From Pseudomonas saponiphila (GTDB lineage: Bacteria; Pseudomonadota; Gammaproteobacteria; Pseudomonadales; Pseudomonadaceae), in contig NZ_FNTJ01000002.1 of the NCBI RefSeq assembly GCF_900105185.1, positions 1,798,001 through 1,862,000 of the forward strand: a stretch of 64,000 bases of DNA. The letters are read 5' to 3'. Positions 1 through 64,000 of the stretch are shown here, one piece after another. Each line of letters begins with the position of its first letter. Within the stretch, counting starts at the first letter, position 1. The translations under genes were made by a program, and so were the position numbers. The notes beneath the pieces were generated by a model. The model did not search any database. It was not told the DNA's origin and saw only the letters and a list, made by a program, of their open reading frames with translations.

Positions 1-1777
1 CGTCGAACGCCAGCAGGCGGCTGTAGGCTTCCCGGGCCTTGGCGCGGTCGGCATCGGGCAGCGCCTCGATGGCTTTCTTCAGCGGTTGAGCCATGCCCGG
101 GGCTTCGAACATCTTCTTCAGCTTGGCGGCGAACAGGGTGCTCTGGTCGTATTGCAGGGCGATCAGGCTGCGGTTGTCCTGCTTGCCGTTGGAGGCCAGT
201 TCGGCCATGCGCTCGGCCCGTTCCGGGGCCTGCCAGGAGTTGGACAACTGCATGCCGTAGCCGCGGGAGATCACCCGCTGGTTGGCGGTGGCGATCCAGC
301 CCTGGGGCGGGTCCTGGTCATAGGGGTGGAGCATCGGGTCGGCGTAGCCGTCCCAGTCGTAGCGGCCGTCCCAGCCCGGGGAAGGCAGCAGGCCTTCGCC
401 TTCGCGACGGTTGGGGAAGCGCCCGGTGACCTGCCAGCCGATGTTGCTGGCATCGGCGAACACCATGTTCAGGGCGATGGCGCGGATTTCCCGGCTGGCG
501 TCCGAGGCTTTCTCGACGTTCTGCGCCCGGGACAGGTCGAAGAAGGCGTCCAGGGTCTTGTCGTCCTTGAGCTCCGGCGTTTGCAGGGCCAGGCCGAAAC
601 CGCTGCCCGAAGCCGCGCCCAGGGCGCTGTTGAGCAACGGGCCGTGGCGGGTTTCGTACACCGCTTCGCGAATCGGCCGCTGGCCTTTGACGAAATAGGT
701 TTCGTTGCGCACGGCCACCGGCTGCCATTTGCCGTTGTTCTGGTAGTACAGGGCGTTGCCCTGGCGCTTGAGCTTCTCCAGGAACAGGTCCTGGTTGTCG
801 CCCATGACCGAGCTCAGGCTCCAGGCCACCTTGCCGTTGAAGCCCTGGAGAATCGCTGGCAAACCGGCGATGGAGGCTCCGGCGGCCTGGTATTTCGGTG
901 CGCGGATCTGCGCGTAGTACCAGGCTTGCAGGTGACTGTCGGTGGCCAGCAGGCTGCGGCCGGTGCGGCTGCGCTGTGGGGCGATGGCCAGGTTGCTGCC
1001 GCCGCGCACCCCCAGGCTGTTGAGTTGGGCCATGCGGTTGGCGGCGCGGCTGACTTCGTTCAGCCCAGGGATAGAGAGGTTCAGCCCCTTGAGCTTGTCG
1101 GCCTCGGCCAGCGGCAGGGGTTCGTCGGGATAGCTCGGCGTCAGCCACGGCAGTTTGTCGCTGCCGACCTTTTGCGCCAGGACCAGAGCGTTGATCTCTT
1201 CCAGCAGGTTGGCGGACTGGCCGAAATTCAGCAGGCAGAAGATCAGGGCCGAGTCCTCGGCCTTCCAGTATTCGGGGGTATAGCCGGTCGACGCCAGATC
1301 CGGCGGCAGCTTGTCGCGATAGCGGAACAGGTAGGCGTTGACCCCCCGGGCGTAGACCTCGAAGAAGCGCTTGATCCGTGGCGACGAGGCCTTGTACAGC
1401 TCGTCGGCGCTTTTCTTCAGGTTCACCGCGCGCATCAGGCGGTCGACATCCAGCACCTCGGCGCCGGACATCTCGGCCAGGCGGCCTTGGGCCAGCAGGC
1501 GCAGGGTGACCATTTCGCCGATGCGGTCGCTGGCGTGCACGTAGCCCAGGGTGAACAGGGCATCGTGGAAACTGCTGCTTTCGATCAGCGGCACGCCCAC
1601 CGCGTTGCGGCGCACGGAGACGTTCTGCGCCAGGCCCTTGAGGGGCTGCACGCCAGAGGTCGGGGGCAGGCTGTTCTGCGAGTTCCAGGATTGGCAACCG
1701 GCCAGGCTCAGGGCACCGGCCACAGCCGCGGCAACGCCGAGCCGGGGAAGAAAATGTGAAAGGGCTGGCGAGGCCAT
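1..1777 (-). CDS. Penicillin acylase family lipoprotein (C-terminus outside window)
   Basis: Reading frame entering from the window edge, with 592 codons visible. Ntn-hydrolases of this family are self-cleaving amidases acting on N-acyl compounds such as beta-lactam side chains or acyl-homoserine lactones; the substrate here cannot be told. The ATG at 1777 follows a good AGGAG site and begins a lipoprotein signal (MASPALSHF... ending LSLAGC), so the protein is probably a lipid-anchored envelope protein. The sequence GGSNLAIAP, with Ser near residue 261, fits the family's autoprocessing site, where Ser becomes the N-terminal nucleophile of the beta chain. The family is certain from the overall pattern; the substrate is unknown. 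Confidence 0.85.
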
Positions 1778-1917
1778 GGTCAAGCTCCTGCGGGGGGTAA
1801 CGTCGATAAAGGCGCTACGTTAGTGAGCGGGCGAGTGCCGCGCAAGCGGGGGCAGGAGGTATTTCTTGATGGCGCTGCAAATAGCCATCACCGGCACGCC
1901 GTCAGCGGCCAGAGCGC

Positions 1918-1988
1918 GTAGGAGCCGGCTTGCCGGCGAACAGGTTTTATCGGCTTGCACCGTCTTCGTTGGCAAGCCAGCCCCTACA
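1918..1988. repeat. REP element pair
   Basis: A GTAGGAGCCGGCTTGCCGGCG unit and a diverged inverted partner ending CCAGCCCCTACA, the usual Pseudomonas REP doublet. It lies in the 371-bp gap before the next gene (1778-2148). I see no gene or other clear signal in the rest of that gap. Confidence 0.8.
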
Positions 1989-2148
1989 AGGTAATGCTCA
2001 GACGGCGGGATTGACCTGCTCGACCAGGGCATAGGCCCGTTCCCTGGCCGGTCGGGCCTGGATGCTGTTGAACCAGCGATCGATGGCTTGCCTGAGCGGC
2101 AAAGTGATGCTCAAGTGCATCAACTTCAATAAACGCAGCGAAGAACAT

Positions 2149-2718
2149 ATGCCCCTTTCGGCCAGCACCGCACTGATGCTCATCGACCAGCAGCAAGGCA
2201 TCCTCGAACCCCGGCTCGGGCCGCGCAACAACCCCGAGGCGGAGGCGCGGATGCTTGAGTTGCTGGCACATTGGCGTGCCCGCGGTTGGCCGGTGATCCA
2301 TGTGCAGCACTTGTCGCGCTCCAAGGACTCGGTGTTCTGGCCCGGGCAATCTGGAGTGGAATTTCAGCCGCGTTTTCGTCCCCGGGATGGCGAGTGGCTG
2401 ATTCAGAAGCAGGTGCCGGACGCGTTCTGCGCCAACCCACTGGGAGCGGATTTGCGCCGGGAAGGGATTACCGGCCTGGTGATCGTCGGTGTGGCCACCA
2501 ACAACTCGGTGGAGTCGACGGCGCGCACCGCAGGCAACCTGGGTTTTGCGGTATGGGTGGTGGCCGATGCCTGCTACACCTTCGACAAGCCCGACTTTGC
2601 CGGTCGGGCCCGTACTGCCGAGGAGGTGCATGCCATGTCGCTGGCCAATCTGCATGGCGAGTACGCCACGGTCCTGTGCCAGGAGCAGCTCCTGGCCGCA
2701 GAGACTGGGCTGCGTTAG
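2149..2718 (+). CDS. Isochorismatase-like (cysteine hydrolase) family protein with Ser at the nucleophile position
   Basis: A 189-residue protein of the isochorismatase/cysteine hydrolase fold, whose members hydrolyse amides or vinyl ethers. The start is taken at MPLSAST (2149) because the fold begins there; the frame is open upstream to 2062 but those residues look non-family. The Asp of the triad is seen in LMLIDQQ and the Lys in IQKQVPDAF. The nucleophile block reads GVATNNSVEST, where active members have Cys before VEST. Members lacking this Cys are known (E. coli YecD is one as I recall). It may therefore be a non-classical hydrolase or a binding protein. It stands alone, convergent with the next operon. 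Confidence 0.8.
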   Translation: MPLSASTALMLIDQQQGILEPRLGPRNNPEAEARMLELLAHWRARGWPVIHVQHLSRSKDSVFWPGQSGVEFQPRFRPRDGEWLIQKQVPDAFCANPLGADLRREGITGLVIVGVATNNSVESTARTAGNLGFAVWVVADACYTFDKPDFAGRARTAEEVHAMSLANLHGEYATVLCQEQLLAAETGLR

Positions 2719-2733
2719 CGCCCGGCGTTCAGA

Positions 2734-2934
2734 TCAAGCGCCGTGGCACTTCTTGAACTTCTTGCTGCTGCCGCAAGGGCAAGGATCGTTGCGCCCAACG
2801 TCTTTCAGTGCGTTGCGTACCGGCTCCTGGTGCGCGTGGTTGCAGTGCGGGCCGTGAACATGGCCATGGTCGTGATCGTGATGGTCATGATCGTGGTTGC
2901 AGTCAGGGCCATGGACATGAGGTTGCTGGGTCAT
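2734..2934 (-). CDS. Histidine-rich SEC-C domain protein
   Basis: A 66-residue protein. The first half is a His/Asp-rich stretch ([15 protein letters not shown]) with two Cys-Asn-His motifs. The second half is a SEC-C metal-binding motif ([17 protein letters not shown]). SEC-C motifs bind zinc and, in SecA, help contact SecB and ribosomes. The His stretch suggests metal buffering or delivery, which is inference. It is the last gene of a minus-strand operon, starting 6 bp after the stop of the lipoprotein gene. Confidence 0.85.
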
Positions 2935-2940
2935 TGCGGG

Positions 2941-3426
2941 TTACTCCGGAATAAAATCGCCGGGAATTATCACGCCATTGCGCTTCAGGTGCACGTCCTT
3001 GCCGATGAATAATCCGATTTCCAGTTCGCCTTCCAGGCGATAGGGAATGGGCTGTTCAGGCTTGCGCAGCAGTTTCACCACGTCGCGGATCTGCGGCCAG
3101 AGGTTGGTGCGCACCGGCACCTTGAAGAAGCGGCTGCTGTGGGGCGTGACGGTGAACCAGTGTTCGTGCTCGCCCTCGCTGAGCAGGAAGCGCTGCAGGT
3201 AGACCCGGTAGGTCAGGCGGCGCACGGTCAGGTCGCTGTCGTTGGGGTTGTCCACCCGCAGGTGCAGAGTGAAGCGCTGTTCCAGCAGATTGGCCTTGAC
3301 CACCTCGACTTTCACCAGGTGCACCGCTGGGTCCAGTTCCTCCTCGGTGAACCAGGACACGCACCCCGACAGGCTCAACAGTCCGAGCAGGCAGAGGGTC
3401 CGCAGGACGCGCAGTTCACCGATCAT
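2941..3426 (-). CDS. LEA type 2 family lipoprotein
   Basis: A 161-residue exported protein. I start it at the ATG at 3426, preceded by AAGGGAGT, because this gives a lipoprotein signal (MIGELRVLR... LSLSGC); the longer open frame to 3546 adds a non-signal extension. The body holds the WHy/LEA14-like beta-sandwich pattern (FTLHLRVDNPNDSDL, then LTYRVYLQ). Such domains in bacterial lipoproteins are linked to desiccation or envelope stress, but the function is not established. It lies in an operon between ychJ (55 bp upstream) and the SEC-C gene (6 bp downstream). Confidence 0.8.
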   Translation of the reverse strand: MIGELRVLRTLCLLGLLSLSGCVSWFTEEELDPAVHLVKVEVVKANLLEQRFTLHLRVDNPNDSDLTVRRLTYRVYLQRFLLSEGEHEHWFTVTPHSSRFFKVPVRTNLWPQIRDVVKLLRKPEQPIPYRLEGELEIGLFIGKDVHLKRNGVIIPGDFIPE

Positions 3427-3481
3427 GGCAAGACTCCCTTTGACTTCCCTGGGGCCATCCTCGACCCGGGGCATTTTTGGT

Positions 3482-3958
3482 TCAGCGGGTGAAGTAGCTG
3501 GCGCAGCACTTCTTGAATTTTTGCCCGCTGCCACAAGGGCAGGCATCGTTGCGCCCGGCGTTCAGAGGCACCGTCGGATCGATGAAATACCAGCGTCCCT
3601 GGTTCTGTACGAAAGACGAGCGTTCACGGTGGCTGTGCTCGCCCTGGTTGTCGTGCCAGCGGGCGGTGAAGGTGACGAAGGCGTGCTCCGGCTGGCCACC
3701 GAAGACCTCCGAGCTCTCCACTTGCAGCCCCAGCCAGGTGCTTTGCGCGCTCCATTCGCTGATGGACTGGCGATCCAGCCCGGCCTGCTGCACCGGCAGG
3801 GTCGTGGCCAGCAGGTAATCCACCTGGCCCAGCACGTAGGCGCTGTAGCGCGAACGCATCAGGGCCTCGGCGCAGGGCGCGGGATGGCCGGCATGGTAAT
3901 GGCCGCAGCAGGCATCCAGCAGGTTGCCGCTGCCGCAGGGACAAATCGAGGCGCTCAT
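3482..3958 (-). CDS. ychJ: YchJ family protein (UPF0225)
   Basis: A 158-residue protein with a SEC-C-type zinc motif at each end ([13 protein letters not shown] at the N-terminus, [13 protein letters not shown] at the C-terminus) around a central NTF2-like domain ([11 protein letters not shown]). This is the YchJ arrangement; the biochemical role is unknown. The ATG at 3958 is chosen because the family begins with the first SEC-C motif. It starts 4 bp after the upstream DUF6231-like gene stops, so the two are likely co-transcribed and translationally close. Confidence 0.9.
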
Positions 3959-3962
3959 CGTC

Positions 3963-4460
3963 TTACCACCAATACTTTCCAAAGTTTTCCGGGTTCGCCC
4001 AGAAGCGTGAATTGAGCCAGTCGGGCACCTGTTTGTATTCAAGCAGATCATAGGTAAACAGGGTCAGTACCTGCTGTTCCCGCTGGAAGCGTTCGCTGGC
4101 CTGCAGGGCCAGGGAGAAAAAGTCGGTTTCCTGCCAGCCGCAGGCGGACAGGTCGGCCAGTACCGCAATCCGACTGGCATTGAGGTTGCGGATGCCCCCC
4201 AACAGGTTCAGGCCGTCGCGCTTGGGCAGATGCTCCAGGCAGTCCACCGCCAGGGCCAGGTCGAAACGCCGGGCCGCCAGTTCCGCGGGCAGAGGGCCGG
4301 GCGCTGCCTGAGCGACTTGAGTGCCGGGGTGGGCTGCCTTGAAGGCCGCCAGGGCCGGGAAGTCGCTGGCGCCGATCAGCAGCAGCTGTTGCGGTGCATA
4401 GCGATCCAGCAGGGCCGCCAGGGCTTGCTGGGGTGTACGAGTAGAAATGCCGGCGCTCAT
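3963..4460 (-). CDS. Conserved Pseudomonas protein, DUF6231-like, methyltransferase-like fold
   Basis: A 165-residue protein with a strong GAGGAG site before the ATG. The sequence shows a Rossmann-like start ([14 protein letters not shown]) and an acidic block [14 protein letters not shown], similar to the SAM-methyltransferase type 11 region VDVLEHL. The glycine-rich SAM loop is degenerate (LLIGAS), so activity is doubtful. I recall this family as DUF6231 in Pseudomonas, without a known role. It is the first gene of the operon with ychJ, the LEA lipoprotein and the SEC-C protein. Confidence 0.65.
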
Positions 4461-4650
4461 CTTAGCTCCTCGATCAGAACGCCCAAGACTAGCGCGCCGC
4501 CACCTTCGGGCCTAGAGCGGTTCACCACTTATTGCGCGACGCTCCCGTGTTTACGGGGTTAAACCGGCGATGGCCCACTGCTGGCGCAGATCAATGCCGG
4601 GGTCTTTACTCCGTGAATCGGCCTTGAGCCGATCCCTCAGGAGAAATCAG

Positions 4651-5340
4651 ATGAGCATCATTCGGACGGCAGTACCCTTGGTTCTGTTAACCAGTGTGTT
4701 GACTGGTTGTGCAGGTTTGCAGAAAACCGACTGGCCGATCTGTGCCGCGGTGGGCGGTGTCACGGGCGCGGCGCTGGGCGCCACCGAAAGCTCCTCGTGG
4801 GCGGGCGGTGGCGCGTTGCTGGTCGGTGGTCTGGCCGGCGCCTATTGCTGGGTAAAAGGTGACGGCGACGAGGACGGCGATGGCGTGCCGGACAGCCGTG
4901 ACAAGTGCCCGCATACCCCAAGGGGCGTGAAGGTCGATGCCAATGGCTGCCCACCACCGCCACCCGTGGTGGAAGAGGTGGTAGTGGTCAAGGAAGAAAC
5001 CATCGTCATTCGCGACGTGTACTTCCATTTCGACTCGGCCAAGCTGACCGATGCCGACAAGTCCAAGCTCAATACCATCGTCACCCGCCTGAAACAGGAG
5101 GCGCCGAGCGCGCAACTGCGAGTGACCGGCCACACCGACAGCGTCGGCAGCGACGCCTACAACCAGAAGCTCTCGGACAAGCGTGCCCACTCGGTGGTGG
5201 AGTACCTGATTAGCAACGGCATTCCACGCAACAGCTTCGTCTCGGTGACGGGCGCTGGTGAAAGCAAGCCGGTGGCGGACAACAAGACCGCCGAGGGCCG
5301 GGCGATGAACCGTCGCACGGAAATCCAGATCAACCGCTGA
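4651..5340 (+). CDS. OmpA family outer-membrane lipoprotein
   Basis: A 229-residue protein whose ATG follows CAGGAGAAATCAG. It has a lipoprotein signal (MSIIRTAVPL... LTGCAG), a glycine-rich glycine-zipper-like segment (residues about 30-65), a calcium-binding-type DGDEDGDGVPD stretch with CP motifs, and a C-terminal OmpA peptidoglycan-binding domain (YFHFDSAKL, TGHTDSVGSDAYNQ, NRRTEIQI). It would anchor the outer membrane to peptidoglycan. It is monocistronic, with a terminator just downstream. Confidence 0.9.
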   Translation: MSIIRTAVPLVLLTSVLTGCAGLQKTDWPICAAVGGVTGAALGATESSSWAGGGALLVGGLAGAYCWVKGDGDEDGDGVPDSRDKCPHTPRGVKVDANGCPPPPPVVEEVVVVKEETIVIRDVYFHFDSAKLTDADKSKLNTIVTRLKQEAPSAQLRVTGHTDSVGSDAYNQKLSDKRAHSVVEYLISNGIPRNSFVSVTGAGESKPVADNKTAEGRAMNRRTEIQINR

Positions 5341-5349
5341 GCCCCATGA

Positions 5350-5383
5350 CCTGCGCGGCGCCACTGCCGCGCAGGATCTTTTT
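5350..5383 (+). terminator. Rho-independent terminator after the OmpA lipoprotein gene
   Basis: A perfect 10-bp stem CCTGCGCGGC/GCCGCGCAGG with a 6-nt loop, then ATCTTTTT, starting 9 bp after the stop. Confidence 0.85.
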
Positions 5384-5588
5384 GGCTCCCGGCTCGGGGT
5401 ATTGCTGTCCAGGCCGGCGCTGATTTTCCCCAGGGTGCTAATTCGCCCGCCGAGGTCGGCCGTGGCGGGTGAACCTCGTCGATCGAGCCGCTAAACAGAG
5501 GCTTCGGCAAGAATTTTCATCCTCCTCTGGCGTCCCCCCGGGATAAATCGTTACTGTGCGCGCAAAGAATAATTCACGAGGGGAGCGT

Positions 5589-5870
5589 ATGAAGTTCTTG
5601 TGGGGGATGGGTAAATTTCTGACGTTGGTTTTTTGGCTGGTGGTGTTGATCAATCTGGCCAAGCCATTGGTCAATCCATTGCATCTGCTGGTCAATCTGG
5701 CGGGCAGTCTGTTGCTGTTGACCCATTTGCTGGAACTGCTGCTGTTCAATGGCAGCCTCAAGGACCGTGCGCATCCCTGGCGTGATCGTCTGCAAATCCT
5801 GCTGGTGGGTATCTTTCACCTGCAAACCCTTCCCGCTGTTGCTCCTGCTGTCGAGACCGATCATGCGTAA
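5589..5870 (+). CDS. DUF1145 family small membrane protein
   Basis: A 93-residue protein whose ATG follows GAGGGGAGCGT. Two hydrophobic segments (residues about 8-27 and 33-53) predict an inner-membrane protein, with the charged stretch KDRAHPWRD and a further hydrophobic part after them. This pattern fits DUF1145, which has no known role. Its stop overlaps the start of the collagen-like gene by 8 bp, so the two are translationally coupled. Confidence 0.75.
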   Translation: MKFLWGMGKFLTLVFWLVVLINLAKPLVNPLHLLVNLAGSLLLLTHLLELLLFNGSLKDRAHPWRDRLQILLVGIFHLQTLPAVAPAVETDHA

Positions 5871-6621
5871 GCTCTGCCTGCTGGCCCTGTTCTGCAGTCC
5901 CCTGGCCGTGGCCCAGGTGGTGCAGGTCGAAAGCAACTCCTTCATGCGCCTGCCCAATACCACCAGCACCCTGCAACTGGAGCGCCTCGACGTGGCGGAC
6001 TACGGCACCTTGCTGATTCCGGCCAATGTCACCGAGCTCAAGGTCGACGAGCTGCACCTGGGGCGCGAGGCGCGGATCGCCATCGTGCCGACCGGGCAAA
6101 GCCTGGAGTTGCGGGTCCAGCGTGCGCAGTTGGACAGCGGCAGCCAGATCAGCTCCCGCGGTGCGCCGGGCACTTTTGAAAAGGCGCCCAAGCCGGGGCG
6201 CAACCTGAACCTGCGGTTCGAATCCCTGAAGGCCGAGACCTTGTCCGTGGACGCTCGAGGCGGTGCCGGTATTCCTGGTTATGTCGGCCTCGACGGCGCC
6301 AACGGTGAGGAGCCGGGGTGCACCTGGGGCCAAGCCGGGCGCGGCGCCGATGGGGACAACGGTGGCAATGGACGACCAGGGGCGGCGGGCGCCCAGGTCC
6401 GGCTCGAGTTGCCCCGTGACTTCCCCAGCGAGCAGATCAAGGTGCTGGTCGATGGTGGTGCCGGTGGCCTGGCCGGTGCCGGAGGCAAGCCGGGTGCTGG
6501 GGGCAAGTCCAAGGGCTGCCTGGTGTATCGCACCGATGGTGGCAAGAGCGGTCGCCCTGGCGCCCAAGGCCAGCCAGGACCTGCGGGAGAAGCGGGTTCG
6601 CTGACGGTCCAGCGTTTGTAA
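5863..6621 (+). CDS. Exported collagen-like Gly-rich protein
   Basis: A 252-residue protein with a cleavable signal peptide (MRKLCLLALFCSPLAVAQ). The N-terminal half looks like a beta-rich domain (TLQLERLDVADYGTLLIP, ELRVQRAQL). From about residue 130 it turns into an interrupted collagen-like region with Gly at every third position (GIPGYVGLDGANGEEPG, GRPGAAG, then AGAGGKPGAGGKSKG, GRPGAQGQPGPAGEAG). Bacterial collagen-like proteins form triple helices at the cell surface or outside the cell; this one is short. Two Cys residues sit in the Gly-rich region. It is coupled to the DUF1145 gene. The function is unknown. Confidence 0.75.
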   Translation: MRKLCLLALFCSPLAVAQVVQVESNSFMRLPNTTSTLQLERLDVADYGTLLIPANVTELKVDELHLGREARIAIVPTGQSLELRVQRAQLDSGSQISSRGAPGTFEKAPKPGRNLNLRFESLKAETLSVDARGGAGIPGYVGLDGANGEEPGCTWGQAGRGADGDNGGNGRPGAAGAQVRLELPRDFPSEQIKVLVDGGAGGLAGAGGKPGAGGKSKGCLVYRTDGGKSGRPGAQGQPGPAGEAGSLTVQRL

Positions 6622-6649
6622 CAGGCGGCTTGAGGCCGCGGTTGCCCAG

Positions 6650-6676
6650 GCGCCCGCTTTTGTAGCGGGCGCTTGC
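6650..6676. terminator. Bidirectional hairpin between convergent genes
   Basis: Stem GCGCCCGCT/AGCGGGCGC between the stops of the collagen-like gene (plus) and the CopD-like gene (minus). It has only short T runs, so its strength is uncertain. Confidence 0.55.
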
Positions 6677-6678
6677 AT

Positions 6679-7143
6679 TCAGAAGGTCGGCCGGGCCGCG
6701 GCCAGCGCCACCAGCAGCAGGCCGATGATCAGGTTGCTGCCCACCAGCCGGCGGATCTTGCCCAGCGCCGCGGCGCCGGCCGGCCAGTCCTGCGCCGCGA
6801 CGGCCTTGCGCAGCTCCGGCAGTTGCAGGGACTGGATGCGGATGAACAGGGCGGTCATCACCAGATACAGGCCCATCATGATCTGCACATACTTGGGCGC
6901 GGTTTCAAAGCCGCTGAAGCGTAAATGCAGCAGGCCGATACCACTGATCGGCAACAGCACCACGGCGACCCAGACCCAGACGAAAAAACGCGGAAACACT
7001 TGCGTCCACAGCTGCAGTCTTGCCGGTCCCTCAAGGGCTGCCACGGCCGCCGGGCGCAGGACCATCCAGGCGAAAAACATGCCGCCGACCCAGACCAGGG
7101 CGGCCAGCACGTGCAGGGTGTAGGCAAGGGCGAAAGCGGTCAT
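6679..7143 (-). CDS. CopD family integral membrane protein
   Basis: A 154-residue protein with four predicted membrane helices (residues about 6-28, 48-72, 84-103, 134-150). The first helix carries H-x10-W (LHVLAALVWVGGMFF), the conserved start of CopD/YcnJ-like domains linked to copper import or haem-type proteins. The ATG at 7143 has a GGAG site upstream. It is divergent from dinG with about 100 bp between them. Copper transport is a family-level inference only. Confidence 0.75.
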   Translation of the reverse strand: MTAFALAYTLHVLAALVWVGGMFFAWMVLRPAAVAALEGPARLQLWTQVFPRFFVWVWVAVVLLPISGIGLLHLRFSGFETAPKYVQIMMGLYLVMTALFIRIQSLQLPELRKAVAAQDWPAGAAALGKIRRLVGSNLIIGLLLVALAAARPTF

Positions 7144-7242
7144 TTGGGTACTCCGTTCTGCGCGGGATGAATTAGCGGGGTATGATAGCGGCCGATTCGA
7201 ACCACTGAAAATTTATCCAGCGTTTTGTGCGCCCGAAAAACC

Positions 7243-9387
7243 ATGATCAGCAACGAACTCAAAACCACGATCCAGGGCGCCTACTCGCGTTTTCTCGAAG
7301 CCAAGAGCCTCAAGCCGCGTTACGGCCAGCGCCTGATGATCGCCGAAGTGGCCAAGGTCCTGGGTGATATCGACACCGACGACGAAGGCCGGCGCAGTGG
7401 CGACCCGGCGGTAGTCGCCGTGGAAGCCGGCACCGGTACCGGCAAGACCGTGGCCTACAGCCTGGCGGCGATTCCCACGGCCAAGGCCGCCGGCAAGCGC
7501 CTGGTGATCGCCACCGCCACCGTCGCCCTGCAGGAACAGATCGTCTACAAGGACCTGCCGGACCTGATGCGCAACAGCGGGCTGAACTTCAGCTTCTCCC
7601 TGGCCAAGGGCCGGGGGCGCTACATGTGCCTGTCCAAGCTCGACATGCTGCTCCAGGAAGGCCACGCGCAGACCGCCACGGCCCAGTTGTTCGAGGAGGA
7701 AGGCTTCAAGATCGAAGTGGATGAAGCCAGCCAGAAGCTGTTCACCAGCATGATCGAGAAGCTCGCCGGGAATAAATGGGACGGCGACCGCGACAGCTGG
7801 CCCACGGCCCTGGAAGACGCCGACTGGGCGCGCCTGACCACCGACCACAGCCAGTGCACCAACCGCCATTGCCCTAATTTCGGCCAGTGCGCCTTCTACA
7901 AGGCCCGCGAAGGCATGGGCAAGGTGGACGTGATCGTCACCAACCACGACATGGTCCTGGCCGACCTGGCCCTGGGCGGTGGCGCCGTGCTGCCGGACCC
8001 GCGCGACACCCTCTATGTGTTCGACGAAGGCCACCACCTGCCGGACAAGGCCATCGGCCACTTTGCCCATTACACCCGGCTGCGTTCCACCGCCGACTGG
8101 CTGGAGCAGACCGCCAAGAACCTCACCAAGCTGCTGGCCCAGCACCCGCTGCCTGGGGACCTGGGGCGCCTGATCGAGCAGGTGCCGGAGCTGGCGCGGG
8201 AGATCAAGACCCAGCAGCAGTTCATGTTCAGCGCCTGCGAGCAGATCGCCGACTTCAAGACCGGCGAAGACATGGAGGGCCGCGAACGGCCGCGCCATCG
8301 CTTCGTCGGCGGGCTGATCCCCGAGCACATGCGCGAGATGGGCATCGAGCTGAAGAAGGGCTTCTCCCGTCTTACCGACCTGTTCACCCGCCTCACCGAG
8401 CTGCTCAAGGAAGGCATGGATGGCGAGGTCAATATCGGCATCGCCAGCAACCAGGCCGAAGAGTGGTACCCGCTGTTCGGCAGCCTGCTGGCGCGGGCCT
8501 CGGGCAACTGGGAGTTGTGGACCGCGTTCACCGTCGAGGACCCGGAAGACAACCCGCCCATGGCCCGCTGGCTGACCCTGGCCGAGAGCGGCTCGCTGTT
8601 CGACATCGAGGTCAACGCCAGCCCGATCCTCGCCGCGGAGATGCTCCGGCGCAATCTGTGGAACGTGGCCTACGGCGCCTTGGTGACCTCCGCGACCCTG
8701 ACCGCTCTCGGCACTTTCGACCGTTTCCGCATGCGCGCCGGCCTGCCGAAGAAAGCCGTCACCGCTGTGGTGCCCAGCCCCTTCCATCACGCCGATGCCG
8801 GGGTGCTGCGGGTGCCCGACCTGCGGGCCGACCCACGGGATGCGCCGGCGCATACCGCGGCAATCATCCGCGACCTGCCGGAGCTGGTGGAGGGCTCGCG
8901 CGGCACCCTGGTGCTGTTCTCCTCGCGCAAACAGATGCAGGACGTGTTCGACGGCCTGGATCGCGACTGGCGCAAGCAGGTGTTCATCCAGGGCAACCTG
9001 TCCAAGCAGGAAACCCTGAACAAGCACAAGGCCCGGGTCGACGGCGGCGATTCCAGCGTGCTGTTCGGTCTGGCGAGCTTTGCCGAAGGGGTGGACCTGC
9101 CCGGTGCCTACTGTGAGCACGTGGTGATTGCCAAGATCCCGTTCTCGGTGCCGGACGATCCGGTGGAAGCGGCGCTGGCAGAGTGGATCGAGGCCCGGGG
9201 CGGCAATCCGTTCATGGAAATCTCGGTGCCGGACGCCTCCCTCAAGCTGGTCCAGGCCTGCGGTCGCCTGCTGCGCACCGAACAGGACCGCGGCACCATC
9301 ACCCTGCTGGACCGCCGCCTGGTCACCCAGCGCTATGGCAAGGCTATCCTCAATGCCTTGCCGCCATTTCGCCGAGAAATATCTTGA
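7243..9387 (+). CDS. dinG: ATP-dependent DNA helicase DinG
   Basis: A 714-residue XPD-like superfamily 2 helicase that unwinds DNA 5'-3' and clears R-loops and stalled replication structures. Visible features: Walker A EAGTGTGKT, the Fe-S cluster region with spaced Cys (CLSKLD, then CTNRHCPNFGQC), a DEAH-box variant FDEGHHLPD, and C-terminal motif VI-like QACGRLLRTEQD. The start is taken at MISNELKTT (7243), the usual N-terminus; the frame stays open 18 bp further up. It is monocistronic with a strong hairpin at the stop. Confidence 0.95.
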   Translation: MISNELKTTIQGAYSRFLEAKSLKPRYGQRLMIAEVAKVLGDIDTDDEGRRSGDPAVVAVEAGTGTGKTVAYSLAAIPTAKAAGKRLVIATATVALQEQIVYKDLPDLMRNSGLNFSFSLAKGRGRYMCLSKLDMLLQEGHAQTATAQLFEEEGFKIEVDEASQKLFTSMIEKLAGNKWDGDRDSWPTALEDADWARLTTDHSQCTNRHCPNFGQCAFYKAREGMGKVDVIVTNHDMVLADLALGGGAVLPDPRDTLYVFDEGHHLPDKAIGHFAHYTRLRSTADWLEQTAKNLTKLLAQHPLPGDLGRLIEQVPELAREIKTQQQFMFSACEQIADFKTGEDMEGRERPRHRFVGGLIPEHMREMGIELKKGFSRLTDLFTRLTELLKEGMDGEVNIGIASNQAEEWYPLFGSLLARASGNWELWTAFTVEDPEDNPPMARWLTLAESGSLFDIEVNASPILAAEMLRRNLWNVAYGALVTSATLTALGTFDRFRMRAGLPKKAVTAVVPSPFHHADAGVLRVPDLRADPRDAPAHTAAIIRDLPELVEGSRGTLVLFSSRKQMQDVFDGLDRDWRKQVFIQGNLSKQETLNKHKARVDGGDSSVLFGLASFAEGVDLPGAYCEHVVIAKIPFSVPDDPVEAALAEWIEARGGNPFMEISVPDASLKLVQACGRLLRTEQDRGTITLLDRRLVTQRYGKAILNALPPFRREIS

Positions 9388-9424
9388 GCACGGCGCGCAC
9401 CTTTGCGCGCCGTGCTGTCTATTT
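9387..9424 (+). terminator. Terminator hairpin at the dinG stop
   Basis: A perfect 12-bp stem AGCACGGCGCGC/GCGCGCCGTGCT with a 6-nt loop, followed by GTCTATTT. The U tract is weak but the stem is very stable. Confidence 0.75.
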
Positions 9425-9480
9425 CACGTCACCGCTTCAGCACCGGCCGCTCATCGGCCTTTAGGGAGAGCCAGGTTCAT

Positions 9481-11877
9481 ATGATTCGCCGTTCGTTGCC
9501 CACTGTATTTGCCCTGTTGTTTGCCGCGCCCGTACTGGCGGCCCCAACCGGACAACAGACGCTGTTCAACTTTGTCCGACCTGCCGCCGTGGTGCAGGTG
9601 GCGACACAGGATGCCAGCCTGCCGCAGTCCAATGCGGAGCAGACGGCCGAGGGCGAAGTGCTGCGGCGGATCACCTTCAACCCTACCGCCAGGCCGAGCC
9701 TGAGCCTGACGCCACAGAGCGGCGCCTGGGACTGGTCGCAGTCGGGGATGATGAGCCTGCGCATCCAGAGTGCGATGAACTGGGCCCTGACCCTGTACGT
9801 GAGCATTCAGAGCAACGACGGCAAGACCCTGGTCAGCCGCGTCGACCTGCCGGCCGGCCCGGCGCAGACCTTGCTGGTGCCCCTGGTGGCCAGCGGTCCC
9901 CTGAGCCAGGGCATGAAGGCCGCGCCGCCGATGCCGATGACCGTGGATGGCCAGCGCATTCTGCTGGCCAGTAGCGAGGGGCAACTGGACCGCAGTCAGG
10001 TGGTATCGGTCACCCTGTCCCTGGATAACCCCAAGGCAACCCAGAGCATCCTCCTTGAGCGCTTCGGCGTGCTGGATGATGAGGGCGTGATCAAGGCGGT
10101 CTACGGTTCGCTGGTGGATGGCTACGGTCAGTCGACCCGGGCCCGCTGGCCGGAAAAGGTCAGCAGCGATGATCAGCTCAAGGCAGCCGATGCCAGGGAG
10201 CAGCAACAGCTCAAGGGCTGGCTCGGCGAGCAGGAGAAGGCGCCGCTGGACAAGTTCGGCGGCTCAAGCCAGGGCCCGGACTTCAAGGCCAGCGGCTTCT
10301 TTCGCACGGAAAAACGCGATGGCCGCTGGTTCCTGGTGACCCCGCAAGGGCATCCGTTCTACTCCCTGGGAGTCAACACCGTGGCTCCGGACAACAGTCA
10401 GACCTATGTCGCCGGGCGCGAGTGGATGTTCAGCGCCTTGCCCAAGGATGGCGAGCCCCTGGCCGCCTATTACGGCGAAGGCGACAACCGCGGTGGCAAC
10501 GGTGCCGACCAGGGGCGTGGCTATAACGCCGGCCGTTGGTACGACTTCTACCGGGCCAACCTGCAGCGCACCTATGGCAAACCTTGCGTCCATGACGACT
10601 CGGCGGCGGACGGGGCGTCCGCCAACCAGGCCCAGCCTGCGGCGGCGGAGGCGGCCGTTCCGTGCGCGCCGCCGGCGTTTGATGAGAAACGCTGGGTCGA
10701 GCACACCCTGGATCGTCTGCAGGCCTGGGGGTTCAACACCATCGGCAACTGGAGCGCGCCGGCCCTGGGGCTGGCCGACCGTGTGCCCTACACCGTGCCG
10801 CTGTCCATCGTCGGCGACTACGCCAGCATCAGCACCGGCAGCGATTGGTGGGGCGGCATGCCCGATCCCTTCGACCCGCGCTTTGCCATGGCCACCGAGC
10901 GCGCGGTGGCGATTGCCGCCCGCGATCACCGCGACGATCCCTGGCTGATTGGCTACTTTGCCGACAACGAACTGGCCTGGGCCGGCCCCGGAGATGATCC
11001 GAAAGCCCGCTATGCCCTGGCCTACGGCACCTTGCGCCTGACCACCGACGTTCCGGCCAAGCGCGCCTTCCTCAAGCAACTGCGGGACAAGTACCGCAAT
11101 CAGGCGGGCCTGTCGAAAGCCTGGGGCATCGACCTGCCGGCCTGGGAGCTGATGGAGGACCCGGGCTTCGTACCGCCGTTGCCAAGTCCCGAGCACCCGG
11201 AAATCGAGGCTGACTTCAAGTATTTCCAGAAAGTCTTTGCCGAGACTTATTTCAAGACCATCGCCGACTCGCTGAAGTGGCATGCCCCCAATCACCTGCT
11301 GCTGGGCGGTCGTTTTGCCGTCAGCAACCCCGAAGCGGTGGCCGCCTGCGCCCAGTACTGCGATGTATTGAGTTTCAACCTCTACACCCTCAAGCCGCAG
11401 GACGGTCAGGACTTCGCCTATTTGCGCAGCCTGGACAAGCCGGTGCTGGTGACCGAGTTCAACTTCGGCTCCCGGGATCGCGGTCCGTTCTGGGGCGGTG
11501 TGACCGAACTGGCCCGGGAAGAGGAGCGTGGCCCGGCCTACGCCAACTTCCTCAAGCAGGCGCTGAGCGAGCCGTCGATTGTTGGTGTGCATTGGTTCCA
11601 GTATCTGGACCAGCCCGTGACCGGGCGCTTGCTGGACGGTGAAAACGGACATTTTGGCCTGGTGGGCATTACCGATGTGCCGTTCCAGGGCTTTGTCGAG
11701 ACGGTGCGCAAGAGCAACCTGCAGGCCCTGGAGCAACTGGCCAAGGTCGCGGAGCAGGCCCGGGTCGAGGCGACGCGGGTGGAGGCTGGCGGGCGCGAAG
11801 GCGAGGGGGGTGGCAAGTCCCACGCTGGCAAGGGGCTTGGCGGACACGCGGGTGGCCACTCGGGTAACGGTCATTGA
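9481..11877 (+). CDS. Exported GH50 beta-agarase-like glycoside hydrolase
   Basis: A 798-residue protein with a signal peptide (MIRRSLPTVFALLFAAPVLA) and a GGGAGAG site upstream. An N-terminal beta-sandwich (about 30-230) is followed by a TIM-barrel domain opening with FFRTEKRDGRWFLVTPQGH, as in GH50 agarases. Candidate catalytic acids are the Glu of GYFADNELAW and the Glu of VLVTEFNFGSRD. The C-terminal tail is Gly/His-rich. GH50 enzymes cut agarose; the true substrate in a soil or plant Pseudomonas is more likely another galactan or a self-made polysaccharide (inference). An Ala/Pro insertion with two Cys lies near residue 380. Confidence 0.75.
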   Translation: MIRRSLPTVFALLFAAPVLAAPTGQQTLFNFVRPAAVVQVATQDASLPQSNAEQTAEGEVLRRITFNPTARPSLSLTPQSGAWDWSQSGMMSLRIQSAMNWALTLYVSIQSNDGKTLVSRVDLPAGPAQTLLVPLVASGPLSQGMKAAPPMPMTVDGQRILLASSEGQLDRSQVVSVTLSLDNPKATQSILLERFGVLDDEGVIKAVYGSLVDGYGQSTRARWPEKVSSDDQLKAADAREQQQLKGWLGEQEKAPLDKFGGSSQGPDFKASGFFRTEKRDGRWFLVTPQGHPFYSLGVNTVAPDNSQTYVAGREWMFSALPKDGEPLAAYYGEGDNRGGNGADQGRGYNAGRWYDFYRANLQRTYGKPCVHDDSAADGASANQAQPAAAEAAVPCAPPAFDEKRWVEHTLDRLQAWGFNTIGNWSAPALGLADRVPYTVPLSIVGDYASISTGSDWWGGMPDPFDPRFAMATERAVAIAARDHRDDPWLIGYFADNELAWAGPGDDPKARYALAYGTLRLTTDVPAKRAFLKQLRDKYRNQAGLSKAWGIDLPAWELMEDPGFVPPLPSPEHPEIEADFKYFQKVFAETYFKTIADSLKWHAPNHLLLGGRFAVSNPEAVAACAQYCDVLSFNLYTLKPQDGQDFAYLRSLDKPVLVTEFNFGSRDRGPFWGGVTELAREEERGPAYANFLKQALSEPSIVGVHWFQYLDQPVTGRLLDGENGHFGLVGITDVPFQGFVETVRKSNLQALEQLAKVAEQARVEATRVEAGGREGEGGGKSHAGKGLGGHAGGHSGNGH

Positions 11878-12036
11878 GTGGCTGGCCTGATCAGCGGCTT
11901 TCGCGAGACGCCGGGCAGCGCCTGGTCGCCTCCTTGAGCGATAGACCGTGCCTGCCTTGGCGGCTGTTCCCAAATGCCTTCGGTGCTGGAACAATGCGCG
12001 CCACGTTGTCGAGCATTGTTGCGGGGGAAGTCAGGG

Positions 12037-13182
12037 GTGCAGATTCAAGGCCATTACGAACTTAAATTCGAGGCGGTACGCGAGGCCTTCGCGGCATTGT
12101 TCGAAGATCCACAGGAGCGCGGCGCGGCGCTGTGCATCCAGATCGGTGGGGAAACCGTCATCGACCTCTGGGCCGGCACTGCCGACAAGGATGGCGCCGA
12201 GGCCTGGCACAGCGACACCATCGCCAACCTGTTTTCCTGCACCAAGACCTTCACCGCAGTCACCGCGCTGCAACTGGTGGCCGAAGGCAAGCTCAAGCTG
12301 GATGCGCCCGTGGCCGATTACTGGCCGGAATTCGCCGCCTCGGGCAAGGCGGCGATTACCCTGCGTCAGTTGCTCTGCCACCAGGCCGGGCTGCCGGCGC
12401 TGCGTGAGTTGCTGCCTGCCGAAGCCCTGTACGACTGGCAAACCATGGTCGATGCCCTGGCTGCAGAGCAGCCCTGGTGGACGCCGGGCGAAGGGCATGG
12501 TTATGCGGCCATCACCTATGGCTGGCTGGTGGGGGAACTGATCCGGCGGGCCGATGGCCGTGGCCCGGGGGAGTCTATCGTGGCCCGCGTGGCCAGGCCT
12601 TTGGGGCTGGATTTCCATGTGGGCCTGGCTGACGAGGAGTTTCATCGGGTCGCGCATATCGCCCGGGGCAAGGGCAATGTCGGCGATGCCGCGGCCCAGC
12701 GCCTGTTGCAAGTGACCATGCGCGAGCCTACGGCGATGACCACCCGGGCCTTTACCAATCCTCCGTCTATCATGACCAGCACCAATAAACCCGAGTGGCG
12801 GCGCATGCAGCAGCCGGCGGCCAATGGCCATGGCAATGCCCGCAGTCTTGCCGGCTTCTACAGCGGCTTGCTCGATGGCAGTTTGCTGGAGGCCGACATG
12901 CTCGAGGAACTGACCCGTGAGCACAGCCTGGGCATGGACAAGACCTTGCTGACCCAGACCCGGTTTGGCCTGGGTTGCATGCTCGACCAGCCCCAGGTCG
13001 CCAATGCCACTTTCGGCTTGGGCGGCCGGGCATTCGGGCATCCGGGGGCCGGCGGTTCCATCGGATTTGCTGACCCGGAACATGACGTGGCCTTCGGTTT
13101 TGTGACAAATACCCTGGGGCCTTATGTCTTGATGGATCCGCGGGCGCAGAAGCTGGTGCGGGTTTTGTCGGATTGTCTGTAA
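12037..13182 (+). CDS. Serine hydrolase, class C beta-lactamase/EstB-type esterase family
   Basis: A 381-residue protein. I start it at the GTG at 12037, behind GGGGGAAG, since homology begins at VQIQGHYEL; the frame is open to 11974. The motif S-x-x-K is SCTK (in LFSCTKTF), the Tyr box is around GYAAITYGW, and the third box is HPGAGGS. No signal peptide is visible, so it is probably cytoplasmic. Such enzymes are mostly esterases of the EstB type rather than true beta-lactamases. It is monocistronic. Confidence 0.85.
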   Translation: MQIQGHYELKFEAVREAFAALFEDPQERGAALCIQIGGETVIDLWAGTADKDGAEAWHSDTIANLFSCTKTFTAVTALQLVAEGKLKLDAPVADYWPEFAASGKAAITLRQLLCHQAGLPALRELLPAEALYDWQTMVDALAAEQPWWTPGEGHGYAAITYGWLVGELIRRADGRGPGESIVARVARPLGLDFHVGLADEEFHRVAHIARGKGNVGDAAAQRLLQVTMREPTAMTTRAFTNPPSIMTSTNKPEWRRMQQPAANGHGNARSLAGFYSGLLDGSLLEADMLEELTREHSLGMDKTLLTQTRFGLGCMLDQPQVANATFGLGGRAFGHPGAGGSIGFADPEHDVAFGFVTNTLGPYVLMDPRAQKLVRVLSDCL

Positions 13183-13322
13183 AAAGGTTGCTGTTAAGAA
13201 CTTTTTTGCTTAAACATGCTTGAAAAGCTGCAGGCATGAACCCTGTGGCTTTTATAATTTCCAAGCGTCTGTTTGTAGCGGTTATTTAGACCGAAATTTT
13301 TATCTCATTTTGTGGATATCCC

Positions 13323-14567
13323 ATGTCGTCAAACAAGTCTCTAGCCTTGGCCATCTGCCTGACCGTTACCGGTTGCGCACAAACCCCACAAAATGAAGCG
13401 GATGGCGGCCATTGGTGGTCGTTCGGGTCCGACAAGAGCAGCAGCAATCAAGCCCCGCAAGCGGCCGAGAAACCGGCCGCAGCCGAAGCGGCGCCTGCCG
13501 CTCCCGCGGGCAAACCGGCGGTAGCGGCCAAAGCCGCTGCGCCAGCGCCTGCCGCCAAAGCCACCGCTTCTGCCAAACCAGCAGCGCCAGCCGGCAAAGC
13601 ACCGGCCGCCGCCAAGCCGGCCGTTGCTGCGGCTGCCGAACCGGCTCCTGCACCTGCTCCCGTGGCCGCAGCCCCAGCCCCAGCCGCTCCCGCCGCGAAG
13701 GCCGAAAGCAGCAGCTGGTGGTGGCCGTTCTCCTCCAAGGACTCCGCCGACAAGCCGGTCGCCGAAGCCAAGAAGGCCGAGCCGGCTCCTGCTCCGGCTG
13801 TGGCCAAGGCGGCGGATTCCGAGACTCACTGGTGGTGGCCGTTTGCCAAGAGCGAGCCCAAGCCTCTGAGCAAAGTGAATGTGGCGGACGTGCCGATGCC
13901 CGATCCGAAAATCACCCAGGCCTGGCTGGACGACTACGAGCCACGCCTGCGTGAAGCGGTGAAGGACAGCAAGCTGCAAGTGGAACGCCGTGAAAACGTG
14001 CTGGTGGTTACGGCGCTGGTCGATGCCTCCTTCAACCCGGATCGTCCGGCCATGCTGCTGCCTGTGACCCTGGGCCCGTTCACCCGCGTGGCCAAGGCGG
14101 TTGAAGGCGATCCCAAGACGGCCGTGCTGATCCTCGGGCATGCCGATGCTACCGGTCCGACCCTGGCCAACCAGAAACTGAGCCGCGATCGTGCACAGTC
14201 CGTTGCGGCCATTTTCAGCCTCAGCGGCTTGAAGCAGGACCGCCTGATGCTGCGTGGCATGGGCGCCGTGATGCCGCGCGCCGCCAACGACAGCCCGCAG
14301 GGCCGTTCGCTGAACCGTCGTGTGGAAATCATGCTGACCCAGCGCAGCACCCTGTTGGGCCTGCTGAGCAAGTACAACCAGCCGACGCCATCCGAGACTG
14401 AAATGGTCGCCGTGCAGGACGCCAAGCCGCCTGTGCCAGCTGCAAGTGGCAAAAAGGCCGCAGCACCGGCGAAGAAGTCCAGCGCCGCCAAGAAGCCTGC
14501 CGCCAAGAAGGCTCCGGCGAAAAAAGCGGCAGCTCCGGCCAAGAAGGTCGCGCAAGCTAACAACTGA
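13323..14567 (+). CDS. OmpA family lipoprotein with Ala/Pro/Lys-rich linkers and Trp-rich repeats
   Basis: A 414-residue protein. It has a lipoprotein signal ([13 protein letters not shown]), a long Ala/Pro/Lys low-complexity region (about 40-125), and an OmpA-like domain (about 240-340; [24 protein letters not shown]). The C-terminal tail is rich in AAKK/PAKK repeats, like AlgP or histone H1. Three Trp motifs recur: [18 protein letters not shown] and THWWWPFAK, each followed by a charged Ser/Lys segment. It would bind peptidoglycan from the outer membrane; the Lys-rich tail could bind an anionic polymer. Roles for the Trp motifs are unknown. Confidence 0.8.
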
Positions 14568-14590
14568 TTCTCAAGGAAAAGGAAGCAGGC

Positions 14591-15238
14591 ATGACGCAGT
14601 CTCTGGCTGATATGCGCCGCGATTACACCCGCGATGGTTTGTCCGAGGCCCAGGCCCCGGACGAGCCCTTTGCGCTGTTCCACCAGTGGTTTGCCGATGC
14701 GGTGAAAACCGAGCAGCCCCCGGTAGAGGCCAATGCCATGACCCTGGCGACCGTCGATACCGACGGTCGCCCCCATTGCCGCATCCTGTTGCTCAAGGGG
14801 TTGGATGAACAAGGTTTTACCTTCTTCACCAACTATGAGAGCGCCAAGGGGCAGCAACTGGCTGCACGGCCCTTTGCTGCCATGACCTTCTTCTGGCCAA
14901 CCCTGGAGCGTCAGGTACGGATTGAAGGCCGGGTGGCCAAGGTCACGCCGCAGGAGTCCGATGCCTATTATCAGGTTCGTCCTCTGGGCAGCCGCCTGGG
15001 CGCCTGGGCGTCACCGCAAAGCCGAGTGATCGCCGATCGCGCCGAGTTGCAGGAACTGCTCAAGGCCACTGAGGCGCGCTTCAGCGACAGCCAGCCCGAT
15101 TGCCCGGAACACTGGGGTGGTTATCGCTTGCTGCCGGAGCGTATCGAGTTCTGGCAGGGGCGTCCCAGCCGCCTGCATGATCGCTTGAACTATCGCCTGC
15201 AGGGCGAGCAGTGGGTCCGCGAACGTCTGGCTCCCTGA
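14591..15238 (+). CDS. pdxH: Pyridoxamine 5'-phosphate oxidase
   Basis: A 215-residue FMN enzyme that oxidises pyridoxine or pyridoxamine 5'-phosphate to PLP, the last step of vitamin B6 synthesis and salvage. The length and pattern are those of PdxH: N-terminal [13 protein letters not shown]-binding [19 protein letters not shown], and C-terminal [13 protein letters not shown] with the conserved RLHDR. An AAGGAAG site precedes the ATG, 23 bp after the OmpA lipoprotein stop, so co-transcription is possible. Confidence 0.97.
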
Positions 15239-15248
15239 GGGCTGCGGG

Positions 15249-15485
15249 TCACTCGCTGGGATAACCGGCCGCAGCGGCTTCGAGCCATTGCGGCAGGTCC
15301 CGGCGTTTTACTTTCTGGCGTTGGGCCTCGGCCAGTTGTTGCAGCATGAATTGCTTCTTCTGCTCATCGCTCCCGGCCATGGACAGCGCCAGGTCCCGGT
15401 CTGTCCAGCGCTTGATGCGTACATACAGCCACCAGTGGAAGTACAGACCGGCGACAGTGGTCACGATGATGATGAAATAATCCAT
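15249..15485 (-). CDS. Small membrane-anchored protein of unknown function
   Basis: A 78-residue protein starting at MDYFIIIVTT (15485); upstream codons to 15530 look non-coding. It has one N-terminal membrane helix (about 3-22), then a charged cytoplasmic part (RIKRWTDRDL, QLAEAQRQKVKRRDLP). I do not recognise a named family. It is convergent with pdxH. Confidence 0.6.
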   Translation of the reverse strand: MDYFIIIVTTVAGLYFHWWLYVRIKRWTDRDLALSMAGSDEQKKQFMLQQLAEAQRQKVKRRDLPQWLEAAAAGYPSE

Positions 15486-15659
15486 GGGGAATCCTTTGTT
15501 CGGTGGCGCTCTGCGGGAAACCGGCATCACCGTATTGAGAAGTTTTAGCGTTCATACCGTCTGTACTTCGGCTGAATGAAACCAATTTTATCCGGGCTGC
15601 GCCGTGACAGGCGTCAAGCTGCGGAGTCTAATGACTATCTGTCCTTTGGAGTTGATCCT

Positions 15660-16124
15660 ATGCGTAAGTCTGTTTTGCTGGTTGCGTCTTTCACCGCGAT
15701 GGCAACGTTGCTCGGCGGTTGTGCCTCTAACCTGACCGGTGACTCCTACTCCCGCGACGAAGCGCGTCGCGTGCAAACCGTGCGTATGGGCACCATCGAA
15801 TCCCTGCGTCCGGTAAAAATCGAAGGCACCAAGACCCCGATCGGCGGCGCTGCTGGCGCTGTGATCGGCGGCGTGGGTGGCAGCGCCATCGGCGGCGGTC
15901 GTGGCAGCATCGTCACTGCGGTGATCGGCGCGGTTGCTGGCGGTCTGCTGGGCTCGGCCACTGAGGAAGGCCTGACCCGCACCCAGGGCGTCGAAATCAC
16001 CGTGCGTGAAGATGACGGCAGCATGCGTGCCTATGTGCAGCAGGTGCAGGAAAACGAAGTGTTCCGGATTGGCGATCGCGTACGCATTATGACCGTCAAC
16101 GGCACCAGCCGCGTTACCCGCTGA
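15660..16124 (+). CDS. SlyB-like glycine-zipper outer-membrane lipoprotein
   Basis: A 154-residue lipoprotein (MRKSVLLVASF... LLGGCAS) preceded by TTTGGAG. A glycine-zipper 2TM segment (GGAAGAVIGGVGGSAIGGGRGS, then AVAGGLLGSATEEG; about residues 60-100) and a C-terminal SH3-like part (VRIMTVNGTSRV) are typical of SlyB/PcP. These stabilise the outer membrane and are often PhoP-controlled in enterics; no PhoP box was identified here. A good terminator follows. Confidence 0.88.
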   Translation: MRKSVLLVASFTAMATLLGGCASNLTGDSYSRDEARRVQTVRMGTIESLRPVKIEGTKTPIGGAAGAVIGGVGGSAIGGGRGSIVTAVIGAVAGGLLGSATEEGLTRTQGVEITVREDDGSMRAYVQQVQENEVFRIGDRVRIMTVNGTSRVTR

Positions 16125-16141
16125 TACCTTTGCTGCAAAAC

Positions 16142-16176
16142 AAAACCCCGGCCAGGCAACTGGTCGGGGTTTTGTG
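16142..16176. terminator. Terminator after the slyB-like gene
   Basis: Stem AAAACCCCGGCC/GGTCGGGGTTTT (one G-T pair) with an 8-nt loop. T and A runs on both sides mean it may also serve nhaA on the other strand. Confidence 0.9.
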
Positions 16177-16202
16177 TTTTCAGGTTGGCCGATCCTGTTT
16201 GA

Positions 16203-17390
16203 TCAGGAACTCGGCGCCGTATTCTTGCGGCTGGCGGCCGCGGTGACGGTGTAACCGATCAGTGCCGCCAGCAGCGAGCCGGTGAGAATCCCCATGCGGT
16301 CCATGCCCGCGTAGTCGCTGCTGCCGGGCTCAAAGGCCAGGGAGCCGACGAACAGGCTCATGGTGAAGCCGATGCCGCAGAGAATCGCCACCCCCAGGAT
16401 CTGGCCCCAGTTGGCGCCGGCAGGCAAGGCCGTGAGTCCGGTCTTGACCGCCAACCAGCTGAGGCCGAACACGCCGATGGTCTTGCCCAGCAACAGGCCG
16501 ATGGCGATGCCCATGGGCACATGGTGGGTGAAGCTCTCAAGGGTCACGCCGCTCAGGGACAGGCCGGCGTTGGCGAAGGCGAACAGTGGCAGGATGCCGA
16601 ACGCCACCCAGGGATGCAGCGCATGTTCCAGGGCCTGCGAGGGCGAAGGCTCGGCATTGCGGGTGCGCAGGGGAATGCAGAACGCCAGGGTCACGCCGGC
16701 CAGGGTGGCATGGACGCCACTCTTGAGTACGCAAACCCAGAGAATCAGGCCGATGATCATGTACGGCCCGAGTTTCACTACCCCCATGCGGTTCATCGCC
16801 ACCAGGGCGGCGATACAGGCGGCCGCCAGCATCAGCGACAGGGTCGACAGGGCGCCGGAGTAGAAGATCGCGATGATCACGATGGCCCCCAGGTCATCGA
16901 TGATCGCCAGGGTCATGAGGAACAGCTTCAGCGAGGTCGGTACGCGCTTGCCCAGCAGCGCCAGGACGCCCAGGGCGAACGCGATGTCGGTGGCGGTCGG
17001 AATCGCCCAGCCATTGAGTGCTGCGGGGTTGTCCCGGTTGAGAAACCAGTAGATCAGCGCCGGGACCAGCATGCCGCCAATGGCCGCCATGCCCGGCAGG
17101 ACGATTTGCGAAGGCTTGGACAGTTGGCCTTCCAGGACTTCGCGCTTGACCTCAAGGCCGATCAGCAGGAAGAACAGCGCCATCAGGCCGTCGTTGATCC
17201 ACAGCAACAGCGGTTTGGCGATCTTCAAGGCGCCGATCTGCGCTACCACCGGGGTTTCCAGCAGGCCGTTGTAGAGCCAGGACAGCGGCGAATTGTTGAT
17301 GATGAGAGCCAGGATGGCAGCGGCGATCAATAACAGACCGCTGGCAGCTTCCATGGCAAAGAAACGAGTGAAAGTGCTACGCAGAGGCAA
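16203..17390 (-). CDS. nhaA: Na+/H+ antiporter NhaA
   Basis: A 395-residue inner-membrane antiporter exporting Na+ (or Li+) in exchange for H+. The frame opens at a GTG (17426), but I place the start at the TTG at 17390, which follows TGGAGAG by 5 nt and gives the usual [12 protein letters not shown]-terminus. Twelve hydrophobic segments are visible. The family signature lies in [20 protein letters not shown] and the pore acids in [19 protein letters not shown]. No nhaR lies next to it. Confidence 0.93.
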
Positions 17391-17711
17391 GGTCGCTCTC
17401 CATCTAAATCTGAAAATAGGTGGCACACCCTAACCTGTGCAGTTAGTTGTTAAAACAAAAATTATATTCTTTTTTGTTATATGCAGAGGCTAAAGGGCCC
17501 GCTTAAAAATGCTCATTTGCAGTTGTGTTTCCAATTGCTTCTCAGCTGTACCTGTAAGCCCTGAAAGTTATTTCATAACATGTCTGATCCGGGGCGTTGC
17601 GGGACATTTTTCCAGAGAAAAGGCCTGTGAGCCCCGCCCCCGGACCATCCAACATTGGGTGCATTTCATCTTCTTGCGCCGGTACGGCGTCCGATCTGAC
17701 GAGAATAGAAC

Positions 17712-18806
17712 ATGAGCGACAATCGCCAGTGGGCCCGCGAGGCCATCCGCATCATCGAAGCCGACTTCCAGCGCAGCGCCGACACCCACCTGATTCCATT
17801 GCCGTTGCCGGGACAGCCGGGCATCGAGCTGTATTTCAAGGATGAATCCAGCCATCCCACCGGCAGTCTCAAGCATCGTCTGGCCCGCTCGCTGTTTCTC
17901 TATGCGCTGTGTAACGGCTGGCTCAAGCCCGGCGCGCCGGTGATCGAGGCTTCCAGCGGCTCGACGGCGATTTCCGAGGCCTATTTCGCCCGCTTGCTGG
18001 GCCTGCCGTTCATTGCCGTGATGCCCGCGACCACCTCCCAGGAGAAGATCGCCCAGATCGCTTTCTACGGTGGCAAGAGCCATCTGGTGCAGGACCCGAC
18101 GCAGATCTATGCCGAGTCCGAGCGCCTGGCCCGTGAGAGCGGCGGCCACTTCATGGATCAGTTCACTTACGCCGAGCGCGCCACCGACTGGCGGGCCAAC
18201 AACAACATCGCCGAATCGATCTTCCAGCAGTTGCGCTTCGAACGTTATCCCGAGCCCAGCTGGCTGATCTCCAGCCCGGGCACTGGCGGCACCACCGCGA
18301 CCCTGGGGCGCTATGTGCGCTATCGCCAGCACTGCACCCGGGTACTGTGTGCCGACGCCGAGCGTTCGGTGTTCTTCGACTACTACCAGAGCGGCGATGC
18401 CAGTCTGCGCCTGGATTGCGGTTCGCGGATCGAAGGCATCGGCCGGCCACGGGTCGAGGCGTCGTTCCTGCCCAAGGTGATCGACGCCATGGTCAAGGTG
18501 CCGGATGCCCTGTCCCTGGCAGCCATGCACTACCTGGCCCAGCGCCTGGGGCGGCGGGTGGGCGGCTCCAGCGGCACCAACCTGATCGGAGCGCTGATGG
18601 CCGCCGAGCACATGGCCGCGGCCGGCGAGACGGGTTCGATCGTGGCGATTCTCTGTGACGGTGGCGAGCGTTATGCGACCACCTACTACGATGAGCAGTG
18701 GCTGGCAGAGCAGGGGTATGAACTGGCGGCGTTGATCGATGCGGTGGCGGCCAGCGTCGAGCGAGGCCAGGCCTTGCCTGCCAGCGTATTGCGCGCCGGC
18801 ATCTGA
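17712..18806 (+). CDS. PLP-dependent cysteine synthase family protein
   Basis: A 364-residue fold-type II PLP enzyme. The Schiff-base Lys is probably K54 in PTGSLKHR; the substrate loop is EASSGSTA; the phosphate loop is [13 protein letters not shown]. It differs from CysK/CysM in having a longer C-terminus and an unusual start ([12 protein letters not shown]). Relatives include cysteine synthases and desulfhydrases, and the reaction is not settled by sequence. It is monocistronic, with about 320 bp free upstream (nhaA is divergent) and a REP cluster downstream. Confidence 0.8.
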
Positions 18807-18812
18807 ACCTGT

Positions 18813-18912
18813 CGTAGGAGCCGGCTTGCCGGCGAAGGGGCCCTTGAGCCGTGGACACCCTCGCCGGCATGCCGCTCCTACGGTAGGCGGTAGGAGCCGG
18901 CTTACCGGCGAA
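18813..18912. repeat. Cluster of three REP units
   Basis: Two direct units (GTAGGAGCCGGCTTGCCGGCG and a copy with TTACCGG) and one inverted unit between them. They lie between convergent genes. Confidence 0.85.
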
Positions 18913-18924
18913 AGGGCCGTTGCG

Positions 18925-20538
18925 TCAGGCCTGAATGCCGAGGATGTCGCGGGCCACGGCTTCGGCAATGCGAATCCCGTCGACCCCGGCGGAGAGAATC
19001 CCCCCGGCATAACCGGCGCCCTCACCGGCCGGGTACAGCCCCTTCACATTCAGGCTCTGCATCGAGGCATCGCGAGTGATGCGCAGTGGCGATGAGGTGC
19101 GGGTCTCGATACCGGTCAGCACCGCGTCGTGCAGCGAGTAGCCCTTGATCTGCCGCTCAAAGGCCGGCAACGCCTCACGAATGGCTTCGATGGCGAAGTC
19201 CGGCAACGCCAGGGCCAGGTCGCCCAGGCTCACGCCGGGCTTGTAGGAGGGCTCGACGCTGCCCAGGGCGGTGGTCGGCTTGCCGGCGATGAAGTCGCCC
19301 ACCAGCTGTGCCGGGGCCTGATAGTTGCTGCCCCCGAGGACAAAGGCGTGGGATTCCAGACGCTCCTGCAGCTCGATACCCGCCAGCGGGCCGCCCGGGT
19401 AATCCACTTCCGGAGTGATGCCGACCACGATGCCGGAGTTGGCGTTGCGCTCGTTGCGCGAGTACTGGCTCATGCCGTTGGTCACCACCCGGTTCGGTTC
19501 GGAGGTGGCGGCGACCACGGTGCCGCCCGGGCACATGCAGAAGCTGTAGACCGAACGGCCGTTCTTGGCGTGGTGCACCAGCTTGTAGTCGGCGGCGCCG
19601 AGTTTCGGGTGGCCGGCGTACTTGCCCAGGCGCGCGCTGTCGATCAGCGATTGCGGGTGTTCGATGCGGAAACCCACCGAGAACGGCTTGGCTTCCATGT
19701 ACACGCCACGGCTATGGAGCATGCGGAAGGTGTCGCGGGCGCTGTGGCCCAGGGCCAGGATCACGTGCCGCGAATGCAGCTGTTCGCCGCTGGCCAGCTC
19801 CACGCCTTGAAGTTGGCCGTCTTCGATCAACACGTCGGTCACCCGCTGCTCGAAGCGCACTTCACCGCCCAGGGCGATGATCTGCTGGCGCATGTTTTCC
19901 ACCACGCCGGTCAGGCGGAAGGTGCCGATGTGCGGCTTGCTGACGTAGAGGATCTCGTCCGGCGCACCGGCCTTGACGAACTCGTGGAGCACCTTGCGGC
20001 CGTGGTGTTGCGGGTCCTTGATCTGGCTGTAGAGCTTGCCGTCGGAGAAGGTTCCGGCACCGCCTTCGCCGAACTGCACGTTGGACTCGGGGTTGAGCAC
20101 GCTCTTGCGCCACAGGCCCCAGGTGTCCTTGGTGCGCTGGCGCACTTCCTTGCCGCGTTCGAGGATGATCGGCTTGAAGCCCATCTGTGCCAGCAACAGG
20201 CCGGCGAAGATCCCGCAAGGGCCGAACCCCACCACGATCGGCCGTTCGCTCAGCTCTGCCGGAGCCTGGCCCACCACCTTGTAGCTGACATCCGGCGCCG
20301 GGTTGACGTTACGGTCGTCGGCGAACTTGAGCAGCAGCGGCGCTTCGTCGCGCACGCTGAGGTCGATGGTGTAGATGAAGCACAGCTCGGATGACTTCTT
20401 GCGGGCGTCGTAGCTGCGTTTGAACAAGGTGAAATCGAGCAGCTCATCGCTGGCGATTCCCAGGCGCTGCACGATAGCGGCGCGCAGGTCTTCATCGGGA
20501 TGGTCGATCGGCAACTTGAGTTCGGTGATTCGTAACAT
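18925..20538 (-). CDS. FAD-dependent oxidoreductase (COG2509-like)
   Basis: A 537-residue protein starting at MLRITELKLP (20538); 9 extra upstream codons are open. An N-terminal ferredoxin-like domain of about 90 residues (FKRSYDARKKSS) is followed by an FAD-binding Rossmann domain with GFGPCGIFAGLLLA near residue 102 and the motif GEGGAGTFSDGKLY. The C-terminal FAD contact is GLYPAGEGAGYAGGILSAGVDG. This is the COG2509 uncharacterised dehydrogenase architecture. The substrate is unknown. It is monocistronic. Confidence 0.85.
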   Translation of the reverse strand: MLRITELKLPIDHPDEDLRAAIVQRLGIASDELLDFTLFKRSYDARKKSSELCFIYTIDLSVRDEAPLLLKFADDRNVNPAPDVSYKVVGQAPAELSERPIVVGFGPCGIFAGLLLAQMGFKPIILERGKEVRQRTKDTWGLWRKSVLNPESNVQFGEGGAGTFSDGKLYSQIKDPQHHGRKVLHEFVKAGAPDEILYVSKPHIGTFRLTGVVENMRQQIIALGGEVRFEQRVTDVLIEDGQLQGVELASGEQLHSRHVILALGHSARDTFRMLHSRGVYMEAKPFSVGFRIEHPQSLIDSARLGKYAGHPKLGAADYKLVHHAKNGRSVYSFCMCPGGTVVAATSEPNRVVTNGMSQYSRNERNANSGIVVGITPEVDYPGGPLAGIELQERLESHAFVLGGSNYQAPAQLVGDFIAGKPTTALGSVEPSYKPGVSLGDLALALPDFAIEAIREALPAFERQIKGYSLHDAVLTGIETRTSSPLRITRDASMQSLNVKGLYPAGEGAGYAGGILSAGVDGIRIAEAVARDILGIQA

Positions 20539-20650
20539 GACAGGGTCCGGGTAGGCGGTGCGCAACAGTGCGCCGGCTTGCTTTGCACAAACCGGCGATT
20601 ATAAGCCGCAATCCTCCCTCGCCGTGAGGCTAAAACCGCTGCTCGTCGAA

Positions 20651-21328
20651 TCAGTCGTTGCGTGAGCCGCCGAAATAGCCGCAACCGCGCTGCACCTGAC
20701 CGTCGACCCGCAGTTCGGCACTGAGGTGCTGGACGCTGCCGGTCACCGGGTCGACGCAACGCTGCGGCGCTACCCAGAGCTCCACGCGCTGGTGATTGGC
20801 TTCGCTGGTGAGGTTGAAACGGCCGTCTCCCAGCTGTTCTTCCAGATAGGGCAGGGCCAGGGTCGGCTGGCCGGCGCGTTCGATCATCATGCCCTTGGCG
20901 CTGACGTCGACGTTCCAGGCCGGGTTCTTGCTGCCGGCCCGCAGGATCAGGCGCTGGAAGTTCGGGTCGCCGCAGGCACCGGCGGAGCGCTCGACGCGGT
21001 ACAGCTGGCGCAGGTCCAGTTGGCCGTCGCTGCTGCCACTGGCAGAGAACTTGCCTCGCAGGTCGACGAACAGCTTGCCCTGTTTCTCCGCCAGGGTGGC
21101 GGCCTCTTGCAGCACGCTGGTGCCGCCGCCGTCACTGACCGTATAACGGCGATCCTCAGTGCAGGGCTTGAACAGCAACTTGCCGTCCGCTGCGCTGAGT
21201 TCACCCTGCATCCGGGTCAGCCCGGCCATGGACGGCACCTGGGGCTGAGGGTTGAACATCGGCAGCATCTGGCAGCCGGCAAACAGCGGTAGCAGGGCGA
21301 AACAAAGCAGTGAACGGGCAGTGCGCAT
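20651..21328 (-). CDS. Conserved lipoprotein, COG3650-like
   Basis: A 225-residue protein with a lipoprotein signal (MRTARSLLCFALLPLFAGC). Two ATGs lie in tandem (21331 and 21328); the second has the better spacing from GGAGG. The mature part has two similar halves: one with FKPCTEDRRYTV and LFVDLRGKF, and one with AWNVDVSAKGM and ELWVAPQRCVDPVTG. The second matches the periplasmic domain that often follows DUF4377/META-like regions. I recall such proteins as COG3650; the function is unknown. Confidence 0.6.
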   Translation of the reverse strand: MRTARSLLCFALLPLFAGCQMLPMFNPQPQVPSMAGLTRMQGELSAADGKLLFKPCTEDRRYTVSDGGGTSVLQEAATLAEKQGKLFVDLRGKFSASGSSDGQLDLRQLYRVERSAGACGDPNFQRLILRAGSKNPAWNVDVSAKGMMIERAGQPTLALPYLEEQLGDGRFNLTSEANHQRVELWVAPQRCVDPVTGSVQHLSAELRVDGQVQRGCGYFGGSRND

Positions 21329-21426
21329 CATCGGGCCTCCAAGCGGGAGCCGACACGTTACGCAGCCCGCCCGGTCACCACAACCCCGGATTGCCCGCAG
21401 CAGCGCCAGCTCCTACACAAGCCGGC

Positions 21427-22026
21427 TTAGCCGACGCGGTAGGTCTGGCCGGTCTGCAGGCCTTCCACGCTCTTGGCGTAAGCCAGGGCCACGTCAGCCG
21501 CCGGCACCGGCTTGAAGCCGCGGAAGTACGGGGCGTAGCTGTCCATGGCTTCCAGCAGCACGTTGGGGCTGATCGAGTTGATCCGCAGGCCACGGGGCAG
21601 TTCGATGGCGGCGGCGCGCACGAAGCTGTCGAGGGCGCCGTTGACCAGGGCCGCCGAAGCGCCGCTGCGGATCGGGTCGTGGCTCAAGATGCCAGTGGTG
21701 AAGGTGAAGGACGCGCCGTCGTTGGCGTACTCGCGGCCGATCAGCAGCAGGTTGACCTGGCCCATCAGCTTGTCCCTGAGGCCCAGCTCGAAGTGCTCAG
21801 CGGTCATCTCCGCCAGGGGCGCGAAGGTGACGTTGCCGGCGGCGCAGACCAGCGCATCGAAGCGCCCGGTTTTCTCGAACAGGGCGCGGATCGATTGGCT
21901 GTCGCTGATATCCACCTGGAACTCGCCGCTGGTGCGGCCGATGCGTACCACTTGGTGACGTTGCTCCAGCTCGCGTGCGACCGCCGAACCAATAGTGCCG
22001 TTGGCACCGATCAAGAGAATCTTCAT
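21427..22026 (-). CDS. Short-chain dehydrogenase/reductase family protein lacking the YxxxK motif
   Basis: A 199-residue SDR-fold protein. The cofactor loop GANGTIGSA is at residues 8-16 and the NAG-like motif is CAAGNVTF. Catalytic Ser could be in TTGILSHDP, but where Tyr-x-x-x-Lys is expected the sequence reads SGASAALVNGALDS, with no Tyr or Lys. It also ends early compared with classical 250-residue SDRs. It therefore belongs to a short divergent subgroup that may not act as a usual oxidoreductase. It is divergent from a LysR gene 104 bp away, which probably controls it. Confidence 0.8.
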   Translation of the reverse strand: MKILLIGANGTIGSAVARELEQRHQVVRIGRTSGEFQVDISDSQSIRALFEKTGRFDALVCAAGNVTFAPLAEMTAEHFELGLRDKLMGQVNLLLIGREYANDGASFTFTTGILSHDPIRSGASAALVNGALDSFVRAAAIELPRGLRINSISPNVLLEAMDSYAPYFRGFKPVPAADVALAYAKSVEGLQTGQTYRVG

Positions 22027-22130
22027 GGTTTGTTCCTCGAAAGGGGGGAAGAGACTTGCAGTCTAGAGTGGTTTTTTTCGTGGATTAACGCGCTAATAGG
22101 CAACCTTTGGTTTTCAAATGGAAACAGTCC

Positions 22131-23039
22131 ATGAGCGAGATGGATGATCTGGCGGCGTTTGCCGTGCTGGTAGAGGCGGGCAGCTTTACCCTGGCGGCCC
22201 AACGCCTGGGGTGCAGCAAGGGCCAGTTGTCCAAGCGCCTCAGCGCCCTGGAGGCGCGCTACGCGGTGGTGCTGTTGCAACGCACCACCCGGCGCCTGGA
22301 CCTGACCGCCGCCGGCGCGGCGTTGCTGCCCCAGGCCCAGGCGCTGGTGGCCCAGGTCGAACGGGCGCATCAGGCCCTGGCGCGGCTCAAGGACGAGATG
22401 GCCGGGCCGGTGCGCCTGACCGTACCGGTGTCCCTGGGCGAAACCTTTTTCGACGGCCTGCTGCTGGAGTTCTCCCGGCACTATCCCCAGGTGCAGATCG
22501 AGCTGGACCTGAACAACAGCTACCGCGACCTGACCCGGGACGGTTTTGACCTGGCCGTGCGTTCCGAGGTGGCCAGCGACCAGCGCCTGGTAGCCCGGTC
22601 ATTGCTGGCCTGGCATGAAATGACCTGCGCCAGTCCGGCCTATCTGGAGCAATACGGTGAGCCGCAGACCCCCGCGCAGCTGGCCGAGCATCGCTGCCTG
22701 CTCAACAGCCACTACAGCGGGCGGGAAGAGTGGCTCTATCACCAGCGTCACGAGCTGCTGCGGGTGCGGGTTTCCGGGCCCTTTGCCAGTAATCACTACA
22801 ACCTGCTGAAGAAGGCCGCCCTGGTAGGGGCGGGAATCGCCCGGCTGCCGTCCTACGTGCTGCACAGCGAGTTGGCCGATGGCCGCTTGCGCTGGCTGTT
22901 GCGGGACTACCAGACCCGCAGCATGCCGATGTATCTGGTGCACCCCTATCAGGGCGGCCTGCCCAGGCGTACCCAGGTGCTGGCCGATTACCTGATGGAC
23001 TGGTTCCGCCGCAGTGGCGAGGCCCTGGATCGCTTGTAG
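22131..23039 (+). CDS. LysR family transcriptional regulator
   Basis: A 302-residue protein with an N-terminal winged helix (FAVLVEAGSFTLAAQRLGCSKGQLSKRLSALE, residues about 8-40, quoted for position) and a C-terminal effector domain of the periplasmic-binding type (GPVRLTVPVSLGETFF, LVARSLLAWHEMTCASP). The start is taken at MSEMDDL (22131). Divergent placement against the SDR gene suggests it regulates that gene and itself from the shared 104-bp gap. The effector is unknown. Confidence 0.9.
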   Translation: MSEMDDLAAFAVLVEAGSFTLAAQRLGCSKGQLSKRLSALEARYAVVLLQRTTRRLDLTAAGAALLPQAQALVAQVERAHQALARLKDEMAGPVRLTVPVSLGETFFDGLLLEFSRHYPQVQIELDLNNSYRDLTRDGFDLAVRSEVASDQRLVARSLLAWHEMTCASPAYLEQYGEPQTPAQLAEHRCLLNSHYSGREEWLYHQRHELLRVRVSGPFASNHYNLLKKAALVGAGIARLPSYVLHSELADGRLRWLLRDYQTRSMPMYLVHPYQGGLPRRTQVLADYLMDWFRRSGEALDRL

Positions 23040-23104
23040 CCTCATGTTCCTGGGGCGGGATGCCACCGCCAGCCGCCGGTTTGAAGCGCTTGAAGCTCCT
23101 GCGG

Positions 23105-23614
23105 CTACAGCGTGCCGCGCTGGAAGTGCCGGGCCAGCAGGTGGTCGAGGGACAACACTCCAGGGCCCTTGGCCATCAGCAGCAGAAGGATCGCCGCCCA
23201 GGTGCCGTGGGTCGGGTAGGCATCGGGGTAGACGAAGAGCTGGATGGTCAGGGTCATCCCCAGCAGTGCCAGGGCGGAGAAACGCGTGGCCAGTCCCAGC
23301 AGGATCAGCACCGGGAAAAAGTGCTCGGCGAAGGCCGCCAGGTGCGCCGCCACTTCCGGGCTCAGCAAGGGCACGTGGTATTCGCTCTGGAACAGGGGAA
23401 TGGTGGAGTCGGCCAGGCGCGGCCAGCCCAGTTCGAAGGTCCCGGAGAACAGGTCGATGGCCAGTCCTTCGATCTTGGTCTGGCCGGATTTCCAGAACAC
23501 CGCGGCGATGGAAAACCGCGCGATAAAGGCGATCAGGCTGTAGGGAATGCGCTCGAACCCTTGAATGATCCGGTGCAGCAGTCCGCTAGCGGGGGCAGGT
23601 GTCTGGGTGTTCAT
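23105..23614 (-). CDS. DoxX family membrane protein of the bufferin operon (HvfX-like)
   Basis: A 169-residue protein with four predicted membrane helices and the DoxX pattern (RFSIAAVFWKSGQTKIEG, FFPVLILLGLATRFSALALLGM). DoxX-like proteins close many MNIO bufferin operons, where they are named HvfX and are thought to act in redox or copper-peptide maturation. It starts 2 bp after the bufC-like stop, as the last gene of the operon. Confidence 0.85.
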   Translation of the reverse strand: MNTQTPAPASGLLHRIIQGFERIPYSLIAFIARFSIAAVFWKSGQTKIEGLAIDLFSGTFELGWPRLADSTIPLFQSEYHVPLLSPEVAAHLAAFAEHFFPVLILLGLATRFSALALLGMTLTIQLFVYPDAYPTHGTWAAILLLLMAKGPGVLSLDHLLARHFQRGTL

Positions 23615-23616
23615 GG

Positions 23617-24387
23617 TCACGCCTTCTGGTGAGGTTGCAGATCGATAAGGGCGCCGTGGGCCAGCAGCAGGCCCAGGCACTGGCCCAGGTCGAAGTCGGC
23701 CTGGGCATCCAGGGCATAGGCCGCCGCGACTTCCAGCGGCCAGTGATTGCGCAGAGCGTCGATGAAGGTCATGGCGCCGAGGTCCACGGCAATCACCTCG
23801 ACCTCCAGAGCGTTGCGCAGCACCAGGGCGTGCTGGCCCTGGTGCAGGTCGAACGTCGGCCAGGCGGCATCGCTCTGGTGAGCGGCCCACAGGCTGACGA
23901 CGGCGAAGGCCGAGTGCAGGGTGCGCAGTGATGGATGCAGCCGCAGGCACAGCTGGCCGAGGCGATCGGGCTGGTTCATTGCCGCCAGCAACCGGGCCGG
24001 TGGCAGGGGCTCGGCGTCGGCGGCGTGATAAGCCTCGACCCGCAGCCGTTCCAGGCGCGCCATATCGGCCAGATAAGGCAGGGCCGCCGCCGGAGCGAAG
24101 CCCTGGATGAAGTCCGCCAGGTCCTGGCCGTAGTCGTTGAGCAACGGGCTGTGTGGGGGGAAATCCTGCACGTACAGGCCGGCCATGGCATTGAAGAATG
24201 CCTGCCCCACCAGTTGCGCCACCACCGGGTAGGCCTCGGTGAGGGCATTGATCAGCGAGCCTTGCACGTTGTTGCGATAGACCGCGAAGCGGCTGGCCGG
24301 ATCGGCGCCGTTGCTGCTGCAAAGCCCCGCCGGGCAGGTGGAGTCGGCGCTCAGCAGCGCCTGGGCAAAACAGGCGTGGTTGCTCAT
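23617..24387 (-). CDS. bufC: BufC/HvfC-type RiPP maturation partner (DUF2063)
   Basis: A 256-residue protein with the DUF2063 N-terminal pattern: [26 protein letters not shown] near residue 33 (position given, motif FAVYRNN), then FNAMAGLYV and [10 protein letters not shown]. In bufferin systems this protein pairs with the MNIO enzyme and recruits the precursor peptide. Its ATG overlaps the bufB stop by 4 bp (ATGA), showing translational coupling. Confidence 0.88.
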
Positions 24388-25286
24388 GGCTGCGCCCGCG
24401 CCTGGTGCAACAGCGCCTGTGCCTGTGCGGCCTCCTCCAGCAGGGTGGTCAGGCTCGGCACCTGATTGTCCCGTTCGATCAGGGTGGCCATGGGGCCGAT
24501 CCGCTCCAGCACCTGCTGGTACAGGGCCCAGACTTCCCGGTCCACCGGGGCGCCGTGGTCATCGATCAACAGGCGGTCGCCGAGGCTGTCCCGGTCCTCG
24601 GCGAACCCGGCCAGATGAATCTCGCCCACCGCGTGCAGCGGCAGCGCCTGCATATAAGCCAGGGGATCGCGCTGGTGGTTGATGCAGGAGACGTAGAGGT
24701 TGTTGACGTCCAGCAGCAGGCCGCAGCCGCTGCGCTGGATCACTTCGCGGATGAAGTCCGTCTCGTCCAGGGTCGAGCGTTGGAACTGCAGGTAGGTGGC
24801 GGGGTTTTCCAGCAGCATGGTGCGCCCCAGGTGATTCTGCAGTTGATCGATGTGTTCGCAGACCCGTTGCAGGGTCGGCACGTCGTAGGCCAGGGGCAGC
24901 AGGTCGTTGAGAAACACCGGGCCGTGGCTGGACCAGGCCAGGTGTTCGGAAAAGGACTGGGGTTGATAGCGCTCGATCAACACCGCCAGGCGCCGCAGGT
25001 GCTCGCTGTCCAGGGGGCCTTCGCCACCGATGGACAGGCCGACGCCGTGCAGCGACAGCGGATAATCCTGGCGAATCAGCCCCAGGTAATGATGGAAGGG
25101 GCCGCCGGCCACCATGTAGTTTTCGGCGTGCACCTCGAAAAAGCCCAGCTCGGGCCGCTGTTCGAGAACCTCCTTGAAGTGTTCGCTCTTGAGCCCCAGG
25201 CCTGCGCGGGACGGCAGGCTCGGGACGCACGCCTGCGGATTTCGGAGCACCGTGACCGGCCGTTTCGGTTGATCGTGACCGGTCAT
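24384..25286 (-). CDS. bufB: MNIO (DUF692) peptide maturase BufB, N-terminus replaced by IS21 sequence
   Basis: A 300-codon frame. From the Gln at codon 18 on it is a near-complete MNIO enzyme, the multinuclear iron oxidase that converts Cys of the precursor to thiooxazoles. Metal-site blocks: [50 protein letters not shown] and DDHGAPV. The first 17 codons ([10 protein letters not shown]...) come from the end of the IS21 element, which ends at 25234. The native 17-codon start lies at 27875-27925 beyond the element. No strong ribosome site precedes the new ATG, so expression is uncertain. The enzyme core appears intact. Confidence 0.85.
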
Positions 25287-25396
25287 TTCGCTAACGCGTG
25301 ACCGCTCATTTCGGTAGCAACGTGACCGATTTTCCGCCTGTTCCGAAACAGGTGGTCACGGCTTACCGAAATCGCCGGTCACGACTTAGCGAAAGC
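25251..25396. repeat. Array of transposase-binding-like repeats in the IS21 left end
   Basis: Units of the form GTGACCG-n-TTTCGGT occur four times in a row (beginning near 25252, 25275, 25299 and 25320), then two inverted units (GGTCACGGCTTACCGAAA, GGTCACGACTTAGCGAAA). Two further units lie at the right end. IS21 elements carry such multiple terminal repeats as IstA binding sites. The same array occurs in copy 2. Confidence 0.8.
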
Positions 25397-25458
25397 CTTC
25401 CCCTTCGTTGCGCATGACCTGATGCGCCGCCATCCTCGACCGATTTCGGGAGAGGAAG

Positions 25459-27144
25459 ATGGCGGCGCCGCGAGTAGCCATGCGAAACATCAAAGAATGT
25501 CTGCGCCTCAAGTTTGAGGCCGGCTTGTCCCACGAGAAGATTGCCCGTGCCTTGCAGCTGTCCAAGGGCGTGGTTAGCAAGTACATCGCGGCGGCGCGGG
25601 TGGCCGGGCTGGACTGGCCGGCGCTGGTGGCCATGGACGAGGCCGCGCTGGCGGCCGCCTTGTTTGCACCGACGTCGACGAACAAGCCGCGCGGTGAGCG
25701 AGTGCTGCCCGATGTGCTGAGCATCCACCGCGAGTTGCGACGCAAGGGCGTGACCTTGCAGCTGCTGTGGGAGGAATATCTCGCCGCGCATGCGGGCCAG
25801 CCGACCTACCGCTACACCCAGTTCGTCGAGCACTACCGGCGCTACGCCCAGACGCTCAAACGTTCGATGCGTCAGCTGCACCGTGCGGGCGAGAAGCTAT
25901 TCATCGACTATGCCGGGCCGACGCTGCCGGTGGTCGACCCGGCCACCGGCGAAGTGCGCCGGGCGCACATCTTCGTCGCCGCCCTGGGCGCCTCGAATTA
26001 CACCTATGCCTGCGCGACGCCAGGCGAAACCCAGGTGGACTGGCTGACCTCGCTGGGCCAGGCTCTGACCTACTTTGGCGGCGTGCCGGAAATGGTTGTG
26101 CCGGACAATCCGCGCGCCCTGGTCGCCCAGCCGGATCGCTACGAGCCGGGCCTGAACCGGGCCACGCTGGAGTGCGCGCGTCATTACCAGACGGTGATCC
26201 TGCCGGCACGGCCACGCAAGCCTCAGGACAAGGCCAAGGCCGAGGTGGCGGTGCAGGTGGTCGAGCGCTGGATCATGGCGCGGCTGCGCCATCGGCAGTT
26301 CTTCAGCCTGCATGCGCTTAACCAGGCCATCGCCGAGCTGCTGGAGGATCTGAATCGGCGCCCGTTCAAGCGGCTCGATGGCTGCCGGCGCGACTGGTTC
26401 GAGCGCCTGGATCGCCCGGCCTTGCGAGCGCTGCCGGTGCATCCCTACGAGGTCGCCACCTTCAAGCGCTGCAAGGTCAGCATCGACTACCACATCGAGG
26501 TCAATGGCAGCTTCTACAGCGTGCCCTCCGCCCTGGCCCGGCAGAACGTGGACGTGCGACTGACGGCACACACCCTGGAAGTGCTGCATGGCAACCGGCG
26601 GGTGGCCAGCCACCTGCTGCTGGGGCGACGCGGCGCTTACAGTACCCAGCGCGAGCACATGCCCGCGGCGCACCAGGCGCATCGCGAATGGACGCCACAA
26701 CGCCTGCTCGACTGGGGCGCGCGGATCGGCCCCTACACGCGCCAACTGATCGATCACCAACTGACCCACAAGCCGCACCCGGAGATGGGCTACCGCGCCT
26801 GCCTCGGCCTGCTCTCGCTGGCCCGGCGCTATGGCAATGCACGCCTGGAAGCCGCTGCCGAACGTGCCGTACACCTGCGCGCCTTCACCGGGCGCAGCGT
26901 GCGCAACCTGCTCCAGCAAGGCCTGGATCAACAGCCGCTGCCCCAGCGTGCCGCCGAAACGACCTTACCCGGCGACCACGAGAACGTCCGTGGCGCCGAC
27001 TACTACCAACCCCCGCAACAGGAGCTGTTCGATGATGCCGCAACACACCCTGAATCAACTGCACCAGCTACGCCTGGACGGCATGGCCCGCGCCCTGGAA
27101 GAGCAATGGACGCTGCCGGCCAGCCACAGCCTGAGCTTCGATGA
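25459..27144 (+). CDS. istA: IS21 transposase IstA (copy 1)
   Basis: A 561-residue DDE transposase. It has an N-terminal helix-turn-helix ([21 protein letters not shown], about residues 23-43), catalytic acids in [18 protein letters not shown] and the Glu of KAKAEVAVQ, and a C-terminal beta-barrel domain ([19 protein letters not shown] stretch). The frame runs 113 nt into istB. This overlap is longer than usual and the last 35 or so residues are low-complexity Pro/Arg. Confidence 0.95.
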
Positions 27145-27781
27145 ACGCCTCGGCCTACTGCTCGACCGCGAACTGGCCTGGCGTGACAACCAGCGCCTGG
27201 TACGGCTGCGCAAGAAGGCCAAGCTCAAGTACGCCAACGCCTGCCTGGAAGATCTCGACCGCCGCACCGGACGCGCCCTGGACGAGCGTCTGATCGCCAC
27301 CCTGGCCAGTGGCGACTGGATCCGCCAGCAGCACAACCTGCTGCTGACCGGCCCGACCGGTGCCGGCAAAACCTGGCTGGCCTGCGCCCTGGGCAACCAG
27401 GCCTGCCGCCAGGGCTATAGCACCCTGTACCTGCGCACCCCGCGCCTGCTGGAACAACTGCGCATCGCTCATGGCGACGGCAGCTTCGGCCGTACCCTGC
27501 AACAGCTGGCAAAGGTCGACGTCCTGGTGCTGGACGACTGGGCGCTAGCCCCGCTGGAGGAAGGAGCCCGGCATGACCTGCTGGAGGTGATCGACGACCG
27601 CGCTGGCAGCCGCTCCACCATCCTGACGAGCCAACTGCCCATCGAGCACTGGCACGGCTGGATCAACGACCCGACCCTGGCCGATGCCATCCTCGACCGC
27701 CTGGTGCACAACGCCTACCGACTGACGATGAAAGGCGAGTCGCTGCGCCGAAAAAAAGCCGAGGAACAAGCCGCATCGTGA
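27032..27781 (+). CDS. istB: IS21 helper ATPase IstB (copy 1)
   Basis: A 249-residue AAA+ ATPase that assembles on target DNA and activates IstA. Walker A is GPTGAGKTW and Walker B is VLVLDDWAL. The start [10 protein letters not shown] (27032) follows AACAGGAG; the frame is open further upstream inside istA but those residues are not IstB-like. Confidence 0.95.
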
Positions 27782-27874
27782 CCGATGCGATTACAATCCA
27801 GAACCCGCGCAACCGGGGTGGAAGCACCGGTCACGTATTAGCGAAACGCTCGGTCACGTTCACCGAAATCCGCA

Positions 27875-27925
27875 GCACGCCTGAATGTCGTGGCGGGGGT
27901 TGTGGTTCAGGGCGCTGTTCATCAT
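27875..27925 (-). pseudogene. bufB: Detached 5' end of bufB
   Basis: The first 17 codons of native bufB (two tandem ATGs at 27925 and 27922, then NSALNHNP...) separated from the rest by the IS21 element. Reading on into the element meets a TGA after four codons. Joining this piece to the frame at 25233 with one target duplication gives an uninterrupted MNIO gene. Confidence 0.85.
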
Positions 27926-27947
27926 CGACACTCAGGCTAATACCGGA

Positions 27948-28250
27948 TCAGGACTTGGCTTTGAAGGCTTCGAGCTGGCCGAAACCGGTGGGCGAGGTGC
28001 TGCTGGCGGTTTTTTCGCAAGTGCCCTTGGGCACCAGTTTCCAGGCATTGGCCTGATCGTTGACCTTGGAAGTCCCGGCGCAGGTGGTGCCGGCGCCCGC
28101 GGCGCAATCGTTCTTGCCCTTCATGGCCACGCCGAAGCACTTCTCCATGTCGTCGGCGGCATGGGCAGTGGTGGACACCGCGGCGATGCTCAGGGCGGAG
28201 CCCAGGGCCAGGACCAGGGCGGTGGCGGACAGAGTGCGAGTGGTGCTCAT
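27948..28250 (-). CDS. bufA: Bufferin precursor peptide BufA (DUF2282)
   Basis: A 100-residue exported protein with a signal peptide ([20 protein letters not shown]... TTAHA) and a mature part with four Cys: [17 protein letters not shown] and KGTCEK. This is the DUF2282/BufA1 pattern; in characterised bufferins the Cys bind copper and some become thiooxazoles. It is the first gene of the buf operon, 22 bp before the native bufB start. A TGTAAC element at 28329-28334 (minus strand), about 80 bp upstream, resembles an ECF sigma -35, but no matching -10 is clear. Confidence 0.9.
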
Positions 28251-28365
28251 GGTGTTTCTCCGGATCGGGGTGGGTTCAAGAAAGCGTGTTTGCTTGCTTA
28301 TCCCTCTAGAGAAGGCACCTGGGGATTTGTTACAGCCCGGAGCGGAGTTTTTTATTCCGGAATGA

Positions 28366-28391
28366 AAAAACGGCCCCGAAGGGCCGTTTTC
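28366..28391 (-). terminator. Terminator of the braC-liv operon
   Basis: Perfect stem AAAACGGCCC/GGGCCGTTTT with a 4-nt loop, followed on the minus strand by a T run, 15 bp after the livF stop. Confidence 0.9.
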
Positions 28392-28405
28392 ATTGCGGTG
28401 CGTGC

Positions 28406-29107
28406 TTAGCCGCCCAGATACGCTTCGCGTACCTTCGGATCGGTCAGCAGCGCCTCGCCGGTGCCTTGCATCACCACCCGGCCGTTTTCCAGCACGTAGG
28501 CGCGGTCGGCGATCTTCAACGCCTGGTTGGCGTTCTGCTCCACCAGGAACACCGTCACACCGTCGCGGCGCAACTGTTCGATGATGTCGAAGATCTGCTG
28601 GATGATGATCGGCGCCAGGCCCAGGGATGGCTCGTCCAGCAGCAACAGCTTGGGTTTGCTCATCAGCGCCCGGCCTATGGCGAGCATCTGCTGCTCGCCG
28701 CCGGACATGGTGCCGCCGCGCTGGGTGAAGCGCTCCTTGAGCCGTGGGAACAGCGCCAGGACCTTGTCCATCTGTTCCTGGTAGTCGCCCTTGTCGGTGA
28801 AGAAGCCGCCCATGGCGAGGTTTTCCTCCACGGTCAGGCGGGCGAATACCCGGCGGCCTTCGGGAACCACGGCAATGCTCTTGCGCATGATCTGCGCCGA
28901 GCTTTGCCCCACCAGCTCTTCACCCAGGTAACGGATGCTGCCGCTGTGGGCCTGCGGCGAGCCGCAGAGGGTCATCAGCAGGGTGGACTTGCCAGCACCG
29001 TTGGCGCCGATCAGGGTGACGATTTCGCCCTGGCGGATCTCGACGTTGACGCTGTGCAACGCCTGGATCTTGCCGTAGAAGGTGGAAACGTTTTCGAACT
29101 GCAGCAT
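28406..29107 (-). CDS. livF: Branched-chain amino acid ABC transporter ATPase LivF
   Basis: A 233-residue ABC ATPase, last gene of the liv operon. Walker [11 protein letters not shown], signature [15 protein letters not shown], Walker [14 protein letters not shown]. It energises uptake of leucine, isoleucine and valine together with LivG (called BraG in P. aeruginosa). It starts immediately after the livG stop (TAAATG). Confidence 0.96.
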
Positions 29108-29875
29108 TTACGCTTCCCCCAGGTAGGCTTTGATCACTTCGGGATTGTCGCGGATCTGTTCCGGCGTACCGTCGGCCAGGGGCGTGCCCTGGTTGATCAC
29201 GACGATATGGTCGGAAATGCTCATGACCAGCTTCATGTCGTGCTCGATCAGCAGCACGGTGACGTTGTGCTCCTCACGCAGCACGCTGATCAGCGCCTTG
29301 AGGTCCTCGGTTTCCTTGGGGTTGAGGCCGGCGGCCGGTTCGTCGAGCATGAGGATCCGCGGACGGGTCATCATGCAGCGGGCGATTTCCAGGCGCCGTT
29401 GCTGACCGTAGGCCAGGGTCCCGGCGGGGCGGTTGGCGAACTCCCGCAGGTTGACCTTGTCCAGCCAGTAGCCGGCGTATTCCATGGCCTCGCGCTCGCT
29501 CTTGCGGAACGCCGGGGTCTTGAACAGACCAGCCAGGAAGTTGGTGTTCAGGTGCCGGTGCTGGGCGATCAGCAGGTTCTCGACCGCGGTCATGTCCTTG
29601 AACAGGCGCACGTTCTGGAAGGTCCGCACCACGCCCTTGCGGGCGATCTTGTGGCCCGGCAGGCCCTCGATCGGCTCGCCGTCCAGAAGGATGCTGCCGG
29701 CGCTGGGCTGGTAGAAACCGGTCAGGCAGTTGAACACCGTGGTCTTGCCGGCGCCGTTCGGGCCGATCAATGCCACCACTTGTTTTTCCTTGACGGTCAG
29801 GGCCACGCCATTGACCGCCAGCAGGCCGCCGAAACGCATCGACAGGCCGGTTACTTTGAGGATCTCGCGGCTCAT
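29108..29875 (-). CDS. livG: Branched-chain amino acid ABC transporter ATPase LivG
   Basis: A 255-residue ABC ATPase. Walker [11 protein letters not shown], Walker [14 protein letters not shown], and the LivG-type C-terminus ([18 protein letters not shown]). It is the BraF equivalent. The ATG overlaps the livM stop by 4 bp. Confidence 0.96.
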
Positions 29876-31124
29876 TTGCGCAGCTCCATGTGAGGACGTT
29901 GCATGGGCAGCAGACCTTGAGGACGCCAGATCATCATCAGCACCATCATGGCGCCGAACATCAACATCCGGTATTCGCTGAATTCACGCATCAGTTCAGG
30001 CAAGAGGATCATCACGATCGCCGCCAGGATTACCCCCAACTGCGAGCCCATGCCACCCAGCACGACGATGGCGAGAATGATCGCCGACTCGATGAAGGTG
30101 AAGGATTCCGGGGTCACCAGGCCTTGGCGCGCGGCGAAGAAGCTGCCGGCAAACCCGGCGAACGCGGCGCCCAGGGTAAAGGCCGAGAGCTTGATCACGG
30201 TGGGGTTCAGGCCCAGGGCGCGGCAGGCGATCTCGTCTTCACGCAAGGCTTCCCAGGCGCGGCCAATCGGCATGCGCAGCAGGCGGTTGATGACGAACAG
30301 CGCTCCCAGCGCCAGCAGCAGGGCCACCAGGTAGAGGAAGATCACCTTGTTGATCGAGTTGTATTCCAGGCCGAAGAACTCGTGGAAGGTCTGCAGGCCT
30401 TCCGCCGCCTTGCGCTCGAAGGTCAGGCCGAAGAACGTCGGCTTCTCGATGTTGCTGATGCCGTTCGGGCCGCCGGTGAGATCGGTCATGTTGCGCAGCA
30501 GCAGACGGATGATCTCGCCAAAGCCCAGGGTCACGATGGCCAGGTAATCGCCGCGCAGGCGCAGCACCGGGAACCCCAGCAGGAAGCCGAAGGTGGCCGA
30601 CATCAGGCCGGCAATCGGCAGGCAGATCCAGAAGCTCAGGCCGAAATAGTGCGACAGCAGCGCGTAGCTGTAGGCACCCACGGCGTAGAACCCCACGTAG
30701 CCCAGGTCCAGCAGGCCGGCCAGACCGACGACGATGTTCAGGCCCAGGCCCAGCATCACGTAGATCAGGATCAGCGTTGCGATGTCCACCGCGCCCCGGG
30801 AGCCGAAGAACGGCCAGATCAGGGCGCCAAGGATCAACGCCAGGATGATCCAGCGTTGAGTGCTGGGCAGGGTCAGGAAGTTGCTGGCCTTGGCCGGGAT
30901 CAGCGGCATGCTGGGAGAGGACTTCCAGGCGGCGCTGATCTGGCTGTGGAACAGCACCCGCAGGAACATCAGCACCGAGCACAGCGCGATGGTGGCGAGA
31001 ATGGCCGGGCTGGTGTCGTGGACTTCCAGGTTGATGCCGACGATGGTCAGTTTCAGGCCCAGCACCGGGTAGGCGACGGCCCAGACCAACAGGGCGCTGA
31101 ACAGCGCCGATTTAAGATTCCTAG

Positions 31125-31128
<4 letters not shown>
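29872..31128 (-). CDS. livM: Branched-chain amino acid ABC transporter permease LivM
   Basis: A 418-residue inner-membrane permease. An N-terminal extra membrane region of about 90 residues (typical of Pseudomonas/enteric LivM) precedes the transporter core with [21 protein letters not shown] and the ATPase-contact loop region [18 protein letters not shown]. It is the BraE equivalent. It overlaps livH by 4 bp. Confidence 0.95.
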
Positions 31129-32048
<920 letters not shown>

Positions 32049-32228
32049 TACAACGCTCCTAAAAACCTGATACGCATTTCACTGGTGGAGTCATTTTCCC
32101 GCCCAGGCCCCGTGGATCTGCACCCACTTCGGGCTGGGTTTTGCCAGCGAACCGCTGATGACGGTTTTGAGATTTTCAGGTGGGCGGGATTCCGGATCAC
32201 GGAATACAGGCCCATACATTCGTAAAAC

Positions 32229-32254
32229 AAAGCCCACGGCGAGCCGTGGGCTTT
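32229..32254 (-). terminator. Attenuating hairpin between braC and livH
   Basis: Stem AAAGCCCACGG/CCGTGGGCTTT with a 4-nt loop and a T-rich flank, 25 bp after the braC stop. Its place inside the operon would let most transcripts end after braC, giving excess binding protein over permease. Confidence 0.85.
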
Positions 32255-32278
32255 ATTGGCAGTCAGTCAGGCCGCGCC

Positions 32279-33406
32279 TTACTGAGGAGAAACTTCGGTT
32301 TTAGGTTTGCCGAAGTGCCACTCGTAGACCACGAATTTGAAGTCTTTCAAGTCGCCCTTGGCATCGAAGCTCAGGTCACCGGTGGGGGTCTTGAAGGTGC
32401 CGGCGTGGATGGCTTCAGCCACCTTGCCCGCGTCTTCGCTCTTGGCGTTGGTAATGGCGCCAGCGATCACTTCAACGGCGGAGTAGGAAGGGAATACGAA
32501 AGGACCGCTCGGGTCTTCTTTCTTGGCCTTGAACGCGTCAGCCAGGGCGACGTTGGCCGGGTCCTGGTCGAAGGATTTCGGCAGGGTTACCAGCAGGCCT
32601 TCGGAAGCGTCCTTGGCGATCTGCGAAATGGAGTCGTTACCCACGCCTTCCGGACCCATGAACTTGGCCTTCAGGCCCTTTTCCTGGGCTTGACGCAGGA
32701 TCAGGCCCAGCTCCGGGTGGTAGCCGCCGTAGTAGACGAAGTCGACGTTGGCTTGCTTGAGCTTGGCGATCAGCGAAGAGAAGTCCTTGTCGCCGGCGTT
32801 GATGCCTTCGAACACGGCCACTTTGGTGTTTTTCTTCTCCAGGGTCTGCTTCACGGCGGTGGCGATGCCTTCACCGTACTGCTGCTTGTCGTGGAGCACG
32901 GCGACGATCTTGGGCTTCACGTGATCGGCGATGTAGTTGCCGGCGGCCGGGCCCTGGGCGCTGTCCAGGCCGATGGTGCGGAACACCATCTTGTAACCAC
33001 GAGCGGTGATGTCCGGGCTGGTGGCGGCGGGGGTGATCATCACCACGCCTTCATCTTCGTAGATGTCGGAAGCGGGTTGAGTGGAGCTGGAGCAGAGGTG
33101 GCCGACCACGAACTTGACGCCATCGTTGACCACTTTGTTGGCCACCGCCACGGCTTGTTTAGGGTCGCAGGCGTCATCGTATTCAACGGCTTCGAGCTTC
33201 TTGCCGTTGACGCCGCCCTTGGCGTTGATCTGTTCGATGGCCATTTTGGCGCCACTGAACTGCATGTCGCCGTACTGGGCTACCGGGCCGGTCTTGGGGC
33301 CGGCGATACCGATCTTGATGGTGTCAGCTGCGAACGAATGGCTGGCAACACCGGCCAGGACCATAGCGGCAAACAGTTTGGAAATCTGCTTAGTAGCCTT
33401 ATTCAT
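32279..33406 (-). CDS. braC: Branched-chain amino acid periplasmic binding protein BraC
   Basis: A 375-residue Leu/Ile/Val-binding protein with a signal peptide (KLFAAMVLAGVASHSFA) and the family body IKIGIAGPKTGPVAQYGDMQ. Cys in DDACDPKQAV and HLCSSSTQ are the usual disulfide pair. It is the first gene of the liv operon, with a hairpin before livH, and a perfect palindrome lies 100 bp upstream. Confidence 0.95.
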   Translation of the reverse strand: MNKATKQISKLFAAMVLAGVASHSFAADTIKIGIAGPKTGPVAQYGDMQFSGAKMAIEQINAKGGVNGKKLEAVEYDDACDPKQAVAVANKVVNDGVKFVVGHLCSSSTQPASDIYEDEGVVMITPAATSPDITARGYKMVFRTIGLDSAQGPAAGNYIADHVKPKIVAVLHDKQQYGEGIATAVKQTLEKKNTKVAVFEGINAGDKDFSSLIAKLKQANVDFVYYGGYHPELGLILRQAQEKGLKAKFMGPEGVGNDSISQIAKDASEGLLVTLPKSFDQDPANVALADAFKAKKEDPSGPFVFPSYSAVEVIAGAITNAKSEDAGKVAEAIHAGTFKTPTGDLSFDAKGDLKDFKFVVYEWHFGKPKTEVSPQ

Positions 33407-33508
33407 AGTGCTCCACTCTTACTGTTGTAATTTTTATAGTTCCGGCGGCCTTGGGTCGCAGAACCGAATCAGATACTTCGCGAATATCCGTCGGAAATGC
33501 CCCTGGCA

Positions 33509-33524
33509 ACTGTACCGGTACAGT
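33509..33524. promoter_or_regulatory. Perfect 16-bp palindrome upstream of braC
   Basis: ACTGTACCGGTACAGT, a perfect dyad, lies in the 340-bp gap between braC and the divergent DUF2288 gene. It looks like an operator for a dimeric regulator. The half-site spacing (CTG-N8-CAG) is too short for LexA. No other signal was recognised in the gap. Confidence 0.5.
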
Positions 33525-33746
33525 GTAGAGCGCCGGTTGTTCGCTTGAAAAGCTGGCGGCTGGGGGCAAAAACGCGGAGTGTCGCTTAATTGAAAGAAAA
33601 AGACAGATTTGCGGCGTGGCTTGCGCCCGGTTTGGCGTCAGTCCCTGGCGCTTCTGAGCTTCTCGATCGGTGACGCATTTGCTTCTGGGTTTTTCTGCCA
33701 GAGCACCGACGTTATGATTGCGCCGATTTCATTTCTGGACAGTCCC

Positions 33747-34052
33747 ATGACTCAAGAACCTAGCACCCTCTATGCCAAGCTGCTTGGTGAGACCGCATCT
33801 ATCAGCTGGAAGGAACTGGAGCCGTTCTTCGCCAAGGGTGCCCTATTGTGGGTCGAGGCCGACCTGGATCTGATCGAGGCAGCCCAGGCCGTGGCCGAGA
33901 ATCAGGCAGAAAAAGTCGCGGCCTGGTTGGCCGAAGGGAAGGTTGAAAAGCTGTCTGCGACGCGGGCGTCCGATCTGTTGGAACGCGATCCGGAGCTGTG
34001 GGCGGTGGTGGTTTCGCCGTGGATTCTGACCCAGGAAAGGGCGTTGCGCTGA
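33747..34052 (+). CDS. DUF2288 family protein
   Basis: A 101-residue soluble protein starting at MTQEPSTLYAKLLGETA (33747); the open frame to 33609 is upstream sequence. The pattern ISWKELEPFFAKGALLWV and ATRASDLLERDPELWAVVVSPW is DUF2288, which has no known role. It is monocistronic. Confidence 0.85.
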   Translation: MTQEPSTLYAKLLGETASISWKELEPFFAKGALLWVEADLDLIEAAQAVAENQAEKVAAWLAEGKVEKLSATRASDLLERDPELWAVVVSPWILTQERALR

Positions 34053-34248
34053 AGGCGTGCACCGATCAAGTGCGCTGTTTTGTAGGACAAAAGTGTGTAG
34101 CCGAGTAACTGTGAATCCGGTGATGGCATCTTGCCGTAGAGAAAGGCCCCACAAGGGTTTCAGCCAGGGTGACGTTCACGGAAGGGGCACAGTTTCAAGT
34201 CGGTCCGACGAGCTGCTTAATTGTTTCGTGCTGTAAGCAAAAAAGCCA

Positions 34249-34300
34249 TTTGCCAGCAAGCCGGCTCCTACGCCCTGTAGGAGCCGGCTTGCTGGCGAAG
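34249..34300. repeat. REP inverted pair
   Basis: Two REP units in inverted orientation (GCCAGCAAGCCGGCTCCTAC and its complement) with a 4-nt loop form a near-perfect 22-bp stem, 6 bp past the stop of the tubulin-like gene. It may act as a transcript end or stabiliser. Confidence 0.88.
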
Positions 34301-34306
34301 CCCTTC

Positions 34307-36487
34307 TTAATACGCCGTCTTGCCCGTGTGGCTGTTGAGGGAGATGACCCGGGTCTTGCCGATGCGGTGACGGTAGATCTCGCGCAGGTACTTGATGGCC
34401 TTCTTCACGCAATCCCGGGACAGGCGGATGTCGTTGATCGAGACGAACTTGTCCTTGTCGTTGATCAGCTCGCGGTATTTCTTCTCGTACATCGGCTTGA
34501 TCGCGTACCAGTTGGTGTCGAGGATCTTCGCCGGGTTCTCGAATTCGTTGAGCAGGTCGTCGATGCGGTCTTCGTCGAATTGTTCGCTGACGATGAAATC
34601 CAGCACCGAGTTGTCCAGGGTGTCGTCGAAGCGGTACGGATTGCGCGCAAAGCAACGCTTGATAAAGGCCACGATCAGGGTCAGGAAATCGTCCGACAGG
34701 CACGGGCTCTTGGCGATCAGGGTGGTCAGCGACAGGTTGGCCGAGGCGCCGATCACCAGTGCATAGCGCTTGAGGGTGGTGTTGGGGAACAGGCTGTTGA
34801 GGTGGGTCTTGAGCCGGTTCAGGTCCATGTACGACAGCTTGTAGTCCTTGGGCAGGGAGACGATCGACACCACCGACGAGCAGTTCTTGAAGAAGTGCAG
34901 GTCGTGCAGCGCCGCCGCGTCATAACCCGAAGCCTTGTACTGCTCCAGGGCCGCGCGATAGCGCTTGGACTCGATCGGCAGCAGGCTGATGCCCTCGATG
35001 GCCTGGGTCACCTTGTTGAAGTGCGGCAGGTCGATGGAGCGGAAGAACAGGTCGTCGATGTTCAGGCGCTGCGGCTCTTTCTCGAACACCTTGAACTTGT
35101 CGCCGGTGGGCACCGGCTGCTCCGGCACCACGGATTCGGCGTAGGCGATCGCCACCGGGCCGGCCAGGCTCATGAACAGGTCGTTGGCGTCCAGGCGGAT
35201 GGTTTCGCCGATGTCGATACCAGCGCGCCGGAAGTAGTTCTGGTCGTAGTCGGTGGTCACCGCCTGAGCGGTGAGGATGTTGAAGATCTGCTGGGAGATG
35301 TACTGGTTGGCGTGCTTCTCCATGGCGTTGACGTCGATGTTCTGGATGTTGCCGTCATCGCTTTCTTCGGCGTAACGCATGATGTCGTTGGAGATCAGCA
35401 TCATCGCGTTCCATGGGCGGATCCGCCCCATCACACTGGCTTCGCTGCTGTCTTCGTTGTCGAAGTTGTAGGAGAAGTCCCACTCTTCCGAAAGGTATTT
35501 GCACAGCAGGCGGCCGGCGTTGATGTGCAGCGCCTCGGACATTTCGCTGCGGTGGTCCGAAATGTTCGGTAGCACGCAGATGCCGCTGGTGAAGATTGGC
35601 TCGAAGACGAAGGAGTGCCCGCTCTTGCTGTCGTGCTCGTCCATCGGCTTGGTGTCGAACGTCTTGTTCATGTACGAGTACTGCTGGGCCAGGCCGAATT
35701 CCGAGGCCATGCCCGAACCGGTACCGCCGCCGGCACTGAAGATCGAGAAGTACAGGCGCGACTGGTTGGCCTTGATCCCGCAGGAGTCGATCAGGTACGA
35801 GTGGATCATTTTCCAGTCGGGGCTGGAGAAGCGCTGGGTGTCCTTGTTGAGGATGATCTTGGCCAGGTACTGGCCGAGGATCGGCGCGTTACCGGCGCCA
35901 CCGGCGTGGACTTCCGAGAGGTCCATGATCTTCATCTTGCTGTAGTCGCGGATGAAACCGCTCTTTTCGCCCTTGCGCGAGAAGCGGATGCGCCCGGCGA
36001 TGTCCTTGTCCAGGTCGCCGAGCATCACCAGCGGTTCCACCAGGAACACCGGCTTGCTGGCCTTGCTCTGGCCCAGGCGCAGGTTCTGGCGAATCCACTG
36101 CGCGGGGCTGTAGCCGCCTTCGTAGGTCTTGTCTTCGTTGTTGAATTCGTTGAGGTAGAACTTGCGGGCGTTGTACACCAGCTCCGCGACATCCAGGGCG
36201 ATGTTGGAGCCGCAGCGGCCCAGGCCGATCAGGCACACCGACGGAAACTCCTGGTCGCGGCGGTTTTCCTGCTCGTCTTCCAGGTGCGCTGGGCGCGGGA
36301 ACACGGAATCGCGCAGGCCGTCGAGGTTGTCGAGGATGCGGTCGGTGTTGGTTTCGGTGAAGTACAGGTACTGCTGGGTCGACAGGGGGCGTGAACTGGA
36401 CAATGGCTTCGTATCTGAGGGGCTTGATGTGGGGGAGGTCAGCGTCATCTCGGAGACTGCGTTGGCAGGGTTGTTTTTAGAAGTCAT
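34307..36487 (-). CDS. Tubulin/FtsZ-superfamily protein (tubulin-like, FtsZl1-type)
   Basis: A 726-residue protein, about twice the size of FtsZ. A Ser/Thr/Pro-rich N-terminus (1-45) is followed by a Rossmann-like nucleotide fold: T1-like loop CLIGLGRCGSNIA (85-97) and the tubulin signature GGGTGSG (253-259). NFDNED at 341-346 matches the T7 synergy-loop pattern NxDxxD, about 90 residues later, close to FtsZ spacing. The C-terminal 350 residues are not FtsZ-like and end in a basic segment. I recall such proteins as the FtsZl1/tubulin-like family, proposed by comparative genomics to remodel membranes. No partner gene is adjacent. GTP binding is inferred from motifs only. Confidence 0.75.
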   Translation of the reverse strand: MTSKNNPANAVSEMTLTSPTSSPSDTKPLSSSRPLSTQQYLYFTETNTDRILDNLDGLRDSVFPRPAHLEDEQENRRDQEFPSVCLIGLGRCGSNIALDVAELVYNARKFYLNEFNNEDKTYEGGYSPAQWIRQNLRLGQSKASKPVFLVEPLVMLGDLDKDIAGRIRFSRKGEKSGFIRDYSKMKIMDLSEVHAGGAGNAPILGQYLAKIILNKDTQRFSSPDWKMIHSYLIDSCGIKANQSRLYFSIFSAGGGTGSGMASEFGLAQQYSYMNKTFDTKPMDEHDSKSGHSFVFEPIFTSGICVLPNISDHRSEMSEALHINAGRLLCKYLSEEWDFSYNFDNEDSSEASVMGRIRPWNAMMLISNDIMRYAEESDDGNIQNIDVNAMEKHANQYISQQIFNILTAQAVTTDYDQNYFRRAGIDIGETIRLDANDLFMSLAGPVAIAYAESVVPEQPVPTGDKFKVFEKEPQRLNIDDLFFRSIDLPHFNKVTQAIEGISLLPIESKRYRAALEQYKASGYDAAALHDLHFFKNCSSVVSIVSLPKDYKLSYMDLNRLKTHLNSLFPNTTLKRYALVIGASANLSLTTLIAKSPCLSDDFLTLIVAFIKRCFARNPYRFDDTLDNSVLDFIVSEQFDEDRIDDLLNEFENPAKILDTNWYAIKPMYEKKYRELINDKDKFVSINDIRLSRDCVKKAIKYLREIYRHRIGKTRVISLNSHTGKTAY

Positions 36488-36685
36488 TGTGCGCCATATG
36501 CCTGGTCTGGTTGGCTCGGGGACGAGGTGTCAGCGAACCATCACGGAATGGGACCTCGTCGCTGTGTGGAGCGCGAATTTTGCCCAAGGCGTCAGGGTAT
36601 TTACTGAGCGGCGCTCGGGGGAATCCTTTCCTGAATCATGATGAATCGGCCAGTATTCGGTGATCTTTAATCAAATGGGGGCAAT

Positions 36686-37582
36686 ATGATGTCAGCGTTA
36701 CCTTCGCTCGGGTTTGCCGGAATCGGCCTGATGGGCTTGCCGATGTGCCATCGGCTGCTGGCGGCGGGCTATCCGCTGGCGGTATGGAACCGCAACCCGG
36801 AAAAGTGCGCGCCCCTGGTGGCCGCCGGGGCGCGACAAGTAGCCACACCGGCGCAGCTCTGCGAACAGGCGGACCTGGTGCTGTTGTGCCTGGCCAACAC
36901 CGAGGTGGTGCGCGACGTGGTGTTTGGCCCGGAAGGTATCGCCCAGGGCGCGCGGGCCGGGCAGCTGCTGCTGGACCTGTCCAGCCTGGAGCCCACGGCG
37001 ACTCGGGAAATGGCCGCCGAACTGGCTCGCAGCAGAGGCATGGCCTGGGTCGATGCGCCGGTCTCCGGCGGCACGCAAGGCGCCGAGGCCGGTAGCCTGG
37101 CGATCATGGTTGGTGGCGCGCCGGCAGATGTCGAGCGGGTGCGCCCGGTGTTGCTGGCATTGGGGCAGCGGGTCACGCACATGGGCGCGGTGGGCGCCGG
37201 TCAGGTGACCAAGGCCTGCAACCAGATGATCGTCGCCTGCAACGCCCTGGTGATTGCCGAAGTGGTGGCCCTGGCCGAGCGTTCGGGGGTGGATGCCAAG
37301 CGCATCGCCGAGGCCCTGGCCGGTGGCTTTGCCGATTCGAAACCCTTGCAGATTCTCGCTCCGCAAATGGCCGAGAGCCGTTTCGAGCCGGTGAAGTGGC
37401 ATGTGCGGACCCTGCTCAAGGACCTGGATGGCGCGGTGAAGTTGTCTCGGGAACAGGGTTCGGCGACTCCGATCAGCGGATTAGCTGCACAGTTGATGCG
37501 CCTGCATGGAGCACAGGGCCACCTGGAGCAGGATCCGGCGACCCTGGTCCGCCTGTACCGGGATTCGACAGCACTGGATTGA
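36686..37582 (+). CDS. NAD(P)-dependent beta-hydroxyacid dehydrogenase
   Basis: A 298-residue protein with a GGGGGC site. Cofactor loop GFAGIGLMGLPM (8-19), substrate motif DAPVSGGTQGAEAG, and catalytic Lys region GAGQVTKACNQMIVA, as in 3-hydroxyisobutyrate dehydrogenase and tartronate semialdehyde reductase. The cofactor strand ends VWNRNPEK, with Arg after Asn, which favours NADP(H). The substrate cannot be told. Its last 110 bp overlap the 3' end of the convergent GGDEF-EAL gene. Confidence 0.88.
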   Translation: MMSALPSLGFAGIGLMGLPMCHRLLAAGYPLAVWNRNPEKCAPLVAAGARQVATPAQLCEQADLVLLCLANTEVVRDVVFGPEGIAQGARAGQLLLDLSSLEPTATREMAAELARSRGMAWVDAPVSGGTQGAEAGSLAIMVGGAPADVERVRPVLLALGQRVTHMGAVGAGQVTKACNQMIVACNALVIAEVVALAERSGVDAKRIAEALAGGFADSKPLQILAPQMAESRFEPVKWHVRTLLKDLDGAVKLSREQGSATPISGLAAQLMRLHGAQGHLEQDPATLVRLYRDSTALD

Positions 37583-39749
37583 GCCGGTCCTGGCGCTGGT
37601 CCAGTTCATCCAGCACCCGGTGCAGGTCCTGCAGCGGCACCGGGCGGCTGAGCAGGTAGCCCTGCAGGTAGTCGCAGCCGTAGCGTTCCAGGAAGCGCTG
37701 TTGCTCCAGCGTCTCGACCCCCTCGGTGACCACCTGCAGGTGCAGGGTGTGGGCCATGACGATGATCGCCTGAACGATCTCCATGTCCTGGGTTGAATGG
37801 GGGATGTCCTGAATGAACGAGCGGTCGATCTTCAGGGTGTTCAGCGGCAGGCGCTTGAGGTAGGCCAGTGACGAATAGCCCGTGCCGAAGTCGTCGATCG
37901 ACAGCGATACCCCCAGCTCGCGGATCTGCTGGAGCAGCGCCAGGGTGCTGGCGATATTGCCCATCAGGGCATTTTCCGTGACCTCCAGTTCCAGGCGCTG
38001 CGGCGCCACCCGGGCGCCGCGCAGGGCGCTTTGGATTTCCGTGGCCAGGGCCTCGCGCGTCAGGTTCAGGGCCGAGCAGTTGACCGCGATCTTCAGTTCG
38101 TCGCGCCCCTGTTGCGAGAGGAAGCTCAGGTCCTGGCAGGCCTTGCGCAGTACCCAGTTGTCCAGTTCGGCGATCATGCCGTTGGCTTCGGCGATGTTGA
38201 TGAAGCGATCCGGGCTCAGCAGACCGTGTTGCGGGTGTTGCCAGCGGATCAGGGCTTCGAGCTTGGTAACCCTGGCGTGCTTGAGGTCGTAGATCGGCTG
38301 GTAGTGCAGCAGCAGCCCTTGATCGTCGCGCAGGGCATTGCGCAGCTCCTCCTCCAGTTGCAGCTCCAGGCTGGCCCGGGTCTTGAGGCTGGTGTTGAAG
38401 AAATGCAGGTTATTGCGCCCGGAGTCCTTGGACTCATACAGCGCCAGGTCGGCGTTTTTCAGCAGTTCCTCGCACGTCTTGCCGTCATCGGGGAAGACGC
38501 TGATACCGATACTGGTGGTCATCACCATGCGCCGGCCGCCAAGCTCGATCGGCTCCTTCATCCTGTGCATGATGCGTTGGGCCATGTGCCGCGCCTCATC
38601 GCGCTCGTGGAGAGTGAGGAGAATGCAGAACTCGTCGCCGCCGAGGCGGGCCACCACGTCTTCATGGCTGCGGGTGGAACTCTTGATATGCCCGGCGATG
38701 ACCTTGAGCAGCTCGTCGCCGGCGTCGTGGCCCAGGCTGTCGTTGATGCGCTTGAAATGATCGATGTCGAGGAACATCACCGCCAGCATGCCGCCGTAGC
38801 GGGTCTTCTCCATGAGTTTTTCCGCAAACAGCTGGTTGAAGCCGCGGCGGTTGATCAGGTTGGTCAGGGCGTCGTAGTGGGCCACCTGCTGCAGGGACAT
38901 CCGGGCCTGGTCCAGTTGCGAGAGCAAGGCATTGACCCGGCGCAGGTCGCGTTCCTTGTGCTGCAGTTTCTTGTCCGCCAGGGCCGCGCTGATGCCGCTG
39001 CCGATGATCAGCAGGATGATCACGCTGAGGGTCAGGCCCAGTTGCAGGTGCTCGTCGGGAATCGCCGGGACGGCCGGACTGCCGGCGGGCAGGACCAGGG
39101 TCATGGACCACATGCCGGTGAAGTGCATCAGCACGATGCCGCCGCCCAGCAACAGGCTGCTGGCGTACTTGAGCAGTTGATGGAACATCCCGCTGCCTTC
39201 GCGCAGGTGCCGGGACAGCAGCAGCGCCGCCAGGCTGCAAGCGATCGCCAGCAGCAGCGACAGGCCCATGAGCAGCGGCTGGTAATACAGGCTGGCGCTG
39301 GAGCGCATGGCCGAGACGCCGACGTAGTGCATGCCGCTGATGCCCAGGCCGATCCATATCGCGGCAACGGCGCAGCGCCACAATGGCAATTGCTGGTGGC
39401 TCAAGGTGTTCATCGCCAGCCAGGCGGCAATCAACGCGATGAGCAGGGAAAGCAGGGTCGGTGACAGGTCGTAGTGAATCGTTAGAGGCGCTTCGAACGC
39501 CAGCATGCCGATGAAGTGCATGGTCCAGATACCGCCGGCCAGGCAGCAGGCGCCGACCCAGCGCCACAGGCGTTGACTGGTCGGTTGCTCGACGTGGCTG
39601 ACGCGTTCGGCCATGTCCAGGGTCGCGAAGCTGGCGGCGCAGGCCACCAGGTAGGCCAGCAGCACCAGAACCGGGTTATGAGTGCAGTGCAGAACCACCT
39701 GCCCACTGTCTGGAAGCTCGCTGATGAAATGCACACCCAGCCAGTCCAT
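37473..39749 (-). CDS. MHYT-GGDEF-EAL cyclic-di-GMP protein
   Basis: A 758-residue inner-membrane protein. Three MHYT repeats (TMHFIGML, GMHYVGVS, LMHFTGMW) lie in seven helices (residues about 20-255) and are proposed to sense O2, CO or NO through copper. A GGDEF domain (ARLGGDEFCILL; the I-site reads SHED rather than RxxD) and an EAL domain (KLEALIRWQHP, DDFGTGYSSL) follow, both with active motifs. The architecture is that of P. aeruginosa MucR, which links alginate production to c-di-GMP. The Pro/Gly-rich C-terminal tail of about 35 residues is encoded antisense to the neighbouring dehydrogenase. Confidence 0.92.
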   Translation of the reverse strand: MDWLGVHFISELPDSGQVVLHCTHNPVLVLLAYLVACAASFATLDMAERVSHVEQPTSQRLWRWVGACCLAGGIWTMHFIGMLAFEAPLTIHYDLSPTLLSLLIALIAAWLAMNTLSHQQLPLWRCAVAAIWIGLGISGMHYVGVSAMRSSASLYYQPLLMGLSLLLAIACSLAALLLSRHLREGSGMFHQLLKYASSLLLGGGIVLMHFTGMWSMTLVLPAGSPAVPAIPDEHLQLGLTLSVIILLIIGSGISAALADKKLQHKERDLRRVNALLSQLDQARMSLQQVAHYDALTNLINRRGFNQLFAEKLMEKTRYGGMLAVMFLDIDHFKRINDSLGHDAGDELLKVIAGHIKSSTRSHEDVVARLGGDEFCILLTLHERDEARHMAQRIMHRMKEPIELGGRRMVMTTSIGISVFPDDGKTCEELLKNADLALYESKDSGRNNLHFFNTSLKTRASLELQLEEELRNALRDDQGLLLHYQPIYDLKHARVTKLEALIRWQHPQHGLLSPDRFINIAEANGMIAELDNWVLRKACQDLSFLSQQGRDELKIAVNCSALNLTREALATEIQSALRGARVAPQRLELEVTENALMGNIASTLALLQQIRELGVSLSIDDFGTGYSSLAYLKRLPLNTLKIDRSFIQDIPHSTQDMEIVQAIIVMAHTLHLQVVTEGVETLEQQRFLERYGCDYLQGYLLSRPVPLQDLHRVLDELDQRQDRLNPVLSNPGTGGPGSPDPAPGGPVLHAGASTVQLIR

Positions 39750-39891
39750 AGAATGCCCATCTCTGAGTCATAGGAGGTCGGCGGAGCCGCGCGCCAACGA
39801 GTGCTTGGAGTATAGAAGGCACCCGGTGGCTGCAATCGGGGGTGGCATTTTGCTGCCAATGATTTGCTTATGAGCGCTATCGCCAATGGCG

Positions 39892-40260
39892 CTAAGCGCT
39901 TTTCTCGAACCAGGGCTCGTGATCGATGGGGTCCAGGGGCGCGAGGCCGAAGGCCGCGCGGGCGGCGTCGCAATCGCTGTTGTGCTGGCCGTCGGCCCAG
40001 GAAGCCTCGAACTCCCGGCACGGGCTGGAACGCTGTTGATAAATTGTGCAGCTCACGCGCTCGCCGACTTCGCCTTCAAGGGCGATGCAGCGCGGCGACT
40101 TGCAGTCGGTGCCGAGCATGGCCACCCGAGTGGGATTGATGCTCTGCACCAGATCGTCGGGGACCGTACCACCGGATGAGGCGCATTCGCCCCAGAAAAA
40201 AGACACACGAAAGTATGAACAGCAGGCACCGCAATTCAGACACGGACTGGCTTCGGACAT
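39892..40260 (-). CDS. YkgJ family cysteine cluster protein
   Basis: A 122-residue protein starting at MSEASPCLNCGACC (40260; a TTG start 12 bp upstream is possible). Cys motifs CLNCGACCSYF, DCKSPRCIAL, SCTIYQQRSSPCREF are the YkgJ zinc/iron cluster pattern. The role is unknown. Confidence 0.85.
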   Translation of the reverse strand: MSEASPCLNCGACCSYFRVSFFWGECASSGGTVPDDLVQSINPTRVAMLGTDCKSPRCIALEGEVGERVSCTIYQQRSSPCREFEASWADGQHNSDCDAARAAFGLAPLDPIDHEPWFEKSA

Positions 40261-40392
40261 AGGCGTATTCAAAGGGAAAGGGGGAGGGTAAAGGGGGTAG
40301 GCAGGCGGCTATTCTAGGCTTCCCATCGGCCATGGGAAGGGGGGGGCGAGGTATTTTTTCAACCTCGGCCAAGTCCTTGAAAAGACTGGCAA

Positions 40393-40464
40393 GCGCCCGG
40401 GTGGCGGGGGCTGTGGCGGATTGGCCGATGCCCGGATCGGTGCCTTGAGGCCCGCCCCGGGCGC
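40393..40464. repeat. Long GC-rich inverted repeat upstream of the MFS gene
   Basis: GCGCCCGGG and CCCGGGCGC enclose 54 nt, with further pairing inside (GGCGGG with CCCGCC). It lies in the 325-bp gap 40261-40585, which also holds a short dyad CTTCCCAT/ATGGGAAG at 40320-40340. No gene was recognised in the gap. Confidence 0.5.
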
Positions 40465-40585
40465 CTGGCTGCGATGAGTCGATATCAGGCTGGCGAATAA
40501 TCACAGACAGCTGCAGCGGGCCTGACTAGATTGCAGCTTCCAGGCTCGCTTGCGTCTGGCCGAATAACAATAAAGAGATCGACCC

Positions 40586-41932
40586 ATGGATAACTCGACT
40601 CAAGCGGCAAATGCCTGGCGCATTTTGTTCCTGTTGTTTTTGGCAAACCTGTTCAACTTCTTCGATCGCACCATCCCCGCCATCATCATCGAGCCGATCC
40701 GCATGGAATGGCACCTGAGCGACTTTCAGCTGGGGATCATCGGCACCGCCTTCACCCTCGTCTACGCCATCGCCGGCCTGCCCCTGGGGCGCCTGGCCGA
40801 CACCGGCTCGCGCAGCAAGCTGATGGGCTGGGGGCTGGCGGTGTGGAGCGGACTCACCGCAGTGAACGGCATGGTCGGCAGTTTCTGGAGCTTCCTGCTG
40901 GTGCGCATGGGGGTCGGCATCGGCGAAGCCAGCTATGCGCCGGCGGCCAACTCGCTGATTGGCGATCTGTTTCCGGCCCATCGTCGGGCCCGGGCCATGG
41001 GGATCTTCATGCTCGGCCTGCCCCTGGGGCTGGTGCTGGCGTTCTTCACCATCGGGGCCATGGTCAAGGCCTTCGACAGCTGGCGGGCGCCATTCTTCAT
41101 TGCCGCGGTGCCGGGGCTGGTGCTGGCGGTGTTCATGTTCTTCATCAAGGAGCCCAAGCGCGGCGCCGCGGAAACGGTGAAGGTAGCGCAAGTACCTATC
41201 GACCGACCGATCCGCCGGGTGCTGGCGATACCGACCTTTCTCTGGCTGACCCTGGCCGGGCTGACCTTCAACTTCGCCACCTATGCCTGCAACTCGTTCC
41301 TGGTGCCGATGCTCCAGCGTTACTTCCTCATGCCCCTGCAGGAGGCGGCGATGGCTACCGGGCTGATTGTTGGTGTCACCGGGCTGGTGGGGCTGACCCT
41401 GGGCGGCTGGTTCGCCGACAAGATCCATCAGCGGGTTGCCAACGGGCGACTGCTGTTCGCCGCCTGCAGCCTGATCATCTCGACCCTGGCCACCGCCTGG
41501 GCGCTGCATGCCGGGCGCGTCGAGATCGGGGTGTTCGTCGCGGTGTTCAGTATTGGCTGGCTGTTTGCCTACAACTTCTACACCTGCGTCTACACCGCCC
41601 TGCAGGATGTGGTCGAACCGCGCTTGCGGGCCACCGCCATGGCCCTGTTCTTCGCCGGCCTGTACTTGCTGGGTGGCGGCCTGGGGCCGGTGGTGGTCGG
41701 TGCGCTGTCGGACCATTTTGCCCACTCGGCGATGTATGCCGCGGGCGCGCAGCAGATGACCGAGGAGTTCAAGGCCATCGGCCTGCATGACGCCATGTAC
41801 CTGATTCCGGTGGCGCTGTTCCTGACCCTGGTGTTTCTGTTTCAGGCCGCCCGTTGCTTTGTCGGCGACTCCCAGCGCATGAAGGACGATTTGGCGCTGG
41901 CCGCGCCTGCTGCGCGTGCGCTGGTGGTCTGA
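40586..41932 (+). CDS. MFS transporter, spinster-like
   Basis: A 448-residue protein with 12 predicted membrane helices. The start LFLLFLANLFNFFDRTIPAII and LPLGRLADTGSR match the spinster/hexuronate-like MFS group, and RMGVGIGEASYAPAANSL is its fourth-helix signature. The substrate is unknown. It is monocistronic, with a REP pair and a terminator downstream. Confidence 0.85.
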   Translation: MDNSTQAANAWRILFLLFLANLFNFFDRTIPAIIIEPIRMEWHLSDFQLGIIGTAFTLVYAIAGLPLGRLADTGSRSKLMGWGLAVWSGLTAVNGMVGSFWSFLLVRMGVGIGEASYAPAANSLIGDLFPAHRRARAMGIFMLGLPLGLVLAFFTIGAMVKAFDSWRAPFFIAAVPGLVLAVFMFFIKEPKRGAAETVKVAQVPIDRPIRRVLAIPTFLWLTLAGLTFNFATYACNSFLVPMLQRYFLMPLQEAAMATGLIVGVTGLVGLTLGGWFADKIHQRVANGRLLFAACSLIISTLATAWALHAGRVEIGVFVAVFSIGWLFAYNFYTCVYTALQDVVEPRLRATAMALFFAGLYLLGGGLGPVVVGALSDHFAHSAMYAAGAQQMTEEFKAIGLHDAMYLIPVALFLTLVFLFQAARCFVGDSQRMKDDLALAAPAARALVV

Positions 41933-41951
41933 GCCTGCGCGCCGCGCCCTC

Positions 41952-42042
41952 CGTAGGAGCCGGCTTGCCGGCGAAGCGGACGAAAGAGTTCGAGGTTGGG
42001 GCGTTGCTGCGAGGGCGCTTTCGCGGGCAAGCCCGCTCCTAC
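41952..42042. repeat. REP pair
   Basis: A GTAGGAGCCGGCTTGCCGGCG unit and an inverted TCGCGGGCAAGCCCGCTCCT unit between convergent genes. Confidence 0.85.
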
Positions 42043-42053
42043 AGATGGCAGGC

Positions 42054-42086
42054 AACAAAAAGCCCGCATGATGCGGGCTTTTTGTT
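42054..42086. terminator. Bidirectional terminator between the MFS gene and rapA
   Basis: AACAAAAAGCCCGCAT and its complement form a near-perfect palindrome with A and T runs on both sides, serving both convergent genes. Confidence 0.92.
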
Positions 42087-42106
42087 GAGCGGATGGAGCC
42101 AGGCAA

Positions 42107-44956
42107 TCAGCCCGCCACCAGCACCCGGATCGCTTCCAGGCGCAGGGCGGCTTTATCCAGCATCGCCAGGCCCTGTTCCCGTTGCTTGCGCAGGGCGACC
42201 AGCTCGCTGTCACGTACCGTCGGGTTGACCGCTTGCAAGGCCGTCAGGCGCGCCAGCTCCTCGTCGGTATCGGCGGCCAGGCGACGTTTCGCTTCAGCCA
42301 CGCGCTCGGCGTGGCGTGGCGCAACCTTGGCCTCACCGGCGTTGATCTTCGGCGCCAGCTGGTCGCGCTGGGCCTGGATGAACTTGTTGGCGCTGGCCTT
42401 GGGCACGCTTTCCAGCTGGTCGTTGAGGGTTTCGAAAGCCACCCGTGGCGACAGGTCGTTGCCGTTGGCATCCAGCAGGCAGCGCAGGGCGGCCGGCGGC
42501 AGGTAGCGGCCCAGTTGCAACGAGCGTGGAGCCACCACTTCACTGACGTACAGCAGTTCAAGCAGCACGGTGCCGGGTTTCAGCGCCTTGTTCTTGATCA
42601 GCGCCACGGCGGTGTTGCCCATGGAGCCGGACAGTACCAGGTCCATGCCGCCTTGCACCATCGGGTGTTCCCAGGTGATGAACTGCATGTCCTCGCGGGA
42701 CAGCGCCTGGTTGCGGTCGTAGGTGATGGTCACGCCTTCGTCGTCGCCCAGGGGGAAGCTGGCGTCGAGCATCTTCTCGCTGGGCTTGAGGATCAGGGCG
42801 TTTTCCGAGTGGTCTTCGCTGTCGATGCCGAAGGCGTCGAACAGGGTTTCCATGTAGATCGGCAGGGCGAACTGGTCGTCCTGTTCGAGGATCGCCTCCA
42901 CCAGCGCCTCGCCTTCACCGGCGCCGCCGGAGTTGAGTTCCAGCAGGCGGTCGCGGCCGGTGTGCAGTTCGGCTTCCAGGCGCTCGCGTTCGCCGCGGGC
43001 TTCGTCGATCAGGGCTTGCCACTCGCCATCATCGGCATTCTCCAGCAGCGGCAGCAGGCGCGGGCCGAACTGATGCTGCAGGGCGTTGCCGGTCGGGCAG
43101 GTATTGAGGAAGGCGTTCAGGGCTTCGTTGTACCACTGGAACAGACGCTCTTGCGGGCTGGTTTCCAGGTACGGCACGTGCAGTTCGATTACGTGTTTCT
43201 GACCGATCCGGTCCAGACGGCCGATGCGCTGCTCCAGCAGGTCCGGGTGCGACGGCAGATCGAACAGCACCAGGTGGTGGGCGAACTGGAAGTTGCGGCC
43301 TTCACTGCCGATTTCCGAGCAGATCAGCACCTGGGCGCCGAACTCTTCGTCAGCGAAGTAGGCGGCGGCGCGGTCGCGCTCAAGGATGTTCATGCCCTCA
43401 TGGAACACCGTGGTCGGGATGCCGGAACGCACGCGCAGGGCGTCTTCCAGGTCCATGGCGGTTTCGGCGTGGGCGCAGATCACCAGGACCTTGGTGCGCT
43501 TGAGCATTTTCAGCTGGTCGATCAGCCACTCGACCCGCGGGTCGAATTTCCACCAGCGCTGTTCTTCGTCGCCGGCCTCGGGCTGCGCCTGGAAGCTGAC
43601 TTCCGGGTACAGCTCGGCGTGTTCGCCCAGGGGCAGTTCCAGGTATTCGTCCGGGCATGGCAGCGGGTAGGCGTGCAGCTTGCGCTCCGGAAAGCCCTGC
43701 ACCGCGGCGCGGGTGTTGCGGAACAGCACGCGGCCGGTGCCGTGGCGGTCCAGCAGTTCGCGCACCAGGCGCGCGCTGGCTTCGCTGTCGCCGTCGTTGA
43801 CCGCGGCCAGCAGGGCTTCGCCTTCGTTGCCGAGGAAGCCATGGATGGTCTGGTGCGCCTCGGCGGACAGGCGGCCCTTGTCTAGCAGTTCCTGCACGGC
43901 TTCGGCCACTGGACGGTAGTTTTCGCTCTCGGCACGGAAGGCCGCGAGGTCGTGGAAGCGGTTCGGGTCCAGCAGGCGCAAACGGGCGAAGTGGCTGTCC
44001 TGGCCCAGTTGTTCCGGGGTTGCGGTCAGCAGCAGCACGCCGGGGATGGTTTCGGCCAACTGTTCCACCAGGGCGTATTCCGGGCTGACCTGGTCTTCGT
44101 GCCACACCAGGTGGTGGGCTTCGTCCACCACCATCAGGTCCCAGCCAGCGGCGAACAGCGCGTCCTGGGCCTTCTCGTCGTCCACCAGCCACTCCAGGGC
44201 CACCAGGGCCAGCTGGGTGTCTTCGAACGGGTTGCTGGCATCGCTTTCGATAAAGCGCTCTTCATCGAACAGCGCCACTTGCAGGTTGAAGCGTCGGCGC
44301 ATTTCCACCAGCCACTGGTGCTGGAGGTTTTCCGGAACCAGGATCAGCACCCGGCTGGCACGGCCCGAGAGCAACTGGCGATGGATCACCAGACCGGCTT
44401 CGATGGTCTTGCCCAGGCCCACTTCGTCCGCCAGCAGGACCCGCGGCGCGATGCGGTCGGCCACTTCACGGGCAATGTGCAACTGGTGGGCGATGGGTTG
44501 GGCGCGCACGCCACCCAGGCCCCAGAGCGAGGATTGCAGCTGGCGGCTGGTGTGTTCCAGGGTGTGGTAGCGCAGGGAGAACCAGGCCAGCGGGTCGATC
44601 TGCCCGGCGAACAGACGGTCGCTGGCCAGACGGAACTGGATGAAGTTCGAGAGCTGGGTTTCCGGCAGGGTGACGGCTTCGTTCTGCCCGTTGAGGCCGT
44701 GGTAGACCAGCAGGCCATCGACATCGTCGACTTCCTGAACGGTCATTTTCCAGCCTTCGAAGTGGGTGATGCTGTCACCCGGAGAGAACCTCACACGGGT
44801 GAGGGGCGCATTCCGTAGCGCATACTGGCGGGTGTCGCCAGTGGCCGGATAGAGCACGGTCAGCAAGCGACCGTCCTGTGCCAGAACGGTGCCTAAACCC
44901 AGCTCGGCTTCGCTGTCACTAATCCAGCGTTGCCCCGGTTGATACTGCTGCGCCAT
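42107..44956 (-). CDS. rapA: RNA polymerase-associated ATPase RapA
   Basis: A 949-residue Swi2/Snf2 ATPase that binds RNA polymerase and recycles it after transcription. N-terminal Tudor-like domains (about 1-105), helicase motif [13 protein letters not shown], motif [12 protein letters not shown], motif [11 protein letters not shown], motif [13 protein letters not shown]. The length equals that of other Pseudomonas RapA proteins. It is monocistronic, with a terminator 20 bp past the stop. Confidence 0.97.
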
Positions 44957-45175
44957 GCTGCCTGACTCCCGCTTTGAAAAAGCCGACTATCTTAACGGAA
45001 CGACGCTTCCAGTCCAAAGAACTCTGATAAAAACCCCTGGATTAAAAGGTAGCGTAAGGCGTGCATTCGTCGGGTGGCGGGGCACTATCGGCTGACGACT
45101 GGGTCACACTTTTGCGACCGATGGCTCAAGTCGCCCATGCCGCAGCCGACAGCCTGCCGACAGGAGAACCATAAT

Positions 45176-45517
45176 ATGTTGCCACCGATGCTCCCCTTGA
45201 GTGCCGTGCCCATCACCGCCCAGCAGGATCCGGTCCGCCAGCGACCGGACATTCCACCTGTGGTGCCGGTGCAGGAAAGCTCCAACGAAAGCACCATCGA
45301 CCTGCAAAAGCGCGATGCCGAGCAGTCGGCCCTGCTATTGCGCGAAGAGCAGCAGCGCCAGCAGGAAAAACAGCGGCGCAAGCGTGAGGCCGATGATGAT
45401 CCCGAGCAGCACCTGGCCGTACCCGGGGACGAGTTGAACGCCGACAACACCGTGCCGGTGGTGCCGCTGATTGAAGACGCCCCGCGCCAGGGCCTGTGGG
45501 TGGATGTCGAAGTCTAG
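45176..45517 (+). CDS. Small charged protein of unknown function
   Basis: A 113-residue protein behind CAGGAGAACC. Pro-rich N-terminus, a Gln/Arg/Glu helix of coiled-coil character (LLLREEQQRQQEKQRRKRE, about 57-75), and an acidic C-terminus. No signal peptide and no recognised family. Its stop overlaps the stop of the convergent aminotransferase gene by 4 bp. Confidence 0.65.
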   Translation: MLPPMLPLSAVPITAQQDPVRQRPDIPPVVPVQESSNESTIDLQKRDAEQSALLLREEQQRQQEKQRRKREADDDPEQHLAVPGDELNADNTVPVVPLIEDAPRQGLWVDVEV

Positions 45518-46719
45518 GGCCGATGGGCTTGCGCCAGTTCCGCGAGGGCCTGCAACAGGCGCTCGATTTCCTCTTCTGTATTGAAATAACTCACTGCGAT
45601 CCGGGCTATGTCACTTAGGCCCCGGGCCTGCATGTCCAGCGGTGTGTAGTGAATGCCATTGGCGCCAATGTTGATGTGGCGGCGCGCCAGTTCCTCCTTC
45701 AGCGTCAGCCCGTCCCAGCCTTCGAGGGTGAAGGCGATCAAGGCCGATTGCTGCCCCGGGCGGCCCAGATCCCGGAGTTGCACGCCGGGCAAACGCTCCA
45801 GCCCCCGGCGTACGCTGTCGCTCAGCATCTGGATCCTCTGGGCGATGGCGTCAATGCCGATGTGCTCCAGCTCCTGCAGGGCATTGGCCAGACCGGCCAG
45901 CAGCACCATCGACACTTCACTGGTTTCAAAGCGTCGGGCATCGTTGCGCAGGGCGAAGCCCTGGCCGTCCCAGGGGGCCGACAAGACGTCCCGTGGCAGC
46001 GGGTTGAGCTGTTCGAGGAAGCCCGGCCGTACATAGAGCAAGGCTGTGCCCCGAGGGCCGCGCAGGTATTTGCGCCCGGCGGCCTTGAGCACATCGCAGC
46101 CCAGCGCCTGCACGTCACACGGCAACTGGCCCACAGCCTGGGCGGCGTCGATGAAATAGGGGATGCGCCATTGGCGCGCCAACTGGCCAATGGCGGCTGC
46201 CGGGTTGATCAGCCCGCCGTTGGCCGGCAGCCAGGTCAGGGCGATCAACCGCACCCGGGTGTCGAGCATGGATTGCAGCGCCTGGACTGAAACCGCGCCT
46301 TGGCTGTCGCAGGGAATCACCTCCAGCTGCGCGCCAGCCGCTATGGCCGGGGTCATGCAGGCCAGGTTGCCGGCCCATTCCTGGCGCCCTACGAGGATCC
46401 GGTCTCCCGGTTGCCAGGCGGGCAGGGCGTGGAAAGCCATGCCCCAGGCCGCCGAGCCACTGCTGGCAAAGGCAATCGCTTGCGGGCTGGTATTGAGCAG
46501 ACGGGCCGCGGCTTGTCGCGCTTGCTCCTGCCACTGCGCGCCATGGCGGGCGGCTTCCATCGGTCCGCTATGCGCTTCGCGTTGCAGTTGGTCCAGCATA
46601 GCGTCCAGGGTGCCCTGGCTGGGCAATGAAGCCCCGGCATGATTGAAATGGCAGACCCGGGCACACCCTGGCGTGGCGGCCCGCAGCCGGGAGATCTGCT
46701 CCAGGCCCAGGGGCTTCAC
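45514..46719 (-). CDS. Aminotransferase class V family protein
   Basis: A 401-residue PLP enzyme of the cysteine desulfurase/isopenicillin epimerase-like group. The PLP Lys is probably in KAAGRKYLRGPRG and the Asp contact in FIDAAQAVGQLP. It starts at a GTG overlapping the RidA stop (GTGA), so the two are coupled. The reaction may be a C-S lyase or an epimerase; the sequence does not decide. Confidence 0.82.
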   Translation of the reverse strand: MKPLGLEQISRLRAATPGCARVCHFNHAGASLPSQGTLDAMLDQLQREAHSGPMEAARHGAQWQEQARQAAARLLNTSPQAIAFASSGSAAWGMAFHALPAWQPGDRILVGRQEWAGNLACMTPAIAAGAQLEVIPCDSQGAVSVQALQSMLDTRVRLIALTWLPANGGLINPAAAIGQLARQWRIPYFIDAAQAVGQLPCDVQALGCDVLKAAGRKYLRGPRGTALLYVRPGFLEQLNPLPRDVLSAPWDGQGFALRNDARRFETSEVSMVLLAGLANALQELEHIGIDAIAQRIQMLSDSVRRGLERLPGVQLRDLGRPGQQSALIAFTLEGWDGLTLKEELARRHINIGANGIHYTPLDMQARGLSDIARIAVSYFNTEEEIERLLQALAELAQAHRP

Positions 46720-47186
46720 GGCTTGAGCTCGAAAATCCCGTCGACCTCCACCGCGACACCGGCGGGCAGGCTGGCGACGCCCACCGAGGTGCGGGCATGC
46801 CGGCCCTTCTCGCCCAAGGCATTGACCAACAGGTTGGAGGCCCCGTTGGCGACCTGGCCATGCTGCTTGAAGTCGGCGCTGGCGGCGATGAACACCCCCA
46901 GCCGACTGATGCGTTGCAGCCGTGACAGGTCGTCACCCAGGGCGGCCGCCAGCTGCGCCAGCAGGGCCAGGGCTGCCAGCTCGGCGGCCTGGGCGCCTTG
47001 CTCGACGCTGAGGTGGTCACCGAGCCGGCCAAGCAACTGCGGATGCTCCTCGGCCGACGGCGTCTGCCCGGAGATGAACAGCAGGTTCTGGCTGCGGACA
47101 TGGTTGACGTAGTTGGCGATCGGCTGGCCAGGAGGCGGCAGTTCAAGACCCAGTTGTTGCACTCGTTGCTGCAGAGAGTCGCTCAT
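46716..47186 (-). CDS. RidA family protein
   Basis: A 156-residue protein of the YjgF/RidA group (LLFISGQTPS, FIAASADFKQHGQVANGASNLL). RidA proteins hydrolyse reactive enamine/imine intermediates made by PLP enzymes, which suits its coupling to the aminotransferase gene. In place of the active-site Arg of RidA-type members the block reads GRHARTSVGVASLP, containing ARTSVGV. Confidence 0.88.
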   Translation of the reverse strand: MSDSLQQRVQQLGLELPPPGQPIANYVNHVRSQNLLFISGQTPSAEEHPQLLGRLGDHLSVEQGAQAAELAALALLAQLAAALGDDLSRLQRISRLGVFIAASADFKQHGQVANGASNLLVNALGEKGRHARTSVGVASLPAGVAVEVDGIFELKP

Positions 47187-47274
47187 GGCAAGTCCTCGAA
47201 TGAAAGGCTTGCAGCATCGGTGTTCGCTCCCGGGGCGACAAACGGATAGATCTAATCCGACGTATCTGAATTTC

Positions 47275-48225
47275 TCATGTGTCGCGGCCCTGCTCCATCA
47301 ACTCCTGCTCTAACAACCCCTGCTCTAACAACCCCTGCTCTAACAACCAGTGCGCAAAACACTCGGCCGACGGATTGGCTGCGCCTTCGGCGGTCACCAG
47401 CCAGTAGCCGATGTGAGGGCTGTGCAGGGAGGGCAGGTCGAAGGCATCCACCAGGCTGCCTTGGGTGAGGTGGCGCCGAATCAACTGGCGGCGGCCCATG
47501 GCGATGCCTTGGCCGGCCACTGCCGCTTCCACCACGATGTTGTAGTCATGGAGCATGACGCTGGGGTGGGAGCCGAGGTCGATCCTGTTCTGCCTGTTCC
47601 AGTCGTCCCACTCAAACGGCCGGTGGGAACGGGCCATCAGCAAGGTGCCATTGGCCAGGGCACGGGCCTTGAACTCCGGGCTGCACACTGGCGACAGCTG
47701 TTCGGCGAGAAAGCGCCTGGCCTCGACCTTGGGCCAGTTGCCCTTGCCGTAGCGAATGGCCAGGTCGACCTCGGCCCCGGCCACATCCGCCAGGTCGATT
47801 GCCGGCTGCAGTTCCAGCTGGATCTGTGGGTAACGGCGGCTGAAGTCCACCAGGCGCGGGGCCAGCCACAAGGTGGCGAAGGACGCCAGCAGGCCAACGC
47901 GCAGCACCCGCGGCGGTTGCGCGGGCAGCAGTGCCCGGGTGGCGGCGGCGATCTGCTCCAGGGCTGGCTGGATCTGCCGGTAATAGCTGGCGCCTGCGGC
48001 GGTCAGGTCGATGGCGCGGGTACGCCGCACAAACAGTGGCTGGCCCAGGTGCTGTTCGAGCTTGTGCACTTGATGGCTGATCGCGCTCTGGCTGACACAC
48101 AGCTCTCGGGCCGCCTTGCTGAAACTCAGGTGGCGGGCCACGGCCTCGAAGGCGCGCAGGGCCAGTAGGGGGGGCAGGTGCTGGGGCGTTTGCACATCCG
48201 CTTTCCTGTGGGTGGGGGCGGCCAT
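47275..48225 (-). CDS. LysR family regulator, GcvA-like, with C-terminal tandem repeats
   Basis: A 316-residue protein with a winged helix (FEAVARHLSFSKAARELCVSQSAISHQ region, residues about 26-52) and a GcvA-like effector domain. The last 25 residues repeat LLEQG, encoded by a 15-bp tandem repeat. It lies 88 bp upstream of the RidA/aminotransferase pair on the same strand and may regulate it. Confidence 0.88.
   Translation of the reverse strand: MAAPTHRKADVQTPQHLPPLLALRAFEAVARHLSFSKAARELCVSQSAISHQVHKLEQHLGQPLFVRRTRAIDLTAAGASYYRQIQPALEQIAAATRALLPAQPPRVLRVGLLASFATLWLAPRLVDFSRRYPQIQLELQPAIDLADVAGAEVDLAIRYGKGNWPKVEARRFLAEQLSPVCSPEFKARALANGTLLMARSHRPFEWDDWNRQNRIDLGSHPSVMLHDYNIVVEAAVAGQGIAMGRRQLIRRHLTQGSLVDAFDLPSLHSPHIGYWLVTAEGAANPSAECFAHWLLEQGLLEQGLLEQELMEQGRDT
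47303..47347. repeat. 15-bp tandem repeat (three units)
   Basis: The unit CCCTGCTCTAACAAC occurs three times (the first with T for C), inside the 3' end of the LysR gene, encoding LLEQG repeats on the minus strand. Confidence 0.9.
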
Positions 48226-48388
48226 TGTGCGGATAAAAAAACCTTCCGGCAGCGACTTTCTTGCATTCGCGTGGGTCTGATCACTGGTCAGGTGCGGCGC
48301 CGCGTCGCATTATTGGCACATTCGCCAGGGCCGCCGCGGGTTCCAGACCGCGCGGACGATATTGACTTCGAGTGATGCAAGCCAAGCC

Positions 48389-48550
48389 ATGAATCAAGAC
48401 GACAAACTGATCGACCTGACTGCCGAGCGCGCCAAGCGCGTGCATGACCTCAATGAAAAGCGCCTGAACGAAGTGCGCCAGGCATTCGAACAGGCCATGC
48501 CGTTGGGCAAAGCCAAGAAAAAACCGAAAAACAAACCGAAAAAGCGCTGA
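48389..48550 (+). CDS. Small basic protein of unknown function
   Basis: A 53-residue protein MNQDDKLIDLTAERAKRV... ending in a Lys-rich tail (KKKPKNKPKKR). The acidic/helical first half and basic tail suggest nucleic-acid or ribosome binding, which is inference. A small terminator overlaps its end. Confidence 0.65.
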   Translation: MNQDDKLIDLTAERAKRVHDLNEKRLNEVRQAFEQAMPLGKAKKKPKNKPKKR

Positions 48551-48565
48551 ACAGGGCGCTTTTTT
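48541..48565 (+). terminator. Terminator of the small basic protein gene
   Basis: Stem AAGCGC/GCGCTT with an 8-nt loop, then TTTT. The stem begins within the stop region of the gene. Confidence 0.6.
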
Positions 48566-48616
48566 GTTGATACAAGTCAGTTATTCCCCCTTCCTCGCGC
48601 CCACTCATGGGCGACA

Positions 48617-48658
48617 TTGACCCCGGTCAATTTTCCCCGCCGCCTCTTTGGTTAACTT
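48617..48658 (+). promoter_or_regulatory. ANR/FNR box and -10 element before ccoM
   Basis: TTGACCCCGGTCAA at 48617-48630 is a symmetric ANR/FNR-type site (TTGAY-N4-RTCAA). TAACTT at 48653-48658 fits a -10. If transcription starts at about 48665 the box is centred at -41.5, the class II position, 31 bp before the ccoM ATG. This predicts induction under low oxygen. Confidence 0.75.
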
Positions 48659-48695
48659 AGCCCCATCGCAACAGGGCAAGAGCAGGAGGCCAGTC

Positions 48696-48812
48696 ATGTT
48701 TTTCGACAATGTGGTGATCGCCGGAGTGCTGACTGTCGGCCTCATGGTTCTGTTTTTCGCAGGGTTTGGATTCTTCATCTGGAAAGACGCGAATAAGCGT
48801 AAAAAACCTTAA
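48696..48812 (+). CDS. ccoM: cbb3 cytochrome oxidase small subunit CcoM
   Basis: A 38-residue single-helix membrane protein with a GCAGGAGG site. It begins MFFDNVVIAGVLTVGLM and ends FFIWKDANKRKKP. From memory this matches CcoM, the small subunit found in Pseudomonas stutzeri cbb3 oxidase and needed for its assembly or stability. It is not next to ccoNOPQ. The ANR box upstream agrees with a role in micro-oxic respiration. It was found by reading, being too short for usual ORF cutoffs. Confidence 0.78.
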   Translation: MFFDNVVIAGVLTVGLMVLFFAGFGFFIWKDANKRKKP

Positions 48813-48846
48813 GTCTCTCCAGAGCAACGAGCACGCAAGGCATTTT

Positions 48847-48872
48847 GGGCAACTTCGGTTGCCCTTTTTTTT
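48847..48872 (+). terminator. Terminator of ccoM
   Basis: GGGCAAC-TTCG-GTTGCCC followed by eight T, 35 bp after the stop: a textbook intrinsic terminator. Confidence 0.93.
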
Positions 48873-48895
48873 GCCTGCAGAAAAGCGTGAGGCAT

Positions 48896-48930
48896 AAAAA
48901 AAGGTGCGTCCCCGGGGACGCACCTTTTTT
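48896..48930 (-). terminator. pitA terminator, separated from pitA by IS21 copy 2
   Basis: Stem AAGGTGCGTCCCC/GGGGACGCACCTT with A and T runs. The IS21 element begins within the T run, and the other half of the duplicated T run is next to the pitA stop at 51571. Before the insertion the hairpin would have followed pitA by about 18 bp. Confidence 0.85.
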
Positions 48931-49022
48931 GCGGATTTCGGTGAACGTGACCGAGCGTTTCGCTAATACGTGACCGGTGCTTCCACCCCGGTTGCGCGGG
49001 TTCTGGATTGTAATCGCATCGG

Positions 49023-49772
49023 TCACGATGCGGCTTGTTCCTCGGCTTTTTTTCGGCGCAGCGACTCGCCTTTCATCGTCAGTCGGTAGGCGTTGTGCAC
49101 CAGGCGGTCGAGGATGGCATCGGCCAGGGTCGGGTCGTTGATCCAGCCGTGCCAGTGCTCGATGGGCAGTTGGCTCGTCAGGATGGTGGAGCGGCTGCCA
49201 GCGCGGTCGTCGATCACCTCCAGCAGGTCATGCCGGGCTCCTTCCTCCAGCGGGGCTAGCGCCCAGTCGTCCAGCACCAGGACGTCGACCTTTGCCAGCT
49301 GTTGCAGGGTACGGCCGAAGCTGCCGTCGCCATGAGCGATGCGCAGTTGTTCCAGCAGGCGCGGGGTGCGCAGGTACAGGGTGCTATAGCCCTGGCGGCA
49401 GGCCTGGTTGCCCAGGGCGCAGGCCAGCCAGGTTTTGCCGGCACCGGTCGGGCCGGTCAGCAGCAGGTTGTGCTGCTGGCGGATCCAGTCGCCACTGGCC
49501 AGGGTGGCGATCAGACGCTCGTCCAGGGCGCGTCCGGTGCGGCGGTCGAGATCTTCCAGGCAGGCGTTGGCGTACTTGAGCTTGGCCTTCTTGCGCAGCC
49601 GTACCAGGCGCTGGTTGTCACGCCAGGCCAGTTCGCGGTCGAGCAGTAGGCCGAGGCGTTCATCGAAGCTCAGGCTGTGGCTGGCCGGCAGCGTCCATTG
49701 CTCTTCCAGGGCGCGGGCCATGCCGTCCAGGCGTAGCTGGTGCAGTTGATTCAGGGTGTGTTGCGGCATCAT
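49023..49772 (-). CDS. istB: IS21 helper ATPase IstB (copy 2)
   Basis: Identical in translation to the istB of copy 1 (249 residues; Walker [10 protein letters not shown]). Confidence 0.95.
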
Positions 49773-51345
49773 CGAACAGCTCCTGTTGCGGGGGTTGGTA
49801 GTAGTCGGCGCCACGGACGTTCTCGTGGTCGCCGGGTAAGGTCGTTTCGGCGGCACGCTGGGGCAGCGGCTGTTGATCCAGGCCTTGCTGGAGCAGGTTG
49901 CGCACGCTGCGCCCGGTGAAGGCGCGCAGGTGTACGGCACGTTCGGCAGCGGCTTCCAGGCGTGCATTGCCATAGCGCCGGGCCAGCGAGAGCAGGCCGA
50001 GGCAGGCGCGGTAGCCCATCTCCGGGTGCGGCTTGTGGGTCAGTTGGTGATCGATCAGTTGGCGCGTGTAGGGGCCGATCCGCGCGCCCCAGTCGAGCAG
50101 GCGTTGTGGCGTCCATTCGCGATGCGCCTGGTGCGCCGCGGGCATGTGCTCGCGCTGGGTACTGTAAGCGCCGCGTCGCCCCAGCAGCAGGTGGCTGGCC
50201 ACCCGCCGGTTGCCATGCAGCACTTCCAGGGTGTGTGCCGTCAGTCGCACGTCCACGTTCTGCCGGGCCAGGGCGGAGGGCACGCTGTAGAAGCTGCCAT
50301 TGACCTCGATGTGGTAGTCGATGCTGACCTTGCAGCGCTTGAAGGTGGCGACCTCGTAGGGATGCACCGGCAGCGCTCGCAAGGCCGGGCGATCCAGGCG
50401 CTCGAACCAGTCGCGCCGGCAGCCATCGAGCCGCTTGAACGGGCGCCGATTCAGATCCTCCAGCAGCTCGGCGATGGCCTGGTTAAGCGCATGCAGGCTG
50501 AAGAACTGCCGATGGCGCAGCCGCGCCATGATCCAGCGCTCGACCACCTGCACCGCCACCTCGGCCTTGGCCTTGTCCTGAGGCTTGCGTGGCCGTGCCG
50601 GCAGGATCACCGTCTGGTAATGACGCGCGCACTCCAGCGTGGCCCGGTTCAGGCCCGGCTCGTAGCGATCCGGCTGGGCGACCAGGGCGCGCGGATTGTC
50701 CGGCACAACCATTTCCGGCACGCCGCCAAAGTAGGTCAGAGCCTGGCCCAGCGAGGTCAGCCAGTCCACCTGGGTTTCGCCTGGCGTCGCGCAGGCATAG
50801 GTGTAATTCGAGGCGCCCAGGGCGGCGACGAAGATGTGCGCCCGGCGCACTTCGCCGGTGGCCGGGTCGACCACCGGCAGCGTCGGCCCGGCATAGTCGA
50901 TGAATAGCTTCTCGCCCGCACGGTGCAGCTGACGCATCGAACGTTTGAGCGTCTGGGCGTAGCGCCGGTAGTGCTCGACGAACTGGGTGTAGCGGTAGGT
51001 CGGCTGGCCCGCATGCGCGGCGAGATATTCCTCCCACAGCAGCTGCAAGGTCACGCCCTTGCGTCGCAACTCGCGGTGGATGCTCAGCACATCGGGCAGC
51101 ACTCGCTCACCGCGCGGCTTGTTCGTCGACGTCGGTGCAAACAAGGCGGCCGCCAGCGCGGCCTCGTCCATGGCCACCAGCGCCGGCCAGTCCAGCCCGG
51201 CCACCCGCGCCGCCGCGATGTACTTGCTAACCACGCCCTTGGACAGCTGCAAGGCACGGGCAATCTTCTCGTGGGACAAGCCGGCCTCAAACTTGAGGCG
51301 CAGACATTCTTTGATGTTTCGCATGGCTACTCGCGGCGCCGCCAT
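49660..51345 (-). CDS. istA: IS21 transposase IstA (copy 2)
   Basis: Identical in translation to the istA of copy 1 (561 residues) and overlapping istB by the same 113 nt. In this position it could also be reached by read-through transcripts from pitA. Confidence 0.95.
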
Positions 51346-51595
51346 CTTCCTCTCCCGAAATCGGTCGAGGATGGCGGCGCATCAGGTCATGCGCAACGAA
51401 GGGGAAGGCTTTCGCTAAGTCGTGACCGGCGATTTCGGTAAGCCGTGACCACCTGTTTCGGAACAGGCGGAAAATCGGTCACGTTGCTACCGAAATGAGC
51501 GGTCACGCGTTAGCGAAATGACCGGTCACGATCAACCGAAACGGCCGGTCACGGTGCTCCGAAATCCGCACCTTTTTTATTCTCGGACCGGTGGA

Positions 51596-53071
51596 TCAGG
51601 TGCCCAGGACCTTCGACGCCGCCCAGAACAGGCCGGCCGACAGGGCCACCGTGGCCGGCAGAGTCAGCACCCAGGCCAGCAGGATGGTCTTCACCGTGCC
51701 GCCTTGCAGGCCGCTCTTGTTGGCGACCATGGTCCCGGCCACGCCGGAGGAGAGCACGTGGGTGGTGGACACCGGCAGGCTGAAGATATTCGCCAGGCCG
51801 ATCAGGCCCGCAGCGGTGATCTGTGCCGACATGCCCTGAGCGTAGGTCATGCCCTGTTTGCCGATCTTCTCGCCAATGGTCAGCACCACGCGCTTCCAGC
51901 CGATCATGGTGCCCAGGCCCAGTGCCAGGGCCACCGCCAGGATCACCCAGAACGGCGCGTACTCGGTGGTGGCGGTCAGGTCCTTGCGCAGCTTGTCCAG
52001 GTCGGCCTTTTCACGGGCTGCCAGGTCCGGCAGTTTGCCCACCTTCTTCGCCGTATCGTCCAGGCACAGCAGGTAGCGACGCACTTCGATGCGGCTCTCC
52101 GGCGACAGCGAGTGGTAATCGGCGACACCATTGAGGCTGCTCAGCAGGGCGCTGATGGTCGGCTCGGTTTGTTGCGGATTGCAGCGGAACTTGCCCGGCA
52201 GGTCGTCTTTCACGCTCTTGCCCAAGGCCAGGAATTCGCCCAGGGAGTCGTGGTTGCGCTCATAGAACTGGCTCAGGTGCAGGGTCGCGTCGCGGGTCCG
52301 CTCGATCTGGTAGGTGGTGCTGTTGAGGTCCAGCACGAATTGCGCGGGGACGATACCGATCAGCACCAGCATGATCAGGCCAATGCCCTTCTGACCGTCG
52401 TTGGAACCGTGGACGAAGCTCACGGCCATGGCCGAGATCACCAGGACCAGACGGTTCCAGAACGGTGGGTGCTTCTTGTCATCGATCTTGCGTCGCTGTT
52501 CCGGGGTCTTGTGCATCTTGGAGATCGGCCGCCACCATTTCAGGCCGATCAGCACCAGTGCGGCAATCAGGAAGCCGGCCATTGGCGAGAACACCAGGGA
52601 AGCGCCGATATCGATCGCTTTCTGCCAGTTCACGCCGTCCCCCAGAGGGATGTCGTTGAGCAGGGCATTGGCCAGGCCGACACCGAGGATCGAGCCGATC
52701 AGGGTGTGGGAACTGGAGGCCGGGATGCCGAAATACCAGGTGCCCAGGTTCCAGGCGATGGCCGCCGCCAGCAGCGAGAAGACCATGGCCAGACCGTGGC
52801 CGGTGTTGACATTGATCAGCAGTTCCACCGGCAGCAGGTGGACGATGGCATAGGCCACGCCGACCCCGCCCAGCAGCACACCGAGAAAATTGAATACACC
52901 GGAAAAGAATACGGCCAGGTGCGGCGGCATGGCTTTGGTGTAGATAACAGTGGCAACCGCATTAGCGGTGTCATGAAAGCCGTTGATGAACTCGTAGGCG
53001 AGGACAAAAGCCAGGGCGAGCAAGAGGCTCACAAGCACCCAAGCATCCAGTCCGCTGAATAAATCGATCAT
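51596..53071 (-). CDS. pitA: Low-affinity inorganic phosphate transporter PitA
   Basis: A 491-residue inner-membrane phosphate/metal-phosphate symporter. The two inverted PHO4 repeats are seen as FINGFHDTANAVATVIYTKAM (about 28-48) and FVHGSNDGQKGIGLIMLVL, with paired GIPASSSHTLIG and LPVSTTHVLSS motifs. A soluble loop of about 150 residues separates the halves, as in E. coli PitA. No Pho box was recognised upstream. Its terminator is displaced 2.6 kb by IS21 copy 2. Confidence 0.95.
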   Translation of the reverse strand: MIDLFSGLDAWVLVSLLLALAFVLAYEFINGFHDTANAVATVIYTKAMPPHLAVFFSGVFNFLGVLLGGVGVAYAIVHLLPVELLINVNTGHGLAMVFSLLAAAIAWNLGTWYFGIPASSSHTLIGSILGVGLANALLNDIPLGDGVNWQKAIDIGASLVFSPMAGFLIAALVLIGLKWWRPISKMHKTPEQRRKIDDKKHPPFWNRLVLVISAMAVSFVHGSNDGQKGIGLIMLVLIGIVPAQFVLDLNSTTYQIERTRDATLHLSQFYERNHDSLGEFLALGKSVKDDLPGKFRCNPQQTEPTISALLSSLNGVADYHSLSPESRIEVRRYLLCLDDTAKKVGKLPDLAAREKADLDKLRKDLTATTEYAPFWVILAVALALGLGTMIGWKRVVLTIGEKIGKQGMTYAQGMSAQITAAGLIGLANIFSLPVSTTHVLSSGVAGTMVANKSGLQGGTVKTILLAWVLTLPATVALSAGLFWAASKVLGT

Positions 53072-53447
53072 GAAGGTTTTCTGACCCGGTCATAAGGGGG
53101 CGCGATTATGCCAGAAAACCCTGGTAATCAATGCACAAGGTGCTCACCGGTAACATTCTTCAACGAAAAAACTGACCCAGAGCAGAGTTTTTGTCGATTC
53201 TCTTCGAGCCCGGCAACCCATTGAGTTTATTGGGTTTGGGCGCGATGAGCGCGGGTTCGACCGGCGTGAAGCAAAGGTTAAAACGATCGTATTAAATTTC
53301 AGCGAAAGGGCCTGCCGGGTGCCAATTCTCGTCCGGATGGGACAAGGTGGCGAAGGGCCCGGGGTGGCGAGCATCAATAGTCTGCCAGGCCGCCGAGATC
53401 ATCGTGCGGACCAGCGAGCAAGCCCTATGAAAGTCAGGCCGCCAGCA
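53072..53447. other. Gap upstream of pitA, no gene recognised
   Basis: A 376-bp stretch holding the pitA promoter region. Frames here have no family pattern. A weak dyad AACCCA...TGGGTT at about 53217-53238 is the only structure seen. Confidence 0.5.
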
Positions 53448-53648
53448 TTATGGCTGTTCGGCCTTGAGCTCTTTTTCCATCTTTTGCAGTTCTTGCATGA
53501 AAGCCTGGTCGCGAATAGTTGCGCGTTTGCGCCAGGGTTTGCGTTCCGGTTCAGGCTGGGCGGCATAGCGGGTGATCTCGCCGCCGTAAACTTCCTTGTA
53601 ACGTTGTTCCTGGCGCTCAAGTTCCGCGCGCAGTTCGTCTTTCGTCAC
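53448..53648 (-). CDS. Small hypothetical protein
   Basis: A 66-residue protein starting at GTG ([15 protein letters not shown]) behind TTAGGTAA. Strongly helical, charged at both ends, with Pro/Arg-rich middle ([17 protein letters not shown]). No recognised domain. Codon use looks real and the frame fills the gap, but support is limited. Confidence 0.6.
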
Positions 53649-54132
53649 AGTGTTACCTAATTGAGTAAAGGTCCATTCCGGTGCAACGCATTGCCTGTGG
53701 GCGACTATAAGAATCCGAATCGAGCCTCTGGGGCTGCTGATTCCTGATCCGTTCTAGCGTGCCTTTTGTTGCATGCGGCCACGTCACCGGATGAAGACAA
53801 CTGTCGTAGCAACAGTAGTGCTGGTTGCAAGCGGATTGGCCGAAACTGGTTTGAGGTCAAGCGCTTGCGACAGGTGATCGATTACAGCCTAGTGTCACCT
53901 GGACGAGGGGGAGCGGGACTCACTCCGTGTTCCTCGCTCGTGCAGTATAGCCGCGGCGAAGAATAACTCTATGGGCGACAAGTTTAAAATAGCCAACTTC
54001 ATTGTGAGCATTTTGTGACACGAAAGTTCGAAACACTTCCTACTCGATGCTTCCTGTTTTCGTACTCGACCAATGGAATTCTAGATGGGGCGTCGCTGCT
54101 CTTTATACAAGTGGCGAATGGAAAAACATCGC
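53649..54132. other. Gap left of the IS1380 element, no gene recognised
   Basis: A 484-bp stretch of lower GC content than its surroundings, especially 53960-54120. Small frames on both strands show no family pattern. It could be a decayed remnant or foreign DNA brought with the IS. Confidence 0.45.
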
Positions 54133-55701
54133 CTAGCCCGGATTTCTCATGACCGCATAAACAAAAACGGCTGAAAGCCTTATGATTCTTGTCGCCAAAC
54201 AAAGCCCCATAAGTCTTCAGCCGCGCACAAAATGCTACCAGAAAAACTCCACTTTTCACCCCTCTCTCGCCGCCTCGTCGAGGCCTCTTTCACCGGTGGT
54301 CACATCACCTCGGATGCGGGCTTGTTGCTGCTGCGCGAGGTCGACCGGCAACATGGCTTGACCCGCCGCCTGGCCAAAATCGTTCCCGATCGGCGTGATC
54401 CTGGGCGTGTCCAGCATGGACTGCAGACACTGCTCGCCCAGCGTATCTATGCACTGGCCGCCGGCTACGAGGATCTCAACGATCATGACGGCCTGCGCCA
54501 TGACTACGCGCTGCAGACTGCGGTCAACCGCCTGCAACCGCTGGCCGGCAAATCCACTCTGGGGCGCCTGGAACAGCAAGCCGATCGCGAAACGGTGGTG
54601 CAAGCCCATCGCCTGCTGTGGGAGCACTTCATCGCCCAGCATGACCAGGCGCCGGCTGAGATCGTGCTCGACTTCGATGCGACCGATGTGCCGGTGCATG
54701 GTGATCAGGAAGGGCGCTTCTTCCATGGCTATTACGACCATTACTGCTTCCTGCCGCTCTATGTGTTCTGTGGTCGCCATCTGCTGGTGAGCTATTTGCG
54801 CCCGAGCAACATCGATGGCGCCCGACACAGTTGGGCCATCCTGGCACTGCTGGTCAAGTTCATTCGCCGCTTCTGGCCAGAGACCCGCATCGTGTTCCGC
54901 GGTGACGGCGGTTTTTGCCGACATCGCATGCTCGACTGGTGTGACCGCAAGCAGGTGGATTATGTGGTGGGTCTGGCCCGCAACACCCGCCTGCAGCGGA
55001 TGGCGGCGCCGGCCATGCAAGCTGTCGCCGAGGCCTACCAAGAAACCGGGCAGAAGATGTCCGGCGTGTATCGCTTCCTCTATCAGGCCGGTAGTTGGCG
55101 TAGGCGCCGCCTGGTCGTGTCGCGCCTGGAACATGGCGAGCAGGGTGCCAATCCACGCTTCATCGTCGTGTCCCGCTTTGCCGAGGATGCTGCCCAGCAG
55201 TACTACGAAGACTACTGCGGCCGTGGCGACATGGAGAATCGGATCAAGGACCAACAGTTGGATCTGTTCGCCGACCGCACCTCCAGCCCACGCTGGTGGA
55301 CCAACCAGTGGCGGCTGATGCTGTCGGCCTTTGCCTATGTGCTGTTCGAACGGCTACGCGATCATCTCCAGGGCACCGCATTGGCGCGCATGAGCATCCA
55401 TAACCTGCGCTTGAAACTGCTCAAGATCGGTGCGGTGATCATTCGCAACAGCCGGCGCATCCGCGTGCTGATCAGCGAGGCCTATCCGCATCAGGAACTC
55501 TTTGCGGGGCTGGTTGCCCGCCTCAAGCCGACCTGAACAGGCGGGCGCCCCCGGCCCGGCTCAATGGGGGAAAGGGGGCAGTGCGCCCCATACGCGGGAA
55601 TTGAATAAAAAACGATCAATTTTTAGCGGTGGAAGGCAGGTTGTTGATACACCGAGGCTTCACCGGCCACGCCTGCCGGCCTCATGAGAAATCCGGGCTA
55701 G
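54133..55701 (+). mobile_element. IS1380-family insertion sequence
   Basis: A 1,569-bp element bounded by perfect 20-bp inverted repeats CTAGCCCGGATTTCTCATGA (54133-54152 and 55682-55701). It carries one transposase. The flanks (…TCGC and AGCA…) do not show the 4-bp direct repeat usual for the family. It lies between the small hypothetical gene and the pcaR promoter. Confidence 0.88.
54232..55536 (+). CDS. IS1380 family transposase
   Basis: A 434-residue DDE transposase. Candidate catalytic acids: LDFDATDVPVHG, VFRGDGGFCR and RGDMENRIKD. The start LHFSPLSRRLVEASFTGGHITSDAGLLLLRE region and C-terminal PHQELFAGL are typical of the family. It is intact, so the element may be active. Confidence 0.93.
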   Translation: MLPEKLHFSPLSRRLVEASFTGGHITSDAGLLLLREVDRQHGLTRRLAKIVPDRRDPGRVQHGLQTLLAQRIYALAAGYEDLNDHDGLRHDYALQTAVNRLQPLAGKSTLGRLEQQADRETVVQAHRLLWEHFIAQHDQAPAEIVLDFDATDVPVHGDQEGRFFHGYYDHYCFLPLYVFCGRHLLVSYLRPSNIDGARHSWAILALLVKFIRRFWPETRIVFRGDGGFCRHRMLDWCDRKQVDYVVGLARNTRLQRMAAPAMQAVAEAYQETGQKMSGVYRFLYQAGSWRRRRLVVSRLEHGEQGANPRFIVVSRFAEDAAQQYYEDYCGRGDMENRIKDQQLDLFADRTSSPRWWTNQWRLMLSAFAYVLFERLRDHLQGTALARMSIHNLRLKLLKIGAVIIRNSRRIRVLISEAYPHQELFAGLVARLKPT

Positions 55702-55784
55702 AGCAAGCTTTGGCTGGCGATTATTACTATGAGTTTTTGCAATAAAAGAGTGCGAGGGAGGGAGGTGTCCTCAAGCGCCGCAGA

Positions 55785-55818
55785 TTGCGATTATCGGTCG
55801 TCGGTTCGATAATCGCCC
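55785..55818. promoter_or_regulatory. PcaR-like operator upstream of pcaR
   Basis: GCGATTATCGGTC and GGTTCGATAATCGC form an imperfect inverted repeat, each half close to the PcaR box GTTCGATAATCGCAC remembered from P. putida. It lies about 80 bp before the pcaR ATG and predicts autoregulation. Confidence 0.65.
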
Positions 55819-55896
55819 AATGTTGCCGCTGGTAGCTTGTGCTGTCTCTCCAATACGGCTTGTAATACGGCCGAATTTTGTCGCGGGGAACCTGAA

Positions 55897-56739
55897 ATGA
55901 ACGATCAGATGCGTAACTCCTTTACCTCGGTGGCGCCACCGATCGTGGCTTCGGCGGCGAAGAGGATTCAGGCGTTGACCGGTGACCCGGATTTCATGAC
56001 TTCTCTGGCCCGCGGTCTGGCCGTGGTGCAGGCCTTCCAGGAGCGCAAGCGCCACCTGACCATCGCCCAGATCAGCCATCGCACGGAAATTCCCCGGGCC
56101 GCGGTGCGTCGTTGCCTGCACACCCTGATCAAGCTGGGCTACGCCACAACTGACGGGCGTACCTATTCGCTGCTGCCCAAGGTGCTGACCCTGGGCCATG
56201 CCTACCTGTCGTCGACGCCCCTGGCGGTTTCCGCGCAACCCTATCTGGACCGCATGAGCGAGCAGCTCCACGAAGCCTGCAACATGGCCACTCTGGAAGG
56301 CGACGACATTCTCTACATCGCCCGTTCCGCCACCACCCAGCGCCTGATTTCCGTGGACCTGTCGGTCGGCGGGCGCTTGCCGGCCTATTGCACGTCCATG
56401 GGGCGCATCCTGCTGGCGGCCCTGGACGACTCTTCGCTGCACGAATACCTGGAGCACGCCGACCTGCAGGCCAAGACCAGCCGCACCCTGCATACACCGG
56501 AAGCCTTGCTGGAATGCCTGCAACAAGTGCGTCAGCAAGGCTGGTGCATCGTCGACCAGGAGCTGGAGCAGGGGCTGCGTTCCATCGCGGTGCCGGTGTA
56601 CGACGCCTCGGGCCAGGTGCTGGCGGCATTGAACGTCAGCACCCACGCCGGCCGGGTCAGCCGCGCCGAGTTGGAACAGCGTTTCTTGCCCGGCCTGCTG
56701 AGCGCCAGCCGCGATCTGAGCGCCCAGCTGTTTGCTTAA
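55897..56739 (+). CDS. pcaR: IclR family regulator PcaR of the beta-ketoadipate pathway
   Basis: A 280-residue protein starting at MNDQMRNSFTS behind CGGGGAAC. An N-terminal winged helix (SLARGLAVVQAFQERKR, TIAQISHRTEIPRAAVRRCL; about 35-75) and a C-terminal effector domain (TLEGDDILYIARSATTQ, LPAYCTSMGRILLA). PcaR activates pca genes with 3-oxoadipate as inducer. The start of the pca cluster and PcaR-like boxes nearby support the name. Confidence 0.93.
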   Translation: MNDQMRNSFTSVAPPIVASAAKRIQALTGDPDFMTSLARGLAVVQAFQERKRHLTIAQISHRTEIPRAAVRRCLHTLIKLGYATTDGRTYSLLPKVLTLGHAYLSSTPLAVSAQPYLDRMSEQLHEACNMATLEGDDILYIARSATTQRLISVDLSVGGRLPAYCTSMGRILLAALDDSSLHEYLEHADLQAKTSRTLHTPEALLECLQQVRQQGWCIVDQELEQGLRSIAVPVYDASGQVLAALNVSTHAGRVSRAELEQRFLPGLLSASRDLSAQLFA

Positions 56740-56742
56740 GCT

Positions 56743-56757
56743 GTTCGATAAACGCAC
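56743..56757 (+). promoter_or_regulatory. PcaR-like box upstream of pcaK
   Basis: GTTCGATAAACGCAC, one base from the remembered consensus GTTCGATAATCGCAC. It starts 4 bp after the pcaR stop and about 290 bp before pcaK, so a long leader lies between. Confidence 0.6.
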
Positions 56758-56886
56758 AGATCCGCCTCTGGCGAATTGACGCTGTTTCCCCTGGCTCATT
56801 AATGTCGCGGCAGCGTCATCGGCGGCCAGCCGGCATTGCCGGTCTGCGGCCGATGACCCGTCCAATAATAATGAAGAGGCCAACTC

Positions 56887-56949
56887 ATGTGCATGCTCTC
56901 CCTGCGTCGTTGCCGTGACCGTTCCTGCCGTCCCGCCCGAGTCGCCTGA
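56887..56949 (+). CDS. Candidate 20-residue Cys/Arg-rich leader peptide before pcaK
   Basis: The ORF MCMLSLRRCRDRSCRPARVA has an ATG 7 nt after GAAGAGG, 3 Cys and 6 Arg in 20 residues, and ends 80 bp before pcaK. It lies in the 290-bp region between pcaR and pcaK with no other gene. Short Cys-rich or Arg-rich leaders in front of transporter genes are known to regulate downstream genes by translation. No firm attenuator hairpin was seen. It may also be chance. Confidence 0.4.
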   Translation: MCMLSLRRCRDRSCRPARVA

Positions 56950-57029
56950 CTGACTCCACCCTTTCTACGTGACCTGATCAGCCCCTGGCGGCCTTTGCTC
57001 GCCTGCGTTTTAGTGTGGAAATAACAACA

Positions 57030-58376
57030 ATGAACCAACCTCAATCCGCTGTAGGGAACTGCCTTGATGTGCAGTCCTTCATCAATGCCCAGCCCTTGTC
57101 CCGTTACCAGTGGCGAGTGGTGATCCTGTGTTTTCTGATTGTCTTCCTCGATGGCCTGGACACCGCCGCCATGGGCTTCATTGCCCCGGCACTGTCCCAG
57201 GACTGGGGCATCGACCGCGCCAGCCTCGGCCCGGTGATGAGCGCCGCGCTGATCGGCATGGTCTTCGGCGCCCTGGGCTCGGGGCCCCTGGCCGACCGTT
57301 TCGGGCGCAAGGTGGTGCTGGTGGGGGCGGTGCTGCTGTTCGGCGCCTTCAGCCTGGCGTCGGCCTATAGCAGTAATGTCGATCAGTTGCTGGTCCTGCG
57401 CTTTCTCACCGGCCTGGGGCTGGGGGCGGGCATGCCCAACGCCACCACGCTGCTGTCGGAATACACCCCCGAGCGCCACAAGTCGTTGCTGGTCACCAGC
57501 ATGTTCTGCGGTTTCAACCTGGGCATGGCCGGTGGTGGCTTCATTTCCGCCAAGCTGATCCCGGCCTTTGGCTGGCACAGCCTGCTGCTGATCGGCGGCA
57601 TCCTGCCGTTGCTCCTGGCCCTGGTGCTGGTGGTCTGGCTGCCGGAGTCGGCGCGTTACCTGGTGGTACGCAATCGCGGCACCGACAGGGTGCGCAAGAC
57701 CCTGGCGCCGATCGCCCCGGCCATCGTTGGCGAGGCCGGCAGTTTCAGCGTGCCCGAGCAGAAGACGGTGAAGGCGCGCAACGTCTTCGCGGTGATCTTC
57801 TCCGGCACTTACAGCGTTGGCACCTTGCTGCTGTGGCTGACCTATTTCATGGGCCTGGTGATCGTCTACCTGCTGACCAGCTGGCTGCCGACCCTGATGC
57901 GCGACAGCGGGGCGAGCATGGAGCAGGCAGCCTTTATCGGCGCCCTGTTCCAGTTCGGCGGGGTGCTCAGCGCCGTAGCCGTGGGCTGGGCCATGGACCG
58001 CTTCAATCCGCACAAGGTGATCGGCTGTTTCTACCTGCTGGCCGGGGTCTTTGCCTACGCCGTGGGGCAAAGCCTGGGCAACATCACCTTGCTTGCCACC
58101 CTGGTACTGATTGCCGGCATGTGCGTCAACGGCGCGCAATCGGCGATGCCGTCCCTGGCAGCGCGTTTCTATCCGACCCAGGGGCGGGCCACCGGAGTGT
58201 CCTGGATGCTCGGCATCGGTCGTTTCGGTGCCATCCTCGGCGCCTGGATGGGGGCGACCCTGCTGGGCCTGGGCTGGAACTTCGAGCAGGTGCTGACCGC
58301 CCTGGTGATTCCGGCGGCCTTGGCCACCACCGCCGTGGTGATCAAGGGCATGGTCAGCCATGCGGACGCGACCTGA
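57030..58376 (+). CDS. pcaK: 4-Hydroxybenzoate/protocatechuate MFS transporter PcaK
   Basis: A 448-residue transporter with 12 helices. DGLDTAAMGFIAPAL, with its conserved Asp in helix 1, and GPLADRFGRKVVL are the aromatic-acid:H+ symporter signatures. In P. putida PcaK imports 4-hydroxybenzoate and is a chemoreceptor aid. The ATG at 57030 follows GTGGAAATAACAACA. It is in the cluster with pcaR and the catabolic genes. Confidence 0.92.
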   Translation: MNQPQSAVGNCLDVQSFINAQPLSRYQWRVVILCFLIVFLDGLDTAAMGFIAPALSQDWGIDRASLGPVMSAALIGMVFGALGSGPLADRFGRKVVLVGAVLLFGAFSLASAYSSNVDQLLVLRFLTGLGLGAGMPNATTLLSEYTPERHKSLLVTSMFCGFNLGMAGGGFISAKLIPAFGWHSLLLIGGILPLLLALVLVVWLPESARYLVVRNRGTDRVRKTLAPIAPAIVGEAGSFSVPEQKTVKARNVFAVIFSGTYSVGTLLLWLTYFMGLVIVYLLTSWLPTLMRDSGASMEQAAFIGALFQFGGVLSAVAVGWAMDRFNPHKVIGCFYLLAGVFAYAVGQSLGNITLLATLVLIAGMCVNGAQSAMPSLAARFYPTQGRATGVSWMLGIGRFGAILGAWMGATLLGLGWNFEQVLTALVIPAALATTAVVIKGMVSHADAT

Positions 58377-58543
58377 CGCCATCTCGGCCCGTAGTCGCTG
58401 TCGCGGGCCTTGAGGGCCCGCTGCTCCAAGGCCCTGCGCAAGGTTCTTCAAGCCCCATCGCCGCCTGCGGCAACGGCCGCAACCGAGCCGCCAAGGCTGT
58501 TTTGGGGTTGCAGAGGGGTAATCGATAGCCCTGCAACAATCTG

Positions 58544-58578
58544 TTCGATAATCGAACGCTCAGTCGATTATCGGATTG
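58544..58578. promoter_or_regulatory. PcaR-like operator upstream of pcaI
   Basis: GTTCGATAATCGAAC (58544-58558, near-perfect palindrome) and CGATTATCG (58566-58574) lie in the 297-bp gap between pcaK and pcaI, about 100 bp before the pcaI ATG. This suggests a separate PcaR-controlled promoter for pcaIJF. The rest of the gap shows no gene. Confidence 0.7.
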
Positions 58579-58673
58579 TTTGGGGTCTGGCTCCCGCTTA
58601 ATCTTCAGTCACTGCGGCGCGCCCAGAGCGCCTTTTTCTCCAGTCGCTGAATAACAATCGGGGGACCCCATCC

Positions 58674-59531
58674 ATGGCTGAAATCCTTTCGCTGCACGAC
58701 GCGGTGAAGCAATTCGTCAACGACGGCGACACCGTCGCGCTCGAAGGCTTCACCCACCTGATTCCTACGGCCGCAGGTCATGAAATCATCCGCCAGGGCA
58801 AGAAAGACCTGACCCTGGTGCGCATGACTCCTGACCTGATCTACGACCAGTTGATCGGTGCCGGTTGCGCTCGCAAGCTGATTTTCTCCTGGGGCGGTAA
58901 CCCGGGCGTGGGCTCCCTGCATCGCCTGCGCGATGCCGTGGAAAAACAGTGGCCACAGCCGCTGGAAATCGAAGAGCACAGCCACGCCGACCTGGCCAAC
59001 GCCTATGTCGCCGGCGCCTCGGGCCTGCCGTTCGCCGTGTTGCGAGCCTACGCCGGCTCCGACCTGCCCAAGGTCAACCCGCTGATCAAGACCGTGACCT
59101 GTCCCTTCACCGGCGAAGTGCTGGCCGCGGTGCCTTCGGTACGCCCCGATGTCACGGTGATCCACGCGCAGAAAGCCGACCGCAGGGGCAACGTCCTGCT
59201 GTGGGGGATCCTCGGGGTGCAGAAAGAGGCCGCCCTGGCCGCCAAGCGCTGCATCGTCACCGTCGAGGAAATCGTCGACGACCTGAACGCCCCGATGAAC
59301 GCCTGCGTGCTGCCGACCTGGGCCCTGAGCGCGGTCTGCCATGTGCCGGGTGGTGCCCATCCGTCCTACGCCCACGGCTACTCCGAGCGTGACAATCGTT
59401 TCTACCAGGCCTGGGATCCGATCGCCCGCGACCGTGAAACCTTCACCGCCTGGATCAACGAATACATCCGCGGCAGTGCCGACTTCAGCGAATTCCAGGC
59501 CAAGCTGGCCGCAGCTTCGGAGGCCCAGTAA
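58674..59531 (+). CDS. pcaI: 3-Oxoadipate CoA-transferase subunit A
   Basis: A 285-residue alpha subunit that with PcaJ moves CoA from succinyl-CoA to 3-oxoadipate. CoA-transferase family I pattern: GDTVALEGFTHLIPTAAGHE, GNPGVGSLHRL, VIHAQKADRRGNV. Its stop overlaps the pcaJ start by one base (TAATG). Confidence 0.95.
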   Translation: MAEILSLHDAVKQFVNDGDTVALEGFTHLIPTAAGHEIIRQGKKDLTLVRMTPDLIYDQLIGAGCARKLIFSWGGNPGVGSLHRLRDAVEKQWPQPLEIEEHSHADLANAYVAGASGLPFAVLRAYAGSDLPKVNPLIKTVTCPFTGEVLAAVPSVRPDVTVIHAQKADRRGNVLLWGILGVQKEAALAAKRCIVTVEEIVDDLNAPMNACVLPTWALSAVCHVPGGAHPSYAHGYSERDNRFYQAWDPIARDRETFTAWINEYIRGSADFSEFQAKLAAASEAQ

Positions 59532-60309
59532 TGAACTACTCCACCAATGAAATGATGACCGTGGCCGCGGCCCGTCGCCTGCAGAACGGCTCGGTGTGCT
59601 TCGTCGGCATCGGCCTGCCGTCCAAGGCTGCCAACCTGGCACGCCTGACCTCGTCGCCAGACGTGGTACTGATCTACGAATCCGGCCCGATCGGCGCCAA
59701 GCCCAGCGTGCTGCCGCTGTCCATTGGCGACGGCGAGCTGGCGGAAACCGCCGATACCGTGGTGCCTACCGGCGAGATCTTCCGCTACTGGCTGCAGGGC
59801 GGACGCATCGACGTGGGTTTCCTCGGTGCGGCCCAGGTCGACCGTTTCGGCAACATCAACACCACCGTGGTTGGTGATTACCACCGACCCAAGGTGCGCC
59901 TGCCGGGTGCCGGCGGTGCTCCGGAAATCGCCGGCTCGGCGAAAAGCGTGCTGATCATCCTCAAGCAGTCGTCCCGTTCCTTTGTCGACAAGCTGGACTT
60001 CATCACCTCCGTCGGGCACGGCGAGGGCGGCGACTCGCGCAAGCGCCTGGGCCTGCCCGGCGCCGGTCCGGTGGGGATCATCACCGACCTGTGCATCATG
60101 GAGCCGGAAGCCGGCACCCACGAATTCATCGTCACCTCGCTGCATCCGGGCGTGACCCGCGAGCAGGTGGTGGCTGCCACCGGCTGGGCGATCCGCTTTG
60201 CCGAGCAAGTGGCCGAAACGACCGCCCCCACCGAAGTCGAACTGACCGCCCTGCGTGACCTGGAAGCGCGCACTGCCGCGGCCCATGGCCAAGCGCCTGG
60301 AGAAGCCTG

Positions 60310-60310
<1 letters not shown>
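59531..60310 (+). CDS. pcaJ: 3-Oxoadipate CoA-transferase subunit B
   Basis: A 259-residue beta subunit carrying the CoA-transferase active Glu, probably in [12 protein letters not shown], followed by [22 protein letters not shown]. It starts at TAATG overlapping pcaI and ends one base into pcaF (TGATG), so the three genes are coupled. Confidence 0.95.
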
Positions 60311-61512
<1,202 letters not shown>

Positions 61513-61548
61513 GCGCCTGCTTATATAAGAAGAGAACGAGGAACCACC

Positions 61549-62253
61549 ATGAGTGACAAGCCCGGTTACCGGCGCCCGCAAGCGGGCACTCAGCCTGATT
61601 ATCTGCACCCGGCCTACCAGTCGACCAACACCCGCTCGCCGTCCAAGCCGCTGGTGTTCCTGCCCCATTCGCTGTCGGAAATCACCGGCCCGAGCATCGG
61701 TGCCGAATCGATCCGGGAACGGGACAACGACCTGACCGCGCAGCACGCAGGCCAGCCACAGGGCGAGCGGATCATCATCCACGGCCGCGTGCTGGACGAA
61801 AACGGCCTGCCGCTGCCGGGCATCCTGGTGGAGATCTGGCAGGCCAACGCCGCCGGTCGCTACAACCACGACCGCGACCTGCACGACGCGCCGCTGGATC
61901 CGAACTTCACCGGCACCGGGCGCACCGTGACCGATGCCGACGGCTGGTATCAGTTCCAGACCATCAAGCCCGGCGCCTACCCCTGGGGTAACCATCACAA
62001 TGCCTGGCGTCCGGCGCATATCCATTTCTCGCTGTTCGGCCCGAGCATCCTCACCCGCCTGGTGACCCAGATATATTTCCCCGGCGACCCGCTGCTGGAA
62101 TATGACCCGATCTACAACTGCGTGCCGGACACCCGCGCCAAGGAACGCCTGATCGCCAGTTTCGACCTGGAGAAAACCATCCCTTCCTACGCCCTCGGTT
62201 ACCGTTGGGACATCGTTCTGCGCGGCCGCGATGCCACGCCGATGGAGAAATGA
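61549..62253 (+). CDS. pcaH: Protocatechuate 3,4-dioxygenase beta subunit
   Basis: A 234-residue catalytic subunit that cleaves protocatechuate to 3-carboxy-cis,cis-muconate. Fe(III) ligands are seen as Tyr in AGRYNHDRD, Tyr in PGAYPWGN, and the two His in RPAHIHFS. It follows pcaF by 36 bp with an AGAGAACGAGGA site. Its gene order, directly behind pcaF, differs from the usual separate pcaHG placement. Confidence 0.96.
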   Translation: MSDKPGYRRPQAGTQPDYLHPAYQSTNTRSPSKPLVFLPHSLSEITGPSIGAESIRERDNDLTAQHAGQPQGERIIIHGRVLDENGLPLPGILVEIWQANAAGRYNHDRDLHDAPLDPNFTGTGRTVTDADGWYQFQTIKPGAYPWGNHHNAWRPAHIHFSLFGPSILTRLVTQIYFPGDPLLEYDPIYNCVPDTRAKERLIASFDLEKTIPSYALGYRWDIVLRGRDATPMEK

Positions 62254-62254
62254 C

Positions 62255-62821
62255 ATGAGCCTGACCGCGACTACCTCCCACACCGTCGGCCCCTACTACC
62301 ACATTGGCCTGACCTGGCTGAACCGCGAAGACCTGACCGAGGAAGGCACCCAGGGCGAGCGGGTGGCAATCACCGGCCAGGTGGTGGATGGCAACGGCCA
62401 CTTCGTCAACGACGCCATGCTGGAAGTCTGGCAGGCCAATGCCGCCGGCAAGTACCGCCACCCGGAAGATCAGCAGGACAAGCCCCTGGATCCGCACTTC
62501 CAGGGTTTTGGCCGAGTGCCGGTGGACGCCGAAGGGCGCTTTCGCTTCACCACCATCAAGCCGGGTACGGTGCCGGGCCTCAAGGGCTCGACCCAGGCTC
62601 CGCACCTGGTGGTGCTGGTGTTTGCCCGTGGCCTGGTCAAGCACCTGCTGACCCGTATCTACTTCGACGGCGAGCCGGCCAACGCCGCCGATCCGTTGCT
62701 GGCCTGCGTGCCCGAGGGGCGCCGCGACACCTTGCTGGCCAAGGCCGATGCCGCCGGTCACTACCAGTGGAACGTGATTCTCCAGGGGACCGACGCCGAA
62801 ACCGTGTTCTTTGATTACTGA
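62255..62821 (+). CDS. pcaG: Protocatechuate 3,4-dioxygenase alpha subunit
   Basis: A 188-residue structural partner of PcaH sharing its fold (EVWQANAAGKYRHPED, FTTIKPGTVPGLKG) but without a full iron site. It starts 1 bp after the pcaH stop, so the pair is coupled. The start is taken at MSLTATTSHTVGPYYHIG. Confidence 0.95.
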   Translation: MSLTATTSHTVGPYYHIGLTWLNREDLTEEGTQGERVAITGQVVDGNGHFVNDAMLEVWQANAAGKYRHPEDQQDKPLDPHFQGFGRVPVDAEGRFRFTTIKPGTVPGLKGSTQAPHLVVLVFARGLVKHLLTRIYFDGEPANAADPLLACVPEGRRDTLLAKADAAGHYQWNVILQGTDAETVFFDY

Positions 62822-62924
62822 CCCGGCCTGCGGTGACCGCCGCCGCAGCAGGGCACTCTCCACGGGGAACGGGAGTGTTGCCAGGTGTGTCTAGACTCAC
62901 ACTGTCCCCCACGAGTGAAAAATC

Positions 62925-64000
62925 ATGACAACAAGCACAAGTCACTACACCGCAGAGGAGCGCAGCAAAAGGATCTTTGCCATTGTCGGTGCCTCCTCCG
63001 GCAACCTGGTGGAATGGTTCGACTTCTACGTCTATGCCTTTTGCGCCATCTACTTCGCCCCGGCGTTTTTCCCCTCCGACGATCCCACGGTGCAGTTGCT
63101 CAACACCGCCGGGGTGTTCGCCGCCGGCTTTTTGATGCGGCCCATCGGCGGCTGGCTGTTCGGCCGGGTTGCCGACCGCCACGGACGCAAGAACTCGATG
63201 ATGATCTCGGTGCTGATGATGTGCGCCGGTTCCCTGGTCATCGCCTTTTTGCCGACCTACGCCAGCATCGGTGCCTGGGCGCCGTTCCTGCTGCTGGTGG
63301 CGCGCCTGTTCCAGGGCCTGTCGGTGGGCGGTGAATATGGCACCACCGCTACCTACATGAGTGAAGTGGCGCTCAAGGGCCAGCGCGGGTTCTTCGCCTC
63401 ATTCCAGTACGTGACCCTGATCGGCGGGCAACTGCTGGCGGTGTCGGTGCTGGTGGTGCTCCAGCAGTTTCTCGATGAGGCCGCGCTCAAGGCCTGGGGC
63501 TGGCGCATTCCGTTCGTGATTGGCGCCATCGCCGCGCTGATCTCGCTGTTGCTGCGCCGTTCGCTGAAGGAAACCACCAGCAAGGAGATACGCGAGAACA
63601 AGGACGCCGGCAGCGTTGCCGCGCTGTTCAAGCATCACTCGGCGGCCTTTATCACGGTGCTCGGCTACACCGCCGGTGGCTCGCTGATTTTCTACACCTT
63701 CACCACCTACATGCAGAAGTACCTGGTGAACACAGCGGGCATGCACGCCAAGACCGCCAGCTACATCATGACCGGCGCGCTGTTCCTCTATATGTGCATG
63801 CAGCCGCTGTTCGGCATGCTGGCGGACAAGATCGGCCGGCGTAATTCCATGCTCTGGTTCGGCGCCCTGGGTACGCTGTTCACCGTGCCGATCCTGCTGA
63901 CCCTGAAGACCGTTACTAGTCCGTTCCTGGCCTTTGTGCTGATCACCCTGGCCCTGGCCATCGTCAGTTTCTACACCTCCATCAGCGGCCTGGTGAAGGC
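62925..64000 (+). CDS. pcaT: MFS metabolite:H+ symporter, PcaT-like dicarboxylate transporter (C-terminus outside window)
   Basis: At least 358 residues of an MHS-family transporter ([21 protein letters not shown] start, [26 protein letters not shown]). In Pseudomonas pca clusters PcaT imports beta-ketoadipate or 2-oxoglutarate-like dicarboxylates and normally precedes pcaBDC. The name rests on context and family. The window ends in the middle of it. Confidence 0.8.

Follow-up and report, generated by a model that had tools for sequence, protein, structure and literature searches.

The bufferin operon and the element inserted in it

The window (the whole stretch of Pseudomonas saponiphila DNA analyzed, 64,000 nucleotides) includes a bufferin operon on the minus strand, in the order bufA, codons 1-17 of bufB, an insertion element, the remainder of bufB (down to 24384), bufC and doxX (Table 1). 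The core of bufferin clusters has been described as a gene set of DUF2282, MbnB_TglH_ChrH, DUF2063 and DoxX (PMC12452194), and the genes that characterize the Buf1 set, a BufB-type MNIO maturase followed by DUF2063 and DoxX genes, were all present here. Compared with the Buf1 operon bufA-bufB-bufC-doxX as described in that source, the same four families were found in the same order and the maturase passed the BufB model, but bufB is cut by a 2.64-kb element and its N-terminus is element-coded (PMC12452194). The bufA product matched DUF2282; its Cys residues were visible in the sequence, and its signal peptide was recognized by eye only. BufC and DoxX scored below the cut-offs of the NCBI HvfC and HvfX models (42.9 bits vs. 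a cut-off of 142, and 38.6 bits vs. 80, respectively), so “BufC” and “DoxX” are the safer names. A first-pass annotation of this DNA had reported BufA, BufB, BufC and HvfX as recognizable: the four families were confirmed by Pfam, and BufB also by its equivalog model, but the HvfX model was matched only below its cut-off. Among 80 related loci, bufA was found in 77, in all of them directly before bufB and ending -49 to 142 nt from the bufB match.

Table 1. Features of the interrupted bufferin operon, of the inserted element and of the second bufferin operon. Positions are those of the window unless another sequence is named.
Feature	Position	Strand	Basis
Bipartite motif TGTAAC-N16-TCTCTAG, likely ECF-type promoter of the bufferin operon	28306-28334	-	conservation; promoter function inferred
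bufA, Buf1-type DUF2282 precursor, 100 aa	27948-28250	-	PF10048, E 2.6e-24
First 17 codons of native bufB, severed from the remainder	27875-27925	-	sequence; same uncut start in G061 and P. protegens FD6
Target repeat GCACGCC, right copy	27875-27881	.	sequence, re-read by script
IS21-type element, IS1474-like, 2,641 bp, ends TGCGGATTTCGG / CCGAAATCCGCA	25234-27874	+	99.6% identity to annotated IS21 element
istB helper ATPase	27032-27781	+	PF01695, E 1.8e-83
istA transposase	25459-27144	+	Mu-transpos_C_2 above cut-off, rve below cut-off
Element-coded new start: ATG, 17 codons, two bases of Gln codon	25234-25286	-	sequence
Target repeat GCACGCC, left copy	25227-25233	.	sequence, re-read by script
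bufB fusion frame (300 aa) with the whole MNIO bufferin maturase domain	24384-25286	-	PF05114, NF050167
bufC, DUF2063 partner protein	23617-24387	-	PF09836, E 1.3e-24
doxX, DoxX-family membrane protein	23105-23614	-	PF07681
Second motif site, before the second bufferin operon	G000:C2:260322-260350	-	
Second bufferin operon (Buf2)	L216 2320-4262, G000:C2	-	NCBI models

Native bufB starts at 27925 and runs for 17 codons before the element; the insertion after codon 17 and the GCACGCC target duplication, both claimed in the first-pass annotation, were borne out when the two repeat copies and the element ends were re-read. The element has the features of the IS21 family: istA and istB overlap and read in one direction, the ends are inverted and the target repeats are short. 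Over its full length it was 99.6% identical to an element on a Pseudomonas plasmid whose annotation names IS21 and an IstB of the IS1474 family; the label “IS1474-like” goes back to the IstB family of the annotated plasmid copies. A second, identical copy is located at 48930-51570 of the window (minus strand), flanked by the repeat AAAAAGG. The comparison with a relative lacking the element, proposed in the first-pass annotation, was provided by G061, the closest genome by BufB match of the 194 searched: the site was uninterrupted there, and the printed stretch contained GGCGTGC once.

The fused bufB frame

Outward from the left end of the element, start codons were present in one of the three frames. 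In the fused bufB, 17 codons are read from the element ATG at 25286, and the “CA” of the element end together with the first G of the target repeat restores a Gln codon, the point at which the native frame had been said to be rejoined. Residues 28-293 of the product matched MbnB_TglH_ChrH (PF05114) in Pfam, and the NCBI BufB equivalog NF050167 was matched with 384.9 bits (cut-off 310) over profile positions 1-262 of 262. All 32 near-invariant positions (those at which 97% or more of 80 relatives have H, D, E, N or C) were kept, in agreement with the earlier statement that the metal-site blocks survive. The AlphaFold2 model of the fused protein had a mean pLDDT of 85.8 and residues 1-20 were the sole listed stretch below 50, the replaced leader thus being modelled as disordered and the core as confident. 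Loss of the whole domain was ruled out by the Pfam match, the equivalog score, the kept residues and the AlphaFold2 model.

The leader of native BufB is hypervariable: N-termini differ in length and sequence among relatives, and about 7 residues precede the LPxRSGLGLK core in five of the relatives printed (L076, L077, L083, L096 and L103). If it is made, the fused BufB should be active.

A likely promoter motif shared by bufferin operons

Two boxes stood out upstream of bufA in 19 of 20 loci that had been selected by hand from the 80 for display. The pattern TGTAAC-N(10-20)-TCTCTAG was found in 49 of the 80 related loci, always with a spacer of 16 (49 of 49), and the reversed motif in none; the exact motif was absent from the other 31, corresponding to 15 of the first 64 loci (Pseudomonas) and all 16 others. 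Across 99 Pseudomonas genomes the N16 motif occurred 40 times, in 33 genomes. Because a reversed control motif was also hit 12 times in these genomes, the number of sites does not by itself decide the matter; their location does. A maturase gene was present downstream on the same strand at all 40 sites, at 348-425 nt in 39 of them and at 3,020 nt in the case of the window's own site (each distance stops at the edge of the match to the maturase, and 42 maturase rows came from the BufB search list). CTAG, which is contained in the second box, is rare in Pseudomonas. In the P. saponiphila genome the motif (spacers 13-18) was found at two sites, before bufA and before the precursor gene of a second bufferin operon (0 for the control). 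The inserted element is without the motif, since its 101 copies add no site in the genome.

The two boxes, their fixed spacing and their position before the regulated genes correspond to the general organization of ECF promoters. In Caulobacter, the sigma-F motif GTAACC-N16-CGAA is described as controlling two DUF2282-DUF692-DUF2063(-DoxX) operons (PMC3511200), and the gig operon of C. metallidurans, said to encode bufferins, is placed near the ECF sigma gene rpoQ (PMC13192273); for these reasons the Pseudomonas motif was read as an ECF-type promoter. It has in common with the described sigma-F promoters the GTAAC box, the spacing of 16 and a similar operon make-up, but its second box is TCTCTAG and the P. 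saponiphila genome lacks NrsF (PMC3511200): there were no matches to this anti-sigma factor (PF06532) in the genome, while the Caulobacter control genome was positive. Sigma-F/NrsF-type control as in Caulobacter was rejected on this basis.

The conservation and placement of the motif suggest that it is likely the bufferin promoter in Pseudomonas and bufA's own promoter; that bufA stays upstream with a promoter of its own, as the first-pass annotation had it, is likely, every one of the 40 motif sites being followed by a maturase gene. An inverted repeat (CAAGCAAGC...GCTTG) was also seen in the bufA leader, between the motif and the bufA start (about 28265-28300, minus strand), and is present in many relatives. 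Among the papers listed in our literature search, none was recognized as a description of the motif in Pseudomonas or of the insertion in bufB.

The second bufferin operon is uncut. Its BufA2-type precursor and BufB-type maturase scored above the NCBI cut-offs, and its HvfC-like partner below. A 633-aa frame resembling a P-type ATPase (labelled by eye) lies upstream on the same strand. A third, divergent match to the MNIO domain (101.9 bits) was found within a 655-codon open frame at G000:C2:1869052-1869597 (plus strand; L214).

Spread of the element and expression of bufB

The exact left end of the element was present in 101 copies in the 7.38-Mb genome. Of the 100 copies read, 97 had an element body identical over 2,641 bp, and 92 were flanked by target repeats of 5-7 bp which differed from site to site; the three deviating bodies were L150, with an N gap, and L166 and L210, which were altered. 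Element matches in the genome itself were 100% identical at all 40 scored places. The left end was found in 3 of 297 other genomes of the genus, with 1-2 copies each (up to 2 mismatches; draft assemblies can hide repeats). The near-complete identity of the copies points to a recent burst, and the insertion in bufB is an ordinary one from this apparently recent event. Among L165, L166 and L198, located at the ends of C1 and C2, L165 and L166 have 404 nt of left flank in common, and the right flank of L166 is that of L198; L166 thus has a chimeric junction across the element, produced either by recombination or during assembly.

A confidently called gene was interrupted at 51 of the 92 clean sites, genes and frames being called with a simple codon score and the 41 sites without a confident gene falling outside the frame count. 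In 23 of these 51 cases the gene continues outward past the left end; five of the 23 (bufB among them) were in the ATG frame, vs. 7.7 expected; selection for in-frame insertions was rejected on these numbers. The insertion itself is real beyond chance; an in-frame join would be expected at this rate by chance alone, and the “rescue” by an in-frame ATG looks like a one-in-three accident. None of the genes just downstream of the interrupted genes was recognized as essential (20 candidates from the 51 sites, bufC included, judged by eye), so no natural test of outward expression from the element end was found.

No sigma-70-like site was detected in 25150-28500, and none toward bufB at the left end (0.2 expected), in a scan that misses other promoter types or a promoter spanning the junction. 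In the IS21 family a promoter is described as arising when the right and left ends join, the outward -35 lying in the right end (PMC9330008). As in the IS21 examples given there of elements that activate their neighbours, the element here sits directly before a promoter-deprived gene, but bufB faces the left end and not the right end with the outward -35 (PMC9330008). The Shine-Dalgarno match at the element ATG was -2.2 kcal/mol (background mean -2.3), which is weak evidence because native bufB also scores -2.2. Structure prediction for the left end (z -2.6 over a 107-base stretch) paired two bases of the ATG and left the third free. A bufA transcript would cross 2.6 kb antisense to istAB, including a terminator-like hairpin at 27790-27771, 85-104 bases inside the element (z -2.2); five terminator-like sites were found in the region vs. 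2.5 expected (sd 1.6), so this hairpin is no more than chance predicts and read-through from bufA is possible.

Together, we consider it probable that a burst of the IS21-type element cut bufB, bufC and doxX off the bufferin promoter, with weak or no expression of these genes as the likely outcome, while bufA keeps its likely promoter. One copy from the apparently recent burst entered bufB, and the separation of the three genes from the likely promoter by a further 2.6 kb would result in low or no expression (a polar knock-down); transcription and translation would seldom reach the fused bufB frame, while bufA is still under the conserved motif. As the fused frame would rarely be expressed, BufA is probably exported largely without the thiooxazole modification. 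Against a polar knock-down stand the complete enzyme domain and its full set of near-invariant residues, and the in-frame ATG would leave a low level of active enzyme possible if some transcript passes. The insertion is in this respect less final than most, through its in-frame start, though a rescue is not supported by anything found. The other consequence put forward in the first-pass annotation, maturation genes that may be uncoupled or silenced, fits best.

The same annotation had proposed that bufB is rescued by the element. Transcription from a left-end promoter or by read-through from bufA, with translation starting at the element ATG, would then give an active maturase outside the control of bufA. 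The open 300-aa frame with its complete domain, the hypervariability of the leader that was replaced (about 7 residues before the core in some native proteins) and the modelled contrast between disordered leader and confident core are in favour of this proposal; nevertheless it is unlikely, given an in-frame rate at the level of chance, the lack of a sigma-70-like outward site in the scan, the outward -35 of IS21 being in the other end, an element without the bufferin motif, and an ATG without a Shine-Dalgarno match and partly paired. A one-step rewiring of the RiPP pathway, in which a maturase whose 17-residue leader is coded by the element would be made independently of its substrate, and the substrate and Buf2 would be under TGTAAC-N16-TCTCTAG read by a copper-responsive sigma factor, is quite doubtful.

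It is highly improbable that selection favoured the insertion, for instance through a benefit of losing Buf1 maturation in a strain with another bufferin operon: the genome does have a complete Buf2 operon, preceded by the same promoter motif, but 100 further left ends exist beside the one in bufB, and the proportion of clean sites in confidently called genes is as an untargeted burst would give. An assembly artefact, with the element misplaced at bufB, is barely credible despite the identity of the copies, the N gap of L150 and the chimeric flanks of L166 near the end of contig C1, because G061 carries the empty site with a single copy matching the 7-bp repeat, and the repeats flanking other copies are different ones.

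This natural strain has its bufferin precursor and maturase genes separated, and the sibling copies of the element let the base rate of such a “rescue” be measured. The intact Buf2 operon may still provide some of the copper buffering. The candidate promoter motif common to the bufferin operons is a more useful result than the insertion: with all 40 of its sites in 99 Pseudomonas genomes marking bufferin operons, it is specific enough to allow direct tests of how copper bufferins are controlled in this genus.
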